The position numbers were made by a program, and so were the translations under genes. Below, one piece after another: positions 1-41,089 of a DNA stretch of 41,089 nucleotides. Origin of the DNA: Oscillatoria sp. HE19RPO (GTDB lineage Bacteria > Cyanobacteriota > Cyanobacteriia > Cyanobacteriales > Laspinemataceae); contig NZ_JAMXOT010000316.1 of assembly GCF_024220515.1 (NCBI RefSeq), positions 1-41,089 on the forward strand. Direction: 5' to 3'. Position 1 is the first letter of the stretch; each line of letters begins with the position of its first letter. The notes beneath the pieces were generated by a model. That model worked only from the letters and a program-made list of their open reading frames with translations, made no database searches and was not told the DNA's origin.

Positions 1-2
1 TT

Positions 3-299
3 AACAAAGATACGATTACTAACTTTTTCCGGGAGGAAATTATGCAGGAATCCGTGATTTACCAAGATATTCTTCAAAAGGGACTAGCCAAGGGTCTTGA
101 ACAGGGACTCAATCAAGGGAAAAAGCAGGAGGCGATCGCCATGATTATGCGTCCGATTACCCGACGGTTCGGTTCCCTGGAACCCGAGATCCGAGACCGT
201 ATTGATGCACTGACAACGGCTCAATTGGAAGATTTGAGCGAGGCTTTATTCGATTTTACCGAAGTCACGGATTTAGTGACTTGGTTGCAGTCTCGTTAG
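3..299 (+). CDS. C-terminal part of Rpn-family / DUF4351-type protein (cut by window edge)
   Basis: The reading frame is open to the left edge of the window, so this is the end of a longer gene; the internal ATG at 42 is probably not the real start. The visible tail has a charged repeat (GLAKGLEQGLNQGKKQE) followed by a helix pair ending in LVTWLQ. This is how Rpn-family (recombination-promoting nuclease/putative transposase, PD-(D/E)XK) proteins with a DUF4351-like C-terminus end in cyanobacteria. The nuclease domain lies outside the window and cannot be checked. A strong hairpin terminator follows within 30 bases. The family assignment rests on the tail only. Confidence 0.6.
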   Translation, partial: NKDTITNFFREEIMQESVIYQDILQKGLAKGLEQGLNQGKKQEAIAMIMRPITRRFGSLEPEIRDRIDALTTAQLEDLSEALFDFTEVTDLVTWLQSR

Positions 300-325
300 C
301 AGGTTTTCAAAAAAAATGCCAGTAT

Positions 326-351
326 GGACAAGGCAGTGCCTTGTCCTTTTT
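326..351 (+). terminator. Rho-independent terminator of the Rpn-type gene
   Basis: GGACAAGGC, a three-base loop (AGT), then GCCTTGTCC gives a perfect 9-bp stem followed by T5. It sits 27 bases after the stop of the upstream gene. The next gene converges on it, so it may also limit read-through into that gene's 3' end. Confidence 0.8.
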
Positions 352-391
352 GCTATGATATTTGCCAATTTATAATGTTAATAAATCGGCT

Positions 392-2110
392 TTAAGGAGC
401 GATTAAATGCTGCTCAGAACGGCGATATTGAGCTTTGAGACGCGATCGCTTAATCGGCAGCCAGACCATGACTCCTATCACGGGAACGCCGGTGATTGCT
501 GCTGCTGCAATCAGTAACGGGGTCCAGAATCCTAATTGTACAGCAATGCCGCAACTGATGCCAGAGGCGGCAGTTAGCAGAGAAAGCGCAGTGGCGATTT
601 GTAGTCCAAATTCTTTGGTAATCCCGGAGGCGGCTAAGATTAAGGCAACCCCGGTGACTGCGGTGGCGGCTAAGGTGCCAGCGGTGGCCCAGGACCCAAT
701 TAGACTGGCTCCGGCAGCCATTCCTAGGGTAAATCCAGCGATCGCCGCGATGAGGGTCGTTGCCACGGCAGTGAGCAGGAATTTCACCACAAATCCCTGC
801 TTTCCCGCCAGTTTAGACAGTCCCGCCCAAGCTAGAAATCCACTGAGGGCGATCGCAATCGGTGTGGCGATCGAATGTAGGGCTAACATTCCTCCAGCAC
901 CAGCGGCTAAAAATAACAATCCTAATGAACTGTAGGGTAATTTTTGAGTCGAAATTGGAATGGGAGCCGTGGTAATTTCTAGGGGAATTCTAATCGGATT
1001 GGGTATGCCATTATGTTCTAATAAAAGTTCTCTTTGATAGGTTTGATTGGCGCGTAAATGGCTCGTATCAATAATAACTTGAGCATCCAACCGATTCTTT
1101 TTAAACTGTGCGGGAGAAAAGGAAATCCAAGCATGAGCATCGGGACGATGAGGCGGGTCCTGGGGATGGGGGGCAACCTGCCATTTTCCCCGGAGTCGGG
1201 TGTCGGGAACCGGGTTTTTAATCGAGAGAGTGTGGGTAATTTGTTCTCCTAGGGTTGAGGCGGTTGCCGTGATGTGAGTTTTGCTCAGATGAACTTCCGG
1301 TGTGCGAACGACATAAATCGGTTCTAAGGCGGCCAACGCGGTTGCTGCATCGGGGAAGCGACTGCCCGGATTGGGTTGGACCATTGTTTCCAACCATTCA
1401 ATCCAGCGCCAACTGACTTTAGGGGTGAGATGTTTAAATTGGATGCGATAATCGTCATCAACCAACTGGGCGATCGCCACGGATCGAGTCCCCGTCAGTA
1501 AACAAATCAACGTAGCGCCTAATCCGTAAAGGTCAGACGCCGCAGACAGTTGGCGATTTAGCAGTTGTTCCGGGGGCATAAATCCCATCGTCCCTTTGAC
1601 CATACTGCTCATTGCCACCTCTTCCGAACCGAGTTTAGCAAAGCCAAAATCGACGAGATATAACGTGAGGCGATCGCTCACCAGGATATTTTCCGGTTTA
1701 ATATCCCGATGAATCACCAACGGGGTCCGAGTTTGTAGATAAACTAAGATGTTTAAAGCCGCGATCGCCAGTGCCTTGACCTCATCCGCCTCAAAACTGC
1801 GCGGCACCGCCAGGGATTGAGCATTTTTATACTCCTGGACCATACAAAACCCATCGGCAGTCTCAAACGAATCCAAATATTTAGGAATCCCGGGGTGATT
1901 TAACTGTTGCAACACCTCAATTTCCCGTTCCACCGCCCGATAAGCGGACCAGTCAGAACCACTGGTGGCAAACTGGAATTGTTTAATAGCAACCGATTCT
2001 TCTCGTTGCTGATTCAGCGCCAAATAAGTCACCCGACCCCCGGCACGATTATGGCCGAGTTCTCGGATAATTTTATAGCCGTTCGCGCTAAAGTCGGGAA
2101 AATCATTCAT
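392..2110 (-). CDS. Membrane-anchored serine/threonine protein kinase
   Basis: A 572-aa Hanks-type kinase. The catalytic domain spans about residues 12-265, with catalytic Lys43 in VAIKQF, HRDIKPEN at 134-141, DFG at 154-156 and the activation/APE-like segment GTMGFMPPEQ around 173-182. The glycine loop is loose (GHNRAGGRV). A beta-rich segment of about 110 residues follows (about 270-385), then five or six hydrophobic helices fill residues 395-555 before a basic tail. This suggests a cytoplasmic kinase held in the membrane by its C-terminus. The substrate is unknown. It reads toward the Rpn-type gene and appears to be a single-gene unit. No clear ribosome binding site precedes the ATG. Confidence 0.9.
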   Translation of the reverse strand: MNDFPDFSANGYKIIRELGHNRAGGRVTYLALNQQREESVAIKQFQFATSGSDWSAYRAVEREIEVLQQLNHPGIPKYLDSFETADGFCMVQEYKNAQSLAVPRSFEADEVKALAIAALNILVYLQTRTPLVIHRDIKPENILVSDRLTLYLVDFGFAKLGSEEVAMSSMVKGTMGFMPPEQLLNRQLSAASDLYGLGATLICLLTGTRSVAIAQLVDDDYRIQFKHLTPKVSWRWIEWLETMVQPNPGSRFPDAATALAALEPIYVVRTPEVHLSKTHITATASTLGEQITHTLSIKNPVPDTRLRGKWQVAPHPQDPPHRPDAHAWISFSPAQFKKNRLDAQVIIDTSHLRANQTYQRELLLEHNGIPNPIRIPLEITTAPIPISTQKLPYSSLGLLFLAAGAGGMLALHSIATPIAIALSGFLAWAGLSKLAGKQGFVVKFLLTAVATTLIAAIAGFTLGMAAGASLIGSWATAGTLAATAVTGVALILAASGITKEFGLQIATALSLLTAASGISCGIAVQLGFWTPLLIAAAAITGVPVIGVMVWLPIKRSRLKAQYRRSEQHLIAP

Positions 2111-2143
2111 GGTGGAAAATCGCTAGGGGCTGTTTTTATTGTA

Positions 2144-2439
2144 GGTCATTGGTCATTTGTCATTTGTCCTTGGTCATTTGTCCTTGGTTATTGCTTGATG
2201 GGGGAGATTGTTTGTAGTAACGACTTCAGTCGTTATCCAAGTTAATTGGCATCCGCTATGACACGCGGAAAATGTTTGTAGTAACGACTTCAGTCGTTAT
2301 CCGCGTTACTTGGCGGATGTCAAGTAACGCACCCATCTGCGGATCCTCCAGTTCCTTCCCAGGCGCGATCGCTGCTCATAATGCGTGTCATGGCATCCGC
2401 CATGACACGCGGATAACGACTGAAGTCGTTACTACGAAC
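2144..2439. repeat. Intergenic repeats: TCATTTGTCC-type short repeats and three copies of the AACGACTTCAGTCGTT palindrome
   Basis: The gap between the kinase and the pseudouridine synthase holds no gene. Bases 2144-2190 are a run of short degenerate repeats (TCATTTGTC, CTTGGTCATTTG). Palindromic repeat copies lie at 2214-2238 and 2278-2302 in plus orientation and at 2411-2439 in minus orientation. Between them are inverted pieces of a second repeat (ATCCGCTATGACACGCGG and CATCCGCCATGACACGCGG). The AACGACT/AGTCGTT core folds into a 7-bp stem. Confidence 0.85.
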
Positions 2440-2463
2440 AGGAACCCTATCCTGCCTATCTCC

Positions 2464-3063
2464 CTACGATCGCAACTGTTTCAACAGAGATTTCACCTCC
2501 TCGGGAGTCAAATCTCGCCATTGTCCCGGTGGTAACCCCCCTAGGGAGAGGTTGCCGATGCGCGATCGCACTAGGCGCAGGGTGGGAAACCCAACCGCAG
2601 CAGTCATGCGTCGAACTTGGCGATTTTTCCCTTCCGTGAGGGTCATTTCTAACCAGGCGGTGGGGACGGTTTTGCGAAAGCGTACCGGGGGGTCTCGGGG
2701 AGGGAGTTCGGGTTCTGTGGGTAACAATTGTACCGTTGCGGGTCGGGTGCGATAATCTTGAATCTGGACCCCATTGCGGAGGGAATCGAGGGCCTGTTCG
2801 TCGGGGATGCGTTCCACCTGGACCCAATAGGTCCGGGGATGGGCATATTTAGGAGAGCAGAGGCGATGTTGGATGGCACCGTGATTGGTTAATAGCAACA
2901 GTCCCTCGCTATCTAAATCTAGACGACCGACGGCATAAATGTCCGGGATATCAATGTAATCTTTTAAGGTGGGGCGTTCAATCCCGGCATTCTTGCCGTC
3001 GCGATCGCTAAATTGGCAGAGCACGTTATAGGGTTTATGAAACAAAATATAATGATAAGACAC
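2464..3063 (-). CDS. Pseudouridine synthase, RsuA/RluB/RluE family
   Basis: Isomerises a specific uridine of rRNA to pseudouridine; the RluE subfamily acts on 23S rRNA. The short form without an S4 domain, opening with [15 protein letters not shown], and the active-site motif [15 protein letters not shown] (Asp after GRL is the catalytic residue) are RluE-like. The C-terminal motif [13 protein letters not shown] is also conserved in the family. The frame extends to an ATG at 3141, but that would add 26 unconserved residues, and that ATG lies inside a perfect hairpin. I prefer the GTG at 3063, which begins the protein five residues before the conserved ILFHKPY. The gene lies downstream of, and may be co-transcribed with, the alpha/beta hydrolase. 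Confidence 0.85.
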
Positions 3064-3138
3064 AGGGCAATTCACGGATAAAACATAACATTCGGTTATA
3101 AGTGAGGATTTTACCTCAAAAAGACGGTCCGCCTTGGT

Positions 3139-3175
3139 CATCGGAGGAACAAGGCAACCGCTTGTTCCTCCGATG
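3139..3175. other. Perfect 15-bp inverted repeat between hydrolase and pseudouridine synthase
   Basis: CATCGGAGGAACAAG and CTTGTTCCTCCGATG pair perfectly around a 7-base loop. On the minus strand the hairpin lies 12 bases beyond the hydrolase stop and contains the farthest upstream ATG of the pseudouridine synthase frame. No U-run follows, so a processing or mRNA 3'-end stabilising role is as likely as termination. Confidence 0.7.
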
Positions 3176-3187
3176 CATCATTCAAGG

Positions 3188-4093
3188 TTAGGCGTTGGAG
3201 TTCCCTGACCCACTGGTTTCTAACCAGTCTAAAATCAGGGGATTCACCACCTCTGGACGTTCATCATGGGGACAGTGCCCGGTATTGGGAATGGACTTAA
3301 AGGTCATGGACCGTTCCGGGTGAGACTGCTGGAAAATCCGACTACCGGCGATCGGTGTCCAAGGGTCATCTTCCCCCCACAACACCAATAACGGATGGGT
3401 AACATTCGGTAAAATCTCCGAGGGAGGTGTTCCCGGAGGTGCGGTCAAAATTGAGGCAAACACTTTTTGCGCCCCCACATCACAGGAGGGTTCATAGAGC
3501 AAATCGACCAACTCATCGGTAATCGCTTCATGGTTGCGATACACTTGGCGCAAGGTATTACGAATCCGGTGTTTTTGGCGAATGCGGTTAAACAGGAACG
3601 TGCCGACAGTGGGGGAACTCACTAATTTACTAAACGTACCCATCACGAATCGCAAGGGTGGATTGAGTTCTTCCGGGCGATGATTTAACCCCCCGGCACA
3701 ATTGATTAAAACACCCCCTGCTGACTTTTCGGGATGATTGGCAACCAGCATCAGACTCAGTAATGCACCAATGGAATTGCCGATAAATACCGTCGGTTCC
3801 TGGATATGTTCCCTCCAGAAATCCGTAATCAGTTCTTCCCAGAGTTCCAGGGTGTAATTCAGGGGGGCTTTATCTGAACCGCCAAACCCCAGCAAATCCA
3901 AGGCAAACACGCGATATCCCCCTTCTGCAAGGGCGGGAATGTTCTTGCGCCAATGGCCGATGGAGGCCCCGAATCCATGAATCAGGAGGAGGGGACGACC
4001 GACCCCTTGGACGGCATACTGAACTTTATGGCCATTCCAAATCCAGGTTTCCTTGGCGATCGCAGTCGGGAGTCTAAGCTGTTGTGTGGTCAC
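3188..4093 (-). CDS. Alpha/beta hydrolase, pheophytinase-like
   Basis: A 301-aa alpha/beta-hydrolase fold protein. LLLIHGFGASIGHW provides the oxyanion-hole region. The nucleophile elbow is GNSIG with Ser107, the acid is in GEDDPWTP and the catalytic His is in NTGHCPHDERPE near the C-terminus, so the triad is complete. The overall pattern resembles the cyanobacterial and plant family that includes pheophytin pheophorbide hydrolase, so a role in chlorophyll or other ester turnover is possible but not shown. The start is a GTG. A pseudouridine synthase follows on the same strand. Confidence 0.85.
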   Translation of the reverse strand: MTTQQLRLPTAIAKETWIWNGHKVQYAVQGVGRPLLLIHGFGASIGHWRKNIPALAEGGYRVFALDLLGFGGSDKAPLNYTLELWEELITDFWREHIQEPTVFIGNSIGALLSLMLVANHPEKSAGGVLINCAGGLNHRPEELNPPLRFVMGTFSKLVSSPTVGTFLFNRIRQKHRIRNTLRQVYRNHEAITDELVDLLYEPSCDVGAQKVFASILTAPPGTPPSEILPNVTHPLLVLWGEDDPWTPIAGSRIFQQSHPERSMTFKSIPNTGHCPHDERPEVVNPLILDWLETSGSGNSNA

Positions 4094-4175
4094 GGTCTTT
4101 ATTATTAAGTTTAGTAAACTTTCTTTATCATAATCTAGGAGGTGGCTACTTGGGGGGACCCGAAACCCCCGAATC

Positions 4176-4190
4176 AGAAACCGGGTTTCT
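4176..4190. repeat. AGAAACCGGGTTTCT palindromic repeat
   Basis: A 15-base near-perfect palindrome in the spacer upstream of the hydrolase. The same element occurs twice more at 24408-24422 and 24458-24472, so it is a dispersed repeat family of this genome. Confidence 0.75.
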
Positions 4191-4339
4191 GACCCAGATG
4201 TTGTGATACCCTAGAAGGAAGGTCCTAACGGGAAAAAACAAGGGCGCTATCACCTGTAACCCGCTTGGTCAGTACAAATCTGCTGAAATTGAACGAAATC
4301 CTATCAAACTTGTCCAATGTTCTGACTGGAGTTGATTAG

Positions 4340-4609
4340 ATGACCATATCATTAAAACCTGAACAAGAGCAGTTTCTACAAGAAAAATTAAAAAGCGGAA
4401 AATATACCACGGTTGATGAGATTTTAACCGAAGCATTTCGCTTATTGGAAGAACGAGATAGACAGTATGATGAGTGGGTGAAAACAACTCAGGCAAAGCT
4501 AGAAACGGGACTCGCTCAACTTGATAGAGGGGAAGGGATTGATGGAGAAGTAGTGATTGCTCAACTCCGAGAAAAATCCCGTAAACTCCGAGAAGAGGGT
4601 CATCAATGA
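4340..4609 (+). CDS. ParD-like antitoxin (type II toxin-antitoxin)
   Basis: An 89-aa, charged, mostly helical protein. The N-terminus (SLKPEQEQFLQEKLKSGKYTTVDEILTEAFRLLEERD) has the ribbon-helix-helix pattern of ParD/CopG antitoxins, which bind their own operator as dimers. The C-terminal half would wrap and neutralise the toxin. GGAG at 4328-4331 gives a well-placed ribosome binding site for the ATG. The stop overlaps the toxin start as ATGA, the translational coupling usual in such pairs. Confidence 0.85.
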   Translation: MTISLKPEQEQFLQEKLKSGKYTTVDEILTEAFRLLEERDRQYDEWVKTTQAKLETGLAQLDRGEGIDGEVVIAQLREKSRKLREEGHQ

Positions 4610-4914
4610 GCCGTTATCTAATTTCTCCTGACGTCATCCGAGAGCTGAACGAAATTTTCGATTATTTTGCCAGCCGGTCTGTTTCTGCGGGAGAACGTTT
4701 TGTTGAGGCGTTTGAAAATAAATGCAGGTATCTGATTCAATTCCCCAACTTAGGGCGAAGTTATGCGGACTTCGATCCATCTCTGAGAGGAGTACCCTTG
4801 AATGGATATATTCTTTTTTATCGGGTCATCAATGATGGAATTGAAATAGTCCGGGTGGTGAGTGGGTATCGCGATTTAAGCTCACTGTTTTCTGATGCCG
4901 ATGAAGGAAACTAA
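4606..4914 (+). CDS. ParE/RelE-superfamily toxin
   Basis: A 102-aa protein with the ParE/RelE fold pattern: SPDVIRELNEIFDYFASRSVSAGERFVEAF, then FPNLGRSYADFDPSLRGVPLNGYILFYRVINDGIEIVRVVSGYRDL. The RGVPL..YILFYR..IEIVRVV..RDL block is typical of ParE-type toxins, which usually act on gyrase. The length is normal and no truncation is seen. It is coupled to the antitoxin by a 4-base overlap, so the pair looks intact. Confidence 0.85.
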   Translation: MSRYLISPDVIRELNEIFDYFASRSVSAGERFVEAFENKCRYLIQFPNLGRSYADFDPSLRGVPLNGYILFYRVINDGIEIVRVVSGYRDLSSLFSDADEGN

Positions 4915-4976
4915 TATGTTGTTGATGCCACTTCCCCGTAAAATGGATAGAGTAGTGAGTTCACAGTCATGGGAGA

Positions 4977-5957
4977 ATGGGTACAGCATTGCAGTCTCAG
5001 AGGAATCGGAGTTATGCCATTATTGGCACTGGGGCGATCGGCGGATTTTATGGGGCGAAACTCCAGCAGGCGGGGTTTGAGGTGCATTTTTTGCTGCATA
5101 GCGATTATCAGTTCGTGCGGCAGCGCGGATTAAGGGTGGATTCGGTTTGGGGGGACTTTACTCTCAACTCCCTGAATGTTTATAACGATGTCCACCAAAT
5201 GCCACCTTGTGATGTGGTCATTGTTGCTCTAAAAACCACCCGCAATTCTTTATTAACCAATTTACTGCCGCCGGTTTTGAAAGAATCTGGGGCGGTATTA
5301 ATGTTACAAAATGGTCTGGGTAACGAAGAGGCAGTCGCCCCGATTGTTGGTCCTGCTCATATTCTGGGTGGACTATGCTTTATTTGTTCTAATAAAGTCG
5401 GCGAGGGACATATTCACCACTTGGATTATGGCACAATTACCCTGGGGGAATATGCACCGGATTATCAACCCTTGGGAATCACCGCTACTTTGCGAAACAT
5501 TGCCGGAGATTTTGAAACCGCTGGAATTCCCATCCAATTTGCAGAAGATTTACTCCTCGCCCGTTGGAAAAAATTGATTTGGAATATTCCTTATAATGGC
5601 TTGTCCGTGGTTTTAAATGCCCGAACTGATGAAATTATGGAAAATGAATCCACGCGACTTTTATCCGAACAATTAATGAGGGAAGTCGTCGCAGTTGCCG
5701 CTGCTTATGGGAGGGAAATTCCCGAAAGCTTTATTCAAAAAATGCTGGACCATACCGCTAAGATGAAGCCCTATATTACCAGTATGAAATTGGATTACGA
5801 CCAGCACCGACCCTTAGAAGTAGAATCGATTGTGGGTAATCCTCTACAAGCAGCGATCGCCAAACAAATCCCCGTCCTCAAAATAGCCATGCTTTACGCC
5901 CAATTAAACTTTATAAACACTCAAATCCAAGCCACCCCCCGTCTCCCCCGTTCGTAG
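4977..5957 (+). CDS. Ketopantoate reductase-like NADP-dependent dehydrogenase
   Basis: A 326-aa protein with an N-terminal Rossmann motif GTGAIGGFYGAKL (about residues 16-28), the family motif VVIVALKTTRN and LQNGLGNEE, and a C-terminal helical domain with the catalytic-lysine region ARWKKLIWNIPYNGLS. This is the ApbA/PanE family, which reduces 2-dehydropantoate to pantoate, although the final substrate-contact motif reads EVESIVGNP rather than the usual form, so another 2-keto acid is possible. No well-spaced ribosome binding site precedes the ATG (GGGAG lies only one base away). The last residues (PRLPRS) and the TAG stop fall inside a palindromic repeat copy. Confidence 0.85.
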   Translation: MGTALQSQRNRSYAIIGTGAIGGFYGAKLQQAGFEVHFLLHSDYQFVRQRGLRVDSVWGDFTLNSLNVYNDVHQMPPCDVVIVALKTTRNSLLTNLLPPVLKESGAVLMLQNGLGNEEAVAPIVGPAHILGGLCFICSNKVGEGHIHHLDYGTITLGEYAPDYQPLGITATLRNIAGDFETAGIPIQFAEDLLLARWKKLIWNIPYNGLSVVLNARTDEIMENESTRLLSEQLMREVVAVAAAYGREIPESFIQKMLDHTAKMKPYITSMKLDYDQHRPLEVESIVGNPLQAAIAKQIPVLKIAMLYAQLNFINTQIQATPRLPRS

Positions 5958-6083
5958 TAACGACTTCAGTCGTTATCTTCTCCCCCGTTCGTAGTAACGA
6001 CTTCAGTCGTTCTCTTTCCCCCGTTCGTAGTAACGACTTCAGTCGTTCTCTTTCCCCCGTTCGTAGTAACGACTTCAGTCGTT
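5950..6083 (+). repeat. Four tandem copies of the AACGACTTCAGTCGTT palindrome
   Basis: Copies begin at 5950, 5987, 6023 and 6059, i.e. steps of 37, 36 and 36 bases. Each has the sequence GTTCGTAGTAACGACT followed by TCAGTCGTT. The 11-12-base linkers are nearly identical (CTCTTTCCCCC), so this is a tandem duplication of the whole unit and not a CRISPR array. Each copy can form a 7-bp stem. The array separates the ketopantoate reductase-like gene from the class II aldolase on the same strand. Confidence 0.95.
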
Positions 6084-6114
6084 CTCTTTCCCCCCTAAAC
6101 CACCCCGCACAATT

Positions 6115-6888
6115 ATGGATAAACGCTTAATCAAACCCGGACTCCCCCAACCCCCCACATTCGATCGCCTCCGAGATGAAAGATTATATCGAAAACAACG
6201 GTTAGCAGCCGCATTTCGCCTATTCGCTCATTTTGGATTTGATGAAGGCGTGGCGGGTCATATTACAGTCCGAGACCCCGAATTTCCTAACCAATTCTGG
6301 GTCAATCCCTTTGGAATGTATTTCGGTCATATTCGCGTTTCGGACCTAATATTAGTCAACCATCAAGGGGAAATTTTAGAAGGCGATCGCCCGATTAATG
6401 CCGCTGGATTTGCCATTCATTCCCAAATCCATCAAGCGCGTCCCGATGTCATCGCGGCAGTACATACTCATTCCCTCTATGGCAAAACCTGGTCCACCCT
6501 AGGACGACTTCTTGACCCTCTCACTCAAGATGCCTGTGCCTTCTACGGGGATCATGCCTTATTTGATGACTATACCGGCGTGGTGTTAGAGATAAGTGAG
6601 GGCGAACGATTAGCGCAAACCTTGGGAAACTCTAAAGCGATCGTCCTTCGCAATCATGGATTACTCACCGTGGGTCATTCCGTGGATGAGGCAAGCTGGT
6701 GGTTTATAACAATGGATCGGTCCTGTCAAAGTCAACTGATGGCAGAGGCAGCAGGAAAACCCATCGCTATTGCGCCAGAAATTGCTCAATTGACTTATGC
6801 TCAGGTGGGAAGTCATTACATGGGGTGGTTTAGCTTTCAGTCACTTTATGACATGATCGTTCGTCAGCAGCCGGATTTATTGGAATGA
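6115..6888 (+). CDS. Class II aldolase/adducin family protein
   Basis: A 257-aa protein of the class II aldolase fold, which uses zinc for aldol cleavage or decarboxylation of small sugar phosphates or related acids. The metal-binding His pair is in IAAVHTHS (about residues 117-124) and a third His in LRNHGLLTVG (about 179-188). An early motif GFDEGVAGHITVRDP matches the phosphate-binding region. Length is normal for the family and resembles the 'adducin-like' group rather than a specific fuculose or ribulose enzyme, so the substrate is not assigned. It lies downstream of a reductase on the same strand, separated by the tandem repeats. Confidence 0.88.
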   Translation: MDKRLIKPGLPQPPTFDRLRDERLYRKQRLAAAFRLFAHFGFDEGVAGHITVRDPEFPNQFWVNPFGMYFGHIRVSDLILVNHQGEILEGDRPINAAGFAIHSQIHQARPDVIAAVHTHSLYGKTWSTLGRLLDPLTQDACAFYGDHALFDDYTGVVLEISEGERLAQTLGNSKAIVLRNHGLLTVGHSVDEASWWFITMDRSCQSQLMAEAAGKPIAIAPEIAQLTYAQVGSHYMGWFSFQSLYDMIVRQQPDLLE

Positions 6889-6914
6889 ATAGGGAGTGGT
6901 TCAATTCTTCTCCC

Positions 6915-8390
6915 TTATTCTCGGAAATTGGAGGCAATTGTTTTCAAAAAACTAATGCTAGGGGCGAAAAAGTATTCGCCTCCCTGCATGGTGACAAAGT
7001 GATAAAAATCAAACTCAGTAACCTCATTTTCTCCCCACTGATTGTGCCATTTTTGTCGCGATGTCTTGGGTTTTCCCTGTCCAACTAGGGCATCAAACCC
7101 CGTGGTGTATGTTACAAAATGATGATTATTTGACCAGTTTTTTTGCATGAACATAAACTGGTTGAATAAATCACTTTGAAAGCATAAAAATAGCAGTCCC
7201 ACCTTTTCATCTTCCCCTGGATATCGTGTCAGGTTTTGTAAATGAGCCAATTGATTATTAAAGCGAACTTGCGGGGAGAGGGAGTGATGTCGGGCATTGG
7301 GAAGTTCGCCATAGCTGATTGCACGACGCACGATGCGATGTTGGCGTTGTTCCTCGATGGTTTGATGTCGGTCATTTTTGTCTCCCCGAGGATTCACTTT
7401 GCGGATGTGGGCATGAAATGGACATTTTACCCCGCGCAAATCCTCATCATAGTTGAAATTATTAGGGACTGGATCAACATTTTGTTCTGTAGGAAACTGG
7501 GTGATTGGCGTTCCATCTCGGAAACGACCGACTACTAATGCTCCCGCTCTTTCTTCCTCTTTTTTTGATAACTTCAAGGTTTGAAAAAGAGCTTTTTCGG
7601 CGGCCTTAAATCCGGATACATCTTGTTCAAGTTTGCGGTAAACACAATAGCTACCAAAACTATACTCTCCCTCTCCCAAGGGGTCTTTAACTAACACTAA
7701 TTCTAAGGGGGCACTGGGGTCCCATTTGTCGATGCCTTGTTGTTTAGCCCGATCTAGGTCCTCTTTAAAAAATAAGGGCTGACTGACTCCATCTCTAAAT
7801 CCAAAATGCTCGATCGCCTGCCCTTTACTATTTCTCAGAACTCGTCCAACTTCTGTGTTGACAATATCCGCAATCGGTTCTAATTCTTCAAAGAGGATTT
7901 TAGCCTGATTGTTCAACTGACTCCAATCGTCATCGGCAAGGAGAATGAAACCATGAATTTGAGTTTGAAATCCCGGTTGCCAGTCCTCAACTGGTGGGTC
8001 ATCCAAAATGCTCCTAAAATTGGCAAGGCCAACCTTGAAAGCAGGGCTGGGAAATTCTCGATTTCCGCCGACTTGAAACTTAAATCCTAGGGCTTCATAT
8101 CCTTTGTAGGAGAGGAGGAAATTGGCAAATAATCCGGGAGAAGCCCCGGTATTTTTCTGGGGGAATTGTCCGCCCGTTTCCCCTTGCCTTTGAGCCGAGG
8201 TAATCCGGGTTTTGGCAAAGTTGGCAATCCACTGTCGCACGGCATTTCGGTTGGGTTTAAATTGGATAAAAATATGAGCAGAATAGTCACAGTCGTGACT
8301 GGTGAGGATATTTCCTTGTAAATCTGCTAACAAGGGTTGATAGATCGGGTTGTTCGGATCGATATTGCTTTGAGTTAAGTCAACTACCAT
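6915..8390 (-). CDS. Dyp-type heme peroxidase
   Basis: A 491-aa dye-decolourising peroxidase. The signature GFRDG at 197-201 carries the distal Asp and sits in the usual EHFGFRDGVSQP context. The proximal heme His is His328 in CPFHAHIRKVNPRGD. The length fits the longer cyanobacterial/fungal branch. No signal peptide or Tat motif is visible, so the enzyme is predicted cytoplasmic. GGAGA lies about nine bases before the ATG as ribosome binding site. It is divergent from the RiPP-like locus and shares a 364-base spacer with it. It oxidises bulky substrates with H2O2; a link with the neighbouring locus is only positional. Confidence 0.93.
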   Translation of the reverse strand: MVVDLTQSNIDPNNPIYQPLLADLQGNILTSHDCDYSAHIFIQFKPNRNAVRQWIANFAKTRITSAQRQGETGGQFPQKNTGASPGLFANFLLSYKGYEALGFKFQVGGNREFPSPAFKVGLANFRSILDDPPVEDWQPGFQTQIHGFILLADDDWSQLNNQAKILFEELEPIADIVNTEVGRVLRNSKGQAIEHFGFRDGVSQPLFFKEDLDRAKQQGIDKWDPSAPLELVLVKDPLGEGEYSFGSYCVYRKLEQDVSGFKAAEKALFQTLKLSKKEEERAGALVVGRFRDGTPITQFPTEQNVDPVPNNFNYDEDLRGVKCPFHAHIRKVNPRGDKNDRHQTIEEQRQHRIVRRAISYGELPNARHHSLSPQVRFNNQLAHLQNLTRYPGEDEKVGLLFLCFQSDLFNQFMFMQKNWSNNHHFVTYTTGFDALVGQGKPKTSRQKWHNQWGENEVTEFDFYHFVTMQGGEYFFAPSISFLKTIASNFRE

Positions 8391-8642
8391 TAATAATTTC
8401 TCCAGGAGTTGGGAAGCAGGGAGTTGGGTTGGGTTGAATTTTGTTGATGAGGCGATCGCCTTTTAACCCAAATGTGACCCGGTTCAAGTCTATTGACTGA
8501 TGGTTTAATTCCGGGTAAAGGAATGGAATTGACTAAACGCTACCAGTTAGAACAGCCTCTGTCAAGCTCCATCCCTCCAATCCTTGACCAAACCCTGACC
8601 AACTCGGATTTTTATTGGATTGTAAATTTTTGTAAAGATTAC

Positions 8643-8672
8643 TTGACAGACAAAGAATAGCACAAGTAAAAT
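8643..8672 (+). promoter_or_regulatory. Sigma70-type promoter for the precursor-like genes
   Basis: TTGACA at 8643-8648, an 18-base spacer and TAAAAT at 8667-8672 give a near-consensus housekeeping promoter. Transcription would start near 8679 and leave a leader of about 75 bases before the first precursor-like gene. The rest of the 8391-8754 spacer holds no ORF of note and no convincing second element for the divergent peroxidase. Confidence 0.65.
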
Positions 8673-8754
8673 ATCAAAAAATAAGGTGCAGATAAATTGC
8701 CAATCTGTAATGAAAAAATTCACCCGAACCGTAGTGGAGAACCCTAGGTAAACG

Positions 8755-9078
8755 ATGGATAAAACACCCTATCCCCCCGACCTAGCTCAGGCATGGTCGC
8801 GCCTGTTTGGATATGCTTGGCTTCCCGAGAACCGGGACTTTCTCCAAGGACTCCGGAAAGATCCCAAAGTCACCATCACCGATGTTGTTAATTCTGGTAC
8901 CCCGGAAAAGATTCAAGGCCCCTGTGCGACGATTTTAGAATATGTTAATAGCGACAACTGCGAGTATGGTTACATCGCCATTCCGACCCTCCCAGATGGG
9001 CTAAAAGAATTAAGCGAAGAACAGCTTTATTTTTATGCCAATCAAAGTCAACTGTACGGAATTATGAGGCAAACTTGA
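8755..9078 (+). CDS. Putative TOMM/RiPP precursor, NHLP-like leader (paralogue 1)
   Basis: A 107-aa protein. Residues around 14-45 (WSRLFGYAW..NRDFLQGLRKDP) follow the AW-x-D-x-F-x-L-x-DP pattern of nitrile-hydratase-related leader peptides. LSEEQLYFYANQ near the end mirrors the leader end that precedes the core in that family. The tail is LYGIMRQT, with Thr as last residue. It is paralogous along its length to the next gene, sits behind a good promoter and precedes a TOMM cyclodehydratase. From memory, tandem TOMM precursors of about 110 aa are known in Burkholderia (BMA_0021/BMA_0022), and this pair resembles them. The residues modified, if any, are unknown. It has only two Cys, both internal. 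Confidence 0.7.
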   Translation: MDKTPYPPDLAQAWSRLFGYAWLPENRDFLQGLRKDPKVTITDVVNSGTPEKIQGPCATILEYVNSDNCEYGYIAIPTLPDGLKELSEEQLYFYANQSQLYGIMRQT

Positions 9079-9167
9079 CCTCAATAAACCGGACTAGAAC
9101 CTGCTCCCAGGAATTAGACAAAGAACGAAGATAATTTTATATCAGATAACAACAAGAGGTGATGGGG

Positions 9168-9500
9168 ATGACCAATCAATCTGCTCCTCCAGAAGAATTG
9201 CAACAGTCTTGGGCGCGGGTTTTTGCCTATGCCTGGAGTCAGGAAGATCGAGTGTTTTTGCGCCGTCTGAATAAAGATCCGAGACAGACTATTTCTCAAG
9301 TTGTATCCACAAAGCAACCGGAACATCTAGTAAAATATTGTCAGACCATCCTAAACTATGTAGATGATCCGGATTCGGAAGAAGGGTTTTTAGCACTGCC
9401 TCCTTTGCCCCCTAGTTTCTGCCGAGAAATTTTAACGGAGGAACAGCTTTATACCTATGCCAATCAAGATGGATTGTATGGAATTCTGAGAGTTTGTTAA
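9168..9500 (+). CDS. Putative TOMM/RiPP precursor, NHLP-like leader (paralogue 2)
   Basis: A 110-aa paralogue of the preceding gene: WARVFAYAW..DRVFLRRLNKDPRQTIS aligns with its leader, and LTEEQLYTYANQDGLYGILRVC aligns with its end. The C-terminal residue is Cys, an obvious candidate for azoline formation or another modification. I place the start at ATG 9168, with AAGAGG eight bases upstream; GTG 9159 and ATG 9162 are possible but poorly spaced. It follows paralogue 1 by 89 bases and is separated from the cyclodehydratase by a long inverted repeat. The alternative is a nitrile-hydratase-like regulatory protein with no peptide product, but the context argues against it. Confidence 0.7.
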   Translation: MTNQSAPPEELQQSWARVFAYAWSQEDRVFLRRLNKDPRQTISQVVSTKQPEHLVKYCQTILNYVDDPDSEEGFLALPPLPPSFCREILTEEQLYTYANQDGLYGILRVC

Positions 9501-9573
9501 ACCGGAAAAAGTTAGGAGGCATCAGATAAAAAGCATCGGGTTATCCGAGAGTTACCCATCTGACGTTCCCTAA

Positions 9574-9681
9574 CTATAGTGAGTCTAAATCAGTTGAACA
9601 AACCGGGTAGGGTTGTCAAAGCTCCATCCGGTCAGGGCATTAAATGAACTGCCGCGTTTACAGGATTTAGACTCGCTATAG
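9574..9681. repeat. 18-bp inverted repeat flanking a 72-base insert, between precursor and cyclodehydratase
   Basis: CTATAGTGAGTCTAAATC at 9574-9591 and GATTTAGACTCGCTATAG at 9664-9681 are complementary at 17 of 18 positions; the exception is a G-U pair in RNA. The enclosed 72 bases have no ORF. It could be a small MITE, or an RNA hairpin that lowers transcription or stability between the precursor genes and the enzyme gene. Confidence 0.8.
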
Positions 9682-9705
9682 AAACAATTAACCGTTCAAG
9701 AAAAG

Positions 9706-10917
9706 ATGCTAAAAAAGCCGAGGTTTAAGCCGCAGTTTCGGTGTGAGGCGATCGCCTCAGAAGGGGTGTTTTTATTGTCAGAAACAGATCGCTTCCTGCT
9801 GCGGGGGAGGCCCTATACTCTACTCGCACCATTCCTGAGCGGCCATTATACCCTAGAGGAAATTATCGATCGCCTCCAAGAGCAACTCTCCGGATTTGAA
9901 GTGTACGCCCTGATCGATCGCCTGTGGGAAAAAGGATACATTATAGAAGCAACCGACGCAATTCCCGAGGAACCGGCGGCATTTTGGCAGATGCTGGGCA
10001 TTGACCCCGCCATCGCCACCCAACGGTTACAGGAAATCACCCTAACCGTTGTGAGCTATGGCAACATAGAACCTCATCCCCTAACCACCCTGCTGGATTC
10101 ATTCGGAATCAATCGGGGGGAGGCGGGTAATTTAGCCGTTGTCCTCACCGATGACTATCTCCAAACTGGACTAGATTCCTTCAATCGCGACGCCTTAACT
10201 CGCGATCGCCCCTGGATGTTAGTCAAACCCATAGGGGTCGAACTGTGGATCGGCCCGATTTTTATCCCAGGCAAAACCGGATGCTGGGAATGTCTCGCCC
10301 ACCGCCTGCGGGGACATCGCCCCATAGAATCCTATCTCCAGCAACGAAACCAGACCGAGGATTGCCTAAACACTGCCAAAGCAGCATTACCCTCCACCGT
10401 CCAAACCGCTTTGGGGATTGCGGCCACCGAAATTGCGAAATGGGCAGTCGCTCCGGAAAAACCCCGCCTCATCGGTCAAATCCTCACATTCAATATTCTC
10501 ACCCTAGAACAACAGGTTCACCCACTGGTCCAGCGTCCTCAATGTCCAGTCTGTGGCACTCCCGAACCCATTAACCCGCCTCACTTGGACCTGAAGGCCC
10601 TGCAACCCCGCCCCAAAATATTTACTCAGGATGGGGGACATCGCAGCGTTTCCCCCGCACAAACTTATCAAACCTTGGCGCATCACATTAGTCCCCTGAC
10701 TGGAATCATCGGAACTCTACAGCGAACCTCCACCTGGGAAAGTGCAGCGGAATTGACCCCTTCCTATCGCGCTCCCTATCAGTCTCGCCGGAACTTTGGG
10801 GATTTAGAAACCCTCCTGCAAGGGTTGCGAACCGAGGCGTATGGAAAAGGGAGACAAGATATTCAGGCCAAAGTCAGCGCCTTGTGCGAAGCGATCGAGC
10901 GCTATTCCGGCCAATAG
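9706..10917 (+). CDS. N-terminal half of TOMM cyclodehydratase: RRE, E1-like domain, start of YcaO
   Basis: Residues 1-85 look like a RiPP recognition element, a winged helix that binds the leader peptide (SETDRFLLRGRPYTLLAPFLSG..LEEIIDRL..YALIDRLWEKGYI). Residues about 100-300 form the E1/ThiF-like cyclodehydratase domain, with the zinc tetrad CWEC (in GKTGCWECLAHRLRGHRP) and CPVC. The YcaO domain starts near residue 329 (ISPLTGII) and reaches SALCEAIERYSG, which carries the Mg/ATP-binding S-x3-E-x3-R type motif, before the TAG. If translated alone, the leader-binding part could be functional but the ATP-using part would be incomplete. Confidence 0.75.
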   Translation: MLKKPRFKPQFRCEAIASEGVFLLSETDRFLLRGRPYTLLAPFLSGHYTLEEIIDRLQEQLSGFEVYALIDRLWEKGYIIEATDAIPEEPAAFWQMLGIDPAIATQRLQEITLTVVSYGNIEPHPLTTLLDSFGINRGEAGNLAVVLTDDYLQTGLDSFNRDALTRDRPWMLVKPIGVELWIGPIFIPGKTGCWECLAHRLRGHRPIESYLQQRNQTEDCLNTAKAALPSTVQTALGIAATEIAKWAVAPEKPRLIGQILTFNILTLEQQVHPLVQRPQCPVCGTPEPINPPHLDLKALQPRPKIFTQDGGHRSVSPAQTYQTLAHHISPLTGIIGTLQRTSTWESAAELTPSYRAPYQSRRNFGDLETLLQGLRTEAYGKGRQDIQAKVSALCEAIERYSGQ

Positions 10918-10986
10918 CAAGGAGACGAACCGCGCATTCAAAGCTCATTTGAAACCCTAGAACAGGGGATTCATCCCAACGCCTGT

Positions 10987-11970
10987 ATGCTATTTAGCGA
11001 TCGCCAATTTGAGAACCGCGCCCAACTCAATGCTCACATCAAGGGCGATCTCCTCAGCTTTGATTGGATTCCTGAACCCTTCAATCAACAGACTGAAATC
11101 GACTGGACTCCCGCTTGGTCCTTAACCCATCACCAGGTTAAATATCTCCCCACCGCTTATTGTTACGTCGGTTATTCTGGAACATATCCCGTGAGATTTA
11201 CCCAGGCCGATACCAATGGATGCGCTGCCGGAAATAACCTGGAAGAAGCTATCCTCCAAGGATTTTTTGAGCTAGTAGAACGAGATAGCATTGCCCTGTG
11301 GTGGTACAATCGCCTCAGCAAACCCACCATAGACCTGACCAGTTTTGACGAACCCTATTTCCAGCAGATTACAGCCTATTATCACAGCATCGATCGCGAC
11401 CTGTGGGTACTGGATTTGACCGCAGATTTGACCATCCCCACCTTTGCGGCCATTTCCCGACGCAGGCAGAAACCGGAAAATATTATCCTGGGATTTGGCA
11501 CTCACTTTGAACCCCGAATTGGAATTTTGCGAGCGTTAACCGAACTCAACCAGTCCTTACCGGCAGCCTTTTATGGCATCCAGGATGCCACCACCGCCTA
11601 CCGCGATCGCGATCGCGAAGGCATCGACTGGTGGCATCATGCCGCGATCTCCAACCACCCTTATCTGATCCCAGACTGCCACCAACCGCCCAAGACTTGC
11701 GCCGACTATCCCGGCAGTTGGAGTAACGACCTGCTGACCGACATTTTTACCTGCGTAAAACTCGTTCAAGACAAAGGTATGGAAACCCTCGTCGTCAACC
11801 AAACCCGACCCGACCTCAACTTATCCGTCGTTAAAGTCGTCGTCCCGGGTTTGCGCCATTTCTGGCCGAGATTTGCCCCGGGTCGCCTGTATGACGTCCC
11901 GTGTCATCAGGGATGGTTAAAGGAACCCCTCACCGAGGCCGACTTAAACCCTCTGCCTGCTTTTTTCTAA
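10987..11970 (+). CDS. C-terminal half of TOMM cyclodehydratase: YcaO domain
   Basis: This half contains the second conserved YcaO block DTNGCAAGNNLEEAILQGFFELVERD, in which the Glu residues bind ATP-Mg, and ends in NPLPAFF, the proline-rich C-terminus seen in azoline-forming YcaO enzymes. YcaO enzymes activate the peptide amide with ATP during cyclisation. It lacks the SxxxExxER element, which lies before the upstream TAG. No Shine-Dalgarno precedes the ATG, so independent translation is doubtful; coupling from the upstream frame would require reinitiation over 69 bases. Confidence 0.7.
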   Translation: MLFSDRQFENRAQLNAHIKGDLLSFDWIPEPFNQQTEIDWTPAWSLTHHQVKYLPTAYCYVGYSGTYPVRFTQADTNGCAAGNNLEEAILQGFFELVERDSIALWWYNRLSKPTIDLTSFDEPYFQQITAYYHSIDRDLWVLDLTADLTIPTFAAISRRRQKPENIILGFGTHFEPRIGILRALTELNQSLPAAFYGIQDATTAYRDRDREGIDWWHHAAISNHPYLIPDCHQPPKTCADYPGSWSNDLLTDIFTCVKLVQDKGMETLVVNQTRPDLNLSVVKVVVPGLRHFWPRFAPGRLYDVPCHQGWLKEPLTEADLNPLPAFF

Positions 11971-12030
11971 GTCATAATTTATGAACTCTCAACTAGAAAG
12001 CGGGTTTCTAAATCAAAATTGCCGTGAGAA

Positions 12031-12081
12031 GTAGGGTGGGCAATGCCCACCGAACAGAAAGGTGGGCATTGCCCACCCTAC
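12031..12081. repeat. Perfect 21-bp inverted repeat (hairpin) between YcaO and amidohydrolase
   Basis: The arms 12031-12051 and 12061-12081 are perfectly complementary around a 9-base loop, and each arm contains the smaller palindrome GGGCAATGCCC. There is no U-run, so it is either a dispersed cyanobacterial palindromic element or a stabilising or partial-terminator hairpin. Confidence 0.85.
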
Positions 12082-12120
12082 TCCTCAGTCATAATTTACT
12101 CTTAAACAGAGGAAGCTCTA

Positions 12121-13203
12121 ATGTTTGAATCCTATCGAATTATTGATGCAGATTGCCATATCTTCGAGCCCATTGAAATGTGGGAACAGTACCTAGAACC
12201 TGCATTTAAACACCTTGCGCCTTCCCCTCAAATGGAAATTAACCAGGAGAAAATTTACCTAAAAATCTCCCCAGAACTTCAGCGGGAAGGATTCAAAGCA
12301 ACCCTGCGGGATTACAACAGCTATGGCATCGATCGCTACGACAGCGCCTCTCACGTTCAGGCAGTGAAAACCATGGGAGTTGACCGATGCTTTTTGTATC
12401 CAACCATGGGACTTTGGGTCTTTGCCATCGATACAATGGACCCGCTACTTGCCAGTGCCCTGACCCGGGCCTATAATAATTGGCTGCGAGACTTTTGTAG
12501 CTATGACCCCCACATTTTAAACGGGGTAGGAGCCATCAATCTGCACCATCCCGAGGACATGGTACCGGAATTGCATCGGATTGCTGAATTTGGCTGGAAA
12601 GCGGTTTTTTTGCGCCCCAACCCCGTCAAGGGACGATTGCTTTCCGATCCAGCCTATGAAACCTTTTGGACTGCCTGCGAAGAATTAGACATTGCTGTGG
12701 GTATTCATGAAGGGACTCATTCCCGGTTACCGACCACGGGGATGGACCGCTTTCACACCCGCTTTGCCCTCCATGCCTGTTCTCATCCGATGGAACAAAT
12801 GATGGGGCTGTTGGCCCTGATTGAAGGGGGTGTATTGGAACGGCATCCCGCCCTGCGAATTGCTTTTCTGGAATCGGGTTGCGGTTGGTTGCCCTACTGG
12901 TTGTGGCGACTGGATGAGGAGTATGAACTGTTTCGCTGGGAAGTGAAGGAGACTGTCAAGATTAAGCCCTCGGAGTATTTTCGCCGCCAGTGCTTTATTT
13001 CCGTTGAACCCAGCGAGCCTTATTTAGATCGGATGATAGAGTACATCAGTACGGATAATTTGCTGTTTAGTTCTGATTTTCCCCATATTGACCATCGACC
13101 CGAGGCGATCGCGGATTGGATTGCCTTGGGCGATCGCCTTGGCGAAACCACCCTCCAAAAAATATTTTGGGATAACCCCAGTCGTTTTTACGGACTCCTC
13201 TGA
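12121..13203 (+). CDS. Amidohydrolase family protein (amidohydrolase-2, ACMSD-like)
   Basis: A 360-aa metal-dependent TIM-barrel hydrolase or decarboxylase. The N-terminal metal motif is IIDADCHIFEP (Asp11, His13), a second ligand region is VGIHEGTH and the C-terminal catalytic Asp is in LLFSSDFPHID. These fit the amidohydrolase-2 group, whose members hydrolyse amides or decarboxylate aromatic acids. GAGGAAG lies five bases upstream of the ATG. It follows the TOMM enzyme on the same strand with 150 bases between, so it may act on the same product, for example as a tailoring hydrolase, but it could be unrelated. It looks intact. Confidence 0.85.
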   Translation: MFESYRIIDADCHIFEPIEMWEQYLEPAFKHLAPSPQMEINQEKIYLKISPELQREGFKATLRDYNSYGIDRYDSASHVQAVKTMGVDRCFLYPTMGLWVFAIDTMDPLLASALTRAYNNWLRDFCSYDPHILNGVGAINLHHPEDMVPELHRIAEFGWKAVFLRPNPVKGRLLSDPAYETFWTACEELDIAVGIHEGTHSRLPTTGMDRFHTRFALHACSHPMEQMMGLLALIEGGVLERHPALRIAFLESGCGWLPYWLWRLDEEYELFRWEVKETVKIKPSEYFRRQCFISVEPSEPYLDRMIEYISTDNLLFSSDFPHIDHRPEAIADWIALGDRLGETTLQKIFWDNPSRFYGLL

Positions 13204-13400
13204 AATTTTGACTCACCAAACCGTTTTTATTTATAGCCTTGGACGGAAAAAAGTCTCTACAGGTTTTGTCAGAATGATTCGGAATCACTCTATACTGATA
13301 ATAAGGCAGGAGGTAATCTTACGCCGAGACTAACCCGGGAGACGGATTGAGTCGTTCCTCCCGGATTAAATAGCCGCGAACTGGATTAAAAAAAACAATT

Positions 13401-16400
13401 ATGGTAACAATTTTAGACTACAAAATTACGGAACAACTGCATGAAAGTAGCAATTCCCTGACCTATCGGGCAGTTAGGTCAGGAGATCGGCAATCCGTTA
13501 TTATCAAACTCCTCAAACAAGCCTATCCACCGCCGGAGAGAATAGCCCGGTTTAAACGGGAGTATGAACTCACGCGGGGGCTGAATTTGCCCGGAGTGAT
13601 CGAGGTGTATCGGTTTATCACTTATGGAGATCGCGTGGCGATCGTTCTCGAAGATTTTGGGGCCGAGTCTCTCGCCCAGTTGCTACATAAGCAGCGTTTT
13701 TCTCTCGGAGAAATTTTTCCCGTAGCTATTCAAATTATTGAGATTTTGGGTGAAATTCATCACCGGCATATTATTCACAAAGATATTAATCCTTCCAACA
13801 TCGTTTTTAATCCCCAAACTGGGCAAGTAAAACTGATTGACTTTGGCATTTCTACCCTACTTTCTAAAGAAAATCCCAGCCTCAGTCACCCCAATGTCCT
13901 AGAAGGAACCCTCGCCTATATTTCACCGGAACAAACCGGACGGATGAACCGGACCACCGACTATCGTACAGATTTTTATTCCCTCGGGGTCACCTTGTAT
14001 CAAATCCTCACCGGACAGCTGCCCTTCAATAATACCGAACCGATTGATTTGGTGCATTCCCATCTCGCCAAACAACCCACCCCACCGCAAACCCTTAACC
14101 CTGAAATTCCCGAAACTCTCGGCAACATCGTCCTCAAATTGATGTCCAAAAATGCCGAGGACCGTTACCAATCGGCTTGGGGACTTAAAGCGGATTTAGA
14201 AACCTGCTATGCTCAATGGCAAACTAGCGGAACTATCCAGCCCTTCCCCCTAGGGAGCCAGGATATTTCCGATCGCTTGCAAATCCCGCAAAAACTCTAC
14301 GGCAGAGCAGGAGAAGTCGCCAACCTCCTGGCTGCATTTGAGCGCATTATTACCCCCAACGAACAGCAAGCGCTTACCACCGAACTCACCTTAGTTTCCG
14401 GCTATTCGGGCATCGGAAAAACAGCTTTAGTCCAAGAAATTTATAAACCCATTACCCGGTCCCACGGCTATTTTATCGCCGGAAAATTTGACCAATTCCA
14501 ACGCAATATTCCCTACGCTTCCCTAATTCAAGCCTTTCGGTCCTTAATCAAACAACTGCTGACCGAAAGTGAATCGGAGATTATCCAATGGCGGGAAAAA
14601 TTGCAAACGGCTTTGGGTGCTAATGGACAAGTCATCAGTGAAGTTATCCCGGAAATTGAAACCATTATTGGTTCCCAAACCCCGGTCCCCGAACTGACCC
14701 CAACCGAAGCTCAAAACCGCTTTAATTTCGTTTTCCAAAATTTTATCACCGTCTTTACCCAACCCGAACATCCCCTGGCCATTTTCTTAGATGATTTGCA
14801 ATGGGCGGATAGTGCATCCCTAAAATTGCTGCAACGGGTGATGACTGCGCCAGAAAGTCAATACTTATTTGTCATTGGGGCTTATCGGGATAACGAAGTG
14901 AGTGCGGCCCATCCCCTGATGCTAACCCTAGAAGAAATTAAAAAAGAAAGAGCTAATATTAGCGAAATTTCCCTCAAACCCCTAGCACTGGCTGACGTTA
15001 CTCAGTTAATCGCAGATACCCTGCATCAGACACCGAACCAGGTGCAACCCTTGGGTGAATTAATCCAGGCTAAGACGGGGGGTAATCCCTTCTTTATTAC
15101 CGAATTTCTCAAAGGTTTATATAGCGAAGGATTACTGATATTTGATGCTAAAAATGGGGAATGGCAATGGGATATTCAACGCATTCAAGCCCAACCGATT
15201 GCCGATAATGTTGTGGATTTGATGGCAGCAAAACTCAATAAACTGTCCCCCGAAACGCAAACGGCCTTACGATTAGCGGCTTGTATTGGCAATGAATTTG
15301 ATTTAAGGACATTAGGGTTGGTGGCAGCCCGCTCAAACCGAGAAACGGCGCGGGCCTTAAATGCCGCAATGGACGAGGGATTTATTCTTCCCCTGAGTGA
15401 AAATTACAACTTAATTGAAACCGATGTAGCAGGGGTCCCAGAGCGCTTAAATATTGACTATAAATTTGCTCACGATCGCATCCAACAAGCCGCCTATTCC
15501 TTAATTCCAGACACCGAAAAACCCTCGGTTCATTGGCAAATTGGACAATTGCTGTTGCAAAATACTCCGGTGGAAGACCGGGAAGTCAAAATATTTGCCC
15601 TCGTCAATCAACTCAACCAAGGTCGCGATCGCATTACTGAACCCGCCCAAGCTGAAGAACTCGCCCACCTCAACCTCAAAGCCGGTAAAAAAGCCAAAGC
15701 CTCTGCTGCCTATCAAACCGCCTTCAACTACTTGGTTTTAGGCTTAAATCTGTTAACCGAAAATTGTTGGCAATCTCAATATGAATTAACCTTATCCCTC
15801 TATCAAGAAGCCACAGAATCCGCCTATCTCAGCGATGATTTCCAGCGCATGGAAGACTTCGCAAATCATGTCAAAAATCAGGCTCATAGCGTCCTGGATA
15901 AGGTCAAAGTCTATCGAGCATTGGTTCTCGGATATGCCAACCAGCAACTCCTTCCCGAAGCGATTAGAAATGGGTTGGAAAGTTTACAAGAATTAGGAAT
16001 TTCCCTGGCGGAACAGCCCACTCCAGCCGATATCGGCCAAGAGTTAGGCGTAACCCAAACCGCCTGGGAAGGACAGCAAATTGAGGCGTTAATCGACCTC
16101 CCGGAGATGACCGATCCCGAAAAGCAAGCCGCTATGGATTTGCTATTTGATGTCATTCATCCGGCTTATGATAGCAACCCGGCTTTGTTCACCCTCTGCG
16201 CCTTAAAAATGGTGCAACTCTCCCTTCAATATGGGAATACGCCCCTCTCCGCCCAGGGATATGCTTCTTACGGAATCGTCTTGTGCGGGGTGGTTTTCGA
16301 TATTGATTCCGGCTATCAATTTGCCAAACTTGCCTTAAAACTGCTGGAGCGGTTTGAAGTCAAAAAAATCAAATCAGCAGTGTTCTTTTTGGTTTTTTAT

Positions 16401-18728
16401 TTTTCCATCCATTGGAAAGAACATCTCAAAGAAACATTAGCGCCTTTTTTGGAAGGCTATCAAAGTGGACTGGAAAACGGAGATTTGTTGTTTGCAGCCT
16501 TTGATGCTTACGGCTATTCCTCCTATTCCTACTGGATTGGAAAAGAACTTCCCTTCGTTGAACGGGAAATGGCGAAATATAGCGAGGCGATCGCCCGCAT
16601 CAATCAAAACCTCATTCTCAGCTATCACAACCGTTATTGGCAAGTCGTCTTAAATTGGATGGGTCAGGCTGAAAATCCCTGTTTATTAGTCGGAGAAGCC
16701 TATAACGAAACGGCTTTGTTACCCATCATGCGGGAAACCTCAGACCGTTATGGAATCGGTGACTTACATCTGCATAAATTCATCCTTTCCTATTCCTTTG
16801 GTGAGTATGCTCAAGCCCTAGAAAATGCGGCGATCGCCGAACAATATTTAAATGCCATGATTGCCACCCCCTCCGTGGCCGAATTTTATTTCTACCATTC
16901 CCTCACCCATCTGGCCCTCTATCCCGAAACCCCCAAACCCGAACAACCGGGCATCCTGGAAAAAGTCGCCGCCAACCAGGAAAAAATGCACCGCTGGGTA
17001 CAACAAGCCCCCATGAACTACCAACACAAATATGAACTGGTTGAAGCCGAACGCGCCCGAATTTCAGGTAATGTTTCCCATGCGCGAGACGCCTACGATC
17101 GCGCTATAACCCTAGCCAAAGAACATGAATACCTCAACGAAGAAGCCTTATCCTACGAACTCGCCGCCCGATTCTACCTCTCCATCCAGAATACTCACCT
17201 CGCCCGGTACTACCTCCAAGACGCCCACTATACTTATCAACGCTGGGGTGCCACAGCCAAAGTCCAACACCTGGAAAACCGCTATCCCCAACTCCTGAAC
17301 CTCCAAACCCCCAAAACCCCGGGCAGTACGACAACTCAGGGGACATCCTCCTCCACCTCCACCACGGGCAGCAGTGCTGGCGAAAGTCTGGATCTCACTA
17401 CGGTGCTCAAAGCCTCACAAGCCATAAGCAGCGAAATCAAACTCGATCAACTGCTGGCCCAACTCCTCAATCTTGCCATTGAAAATGCCGGTGCTCAAAA
17501 AGGCATCCTGATTTTATCTGACAATAACCAACTCAAAATCGCCGCCGCCAAACTCCCCGACAGCGCCGTTCAAATCCTAGAATCCCTCCCCCTAAACACC
17601 GGCAATTTAGTTCCCCCCGGTATCATCAACTACGTCACTCGAACCCAAGAAAACGTCATCCTCGCCGATGCCACCCGAGAAGGACTCTTCACCGGCGAAC
17701 CTTACATTCTCCAACAGCAACCCCAGTCGGTTCTCTGTGTTCCTATTATCAACCAAGGCAAACTAATTGGCATTCTCTACCTAGAAAATAACCTCGCCAC
17801 TGGCGCATTTACTCCAGAACGAATTGAACTGTTACAAATCATTTCCGCTCAAGCCGCTATCTCCCTAGAAAATGCTCAACTTTATCGCACCTTAGAAGAT
17901 AAAGTCATCGAACGGACCGCCCAACTCGCGGCAGCAAATACCGAAATCATCGCCTTGAATGAGATACTGAAATCGGACAACCTCCGCATGAGTGCCGAAC
18001 TCAATGTCACCCGGCAACTGCAACAAAAAATGCTACCTCGAACGGAAGAGTTGCAGCAGATTCCTCAGTTGGAAATCGCCGGGTTTATGGAACCGGCAGA
18101 TGAAGTGGGGGGAGATTACTACGATGTCCTCAACTATGATGGACGAGTGAAAATTGGCATCGGCGATGTCACCGGACATGGCCTAGAATCTGGGATGGTT
18201 ATGGTCATGGTCCAAACCGCAGTCCGGACTTTACTAGCCAATAATGAAACCGATTATGTTAAATTTTTGAGTACCATCAACCGCACCCTTTACGATAACG
18301 TCGAGCGGATGCAGTCGGATAAAAATCTGACCTTAGCCTTGGTGGATTATACCGATGGCATTCTGCGAATTAGTGGACAACATGAAGAAATTCTGATTGT
18401 TCGGGCTAATGGAGAGATTGAACGAATTGACACGGTTGATTTAGGATTTCCGATTGGATTAGTGATGGAGGTTAACGATTTTATTGCCCAAGCTCAAGTG
18501 CAGTTAAATCCAGGAGATGGAGCCGTTCTCTACACCGATGGGATTACGGAAGCGGCAAATCCAGCACATGAGCAATATGGGTTAGAACGCCTTTGTGAGG
18601 TGGTCTCGCAAAATTGGCATCGGTCTGTAGAAGAGATTCAGCAGATGACGATTGATAACGTCCGGGAGTTTATTGGTGAGCAAAAGGTGTTTGATGATAT
18701 TACGCTTGTGGTTTTGAAGCAACGGTAA
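13401..18728 (+). CDS. Multidomain Ser/Thr kinase - AAA ATPase - TPR-like - GAF - PP2C (SpoIIE) signalling protein
   Basis: A 1775-aa protein. Order: kinase domain (about 1-265; HKDINPSN where HRDxKPxN is usual, then IDFG), AAA_16/STAND-type ATPase (Walker A GYSGIGKTAL near 337, Walker B LDDLQWAD near 463), a long helical TPR-like region (about 700-1290), a low-complexity Ser/Thr linker, a GAF domain (about 1327-1493), a coiled coil, and a SpoIIE-type PP2C phosphatase (about 1545-1775; GGDYYD, GDVTGHG, LYTDGI, DDITLVV). The phosphatase metal-binding Asp residues are present. Cyanobacteria have many such kinase-AAA-GAF proteins, usually ending in a histidine kinase; a phosphatase ending means kinase and phosphatase output in one chain. 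STAS-type proteins are the usual substrates of SpoIIE phosphatases. Confidence 0.93.
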   Translation: MVTILDYKITEQLHESSNSLTYRAVRSGDRQSVIIKLLKQAYPPPERIARFKREYELTRGLNLPGVIEVYRFITYGDRVAIVLEDFGAESLAQLLHKQRFSLGEIFPVAIQIIEILGEIHHRHIIHKDINPSNIVFNPQTGQVKLIDFGISTLLSKENPSLSHPNVLEGTLAYISPEQTGRMNRTTDYRTDFYSLGVTLYQILTGQLPFNNTEPIDLVHSHLAKQPTPPQTLNPEIPETLGNIVLKLMSKNAEDRYQSAWGLKADLETCYAQWQTSGTIQPFPLGSQDISDRLQIPQKLYGRAGEVANLLAAFERIITPNEQQALTTELTLVSGYSGIGKTALVQEIYKPITRSHGYFIAGKFDQFQRNIPYASLIQAFRSLIKQLLTESESEIIQWREKLQTALGANGQVISEVIPEIETIIGSQTPVPELTPTEAQNRFNFVFQNFITVFTQPEHPLAIFLDDLQWADSASLKLLQRVMTAPESQYLFVIGAYRDNEVSAAHPLMLTLEEIKKERANISEISLKPLALADVTQLIADTLHQTPNQVQPLGELIQAKTGGNPFFITEFLKGLYSEGLLIFDAKNGEWQWDIQRIQAQPIADNVVDLMAAKLNKLSPETQTALRLAACIGNEFDLRTLGLVAARSNRETARALNAAMDEGFILPLSENYNLIETDVAGVPERLNIDYKFAHDRIQQAAYSLIPDTEKPSVHWQIGQLLLQNTPVEDREVKIFALVNQLNQGRDRITEPAQAEELAHLNLKAGKKAKASAAYQTAFNYLVLGLNLLTENCWQSQYELTLSLYQEATESAYLSDDFQRMEDFANHVKNQAHSVLDKVKVYRALVLGYANQQLLPEAIRNGLESLQELGISLAEQPTPADIGQELGVTQTAWEGQQIEALIDLPEMTDPEKQAAMDLLFDVIHPAYDSNPALFTLCALKMVQLSLQYGNTPLSAQGYASYGIVLCGVVFDIDSGYQFAKLALKLLERFEVKKIKSAVFFLVFYFSIHWKEHLKETLAPFLEGYQSGLENGDLLFAAFDAYGYSSYSYWIGKELPFVEREMAKYSEAIARINQNLILSYHNRYWQVVLNWMGQAENPCLLVGEAYNETALLPIMRETSDRYGIGDLHLHKFILSYSFGEYAQALENAAIAEQYLNAMIATPSVAEFYFYHSLTHLALYPETPKPEQPGILEKVAANQEKMHRWVQQAPMNYQHKYELVEAERARISGNVSHARDAYDRAITLAKEHEYLNEEALSYELAARFYLSIQNTHLARYYLQDAHYTYQRWGATAKVQHLENRYPQLLNLQTPKTPGSTTTQGTSSSTSTTGSSAGESLDLTTVLKASQAISSEIKLDQLLAQLLNLAIENAGAQKGILILSDNNQLKIAAAKLPDSAVQILESLPLNTGNLVPPGIINYVTRTQENVILADATREGLFTGEPYILQQQPQSVLCVPIINQGKLIGILYLENNLATGAFTPERIELLQIISAQAAISLENAQLYRTLEDKVIERTAQLAAANTEIIALNEILKSDNLRMSAELNVTRQLQQKMLPRTEELQQIPQLEIAGFMEPADEVGGDYYDVLNYDGRVKIGIGDVTGHGLESGMVMVMVQTAVRTLLANNETDYVKFLSTINRTLYDNVERMQSDKNLTLALVDYTDGILRISGQHEEILIVRANGEIERIDTVDLGFPIGLVMEVNDFIAQAQVQLNPGDGAVLYTDGITEAANPAHEQYGLERLCEVVSQNWHRSVEEIQQMTIDNVREFIGEQKVFDDITLVVLKQR

Positions 18729-18874
18729 TCTAGGAATGCGAGTTCGCTGAACAGACTCCTAGCGGGAGCATCTCAATTTGTTCAAGAGACCTAACCCCCC
18801 AGCCCCCGGACCACCTCTGCGGTGGCCCTCTCCTCTTAGGAGTATAATATCATGTTCCCTCGATCGCCCAGACT

Positions 18875-18928
18875 GACCTAACCCCCCAGCCCCCGTCCCT
18901 AGAAGGGAAGGGGGCTGGGGGTTAGGTC
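18875..18928. terminator. Long hairpin between converging genes (18729-19042 gap)
   Basis: GACCTAACCCCCCAGCCCCC (18875-18894) pairs with GGGGGCTGGGGGTTAGGTC (18910-18928) with one bulged C, and TCTCTTTT follows. A second partial copy of the left arm lies at 18788-18808. The element lies between the kinase-phosphatase gene and the converging ABC permease, so it could end transcription from both sides. The rest of this 314-base gap contains nothing that I recognise. Confidence 0.65.
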
Positions 18929-19042
18929 TCTTTTAAAGATTGTGCTTCCCTGCTGTCTCCCGTTATAAAAATTGAAGGTGTCAATCCGCAGGCGTAATCC
19001 GGGTAGAGGTGGGGAATTTTCCGTCTCTACCCCCTTTTGCGG

Positions 19043-19825
19043 CTAACTGGAGGCGCTAGTATAAAACCGGAGGGCAAACCGCCAAAATGCCATCGAAGCC
19101 AAGAAGAGGGCGATCGCCAACAAGGCCGCCCCCGCAATCCAACTGACTTCGACCCGTCCCAAAACGGACTCTGCCGGGACCGTAGTGAGAAAAGCGACGG
19201 GGACAATGAAGGTGAAGAAAAAGCGATAGGCAGTGGGATAGGCAACCATTGGAAATCGACCCGCTTCCAGTAATCCTCTGAGCACCTGAGTCACATTATA
19301 GATTTTTACAAACCAAATACTCAGCGCACCTAGCATAAACCACAGACTATAGAGGCTGATGGCCCCAAAGAGTAGGGGAATTAAACTGATAAGGTAGTTA
19401 ATCGGGTCTAAATTCAGGGTACTACCTGCATAAAAAATCAGGAGTAAGCCTAAAATCATATCCGGTATTCCCCAAAGGGAAATCGTCCGTCCCGATAGCC
19501 AAAATTGAGAACTAATGGGTTTCAGCAGCACAAAATCCAGAGTGCCTTGCTGAACTTGTTTGACAATGCTATTCAGATTAGGGGCGAGGAAGGTGGCGGA
19601 AAAGCCTTGGAGAATGGTAAATACTCCTAAAACCACGAGGGATTCTTCCCATTGCCATCCTGCGAAATTGTAGTCCGTGCCGTAAAATAGGGAGAGGGCA
19701 AACCAACTCCCGGCGAGATTTCCGAGGCTGCTGAAGGCGGCGATCGCAAAATTGACCCGATATTCGAGTTCAGCGGCGATCGCAGTTTTCCAAAATAGGG
19801 CGAGGGTGGACAAATATCGGTTCAT
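19043..19825 (-). CDS. ABC-2 family exporter permease A
   Basis: A 260-aa integral membrane protein with about six hydrophobic helices and the motif QVQQGTLDFVLLKPISSQFWL, characteristic of ABC-2 permeases of the PF06182 (DUF990) type. It is homologous in layout to the permease at 23571-24359. In many cyanobacteria an ATPase and two such permeases form one operon; here permease A is 3.7 kb away from its likely partners, with two opposite-strand genes between. The substrate is unknown. Confidence 0.88.
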   Translation of the reverse strand: MNRYLSTLALFWKTAIAAELEYRVNFAIAAFSSLGNLAGSWFALSLFYGTDYNFAGWQWEESLVVLGVFTILQGFSATFLAPNLNSIVKQVQQGTLDFVLLKPISSQFWLSGRTISLWGIPDMILGLLLIFYAGSTLNLDPINYLISLIPLLFGAISLYSLWFMLGALSIWFVKIYNVTQVLRGLLEAGRFPMVAYPTAYRFFFTFIVPVAFLTTVPAESVLGRVEVSWIAGAALLAIALFLASMAFWRFALRFYTSASS

Positions 19826-20022
19826 GTCAATTGGGGATTTGAGAGAAGCAATTGGGAACGAGCAAAATTAGTCACTGTTTTTATTAGGGTAGCGCAGCGA
19901 TCGCCCATTGAGGAAATTCGGAAGAATTCAGGGACCTTGATTGGATAACCGCGAGCAATTGGGCTGGAGTTAAGGTAATCTAAATGAATAAGCTATAACC
20001 CATTGAGGGCATCCAAAAATCA

Positions 20023-21219
20023 ATGAACGAGTTTACAAAATTATTACGTGATAAAAAAGCTAGGATTGTCGAACAATGGATTGCTGTAGTTCGGGAGGAT
20101 GAGAGCATTAGTACAGCAGATAAACTCCCCTATGCTGAGATTCGCGATACTTTGCCTAACGTTATTGATGCGATCGCTTCTCTGCTCACCCCTCCCGAAG
20201 AAGGTGAGGAAGCGAATCTATTACAATCGGCTTTGGAACACGGGTATGTTAGGGCACAACAAGGCTACGAACCTCAAGAAATTGCGCGAGAATATGGGTT
20301 AGCTCGAAAGCTGATGATTTCCGCGATCGAGGAGGAACTAGAACGAGCTCAACCCCAGGAAATTATAGGGATCATCCGCCTGATTGATCGGGCAATGGAT
20401 GAAGTCATAGGACGCTGTTTTCGCAGCTATACAGAAGGAAGATTGCGGGAGTTGGACAACTTGCAAACCCAGCTTGATCTCACCAATCAAGAACTCAGCC
20501 GATTAGTCCGGTCGAGTAAAGAAAATTTGGCTCACCTCGCCCACGAATTAAAAACACCATTGAATTCGATTATTGGCTACTCGGATTTATTTTTACGCCA
20601 ACAGCGAAAGTATTTCCCTGAAATTAACGACTCTCCACCCAATATGGAACATATAGAAAGAGTCCTTCGCAGCGGAAGACAATTACTGCAATTAATTAAT
20701 GATGTTTTAGAAATTTCCCGTTATGACTCAGGTAAAATGCCCTTAAATTTAATTGAAGTTTCTCCTAAAAATTTAATTCATCAAACGGTAGAAATGTTAG
20801 AGGGAATGGCCCGAGACAAACAGATTAACCTAGAGGTGGATTGTGACCAATCTCCCGATCTAATTGTGACGGACCCGTTACGGTTACAGCAGGTTGTGAC
20901 TAATTTGCTCAGTAATGCAGTGCGCTATACCAACGAAGGAACGGTTAGAATTGAGTGCAAAATTAGTTCTGAACAGGAGTGGAAAATCGTCATTAGCGAT
21001 ACGGGAGTTGGGATTGATGAAAAAGACCAAGCGGAGATTTTTAATCCGTATTTTCGGGTGATGAGTGACAATCAAACCTTTCTTCCCAATAGTACAGGAT
21101 TGGGACTGGCGATCGTGTCGCGGTTGGTTCAGTTGTTGCAAGGCAATATTCAAGTATTGTCAGAAGTGAATGTCGGTTCTACCTTTACGGTGACTTTGCC
21201 TCTCCAAATTCAGCGGTGA
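20023..21219 (+). CDS. Sensor histidine kinase with RsbRD-type N-terminal domain
   Basis: A 398-aa cytoplasmic histidine kinase. Residues 1-145 are a helical RsbRD_N/RsbU_N-like domain (LLRDKKARIVEQWIAVVRE ... ARKLMISAIEEELE). The HisKA domain has the phosphorylated His in HLAHELKTPLNSIIGYS (about 175-190). The ATPase domain has N box NLLSNAVRYT, G1 DTGVGID and G2 STGLGLAIV. No membrane segment is seen. The cognate regulator is not next to it. It lies upstream of the chemoreceptor on the same strand, but a terminator and a new promoter separate them. Confidence 0.9.
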   Translation: MNEFTKLLRDKKARIVEQWIAVVREDESISTADKLPYAEIRDTLPNVIDAIASLLTPPEEGEEANLLQSALEHGYVRAQQGYEPQEIAREYGLARKLMISAIEEELERAQPQEIIGIIRLIDRAMDEVIGRCFRSYTEGRLRELDNLQTQLDLTNQELSRLVRSSKENLAHLAHELKTPLNSIIGYSDLFLRQQRKYFPEINDSPPNMEHIERVLRSGRQLLQLINDVLEISRYDSGKMPLNLIEVSPKNLIHQTVEMLEGMARDKQINLEVDCDQSPDLIVTDPLRLQQVVTNLLSNAVRYTNEGTVRIECKISSEQEWKIVISDTGVGIDEKDQAEIFNPYFRVMSDNQTFLPNSTGLGLAIVSRLVQLLQGNIQVLSEVNVGSTFTVTLPLQIQR

Positions 21220-21306
21220 GCAACCCACACAGCAATTTTTTAGCAGGTCAAAACCTGTTTCCATTTCCACTTTGTCCGGGACTTCAAACGTTACGCTCTC
21301 GCCTGA

Positions 21307-21340
21307 CCCTGGATTCCTTTGCTCAGAGGGCTTTTTTTTT
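21307..21340 (+). terminator. Probable terminator after the histidine kinase
   Basis: CCCTGGATTCCTTTGCTCAGAGGG followed by C and T9 (21332-21340). The stem is short and imperfect, but the T9 tract is strong and stands 90 bases downstream of the kinase stop. Confidence 0.5.
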
Positions 21341-21367
21341 GACAATTTAGTATTGTTATGATAAAAT
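21339..21367 (+). promoter_or_regulatory. Consensus-like promoter giving a ~300-base leader to the chemoreceptor gene
   Basis: TTGACA at 21339-21344, a 17-base spacer and TAAAAT at 21362-21367. Its first two bases are the end of the preceding T9 tract, so terminator and promoter overlap. Transcription would start near 21374, leaving about 310 bases before the chemoreceptor ATG. That leader includes a hairpin (TCCGC AAAATA GCGGA, 21429-21444) and the CGG TTAAA CCG repeat near 21395, but I do not recognise any riboswitch class. The 21220-21673 gap has no ORF of note. Confidence 0.65.
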
Positions 21368-21685
21368 ATACCCCTATTTTTCGGAGCTTGGACGCCCGGT
21401 TAAACCGATGATAGGCAGTGGCTAAACTTCCGCAAAATAGCGGATGTTGGTGGGGTGACTTTTAGTATAAAATAAGAACTAAATCAATAACTTAGGTAAC
21501 TCAACCCAAACAGGTCAACTTTAGAGGTTCACTACCCTAGTCTCGAAGAATAAAAGTGGCACTAGCATAGAGAATCCTCTATTAATTCAGCTTGCCCCTG
21601 CTTGAATTATGTCATGAATTGGTGTTTGGAAATTGAAACCTCCTACAGAATAATTTAGTGCCTTACGGTAGAGGTGGAGACTCAG

Positions 21686-23563
21686 ATGATTACTCAACTA
21701 TTCAGTAAATTTCAAAATAAGCTCTTGATTCTACTTTTCTTGAGCACCTTAATTCCGGCGGCAGTCGTCGGGGGATATAGCAACCTATCCTACCGGAAGG
21801 TTTTAACCGACTTACTCTATAACCAAATGGCGCGGCAAGGGATAGATAGTGAATCAAAAATTACTTCTTTTCTAAACAATGTTAAAGCGGATGTTTTTTA
21901 CCTCAGCCAAACCCCTCCGGTTCAAGGGATAGTCAGAGCCAGAGCCAATCAAGGAATCGACCCCCAAGACAAGTCTTCCTATCAAGAGTGGAAAAATCGA
22001 TTAGAAATCATTTTTTATTCTTTTCTAGAATCTAAGCCCTATTATTATCAACTCCGCTATTTGGATGAGAATGGCAATGAGTTGGTCCGGATGGACTTAA
22101 AAGATGGAACGATTCGGACCATACCGGATTCCCAACTTCAAAACAAGGCAACTCATGAATATTTTATCGAAACGATGAAATTAAATTCCGGGGAAATTTT
22201 TGTTTCTGAAATTAATTTGAATCGAGAAGATGGACAAATAGAAGTTCCTTATACCCCCGTAATTCGCTACAGCACCCCGATTTATAGTGCAACGGGAGAA
22301 AAAAGGGGAATTGTTATTGCCAATGTCTTTGCCGATTCTTTTTTAGAAATGGTGGATGGACAAACGCAGGATGATTCCCATGAGGCGTTTATTATCAATC
22401 AAGATGGCTACTATATTTATCACGGAAATGAAAGCAAAGAATGGGGGTTTGATTTAAATAACCAAGAGACCATAGTTCAAGACTATCCGGAAAAGATTAG
22501 CCAAAAATTATTGTCTTTTGAGTCGGGATTTATTTCTGAACGAAGCGATTGGGTGATGAGCTATAATCCAATTTTTACGAATAGTCAAAGTCTGACAAAT
22601 GGGCTTGTTCTGGTCTATGCCACACCGAAAGATGTAGTTTTTTCCCCGATTAATACCCTCAGCACTGTGACGATTCTGATTACTGGGGTTGCTTTGGTGA
22701 TTGTCCTGCAACTCGGGAGTCTGATTTTAAAGAATTTGCTGGGGTCTATTCGAGAGATTACCGGGGTGGTTTCTTCCTTTTCCATCGAACTGTTGGCAAC
22801 CATTGAACAGCAAGAACGAATGACGGTGCAGCAGTCGGCATCGGTACAAGAAACAACCGTAGCGATTGATCGGATTAATGCCGCTTCCGCAGAATCGGCT
22901 CGACAAGCACAAAATGCGGCTATTGGGGGAAAACACGCCTTAATTCGAGTAGAAGAAGGGAGCAAAGCGGTTTCCCAAACCTTTGAGGAAATGGAAACTT
23001 TGAAAGAAAAAGTAGAGGCGATCGCCTCCCGGAGTTTCAGCTTAAATGAGCAGACGAATAGAATTAGCACCATCTCCAATTTAGTCAGCACTTTAGCCAC
23101 TGAAACCAATATGTTGGCGCTAAATGCAGCAGTGGAAGCGGTTCGTGCCGGAGAGCATGGCAAAGGGTTCGGCGTAGTTGCCTCGGAAATTAGAAAACTC
23201 GCCGATCGCAGTAAACAATCCACCCAGAATATTTCCACCTTAGTTCAAGATATTGAACGGGCGGTTAATTCAATGGCCCTGGCTGCTCACGAGGGCCAAA
23301 CTAATGTAGAAACCGGGGTGAAAATCGCTCAAAATACCGCAGAAGTATTTACCGATATTGCCGGGGGTATGGAACAAATTGTGGAACATACTCAGCAAAT
23401 TGCCCTCACCGCACAACAACAATCCCTGGCGATCGAACAGGTGATGGCTGCCATGAACGATCTCACCCATGAAGCAGCCGAAACCGCAACGAGTATGACT
23501 CACGTCAAAACCGGGATTCAAAAACTCAATGACACCGCGTTAAATCTCAAATCCATGATTTGA
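21686..23563 (+). CDS. Methyl-accepting chemotaxis protein (chemoreceptor)
   Basis: A 625-aa transmembrane chemoreceptor. A membrane helix near residues 12-32 is followed by a large extracytoplasmic sensor region (about 35-310) of dCache-like character ([26 protein letters not shown]). A second membrane helix lies near 320-345. The cytoplasmic part is an MCP signalling domain with the hairpin-tip sequence [20 protein letters not shown] and Gln/Glu-rich helices. No clear HAMP domain separates the second membrane helix from the signalling coiled coil. I start at ATG 21686 with GGTGGAGA upstream, rather than the in-frame GTG at 21674. It would signal through CheW/CheA, probably to type IV pili-driven motility. 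Confidence 0.93.
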
Positions 23564-23570
23564 GTTCAAA

Positions 23571-24359
23571 TCAAGCCCCCATCCCGGAATATTGGCGCAA
23601 CCCGCGACGCCACAACCAGCGATTAATAATCCAAAAGATTGCCACCCAACCGCACATAATAGCAAGACTCGGGAGAACATTCACAGGTAATCCCACCAAT
23701 AACGCTGCTGGAAAGTGAATCATATAGGGAAACGGTGTCCATAAAACCACTTGGCGCACTGATTCCGGGAACACCTCTAAGGGCGCAACCATGCCAGAAA
23801 AAAACAGATAAAATAGAAACCAAAATTGCTCGATCGCATTCGCCCGTTCTATCCAAAAACACAGGAGTGCAAAGGTATATTGAATCAAAAATCGCAGGAT
23901 AAATCCCAGCATAACCACCCCAATCCACAACAAAAAACGTCCTAAATCGGGCAGCCAAAACGCATCGGGATATAAGGCAAAAAAGATTAAAATCAAGCCG
24001 CAAACAAAGGGGAGGCGAGCACCGCGTTCTGCTAAATGGGCGGCAACATGATGCCACACCGGGTCCAACGGTTGTAATAACCGCATGGAGAGTTTTCCTT
24101 CCACCACTTCTTTTTCAAACTCCCAAACCACCCACACCACATTGAATTGTCGGACAATAAACGCCGCTAAAAAATACCGAGCAAACTGCACGGGATTTAA
24201 GGCAAAATCGCCGGTTTGAGAGGCTTCTAACCAGATTCCCATTAAAATAAACGGCAAAGTACCCGACAGCGCCCATAGCACAACTTCGGCGCGGTATTCC
24301 AGCATATAAGCATAATGAACGGAGAATAAGGTGGGAGCAATTCTGAAAAAACGTCTCAT
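23571..24359 (-). CDS. ABC-2 family exporter permease B
   Basis: A 262-aa membrane protein with about six hydrophobic helices. FEKEVVEGKLSMRLLQPLDPVWHHV is the cytoplasmic loop typical of this ABC-2 (PF06182) group and corresponds to the GTLDFVLLKP loop in permease A. It is downstream of the ATPase gene on the same strand, with 132 bases containing two copies of the AGAAACC palindrome between. It ends seven bases from the chemoreceptor stop, tail to tail. Confidence 0.88.
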   Translation of the reverse strand: MRRFFRIAPTLFSVHYAYMLEYRAEVVLWALSGTLPFILMGIWLEASQTGDFALNPVQFARYFLAAFIVRQFNVVWVVWEFEKEVVEGKLSMRLLQPLDPVWHHVAAHLAERGARLPFVCGLILIFFALYPDAFWLPDLGRFLLWIGVVMLGFILRFLIQYTFALLCFWIERANAIEQFWFLFYLFFSGMVAPLEVFPESVRQVVLWTPFPYMIHFPAALLVGLPVNVLPSLAIMCGWVAIFWIINRWLWRRGLRQYSGMGA

Positions 24360-24407
24360 GAATTTTAGGGGTTAACAGATTAGGGTATTGGTCCAGGGAA
24401 AGGGTTG

Positions 24408-24472
24408 AGAAACCGGGTTTCTTAACACAATTTTGATGATAGGCATAAACTTGGGTTAGAAACCCGGTTTCT
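24408..24472. repeat. Two AGAAACC palindromes between ABC ATPase and permease
   Basis: AGAAACCGGGTTTCT at 24408-24422 and AGAAACCCGGTTTCT at 24458-24472 are the same 15-base palindromic element found at 4176-4190. Each can form a 7-bp stem within the presumed exporter mRNA. Confidence 0.75.
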
Positions 24473-24491
24473 GGTCTAGGGAAAGGGTTAG

Positions 24492-25490
24492 TTAGCCGAT
24501 CGCCCCTGCGGTAAAGACTCGTCCAATCACTTCTTCAATCGGGGGTTCAGTCACGGTCAAATCTAATATTTCAAACTCTATTAAAATCTGACTCACCGTA
24601 GCAGTTAGGGTATCCCGACGCACCAGTAATCGCACCGACTGACCCGCAATTTCTTCGACTTCGCCATACTGGGAGATTTGTTGCCGCAATTTCTCCGGGT
24701 CAGTAACCGCATGAGTTAACTCTAACTGCACCTCGCGATAGGGAGCAAATCGTTCGATTAAGCCATCTAAACTGCCATCATAAATCAGTTGACCGGCATA
24801 AATTAAAATCACGCGATCGCAAAGGGCGGTAATATCCGCCATGTAATGACTGGTTAACAGAATCGTCGCCCCTGTACGCTGATTGTACTCCCGTAAAAAC
24901 TCCCGGACTGATGCTTGTCCATTGACATCTAATCCCAGAGTCGGTTCATCCAAAAATAGTACATCAGGATTGTGCAACAATGCCGCCATCAATTCCGCTT
25001 TCATCCGTTCCCCGAGGGAGAGTTTTCGCACAGGTTGATTCAGTTTTCCTTGCAAAGAAAGCATTTCTGTTAATTCCCCAATGCGTTTTCGACATTCTTT
25101 CTCCGGAATCCCATACACCACCCCATTAATTCGCAAGGAATCTAAGGCGGGTAAATCCCAGAGTAATTGTTGCTTTTGTCCCATGACTAAGGTAATTTTT
25201 TGCAAAAATGCTTCTTTGCGTTGAAAAGGCATATAACCCGCCACCTCCACCCGCCCACTAGAGGGATGAATTAGCCCGGTTAACATTTTTAAAGTCGTAG
25301 TTTTTCCCGCCCCATTGGGTCCTAAAAATCCTACAACTTCCCCGGGTTGAATTTGAAACGAAACATCTTTTACCGCTTCGATATTCCGATAGGTCCGGTG
25401 AAAAAAGTGATTCAGAGTCCCTTTGAGTCCCGGTTCTTTGATGGCAACGGGATAAACTTTACTGAGATGTTCGGCAACAATGATTGACAT
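24492..25490 (-). CDS. ABC exporter ATP-binding protein
   Basis: A 332-aa ATPase of the type that powers ABC-2 exporters. Walker A is GPNGAGKTT (about 55-63), the signature is LSLGERMKAELMAALLHNP, Walker B is VLFLDEPTLGLD and the switch His is in TSHYM. An N-terminal stretch before the ATPase core (FFHRTYRNIEAVKDVSF) and a C-terminal regulatory region of about 80 residues are typical of the group. Partner permeases are at 23571-24359 and, displaced, at 19043-19825. Confidence 0.92.
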   Translation of the reverse strand: MSIIVAEHLSKVYPVAIKEPGLKGTLNHFFHRTYRNIEAVKDVSFQIQPGEVVGFLGPNGAGKTTTLKMLTGLIHPSSGRVEVAGYMPFQRKEAFLQKITLVMGQKQQLLWDLPALDSLRINGVVYGIPEKECRKRIGELTEMLSLQGKLNQPVRKLSLGERMKAELMAALLHNPDVLFLDEPTLGLDVNGQASVREFLREYNQRTGATILLTSHYMADITALCDRVILIYAGQLIYDGSLDGLIERFAPYREVQLELTHAVTDPEKLRQQISQYGEVEEIAGQSVRLLVRRDTLTATVSQILIEFEILDLTVTEPPIEEVIGRVFTAGAIG

Positions 25491-25601
25491 AATAATTATT
25501 TTTACTAAAACCGCAACTCATCCGGTGAAATGTTCATTTGACCCCATCGAGGCAGACTGGGTGGAGTCGCCCCACGCTTTAGGGGATAAGTTTATTTTAG
25601 C

Positions 25602-26519
25602 TCAGGGGAGTAACTCTTTTAAATCCACAACCCGAACCACGGGATTGCGATGGGTAAAAATTAACCCATTATGGCGATAAACGAGAATCAATTGGACAAC
25701 CAGACGCTCAATAATCTCGATGATTCGACCGAAACAATGGCGACTTTTAAAGGTTTCCAGGGGGGAGGGAGTCCGCTGAATCAACCATTCGGTGAGTCGG
25801 TATTTCCAGGACCGAGTTCCTCGTTTAGAGATTTGCAAAATTGTCCCCGGAATGAATTCCCCTTGATTGGCCCAAAATGCGTAACGTTCTCCGAGGGTAA
25901 AGTAATGAAATACCGAGGGATGAGGAGTAGATTGGGCTAACTTGCGGGAAACTCCTAAGGGATTAAAGGTGACAACGGAACGAATGCGATCGCGGTATTT
26001 AACCCCCAGTTGTTGGGCGATTTTGCCCCCGAGACTTTCGCCAATCACATCCGGGCGATCGCCCTGTTGACATTTTTCCGTAATCCACTCTACCGCCCCT
26101 TGGGTTTCCGCCGCTTTCGATTGCCAATTGAGGTGAGCAATAAACACATCTGGGGTATCTTGAAAGACTCCATCCAACGGATACCAAGTCCCATATCCCC
26201 GAATCACTAATACCGGGGGTGCATTGCCCGATAAAGGAACTCGACCCTCGGCATAAAATCCCGTAATTCTATCTTCAAAGACCTTTTCAACTTGATAATT
26301 TCCTTGGACAATTTGCCCCTCGGTATGACGGACATAAATCGAGGGTTCGTCTTTTTTAAAAATTAAGTTGAGTTGGGGTTTACTAAACTGTTCATAAACC
26401 ACATCGAGGGGATGCCGAGGGGGTGGAGACGGAATAAAATCCGGGAAGTTAACTGAAACAGCGGGTTGTTGACCGAGTTGAGTGTGTTTTGATTTGGTTT
26501 TTTGGCGTTTAGATAGCAC
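25602..26519 (-). CDS. Alpha/beta-hydrolase fold protein (GESLGG)
   Basis: A 305-aa protein. The nucleophile elbow GESLGGKIAQQLG follows VLVIRGYGTWYPLDG and FIAHLNWQSKAA, a lipase/hydrolase-like arrangement; the acid and His are not obvious, so activity is uncertain. The frame stays open to an ATG at 26642, but that extension translates the arm of a MITE-like repeat (CVGRLRPCSPRLKPAGF), which also appears translated at 31.5 kb. I therefore place the start at GTG 26519, where AGGGG lies nine bases upstream. Confidence 0.75.
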   Translation of the reverse strand: MLSKRQKTKSKHTQLGQQPAVSVNFPDFIPSPPPRHPLDVVYEQFSKPQLNLIFKKDEPSIYVRHTEGQIVQGNYQVEKVFEDRITGFYAEGRVPLSGNAPPVLVIRGYGTWYPLDGVFQDTPDVFIAHLNWQSKAAETQGAVEWITEKCQQGDRPDVIGESLGGKIAQQLGVKYRDRIRSVVTFNPLGVSRKLAQSTPHPSVFHYFTLGERYAFWANQGEFIPGTILQISKRGTRSWKYRLTEWLIQRTPSPLETFKSRHCFGRIIEIIERLVVQLILVYRHNGLIFTHRNPVVRVVDLKELLP

Positions 26520-26545
26520 GAATTTATTCCCCTGGCATACGGAGT

Positions 26546-26730
26546 AAAAACCCGCAGGCTTAAGCCTGGGGCTACACGGACGAAGCCTGCCTACGCAGGC
26601 TGAAGAGTAAAATAGGTCGAGTACAACGGGATTTGGTATCATACCAAATCCGGGTATAAAAAATTGTTGTAATAGAGTAGCCCGCGCAGGCGGGCTTTGT
26701 CCGTGTAGCCCCAGGCTTCAGCCTGCGGGC
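26546..26730. mobile_element. MITE-like palindromic element, copy 1
   Basis: About 185 bases with arms that start AAAAACCCGCAGGCT and end AGCCTGCGGGC. The arms are about 52 bases long and inverted with several mismatches. The centre has a perfect 21-base odd palindrome at 26630-26650 (GATTTGGTAT, C, ATACCAAATC). A second copy lies at 31421-31611. No transposase is encoded. It fills the spacer between the hydrolase and recF, and one arm runs into the hydrolase upstream frame. Confidence 0.8.
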
Positions 26731-26737
26731 CCCCGGT

Positions 26738-27892
26738 TTAGGGAAAAATTTCCCCCGCTTTCACCGTGAGAATTTGGGCAGAATTAATCCAATCATGTTC
26801 AAATCCGCCTAAATGAGTCGTCGCAATTACCGTTTGAAATCGGTCTTGAATCGCTTCCAAAAGTTGGTTTTGCCGCTTGGGGTCTAACTCAGCGAGAACA
26901 TCATCTAGGAGTAAAACCGGCGGTTCTCCCACGATTTCTTCAATCAGTTTTAGTTCTGCCAATTTTAAGGCTAAAACTAGGGTGCGTTGTTGACCCTGGG
27001 AAGCGAATTGTTTCACCGGGAGTTCGTTGAGGGTGAACTCAATCTCATCGCGGTGGGGACCGACCAGCGTTGTGCCTTGAAATGATTCTGCCAATGCCCG
27101 GGATTGGAGTTTTTCTAAAAATGCCTGCATCGCCTGTTGGGGATGATCTCGCAACGCTTTATCTTGCATTCCTTCCACATTCGGAGCATAATGAATACAT
27201 AAAGATTCCACTCGCCCACTAATCGCCGCGTGCCAGGTTTCGGCAATGGGAACCAATCGGTCTAACGCCCGCGATCGCCGCTGCATCACCCGGACTCCAA
27301 TCGTCGCCAATTGAGCATCCCATAACCCCAATTGCGCCTGATGTTCCTGACCTAGATAAGATTTCTCTCCCCGGGCCTCCGCACTTCTAATCTCTTTTAA
27401 TAACGCATTTCTTTGTTTTAAAACCTTATTATATTGCTGTAAAATATGAGCATAAATCGGCTCAAGCTGGACCAACAATCCATCTAACCAATTGCGCCTA
27501 GTTTCCGGACCGGACCGGACCAATTCCAAATCCAAACTCGAAAACTGAACCACATTTAACAGACCCAAAAAATCCACATTCCGCCGACAGGTTTCTTCAT
27601 CTACGGAGATCGTTCGCCGTCCAGTCCGACGCAGGACAACTCCCAATTTAACTGACCGATATTCCCGAGATACCAGGCCGATAATTTGTCCCTGGGGTTC
27701 TCCCTCCCGAACTAAATCGCGATCGCGAGAAACCCGAGAACTCTTCAAGGTCGAAAGTAACCCCAATGCTTCCAAAACATTGGTTTTCCCCTGAGCATTA
27801 TCCCCCACTAAAATGGTCTTCGGGGCATTCAACTCAATTTCCTGTTCCTGATAATTCCTAAACTGTCTCAAATGCAGTTGTTTTACAAACAT
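26738..27892 (-). CDS. recF: DNA replication and repair protein RecF
   Basis: A 384-aa SMC-like ATPase that helps load RecA at single-strand gaps. It begins MFVKQLHLRQFRNYQ, has Walker A GDNAQGKTN near 30-38, the signature ASQGQQRTLVLALKLAEL and Walker B PPVLLLDDVLAELD, all intact. The frame continues 30 codons upstream to a GTG at 27982, but those codons translate a palindromic repeat (ITTEVVTTN), so the ATG at 27892 is the start. It is not near dnaA, dnaN or gyrB, which is normal in cyanobacteria. Confidence 0.95.
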   Translation of the reverse strand: MFVKQLHLRQFRNYQEQEIELNAPKTILVGDNAQGKTNVLEALGLLSTLKSSRVSRDRDLVREGEPQGQIIGLVSREYRSVKLGVVLRRTGRRTISVDEETCRRNVDFLGLLNVVQFSSLDLELVRSGPETRRNWLDGLLVQLEPIYAHILQQYNKVLKQRNALLKEIRSAEARGEKSYLGQEHQAQLGLWDAQLATIGVRVMQRRSRALDRLVPIAETWHAAISGRVESLCIHYAPNVEGMQDKALRDHPQQAMQAFLEKLQSRALAESFQGTTLVGPHRDEIEFTLNELPVKQFASQGQQRTLVLALKLAELKLIEEIVGEPPVLLLDDVLAELDPKRQNQLLEAIQDRFQTVIATTHLGGFEHDWINSAQILTVKAGEIFP

Positions 27893-27949
27893 AATTAAAT
27901 CAAGTTTATTAAAATAAAACCAACCCCTACCCTCAATAAAAAATTGAAT

Positions 27950-28116
27950 GTTCGTAGTAACGACTTCAGTCGTTATCCCCACACAACCGCCGGGGGTTCA
28001 AACCCCCGCGTCATAGCTAAAGTCGGATAAATCCGACTAAAAACATCAGGGGATAAGATGAGCAGTCGGTTTCAACCGACTTGAGCTTTTAGGCGGGGGT
28101 TTGAACCCCCGCCGGT
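27950..28116. repeat. Palindromic repeat plus a 131-base nested inverted-repeat element
   Basis: 27950-27977 is one AACGACTTCAGTCGTT copy. 27986-28116 is a compound element: outer arms ACCGCCGGGGGTTC... and its inverse end at 28116, each containing the inner palindromes GGGGGTTCAAACCCCC and GGGGGTTTGAACCCCC, while AGTCGGATAAATCCGACT and AGTCGGTTTCAACCGACT lie in the middle. No ORF is present. Its location between recF and the ATPase stop suggests a MITE-like or REP-like element. Confidence 0.8.
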
Positions 28117-28125
28117 ATGGAATTT

Positions 28126-30939
28126 TTACTTTTTCCCGCGATAAAACAACCGAAAAAATACCTTTTCCATCTCCACCCAAATAAACAACAAGGAACTAAA
28201 TCCTAAACAAATTCCCAATTCAGTCAGCGTCAACCAATGAGTTCCAAAAAATGCTCGTAACGGGGCGACATAAATTAGCATAAGCTGGAGAATTGTGGTG
28301 ATAATCACCGCCCCGAAGACAAACGGATTCGAGAACGGATTTAATTGAATCGTTAGCTGAGTATTGGATCGAACCGCGATCGCATGACCCATTTGAGCAA
28401 TACACAAGGTTGTGAACACCATCGTTTTCCAACGGTCCGGAGAGAGTCCTTCACCAACAACGGTGTGTGTGTAGGAATAGGCTACCATCATTAAGGCAAT
28501 GGAAATAATTGCAAAAACAATCCCAATGCGCACCATATACAACCCCAACCCCCGAGCAAAAATATTCTCCCGAGGACTAAAAGGGGGACGATTCATCACA
28601 TCCGGTTCTGGGGGTTCGACTGCCAATGCTAAAGCGGGAAACCCATCAGTAACCAGATTCATCCAGAGAATTTGTAACGGCGTGAGGGGAACGCCGGGTA
28701 ATCCCAACAGGGGTGCAGCAGCGATCGTCAGCAGTTCTCCAATATTAGACCCGAGAATGTATTTAATAAACCGGCGAATATTGGTATAAACCACCCGCCC
28801 TTCTTCCGTCGCGGCGACAATGGTGGCAAAATTATCATCCAGCAGGACCATATCGCTGGCCTCTTTGCTCACATCGGTTCCCGTAATCCCCATTGCAATC
28901 CCGATATCCGCTTGTTTGAGGGCCGGTGCATCGTTTACCCCGTCCCCGGTCATAGCGACAAATTTACCCCGTTTTTGCAACGCTTGGACGATTCTGAGCT
29001 TATGTTCCGGAGAGACTCGGGCATATACACTGACGCGATCCACCTCTCGTTCTAACTCCTCCTGGGGCATTCCTTCCAACTCTTGACCGATGAGAACCCG
29101 ATCGCCTTCTTGAGCAATTCCCAAATCCTGGGCAATGGCGATCGCCGTGAGTTGATGATCCCCCGTAATCATAATCGGACGAATCCCTGCCTTGCGACAT
29201 TTCACCACCGCCTCACGCACTTCCGGTCTGGGTGCATCTAACATTCCCACCATTCCCAACCAGACTAAATCCTGTTCTGTCTGGTCTTCCGAACCCTCGG
29301 GCGGTTCTTCCCTTAACGGTTTATAAGCAAACCCCAGAACGCGCAACCCCCTAGCGGCTAAATCATTATTCTGGTCTAAAACCTGCTGTCTTTGGGCCTC
29401 AGAAATGGGTTGAATCTGGTTACCGATGAGAACTTGGCTACAACAGTTTAAGGTTAATTCTGGAGACCCCTTGGTAAACATCACAAATGGGGTTGAATCC
29501 TGAGTAATTACCTCAGATTCGGGATTGGAAACTTCACAGATGACACTCATCCGTTTGCGTTCCGAGGAGAAGGGAAACTCACTGATTCGAGGCAGTTGGG
29601 GAGAGAGGCGATCGCCGGTGAATTCCAACTTACCCGCTAGAACCAGTAAAGCCCCTTCCGTCGGGTCCCCCACAATTGCCCAGTCATTATTTTCATACTG
29701 CAACACTGCATCATTGCACTGCACACAACTCAACAGCAGGGTTTCCAGTTCGGGATACTCCCCCAACTCACCCACCCCAATTTTTGTCTCATCTGCCCCT
29801 AAAAAATCGCCCGTGGGTTCATATCCTTCTCCCGTCACTCTCAAGCTGTGACTGGGAGTTTCCACCCCTTGGACCACCATTTTATTTTGAGTTAACGTGC
29901 CGGTTTTATCTGAGCAAATTGTTGTGACACTCCCCAGGGTTTCCACCGCAGGCAGTTTGCGAATCAAGGCGTGACGCTTAACCATGCGTTGGGTCCCCAG
30001 GGCCAGAGTCACCGTAATCACTGCCGGTAACCCCTCCGGGACGATCGCCACCGCCATACTCAGGGAAATTTCTAACAGATGATTAAATGCGGACATTCCC
30101 TGGACCAGGGTCCCCCCAATCACCACGATCGCCACGAGAATTAAGGACCCGGTGACCAACACATTCCCGAGTTGGGTCATCCGTTGTTGCAGGGGAGTAT
30201 CTTCACTTTCCACCCCCTGAATCATCGTGGCAATTTTGCCCAGTTCCGTCCGCATTCCGGTCCCAGTCACGATCGCCTTGGCCCGTCCCTTGACCACTTC
30301 CGTGCCACAAAAGACCAAATTCACGCGATCGCCCAGGGATGTATTCTCCGGCAGATCGATCGGCGCATCCTTTTCCACCGAATGCGCCTCCCCCGTCAAA
30401 GCGGACTCGCGCACTTGCAGGTTAGACTCTTCTAAGAGTCTGCCATCAGCGGCCACCTGCACCCCCGCTTCCAAAAACATAATATCTCCCGGGACCAGAT
30501 CCGTTGAAGCGACTTCCAGCAGTTTGCCATCCCGCAGAACTCGGACCTGGGGAGAGGCCATACTTTTCAACGCAGCGAGAGCTTTTTCCGCCTTGGTTTC
30601 CTGAAGATAGCCCAATACCCCATTCAGAATCACGATCAGCATAATCGCCACCGCATCCTTGGGAAACTCCCCCTGCTGCAGGGACAAAAACCCTGAAATA
30701 AAGGCCACCGCAATCAGCATCAACAACATAATGTTTTTGAACTGATCGAATAAAATAATCCAGGGACTGCGACCCGCAGTTTCTTCCAGTTCATTGGGGC
30801 CATATTGCTGCAAGCGTTCCGATGCCTCCGCAGCAGTTAAACCCGTCGTGGGATCAACCTGGAGTTTTTCCAGGGTCGTATCAATGTCGAATGTATGCCA
30901 AGGGACCGGCGGATGTTGCCCAGAAGAATTTGCAGACAT
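28126..30939 (-). CDS. Ca2+-transporting P-type ATPase (P2A)
   Basis: A 937-aa cation pump of the SERCA/PMR1-like type. Motifs in order: TGEAHSV (actuator TGES-like loop), PEGLPA in TM4, the phosphorylation site [17 protein letters not shown] in the nucleotide domain, [20 protein letters not shown], then the TM5 sequence GSNIGELL and TM6 NLVTDG. Together these give the Ca2+-coordinating residues known from SERCA (Glu in PEGLP, Asn and Glu in NIGE, Asn/Thr/Asp in NLVTDG). It would export Ca2+ from the cytoplasm. I choose ATG 30939 (MSANSSGQ) because the upstream ATG at 31002 only adds 21 unconserved residues; neither has a clear ribosome binding site. Confidence 0.93.
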
Positions 30940-31160
30940 GAGTGTACACAGTAGGTAATCACAGAGGGAAAGTGGCAGCGCAGGACCTAGAGAGGTTGGC
31001 ATCCTAGTTAATTTAACTGGCCAGTCTCCTGACTCCTAACCCCGCAAAGATTCTACTCGGAATTGGACTATTTTTGAGTGGGATGGGTCTGGGAGTCCAT
31101 GAGGCGGTCTGATCCGTTGAGAGTCCCCGCCGTCACCAATCTTGCTTCCATCGGTTGGCG

Positions 31161-31420
31161 GTAGTCCCATCCCCGTTGCACGACCACCGGACGGGCAATC
31201 CCTTCCCCTATCCAATCTGCAACGGTGCGACTATTCTACAATCTCCCATTGGGAGGAGGGCCTTGGAGTGCTTCCCATAATTCGGTTTCCGGTTGGGGAG
31301 ACAGCAAGGGTTTGACACCCGGATTCTCATGACGGCGATCGCCCAGTCCGGCGTTGCCTTCCTTATTATAACGACGCGCCATCTGCCGGATCCAACAGGC
31401 ATAGAGCATCAGTATGAGGT
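31161..31420 (-). pseudogene. Remnant of IS630-type winged-helix transposase protein with in-frame TAG
   Basis: Translated on the minus strand, YACWIRQMARRYN, GLGDRRHENPG and PLLSP..ETELWEALQGPPPNGRL continue after a TAG (31236-31238) as NSRTVADWIGEGIARPVVVQRGWDY. Intact relatives of this family read ...DGGLW(N/T)xRKVADW... at the same place, so the TAG stands where Trp is usual. The upstream end abuts a MITE-like element at 31421, which interrupts or truncates the gene. Similarity is lost after QRGWDY. This is a dead fragment; the rest of the 31003-31160 spacer contains nothing I recognise. Confidence 0.7.
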
Positions 31421-31611
31421 AAAAACCCGCAGGCTGAAGCCTGGGGCTACACAGACGAAGCCTGCCTCCGCAGGCTGATCGATGAAAATCGACTTTTAAC
31501 AACCGGATTTGGTATGATCCCAAATCCGGTTGTTAAAAGTCAGTTTTCGCTTTTAGCCCGCGCAGGCGGGCTTCGTCCGTATAGCCTCCGGGCTTCAGCC
31601 TGCGGGTTTTT
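31421..31611. mobile_element. MITE-like palindromic element, copy 2
   Basis: 191 bases bounded by a perfect 21-base terminal inverted repeat (AAAAACCCGCAGGCTGAAGCC at the left and its complement at the right). The middle holds another perfect 22-bp stem around TATGATC: it begins GACTTTTAACAACCGG and ends TTGTTAAAAGTC. A partial repeat of that stem (GACTTTTAACAACCGGATT) follows at 31616. It carries no ORF and its left end abuts the transposase remnant. It is a second copy of the 26546-26730 family. Confidence 0.85.
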
Positions 31612-31840
31612 ACAGACTTTTAACAACCGGATTGGGTATCAGACGAGATGAGACAGTATCTGCTCAGATCCAGAACCCTGGCGAATTTCCTGGAGGGAAA
31701 TTCTTGGAAGAAAAAACCCTTAAACTGGCATTCCTGGGTCTTCTGTCCGGGAGTCCGGGGGTCCGGTTGTTTGTTCGGTGACGGAATCTCTGGATAATGT
31801 CCTGTATGTTAAGACGGTTTATTAAAAAGGAAGGGCAATC

Positions 31841-32062
31841 ATGAACCCAAATCGGGACTTGCAAACGGCAAAACCCCATCAGGTCAACTATCGGGATTGG
31901 ACCATTTTGGTCTTTCCCGGAACTGATGGATACCGTCCCCTGTGCCTTGCCTCGGAAACCGAGGTCCTCAGCGATATGAAACCCTATCCCACTCCCGAGG
32001 TGGCGATCGCTGCGGGGAAGCGTTTCATCGACCGGGCGATCGGTCATCAAGAGGTGGCGTAA
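31841..32062 (+). CDS. Small hypothetical protein (73 aa)
   Basis: A 73-aa protein, MNPNRDLQTAKPHQ... with RDWTILVFPGTDGYRPLCLA and the ending PTPEVAIAAGKRFIDRAI. It has a good ribosome binding site (AGGAAGG seven bases before the ATG) and codon use like its neighbours, which supports a real gene. No known domain is recognised. It could be a small soluble alpha/beta protein. It stands alone on the plus strand, with a hairpin 140 bases downstream. Confidence 0.65.
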   Translation: MNPNRDLQTAKPHQVNYRDWTILVFPGTDGYRPLCLASETEVLSDMKPYPTPEVAIAAGKRFIDRAIGHQEVA

Positions 32063-32201
32063 TTCACCGGATTTTGTCATTTATACCCCCATCATGACCA
32101 GACTAAGATGGGAAGCGCTCAGTTTTTCTCAAGTTAGGATAGGGTCAACTCAATTAGCCGTTTTTAAGGATATTACAAATCATAAATTCTTGAATGAGTG
32201 G

Positions 32202-32231
32202 GGGCGCAAGTTATGCGCCCTTTCGATTTTC
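32202..32231 (+). terminator. Hairpin candidate terminator after the small gene
   Basis: GGGCGCA, AGTTA loop, TGCGCCC (7-bp stem, 32202-32220) followed by the T-rich sequence TTTCGATTTTC. It is 140 bases after the small gene and well before the next gene. Confidence 0.5.
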
Positions 32232-32300
32232 TTGGGAATTAGAACGTATTAATCGGGGTTAGGGAGATTGGAAATTGATGGATTGGTGGTGAGAATAAGT

Positions 32301-32470
32301 GGAGATAACGACTGAAGTTGTGACGTTGAACAATCCGGATAACGACTGAAGTCGGGACGTTGAACAAAGACAAGAGAACGACTGAAGTCGGGACGTTGAA
32401 CAAAAGAGGATAACGACTGAAGTTGTGACGTTGAACAATCTGGATAAAGACTGAAGTTGTGACGTTGAAC
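32301..32470 (-). repeat. Five diverged tandem copies of the palindromic repeat
   Basis: Copies begin near 32304, 32338, 32374, 32408 and 32443. The pattern is ATAACGACTGAAGT(T/C)G(T/G)GACGTTGAAC, a sister form of the GATAACGACTGAAGTCGTTACTACGAAC element, with the right end changed in every copy. In two variants the stem CGACT/AGTCG persists, either unchanged or as CGACT/AGTTG with a G-U pair; one copy has lost it. The rest of the 32063-32582 gap holds the hairpin at 32202 and no gene. Confidence 0.8.
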
Positions 32471-32582
32471 TGGATTTTGAATTAAGGGTTCGTAGTGTGG
32501 GATAATTGTCACCTGGTAGGGTAAATTTCGGAGTGGCCGAAATTCATTGCTCTAACTAGGGGTTATCTTTTTTTGGACAATC

Positions 32583-34283
32583 ATGCAATATCAACGGTTA
32601 CGTGAGCGGTTAAGTCAATTGGATGGTCGAAGTTATAAGGCGTATAAAGATATCCAGGGTCGCTACGAATTCCCGGATTTTACGCTGTCTATCGATTATG
32701 TTCAGGGAGATCCGTTTGCTTCACCGAGTAAACTTTCGGTGCGTGTGCCTCAATCGGTGGCGGGTTTTCCTGGAGAATTATATCAGTCTGCCAGTCGAAA
32801 TATTGCCCTGGGGGATTATCTCACTCGGGAGTTTTCTCAGGCGGCAAGGCAGGTTTCTACTCGACGAGGGACGGGGAAAAGTGGTCAAATTGCGATCGCC
32901 CGAGTGACCCAAGAGGTCCTAGAACGCACTTGTGCTTTCATCAATTCAGATTGGGTAGAAATTCGCTTCACGGTCGGACTTCCTGCCCAAGGACGGCGGA
33001 TTTTGGGGCATTTGGCCGCCGAAATGCTCTGCGATGATATTCCTCGAATTGTAGAAAAGGCGCTGTTTTATCGCAATCTGAATGCATCGAAAATTCGCGA
33101 ACAGGTGGAAACCATAGAAGATGCCGACTGGTTGCGCGATCGCCTCCCAGACCAGAATTTAATCGCCTTTATTGCCAATGGTGCCATTTTACCCCGACGC
33201 AGTGGGGTAGACGATCGCCCGTTAAGTGCTACGGAAGCAATTCCCTTTGTCTCTCCTAAGTCATTACAGGTGGAATTTGATTGTCCCAATCGCGGTAAAA
33301 TTATCGGCATGGGAATTCCCACGGGCATTACCCTAATTGTCGGAGGCGGTTATCATGGCAAATCTACCTTACTGCGGGCGATCGAATTAGGCGTTTATAA
33401 TCACATTCCCGGCGATGGACGCGAATTTGTCGTCACCGATCCCGGGGCGATGAAAATTCGGGCAGAAGATGGTCGCAGCGTCGTCGGCGTCGATATTTCA
33501 CCCTTTATCAATCATTTACCCCAAGGTCGTTCTACCCAACAGTTTTCTACGGCAAATGCCAGCGGCAGTACCTCCCAAGCGGCTAATATTATGGAAGCAT
33601 TGGAAGCAGGAACCACGGTGTTATTAGTCGATGAAGATACAGCAGCGACTAATTTCATGATTCGCGATCGCCGGATGCAAGCGTTAATTGCCAAAGAAAA
33701 GGAACCGATTACGCCGTTTATTGATAAAATTAAATCCCTGACGACCCTGGGAGTCTCGACCATTTTAGTCATGGGAGGCAGTGGCGATTATTTTGATGTG
33801 GCCGATCGCGCTGTGGCAATGGATAATTTTGTCGCCTACGATGTCACCGATCGCGCCAAGGCAGTCGCTGCGGAATATGCCACGGGTCGGCAATCGGAAG
33901 GGGGACAAGAGTTCGGGGCGACTGCCAACCGTGTCCCCATCCCCAACAGTCTGGACCCGAGTTCCGGGAAACGGGATGTGCGTCTGAAGGTGCGCGATGT
34001 GGATGAAGTGCGTTTTGGTATGGAAGATATTGATTTAACTGCGGTTGAGCAAATTGTGGACCCGGGACAGTTACGGGCGATCGCGGCGGCAATGGTGTAT
34101 GGGAAGGACCGCTACATGGATGGCAGGCGATCGTTGCGGGAAATTCTCGATCGGGTGATGGCGGATATTGATCAGCAAGGATTAGATGTGTTAACTCGGT
34201 TTCCGGAAGGGGATTTAGTGCGGTTTCGTCCTCTGGAACTCGCTGCGGCCCTGAATCGGTTGCGGACTTTGCAAGTGCGATGA
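32583..34283 (+). CDS. ABC-class ATPase of the PF09818 type
   Basis: A 566-aa predicted soluble ATPase. Residues 1-235 are a conserved N-terminal domain (RLSQLDGRSYKAYKDIQGRYEF). The P-loop is GGGYHGKSTLL near residue 256, Walker B is TTVLLVDEDTAATNFMIRD near 343, and TILVMGGSGDYF follows. This matches my memory of the family annotated as ABC-ATPase domain-containing protein, found in bacteria, fungi and plants, whose cellular role is not known. No membrane segments are present and no permease is nearby, so it is not a transporter subunit. Confidence 0.85.
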   Translation: MQYQRLRERLSQLDGRSYKAYKDIQGRYEFPDFTLSIDYVQGDPFASPSKLSVRVPQSVAGFPGELYQSASRNIALGDYLTREFSQAARQVSTRRGTGKSGQIAIARVTQEVLERTCAFINSDWVEIRFTVGLPAQGRRILGHLAAEMLCDDIPRIVEKALFYRNLNASKIREQVETIEDADWLRDRLPDQNLIAFIANGAILPRRSGVDDRPLSATEAIPFVSPKSLQVEFDCPNRGKIIGMGIPTGITLIVGGGYHGKSTLLRAIELGVYNHIPGDGREFVVTDPGAMKIRAEDGRSVVGVDISPFINHLPQGRSTQQFSTANASGSTSQAANIMEALEAGTTVLLVDEDTAATNFMIRDRRMQALIAKEKEPITPFIDKIKSLTTLGVSTILVMGGSGDYFDVADRAVAMDNFVAYDVTDRAKAVAAEYATGRQSEGGQEFGATANRVPIPNSLDPSSGKRDVRLKVRDVDEVRFGMEDIDLTAVEQIVDPGQLRAIAAAMVYGKDRYMDGRRSLREILDRVMADIDQQGLDVLTRFPEGDLVRFRPLELAAALNRLRTLQVR

Positions 34284-34306
34284 TTAGGGGGTAGTGGGCT
34301 CTTTTG

Positions 34307-34404
34307 GGGATAACGACTGAAGTCGTTACTACGAACATCAAGAGTACGACTGAAGTCGTTACTACGAACAATAGAAGAGAACGACTGAAGTCGTTACTAC
34401 GAAC
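34307..34404 (-). repeat. Three copies of the AACGACT palindrome
   Basis: Copies at 34307-34336, 34342-34369 and 34377-34404, all in minus orientation and spaced by 5-8 bases. They follow the ATPase stop by 23 bases. Inside each the ACGACT/AGTCGT stem is intact, unlike in the diverged array at 32301. Confidence 0.9.
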
Positions 34405-34434
34405 TAAGCTATTCAACCTCTAAATTAATGTTTT

Positions 34435-34489
34435 GGAGTGCGAGCATCTTGCTCGTTATTTATTCTAGCGAGCAAGATGCTCGCACTCC
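34435..34489. terminator. Perfect 21-bp hairpin between converging genes
   Basis: Arms 34435-34455 and 34469-34489 (starting GGAGTGCGAGCATCTTGC and its complement) pair without mismatch around a 13-base loop. It lies between the converging ATPase and methyltransferase genes and has no U-run. It is probably a dispersed repeat that can also act as a bidirectional terminator. Confidence 0.6.
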
Positions 34490-34527
34490 TGAATAGCATC
34501 TGTACCTTATGAGTTTGGAAACCGCTA

Positions 34528-35271
34528 TTATGGTTTTTTCATGAGATAAAAGACGTAACTAAAAAACTCGCCATACCGATCGCAGATGTCGATTTCTCGT
34601 TCAGTTTCGGCGAGGACTTGGGATAATGCCGGGGTGAGATTGCCCGAGGCGCGTAACTGCTGAACGCGATCGCTAACTGGCGTTAGATATTCATCCCACC
34701 AGGCCGATCTCGGTAAAATAAAGGTATCCAACACCTCATACCCGGCCTCCGTTGCTGTTTTAAGATTGTCTTCAATTGTCATCATTTCTGGATATTCTGC
34801 TTGCCAAAATTCCCTGACTTCCCGAGGCGGATTGTCCTGAATCCAAGTACATTCACTCACCCCCAGCAGTCCACCGTCCCGCAACAGGGGACGCCATAGG
34901 CGCAATCCATTCGCAAATCCCAGGAGATAGATGGCCCCTTCTGACCAAATCAGGTCAAAACTGCCTGGAGGGTCCTCTAAGGCCCCCATATCTGCTTGTC
35001 GAATCGTGATGCGATCGCCCAGTCCCGCTTGTCTCGCCGACTCTTCTAACTGCTGCAAAAACGGTTCATGCAAATCCACCGCAGTCACTGCCGCATTCAA
35101 CTCCTGCGCCAACACCAAACTCTGCCGTCCGGGACCACACCCCAGGTCCAAAACCCGAGGCGATCGCGGCAATGGAGGCAACCGGCGAAGCGCCTCCCGC
35201 GTCGCCTCATCACTTCCCGGCCCTTCCCTAGGCAGATTACAGTGCACCGTAAAAAATGCCTCAAAATCCAT
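34528..35271 (-). CDS. Class I SAM-dependent methyltransferase
   Basis: A 247-aa methyltransferase. The SAM-binding motif I is VLDLGCGPGRQS, motif II is AAVTAVDLH and post-motif FDLIWSEGAIYLLGF is typical of small-molecule methyltransferases related to the UbiE/COQ5 group; the substrate cannot be read. The frame extends 20 codons further to ATG 35331, but those codons translate the repeat-like sequence TTDFTDFHG. ATG 35271 has AGGAGGGG five bases upstream and is chosen. Confidence 0.85.
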   Translation of the reverse strand: MDFEAFFTVHCNLPREGPGSDEATREALRRLPPLPRSPRVLDLGCGPGRQSLVLAQELNAAVTAVDLHEPFLQQLEESARQAGLGDRITIRQADMGALEDPPGSFDLIWSEGAIYLLGFANGLRLWRPLLRDGGLLGVSECTWIQDNPPREVREFWQAEYPEMMTIEDNLKTATEAGYEVLDTFILPRSAWWDEYLTPVSDRVQQLRASGNLTPALSQVLAETEREIDICDRYGEFFSYVFYLMKKP

Positions 35272-35562
35272 CCATTCCCCTCCTCCAACTCCGTGAAAAT
35301 CCGTGAAATCCGTGGTTCCCTTCCCAATCATGCAAAAATCGCATAATCTAAATGTAATCCTATCATTTAAAATTCATTCTGGTAATCAAAGATACGAATT
35401 GTCATCAAGATTACAAATAGCCTAAACTAGAAATCAGAAATGGGTCTGGAATTCCATAACCCAAATCTTTTTTAGATATTATTGATACATTTTAACGCAA
35501 TAAACCTAGGTTAATCGGACCGAGTTACAGCAACTAAAGTCAAGGATTAAAGTTGAGTCAAT

Positions 35563-36363
35563 ATGGTAGTACAATCTGCAAACTCAAGCGGACCACAGGC
35601 AAGAACATTGGGGAAAGTTTATTTAGTTGGGGCAGGACCGGGAGACCCGGGTTTGCTGACGATTAAGGGCAAAACCCTTTTAGAATGTGCGGATGTGGTG
35701 ATTTATGATGCGTTAGTCAGTCCGCAAATTCTCGCCCTGATTAATCCTCATGCGGAACAAATTAATGCCGGAAAACGCCGGGGACGGCATTCGTTGAAGC
35801 AAGATGAGACGACCCAAATTTTAATCGAACAGGCGCAGATTCATGCGGTTGTGGTGCGGTTAAAAGGCGGGGATCCGTTTGTATTTGGGCGCGGTGGGGA
35901 AGAGATGGAGGATTTAATTGCCGCTGGGGTGGCGGTGGAGGTGGTCCCGGGAGTGACCTCGGGAATTGCGGCCCCTGCTTATGCGGGAATTCCCCTGACT
36001 CATCGGGGATATAGTTCTTCGGTGACGTTTGTCACGGGACATGAGACGGTGGGGAAATATCGACCCCAGGTGAATTGGCAGGCGATCGCCCAAGGTTCGG
36101 AAACCATCGCCGTTTATATGGGGGTGCATAATTTACCCTATATTACCCAGGAACTGCTGAATGCAGGGCTGAGTCCAGAGACCCCGATCGCCTTAATTCG
36201 CTGGGGGACCCGCCCGGATCAAGAAGAACTGATTGGTACATTAGAAACCATTGTCCAACGGGTTGAAGAGAGTGGATTTGAGGCCCCGGCGATCGCAGTG
36301 ATTGGTCAGGTGGTCAATTTACATTCCATCCTCTCCAGCAGTCGTCCCGCCGTTTTTGGGTAA
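35563..36363 (+). CDS. cobA: Uroporphyrinogen-III C-methyltransferase
   Basis: A 266-aa enzyme that adds two methyl groups from SAM to uroporphyrinogen III, giving precorrin-2 for siroheme and cobalamin. The characteristic motifs are VYLVGAGPGDPGLLT near the N-terminus, RLKGGDPFVFGRGGEE and PGVTSGIAAPAYAGIPLTHR, all intact. There is no CysG-type dehydrogenase/ferrochelatase fusion, so it is the single-function form. The 230-base upstream spacer holds the palindrome GGGTCTGGAATTCCATAACCC. No neighbouring cobalamin genes are present. Confidence 0.95.
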   Translation: MVVQSANSSGPQARTLGKVYLVGAGPGDPGLLTIKGKTLLECADVVIYDALVSPQILALINPHAEQINAGKRRGRHSLKQDETTQILIEQAQIHAVVVRLKGGDPFVFGRGGEEMEDLIAAGVAVEVVPGVTSGIAAPAYAGIPLTHRGYSSSVTFVTGHETVGKYRPQVNWQAIAQGSETIAVYMGVHNLPYITQELLNAGLSPETPIALIRWGTRPDQEELIGTLETIVQRVEESGFEAPAIAVIGQVVNLHSILSSSRPAVFG

Positions 36364-36405
36364 AAAAAAGCATCGGGTTTCCCCTTTCCTTTGTGGTTTT
36401 TAGGG

Positions 36406-37434
36406 TTAATTTCCGATTCTTAAAGGTAAGGAGTTGCTATGATCTGACCATTCGGGAAGCTCTTGCAACTCCAACTCCATCCAAAAGAGACTCCCTTCCC
36501 CTAGGTGACTGATGACATGGAGTTCTCCTCCCATCATTTCCACTAATTTTTTACTAATCGCGAGTCCGAGTCCGGTGCCTTCTGCCATCCGGCTTTTATC
36601 TCCAACTTGATGGAAGGGGAGGAAAATTTCGTTGATCATTTCCTCGGGAATGCCGATGCCTGTATCTTGAATTTCAAAGCGAATTTTTTGGGGGGCCAGA
36701 TGACTGCTGTTTTGCGATTCTGCCTGGAGTTCCTCAGTTGTCCCCTGGGTACTGGGGAGGGGGGGGCAACCGGGGAGGCGATCGCTATGACACCACTGAC
36801 CATTCACCGCATAGCCCACTTTAAAGGCAACCCAACCGGAATCGGTAAACTTAACGGCATTACCCAATAAATTAATTAAAATTTGCCGCAATCGTTTCTG
36901 ATCCGTATAAATGCCACGGGGTAAGGGGGTAACCCGCTCATAAGTAAACTCGATCCCCTTTTGTTTAGAGCGCATATCAAATAAATCGCAAATTCCCTTA
37001 AGGAAGAGGGGAAAGTTAAATTCTTGGGCATCGATTTCTAATCGGCAAGCTTCGATTTTGGCAATATCTAGGATATCGGCAATTAAAGTTAGAAGATGTT
37101 CACCACATTGATAAATTTTAGTCAGGTCGAGTCGTTGTTGTTCCGTGAGGTCTTCTTCTTCTTCCAACATCAGTTGGGCATAGCCTAAAATCCCATTTAA
37201 AGGGGTTCGCAGTTCATGGCTCATATTGGCTAAAAACTCGCTTTTAGCACGGCTGGCCACTTCTGCGACCTCTTTGGCTTTTAATAGCTCGGCTTCAATA
37301 TTATCGCAGTGTTCCGTGGTATTCTCCAGTAGGATCTCCAGGTCATTTTTTTCCTGCTTGAGCATTTCCACATCCCGGCGCAGGGTCTGGACCTCCAAAA
37401 GGAGCTGTTCTCTTGTTACTGTCTCTTCCCACAT
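36406..37434 (-). CDS. Soluble sensor histidine kinase with N-terminal coiled coil
   Basis: A 342-aa kinase. Residues 1-65 are a coiled coil ([31 protein letters not shown]). HisKA has the phosphorylated His in [22 protein letters not shown], and the ATPase domain has [21 protein letters not shown] and [15 protein letters not shown] loop of about 35 residues ([23 protein letters not shown]...) interrupts the ATP-binding domain. There is no membrane segment or known sensor domain, so input must come from a partner. It follows the slr1658/slr1659-type pair on the same strand and may share their regulation. Confidence 0.9.
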
Positions 37435-37711
37435 AGACTTAAATCTCTTCCTTTGGCGATCGCGTGATATTTGCCGCTTTTATCCCGTTGTCCTCGCCTT
37501 GTTCAAGTCTTATAAAAGTTCTAGTGTTAAAGCTCCGGTTGAGGGCCGCTTAACAGTAGTTGTGAAGACTTGAAAGAGGGCCAGGGATTCAACTGAGGGC
37601 AATCAGCCGCTTTGACCCTTGAGCTACCCTTGCTAGAGCAGTCCCCTCTCGCAGACGGAATGGCGAAGGGTGTCATGCTCCTGACGACAACCCACTCCCC
37701 GGGATCCCTCC

Positions 37712-38059
37712 CTATTCCCATTCCAGTTTTAAAGACGGCATTAGTCGTTGTAAGTTCTTCAATGATTTCCCCTGCCACAGCAGGTTCTTAGAACCTTTGA
37801 CAATCAGATTCACATTCCTTTTCTGCCGGACTTTGATCACAAACTTGGAGAGGACGTTGATCCCCGAGCTATTTAAAAATTCTAGGCCCTTGAGATTGAG
37901 AATCATCGTCTCCGGTTCTTGCTCGATCGCACTTTCGAGGAGTTGGATAATGGGATCATATTCATCCATACCATTCAACCGCAGGGAACCCTGGCAGTTT
38001 AGTGTCGAGGTTTCGTTTTCATACCACAGGCGATAATCGTCAGTCTTAATTTCCATCAT
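37712..38059 (-). CDS. STAS-like regulator (slr1659-type)
   Basis: A 115-aa protein with the STAS/anti-sigma-antagonist fold: beta-strand start, TMILNLKGLEFLNSSGINVLSKFV in the central region (the Ser-Ser-Gly equals the phosphorylation site of SpoIIAA/RsbV-type proteins) and a helical end. Such proteins are switched by Ser phosphorylation: kinases inactivate and PP2C/SpoIIE phosphatases activate them. I recognise it as the cyanobacterial slr1659-like family by its pattern and its neighbour. Confidence 0.75.
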   Translation of the reverse strand: MMEIKTDDYRLWYENETSTLNCQGSLRLNGMDEYDPIIQLLESAIEQEPETMILNLKGLEFLNSSGINVLSKFVIKVRQKRNVNLIVKGSKNLLWQGKSLKNLQRLMPSLKLEWE

Positions 38060-38416
38060 CAGTAGTCAGTCGTTAATAAGGGATCTCGGCTTAAGGGTAT
38101 AAAGAGTAGGAGGGTCAGCTTGCCGATCCTAACCGTAGTTTGCCCAGATTGGATTGCCTCCTCTCTCGCTTTTTTCCGGTTTTAGTCGATGCACTCACCG
38201 ACTCTGACCGATGCGCGCAGAATTTCTCCCTAGTTCATGGTAAGGGACAATACCGGGATAGTGTTCAGTAGAATTACCCCTTCAGTTCATTGATAACAAT
38301 GGCCCTGAGAGCAGTTAGCGCCTCTGGGTACTTGTGCCGCGCTCTCTAGAACAACTTTCCCACCCATCAAAGAATAAAATCGGATAGGGGGTCCGAGTAT
38401 CGCGATATTAATGAGT
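38060..38416. other. Spacer without gene
   Basis: 357 bases between the slr1659-type and slr1658-type genes. The only structure I see is a weak 6-bp inverted repeat (GAGAGC at 38307-38312 and GCTCTC at 38341-38346). No ORF or promoter motif is convincing. Confidence 0.4.
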
Positions 38417-38998
38417 CTATAATAAGATCTGTACCATTGTGGTTACGGCGATCGCTTTTTTCTCCCCGTTCATCTCCTGAAATTTCCAACCGATCTTAGC
38501 GCCATAGTCGATAATCATGGTCAGAAAACCCAGTCCCGATGCTGTGTTTATATCTTCTAGGGCATTTTTTTCCAGTCGGTCCATGTAGAGTTTTAGGGGG
38601 TCCTCGGTGCTTAACTGGATTAAAAATGCCTGAAAATCCCCCATTTTTTCCCGACAAATACTATTAGTAGTCACAAAAATAATTCTTTCAGAATTTAAGT
38701 GGAGTTGAATACTAATCGGGTATCCCTGTGTCTCCACACTAAACTTCATGGCATTTTCTAGGAGTTCATTGGCAATATAGCTGACTGCAGATTGGATTTC
38801 TGCTTTTTTATTCAGATGTGAAGCGGTTTCCTCACTACTGGGAAAAAATGTCGTTAAATAGTCGGCCAGAAAATCGGCGGATAATCCATTGTTTCGCCAC
38901 CGCTGCTTGAGGGGAATCGAAGCGGGAGAAAATCCCAAAATTAAATATTCCGTTCCCTTGGGCAAATCCTCAATGAAGTCTCCAAATATCTCAGTCAT
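38417..38998 (-). CDS. SiaB/DUF6272-like ATPase-fold regulator (slr1658-type)
   Basis: A 193-aa protein. The sequence EIQSAVSYIANELLENAMKFS is the N-box region of a GHKL ATP-binding fold, and INTASGLGFLTMIIDYGAKIGWKF supplies the G-box-like end. This resembles anti-sigma-factor kinases such as SpoIIAB/RsbW and cyanobacterial slr1658-like proteins, which pair with an slr1659-like STAS protein. It would phosphorylate or sequester the STAS protein. The gene order with the STAS gene supports the assignment. Confidence 0.75.
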   Translation of the reverse strand: MTEIFGDFIEDLPKGTEYLILGFSPASIPLKQRWRNNGLSADFLADYLTTFFPSSEETASHLNKKAEIQSAVSYIANELLENAMKFSVETQGYPISIQLHLNSERIIFVTTNSICREKMGDFQAFLIQLSTEDPLKLYMDRLEKNALEDINTASGLGFLTMIIDYGAKIGWKFQEMNGEKKAIAVTTMVQILL

Positions 38999-39389
38999 AA
39001 GGGGGGGTTTTTAGTGGCTATATCAATGATTCACAATTAGCAATTAGGTGACAGTCAAACCCCAAAATAGCGCGGGGGGATTCTTCAACGGATCTCCTCG
39101 GGAAACGGATCGACGCATCAAGGGATTCAGACTCGTCTCCCTGGGAATCAGCCAGATTATCGATCTCATACGGGTGAACTCTTGCAGTTGGACGCTTCCT
39201 CAATCCCGGGATTGTTAGTTTGAGATTTTCCTCTAGTTGGAATACCTGCGCGATCGCTCACTCCTCCGGAGCATAAACCTTTAGGGTCAAGACACCCCGG
39301 CCTTGTAATTCACCCAGATGCTGTTATTGTATCCACAATTCATCCGGCGCGGCAAGTTAGCCCTCTAACGGGCGTTTTCCTGTAGAAGC

Positions 39390-39432
39390 GGGAGACTCGG
39401 ATTTCCCCACCCTCAACCCCTCCGAGTCTCCC
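39390..39432 (-). terminator. Hairpin after aroF
   Basis: GGGAGACTCGGA (39390-39401) and TCCGAGTCTCCC (39421-39432) form a perfect 12-bp stem around a 19-base loop, 17 bases beyond the aroF stop on the minus strand. There is no U-run. The rest of 38999-39448 holds no supported gene. Confidence 0.6.
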
Positions 39433-39448
39433 ACTCCGATTAATCCGA

Positions 39449-40306
39449 TTAAGCGGCTGATAATTCCCGCAGAGGTTCCCCCTCACGCACTCGACGCCCT
39501 ACTGCTGCTGCCACGGGACCCAAACTTTGCACCAACTCGACCATTTCGGGAAGAGACAGCGCCTGTCTGGCATCGGAAACCGACTGTTCCGGTTCTGGAT
39601 GACACTCAATAATCAACCCATCGGCCCCTGCTGCCACTGCTGCCCTTGCCAATCCTGCCACCAATTCTCGCTTCCCTGCCGCATGAGACGGGTCCACCAT
39701 CACCGGCAAATGGGTAATCTGTTTCAGGGCCACCACTGCCCCCAAATCCAAAATATTCCTTGTGAACGAATCGAAACTGCGGATCCCCCGTTCACAGAGA
39801 ATCACATCGGGATTCCCATGAGACATGATATATTCTGCGGCGAACACAAATTCTTCCAGAGTCGCTGCCAGTCCCCGCTTCAACAACACAGGTTTACCCG
39901 CTTCCCCTAATGCTTTGAGCAAGTCGAAATTTTGCATATTCCGACTGCCTACTTGTAACAGATCCGCGTGGGCGACAATGCTTTCAATTTGATTAATTGA
40001 CATCACCTCCGTCACCACGGGAATCCCATAGCGCTGACGCACTGCGGATAAAATAGTTAACCCCGCCTCTCCCATGCCTTGAAACGAGTAAGGGGAGGTG
40101 CGGGGTTTGAAGACGCCACCACGTAACAGTTGGACGGGTGCATGGGCGAGGTGACGGGCAACGGTTTCCATTTGTTCGAGACTCTCCACAGCACAGGGAC
40201 CGCCGATAATTAATAAGTCTTGGCCCCCGATAGTGGTGCGATCGCCAATGGAGATGGCGGTTTGTTGCGTGGGATGAGATTTGCTGACGAGTTTGGCGTT
40301 TTTCAT
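39449..40306 (-). CDS. aroF: 3-deoxy-7-phosphoheptulonate synthase (DAHP synthase), type I-beta
   Basis: A 285-aa enzyme that condenses phosphoenolpyruvate and erythrose 4-phosphate, the first step of aromatic amino acid synthesis. GGPCAVES, RGGVFKPRTSPYSFQG, LLKRG, CERGIRSF and MVDPSHAAGKRELV are the family signatures with metal and PEP ligands. The protein has only the catalytic barrel: no N-terminal ferredoxin-like domain and no chorismate mutase or ACT domain, which in related enzymes give feedback control. ATG 40306 has AAGGAG seven bases upstream and is preferred over the in-frame TTG at 40327. An aromatic-rich leader ORF and a terminator lie just upstream. Confidence 0.95.
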   Translation of the reverse strand: MKNAKLVSKSHPTQQTAISIGDRTTIGGQDLLIIGGPCAVESLEQMETVARHLAHAPVQLLRGGVFKPRTSPYSFQGMGEAGLTILSAVRQRYGIPVVTEVMSINQIESIVAHADLLQVGSRNMQNFDLLKALGEAGKPVLLKRGLAATLEEFVFAAEYIMSHGNPDVILCERGIRSFDSFTRNILDLGAVVALKQITHLPVMVDPSHAAGKRELVAGLARAAVAAGADGLIIECHPEPEQSVSDARQALSLPEMVELVQSLGPVAAAVGRRVREGEPLRELSAA

Positions 40307-40356
40307 GGAATTACTCCTTTTGTACAAATAATCTACAAATAATCAAGATGGACGAT

Positions 40357-40482
40357 AAAAAAGCCCGGAACCTGTTCAAAGTTCCGGGCGGAGGCGATTT
40401 GGCATCATGACAAAACCTACCCAGAACTCTTTCTGAGCCAAAAGTAGAAGCCAAAAAACCAGTTAGGGAGATGGGATGTCAT
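40357..40482 (-). promoter_or_regulatory. Predicted translation-coupled transcription attenuator of aroF
   Basis: Minus strand, in order: leader ORF 40482-40417; antiterminator partner AGAGTTCTGGG (40430-40420) covering the last codons; terminator stem GCCCGGAAC (40389-40381), loop TTTGAACAG, GTTCCGGGC (40371-40363), then U6 (40362-40357). The first segment pairs with CCCGGAACTTT (40388-40378) over 11 bp with two G-U pairs, which uses the left arm of the terminator, so the two folds exclude each other. CTCCCTAACT (40470-40461) can pair weakly with AGTTCTGGG, as region 1 with region 2. A ribosome slowed on the aromatic codons would free the antiterminator. Confidence 0.8.
40417..40482 (-). CDS. 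Aromatic-rich leader peptide of aroF (21 aa)
   Basis: A 21-codon ORF, ATG at 40482 and TAG at 40417. Eight of 21 residues are not evenly spread: the stretch NWFFGFYFW has seven aromatic residues (Trp, Phe, Phe, Phe, Tyr, Phe, Trp) in nine positions, followed by LRKSSG and the stop. AAAGGAAAAAGG lies eight bases before the ATG as ribosome binding site. The start is MTSHLP. The composition, position (about 110 bases before aroF) and following terminator match leader peptides such as PheL and TrpL of enterobacteria. The peptide itself is presumably not functional. Confidence 0.82.
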   Translation of the reverse strand: MTSHLPNWFFGFYFWLRKSSG

Positions 40483-40525
40483 GGCGATCGCCTTTTTCCT
40501 TTACGAGAGAGTGTTTCAAACCAAC

Positions 40526-40597
40526 AAAAAACCGCAGCGTTGCTTCTGCGGTTCACCAGCGGTTTCCATGTCAAAATGGATTCACTGCCGGTGAACC
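40526..40597 (-). terminator. Second terminator-like hairpin and competing stem upstream of the aroF leader
   Basis: On the minus strand AACCGCAG (40553-40546), loop AAGCAACG, CTGCGGTT (40537-40530) then U-rich GGTTTTTTG gives an 8-bp terminator. Just upstream, GGTTCACC (40597-40590) pairs with GGTGAACC (40557-40550) and shares the AACC with the terminator's left arm, so the stems compete. It could be a terminator of an upstream transcript or a second control stage. A short ATG ORF (METAGEPQ...) runs through it but is not aromatic-rich. Confidence 0.6.
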
Positions 40598-40795
40598 AAG
40601 ATAAACCAAAAATAAAAGAAGGGGCTGCGGTTTAACATGATGATTAGAATTGATGAGTCAATTGAATTTATGCCTAGATAGACTAAACCTAACAAAGCTC
40701 AAACCCGATGTCAACCCCCCAGTTGCTATAACTTTTAACCCGGATTTCTACCTAGAGGGAGAGGAGTGCGTTGGTGGAGCCAGCACTTCTATCCT

Positions 40796-40976
40796 CGTGA
40801 CGTGGCTGAAGCCGCGTCACGCTCTTTTGGAGGCTCTGCCTCCAGTCCCCAAGCAAGGGTTTAAGCTGCCTATTGTACCTGTCACGGCTTCAAATCCTCA
40901 TCAAAGGTACAGGCGGCAGAGCCGCCAATTGTGCGTGACGCGGCTTCAGCCACGTCACGAGAAAGCCACGTCACGA
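40796..40976. mobile_element. MITE-like element with perfect 26-bp inverted ends
   Basis: Perfect 26-base inverted repeats at 40796-40821 and 40934-40959 (starting CGTGACGTGGCTGAAGCC) flank 112 bases whose inner arms also pair (GGAGGCTCTGCCTCC with GGCGGCAGAGCCGCC). A partial copy of the end follows at 40965-40976 (GCCACGTCACGA). There is no transposase. No gene is supported elsewhere between 40598 and the window edge; the last 40 bases hold the start of another GC-rich repeat. Confidence 0.8.
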
Positions 40977-41089
40977 GAAATGCACTAAGGGAACTCCAAA
41001 AAATAAAATCTCCAAAACGTTCGTTCGTATGACGGATCAACGGAGTAGCCCCCTCAATGTAGGGGCGCAATGCGCAGGCCCTCCGGAGG

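Follow-up and report, generated by a model that had tools for sequence, protein, structure and literature searches.

On the minus strand near one end of the window, as we call the whole stretch of 41,089 nucleotides of Oscillatoria sp. HE19RPO DNA that was analysed, lies aroF (39449..40306, with the ATG at 40306 and the stop at 39449), which encodes a class I DAHP synthase of 285 amino acids. A preliminary description of this DNA had pointed to a short ORF rich in aromatic residues in front of the gene and had interpreted it as part of an attenuator of the trp/phe type. On re-reading the sequence we found this ORF, here called leader 2, as it had been described: MTSHLPNWFFGFYFWLRKSSG, 21 codons, positions 40417..40482 of the minus strand, containing the stretch NWFFGFYFW in which seven of nine residues are aromatic. 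The good ribosome binding site that had been ascribed to it corresponds to an AAGG located 8 nt before the ATG. The ORF is followed by terminator 2 (40357..40388, minus strand), made up of the arms CCCGGAACT and GGTTCCGGG and a T6 tract. Its stem runs from 40389 to 40363, with the left arm CCCGGAACT at 40388-40380, and the tract (40362-40357) ends 51 positions upstream of the aroF start codon, the distance given before. The codons S-S-G just before the stop of leader 2 make up the left arm of antiterminator 2 (AGTTCTGGG, 40420..40428, minus strand), as established by column pairing. Its right arm is identical to the left arm of terminator 2, and the two pairings are mutually exclusive. The antiterminator had been proposed to extend over 11 bp; nine of these columns were tested across species and stood, the remaining extension being seen by eye in the window only.

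Absent from the preliminary description was a second unit just upstream (40638-40526, minus strand), and both upstream units of aroF are built alike, with an aromatic leader followed by an antiterminator/terminator arrangement. Leader 1 (MLNRSPFFYFWFILVHRQ, 18 codons, 40582..40638) includes within its codons the left arm of antiterminator 1 (GGTTCACCGGC, 40587..40597, by column pairing). The corresponding right arm (GCTGGTGAACC, 40550..40560) overlaps by 4 nt with the left arm of terminator 1, which comprises AACCGCAG and CTGCGGTT plus a T-run (40526..40553, recognized by pairing and a terminator scan); with these four bases in common, the two pairings of this unit are mutually exclusive as well. 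Unit 1 and leader 2 are separated by a median of 28 nt, and by no more than 60 nt in 87 of the 92 loci counted, among which are duplicates. In the window a small hairpin (TCCAT/ATGGA, 40581-40563, minus strand) sits between the two arms of antiterminator 1, and comparable hairpins with other letters (GTTTCC/GGAAAC etc.) were seen by eye in many relatives; perhaps this is a pause hairpin.

A promoter-like sequence, recognized by consensus only, precedes leader 1 by 47 nt (TTGACA - 17 nt - TAGGTT, 40686..40714, minus strand). The pattern TTGACN, 16-18 nt, TANNNT, ending 25-62 nt before leader 1, occurs in 80 of 85 distinct upstream regions (L039 was omitted from the count as too short) and in 0.5% of base-shuffled regions, it being understood that the 85 real regions are related. 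A stricter promoter scan of positions 40280-41089 of the window reported no promoter. Upstream of the promoter-like site an inverted repeat pair is found around GTGACGTGGCTGAAGCCGCGTCACG (40782-40990), which by eye may represent a dispersed palindromic or MITE-like element; cmscan on this region returned a sub-threshold match to MIR820 (51.4 of 196 bits). Elsewhere in the window there are two matches to the CRISPR-DR28 direct repeat (26678-26701 and 31554-31577, minus strand), around 4.9 kb apart, which are possibly part of one or more CRISPR arrays.

The preliminary description had stated that the synthase lacks any feedback domain, and the Pfam annotation agrees. The window's AroF matches PF00793 and the related barrel NeuB, is of the TIGR01361 type, and thus consists of the catalytic domain only; no regulatory domain and no PF18152 was found in it by Pfam. 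A paralogue encoded in the same genome (354 aa, contig C412) does possess the ferredoxin-like (FXD) regulatory domain PF18152 (1.1e-16). No such aromatic leader was recovered upstream of the FXD-type synthases examined, nor was an upstream ORF with six aromatics in nine residues found for fifteen more distant DAHP synthases, taken from further lineages of the phylum (L143-L157). Three of the fifteen (L143, L148 and L155) have an upstream ORF with five aromatics in nine; the one of L143 immediately precedes the gene, in AT-rich surroundings, and no terminator was seen by eye. A homologue of 60% identity from another class (L138, genome G377) is preceded by one aromatic leader (MMKRFYYFSFYPNALRC, near 600-800), accompanied, judged by eye and in this one case, by a terminator-like repeat and a complementary arm. 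Similar attenuators were also considered for the trpE-like genes (22 loci) and the pheA-type genes (13 loci) of 13 relatives, and were rejected. Within 500 nt upstream of these genes no short ORF with five aromatics in nine and no perfect-stem terminator was found, in a crude scan that took the longest ORF per locus as the gene and would miss imperfect stems. In five of these loci (L170, L178, L183, L186 and L190) a short ORF contains two Trp in a span of six residues, and a terminator is lacking.

To define the conservation of the arrangement, orthologues of aroF were collected at a threshold of at least 65% identity from 59 related genomes and from contigs of named genomes (the best 80 of 556 relatives), which yielded 103 loci. 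Five of them were dropped for short upstream sequence (L008, L035, L042, L055 and L075); the 98 that were read correspond to 90 distinct upstream regions, and three leaders overlooked by the pattern search were added by hand. Genera in the set include Laspinema, Oscillatoria, Lyngbya, Nostoc, Calothrix, Brasilonema, Phormidesmis, Leptolyngbya and Hydrococcus, and the nearest named relatives of the window's gene, among the best 80 of 556, are Laspinema. An aromatic leader upstream of aroF in other cyanobacteria, for which a search had been proposed in the preliminary description, is indeed found together with the orthologue: 85 of the 90 distinct upstream regions have both leaders, four have leader 2 alone (L014, L019, L023 and L080) and one has leader 1 alone (L022), which puts leader 1 in 86 and leader 2 in 89 of them. 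In L020 leader 1 stops early, directly before the arm, and we infer that the arm would still be within reach of a terminating ribosome.

The phylum was scanned with RNA models of unit 1 (R1) and unit 2 (R2) in 386 genomes, using stricter filters by which weak matches may be lost. An aroF orthologue was present in 38 of these genomes, in 37 of them with an identity of at least 69% across most of its length and in one (G415) in pieces. R1 matched 37 of the 38 (not G182) and so did R2 (not G040). Among the 348 genomes without the orthologue, R1 matched one (G083) and R2 matched two weakly (G124 and G164). Every matched genome had a single match per model, and wherever R2 matched an orthologue genome, the coordinates place the match immediately upstream of aroF, with G415 as the exception. 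The match in G083 was considered as a leader 1 without aroF and rejected as such, since the leader adjoins a decaying remnant of the gene. In the corresponding stretch (L131, 3305-3656) leader 1 is kept before the deleted, decaying aroF and terminator 1 is gone, so to speak a fossil of the putative RNA switch. For G415, the idea of a detached element was likewise rejected, since both units have stayed intact and the gene itself is interrupted by an insertion. The two pieces of the gene are around 6 kb apart (L132, 824-7532), with an integrase-like ORF (label by eye) at 5943-7220; presumably the insertion resembles the elements that are excised during heterocyst development. The R2 matches in G124 and G164 were taken as chance (E about 1e-3, no DAHP synthase match in the stretches examined). 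The orthologues of two of the 38 genomes contain one in-frame stop each in the matched stretch (G094:C1:3292646-3293467 and G169:C6:2403070-2403876), and R1 and R2 both match upstream of them.

To specify the coding constraint, a codon alignment of 43 unit 1 and 50 unit 2 representatives was anchored on the Trp codon, as all of them have one. The TGG of leader 1 is invariant in the column alignment of the 43, and the core TGG of leader 2 is nearly invariant among the 50 (L072 is without it). Conservation of the aromatic codons had been named beforehand as a check, and it came out in favour of a coding role: the aromatic codons are kept through synonymous and aromatic-to-aromatic changes, those for Phe and Tyr beside the Trp varying chiefly between TAT and TAC or TTT and TTC or by F/Y exchange, and the flanking codons drift. 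Within the core (the four codons before the first Trp in leader 1 and five core codons in leader 2, with 47 of 50 rows in register), 36 of 38 departures from the consensus codon in leader 1 and 62 of 69 in leader 2 stay aromatic, where a share of 22% (2 of 9 single mutations) is expected; because the rows are related these departures are not independent events, and on counting distinct departures only, 11 of 13 (leader 1) and 10 of 15 (leader 2) are aromatic. This constraint on the codons suggests that the leaders are translated. The stop codon also keeps a nearly fixed distance: counted from the first Trp it is at +8 in 38 of 43 leaders 1, and counted from the last Trp it is at +7 in 46 of 50 leaders 2.

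A chance origin of the aromatic leader was rejected. In 20 first-order Markov sequences of the length of the window, ORFs of 12-40 codons with at least seven aromatics in nine residues numbered 0.05 on average (the window has one) and those with at least six numbered 0.5 (the window has three). Among the three is an unrelated 20-codon ORF on the minus strand at 23777-23839 (MRSSNFGFYFICFFLAWLRP, six aromatics in nine), which is about at chance level. The Markov excess alone is modest, and chance is excluded because the leaders are conserved more than because of this comparison.

Pairing in the column alignments is extensive for all four stems. For antiterminator 1, 93.4% of cells are paired and 6 of 11 pairs show changes on both sides; for terminator 1, 100% are paired and 3 of 8 pairs show such changes; the corresponding figures are 94.4% and 3 of 9 pairs for antiterminator 2, and 95.3% and 2 of 9 pairs for terminator 2. 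When the partner was slid, pairing amounted to at most 52.6% (antiterminator 1), 61.3% (terminator 1), 57.9% (antiterminator 2) and 71.1% (terminator 2). The percentage paired and the covariation score were reached by none of 500 shuffles for any of the stems, apart from the percentage of terminator 2 (2 of 500). In L073 and L103 the leader codons and the terminator arm differ jointly from the others, with C-G for U-A. The both-side changes of unit 1 exceed nearly all shuffles and all slid versions. The numbers of further pair types, by comparison, fall within the range of the shuffles for terminator 1 (500 of 500), antiterminator 2 (117 of 500) and terminator 2 (81 of 500). Moreover, antiterminator 2 slid by +2 has more both-side changes (6 pairs, 14 cells) than the true register (3 pairs, 7 cells), and terminator 2 slid by +1 or +2 has 4 cells with such changes versus 2. 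Covariation is therefore called weak in unit 2, the arms of which are nearly invariant, and is clear in unit 1. Covariation of the two exclusive stems, which the preliminary description had suggested as a test, is thus partly borne out: the stems are conserved and unit 1 covaries, but in the unit that had been described the signal is modest.

Counting codons from the core Trp, the left arm of the antiterminator starts with the fourth following codon in leader 2 and with the last base of the third in leader 1. With the Trp codon in the A-site, the arm begins 15 nt (leader 2) or 14 nt (leader 1) from the first base of the P-site, which is approximately the edge of the ribosome; by the same geometry a ribosome at the stop codon covers the arm in both leaders. 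On folding the representatives with exposure limited to the RNA from the arm onward and with the right arm of the terminator still unmade, the antiterminator forms in 43 of 43 sequences of unit 1 and in 50 of 50 of unit 2. A ribosome placed at the stop leads to terminator formation in 42 of the 43 unit 1 sequences and in all 50 of unit 2, the sole exception being the window's own unit 1 (terminator 0.48). For full-length unit 2 with the arm exposed, the equilibrium puts the terminator above 0.5 in 38 of 50 sequences and the antiterminator above 0.5 in 8 of 50 (near 0 for the window's own unit 2), and antitermination in this unit must therefore be kinetic, decided during transcription. In unit 1, the inner pairs of the terminator can persist alongside the antiterminator according to the folding. 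When untranslated, unit 1 is predicted to tend toward readthrough (antiterminator above 0.5 in 32 of 43), and in unit 2 the terminator is favoured (44 of 50). A general protector hairpin was not seen in the folding of the 43 unit 1 representatives.

By its sequence features, the anatomy of the locus is that of a pair of classical leader-peptide attenuators of the trpL/pheL/aroR class. The trp/phe-type reading that had been proposed for leader 2 is supported by the sequence tests, and the leader described first is confirmed as one half of a larger arrangement, with what appear to be two attenuators in series before aroF. We consider it probable, at roughly 85%, that these two ribosome-mediated transcription attenuators control the gene, and from the features described we infer the following course of events. 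A single transcript would start upstream of leader 1 and pass through both units. When charged Phe, Tyr and Trp tRNAs are ample, the ribosome would reach the stop codon of the leader and cover its last codons, that is, the left arm of the antiterminator; with the arm covered, the terminator would fold and RNA polymerase would stop. A shortage of any one of these charged tRNAs would make the ribosome stall on the aromatic block and leave the arm free, a stall with the conserved Trp codon in the A-site placing the arm at the 14-15 nt mentioned above. The free arm would then capture the left part of the terminator, and the polymerase would pass. As aroF would be reached only after both gates have been passed, the dynamic range should be multiplied.

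The alternative that survives best is that just one of the two units has a regulatory role. The second, most likely unit 1, would then be a relic, or else would supply the terminator for a short RNA of its own. A Shine-Dalgarno-like motif precedes aroF in 84 of 90 loci and leader 2 in 51 of 89, and leader 1 in 1 of 86, so that 85 of the 86 loci have none before the first leader; in addition, four of the 90 loci do without leader 1 altogether. Yet it is unit 1 that covaries more strongly, its codon constraint equals that of unit 2, it is kept in 86 of 90 loci, and the lineage L022 has retained it as its only unit, for which reasons we regard a single functional unit as improbable.

Less probable still is that the leaders act as arrest peptides. 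In TnaC the nascent chain halts translation in response to a free aromatic compound, and the nascent chain of leader 2, with its conserved GFYFWPR, could in principle do likewise instead of the leader reading charged tRNA. Residues around the aromatic block of leader 2 are conserved (G in 36, P in 37 and R in 38 of the 50 sequences), as this explanation would have it; within the block, however, F, Y and W interchange, unlike in a specific arrest sequence. Arrest by plentiful aromatics would moreover have the wrong sign for a biosynthetic gene, because stalling would switch the gene on. That the ORFs are translated micropeptides or sources of small RNAs with plain terminators and no regulated readthrough is the least credible explanation, as their C-terminal codons are conserved as RNA arms complementing the terminator, which a micropeptide would not need, and as both-side changes lie above the shuffles in unit 1 and a few of them occur in unit 2.

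Control of aroF by two attenuators in series, our preferred reading, invites a broader one, to which we give slightly less than an even chance: RNA control would have replaced allosteric control, the DAHP synthase without the FXD domain having been under gates that sense F/Y/W from early in the history of the phylum. Two gates in series would give a multiplicative, near-digital response when any aromatic amino acid runs short, and would imply that transcription and translation are coupled in cyanobacteria. The early date is suggested because the 60%-identical homologue L138, from another class, has a single aromatic leader. In any case the locus would represent a conserved case of attenuation at the entry to aromatic metabolism in cyanobacteria, the metabolism that is the source of scytonemin (PMC7997468, as far as excerpted) and also feeds engineered aromatics. 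Engineers of aromatic output in Nostoc-type strains would need to take it into account as a control point. If the proposal is right, the coupling of translation to transcription in some cyanobacteria would be tight enough to allow attenuation, an allosteric domain could be exchanged for an RNA switch, and synthetic biology would gain a natural two-stage gate.

In 2010 it was stated that, before the Firmicutes case reported in the same paper and setting aside the atypical ermC leader, no leader peptide system had been shown outside the Proteobacteria and Actinobacteria (PMC2965389), and in 2016 that there were no reliable data on an attenuation mechanism in cyanobacteria (PMC4833913). A transcriptome paper on Synechococcus elongatus mentions attenuation by contrast only, in the part available (PMC3219970). 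Rfam, including T-box, the trpB ncRNA motif and others, contained no family that matched the element at its gathering score; below threshold were the trpB motif RF04312 (25.6 bits versus 59) and anti-hemB RF02837 (18.7 versus 49.5). A search of the open-access literature by title and start of abstract, which leaves subscription journals largely uncovered, found no report of the element.

The trpL and pheL attenuators of Escherichia coli combine codons for the end product with an antiterminator and a terminator that exclude each other. The units before aroF share these properties and a similar geometry. They differ in that the first common step would be controlled and the F/Y/W codons are mixed, in that the antiterminator arm is formed by the leader's own last codons, and in that no general protector hairpin was seen on folding unit 1. 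Another parallel is aroR before aroF of Corynebacterium glutamicum, a leader peptide with Phe-Tyr-Phe in front of a DAHP synthase gene, at which stalling raises transcription; the review excerpt that describes it also names the E. coli trpL and pheL attenuators (PMC11802643). According to that excerpt aroR is one leader and responds to Phe and not to Tyr, whereas here, in a comparison by description only, there are two leaders with Phe, Tyr and Trp codons in another phylum. Likewise, uORFC-13-1 is a candidate Phe-sensing uORF with a terminator before aroF, and is known from 24 representatives in only Acholeplasma and environmental sequences; one uORF is described in the excerpted text versus the two leaders found here, again compared by description only (PMC8632094). 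A tandem arrangement is known from the mgtCBR operon of Salmonella, with the attenuators mgtM and mgtP, termed a singular example in the excerpt (PMC3641672). Two short ORFs share one leader there, each as part of an attenuator, and the sequence suggests the same arrangement before aroF. In mgtCBR the two respond to different signals (ATP and proline), whereas before aroF the same class of codons occurs twice, in front of a biosynthetic gene (PMC3641672, same excerpt). Leader-peptide attenuation (trpL, pheL, aroR) and tandem attenuators (Salmonella mgtCBR) are therefore already known. As far as we have searched, what would be new is the phylum, with good evidence in cyanobacteria, the apparent doubling for one class of signal, and the association of the putative attenuators with a synthase that is without the regulatory domain found in its paralogue.
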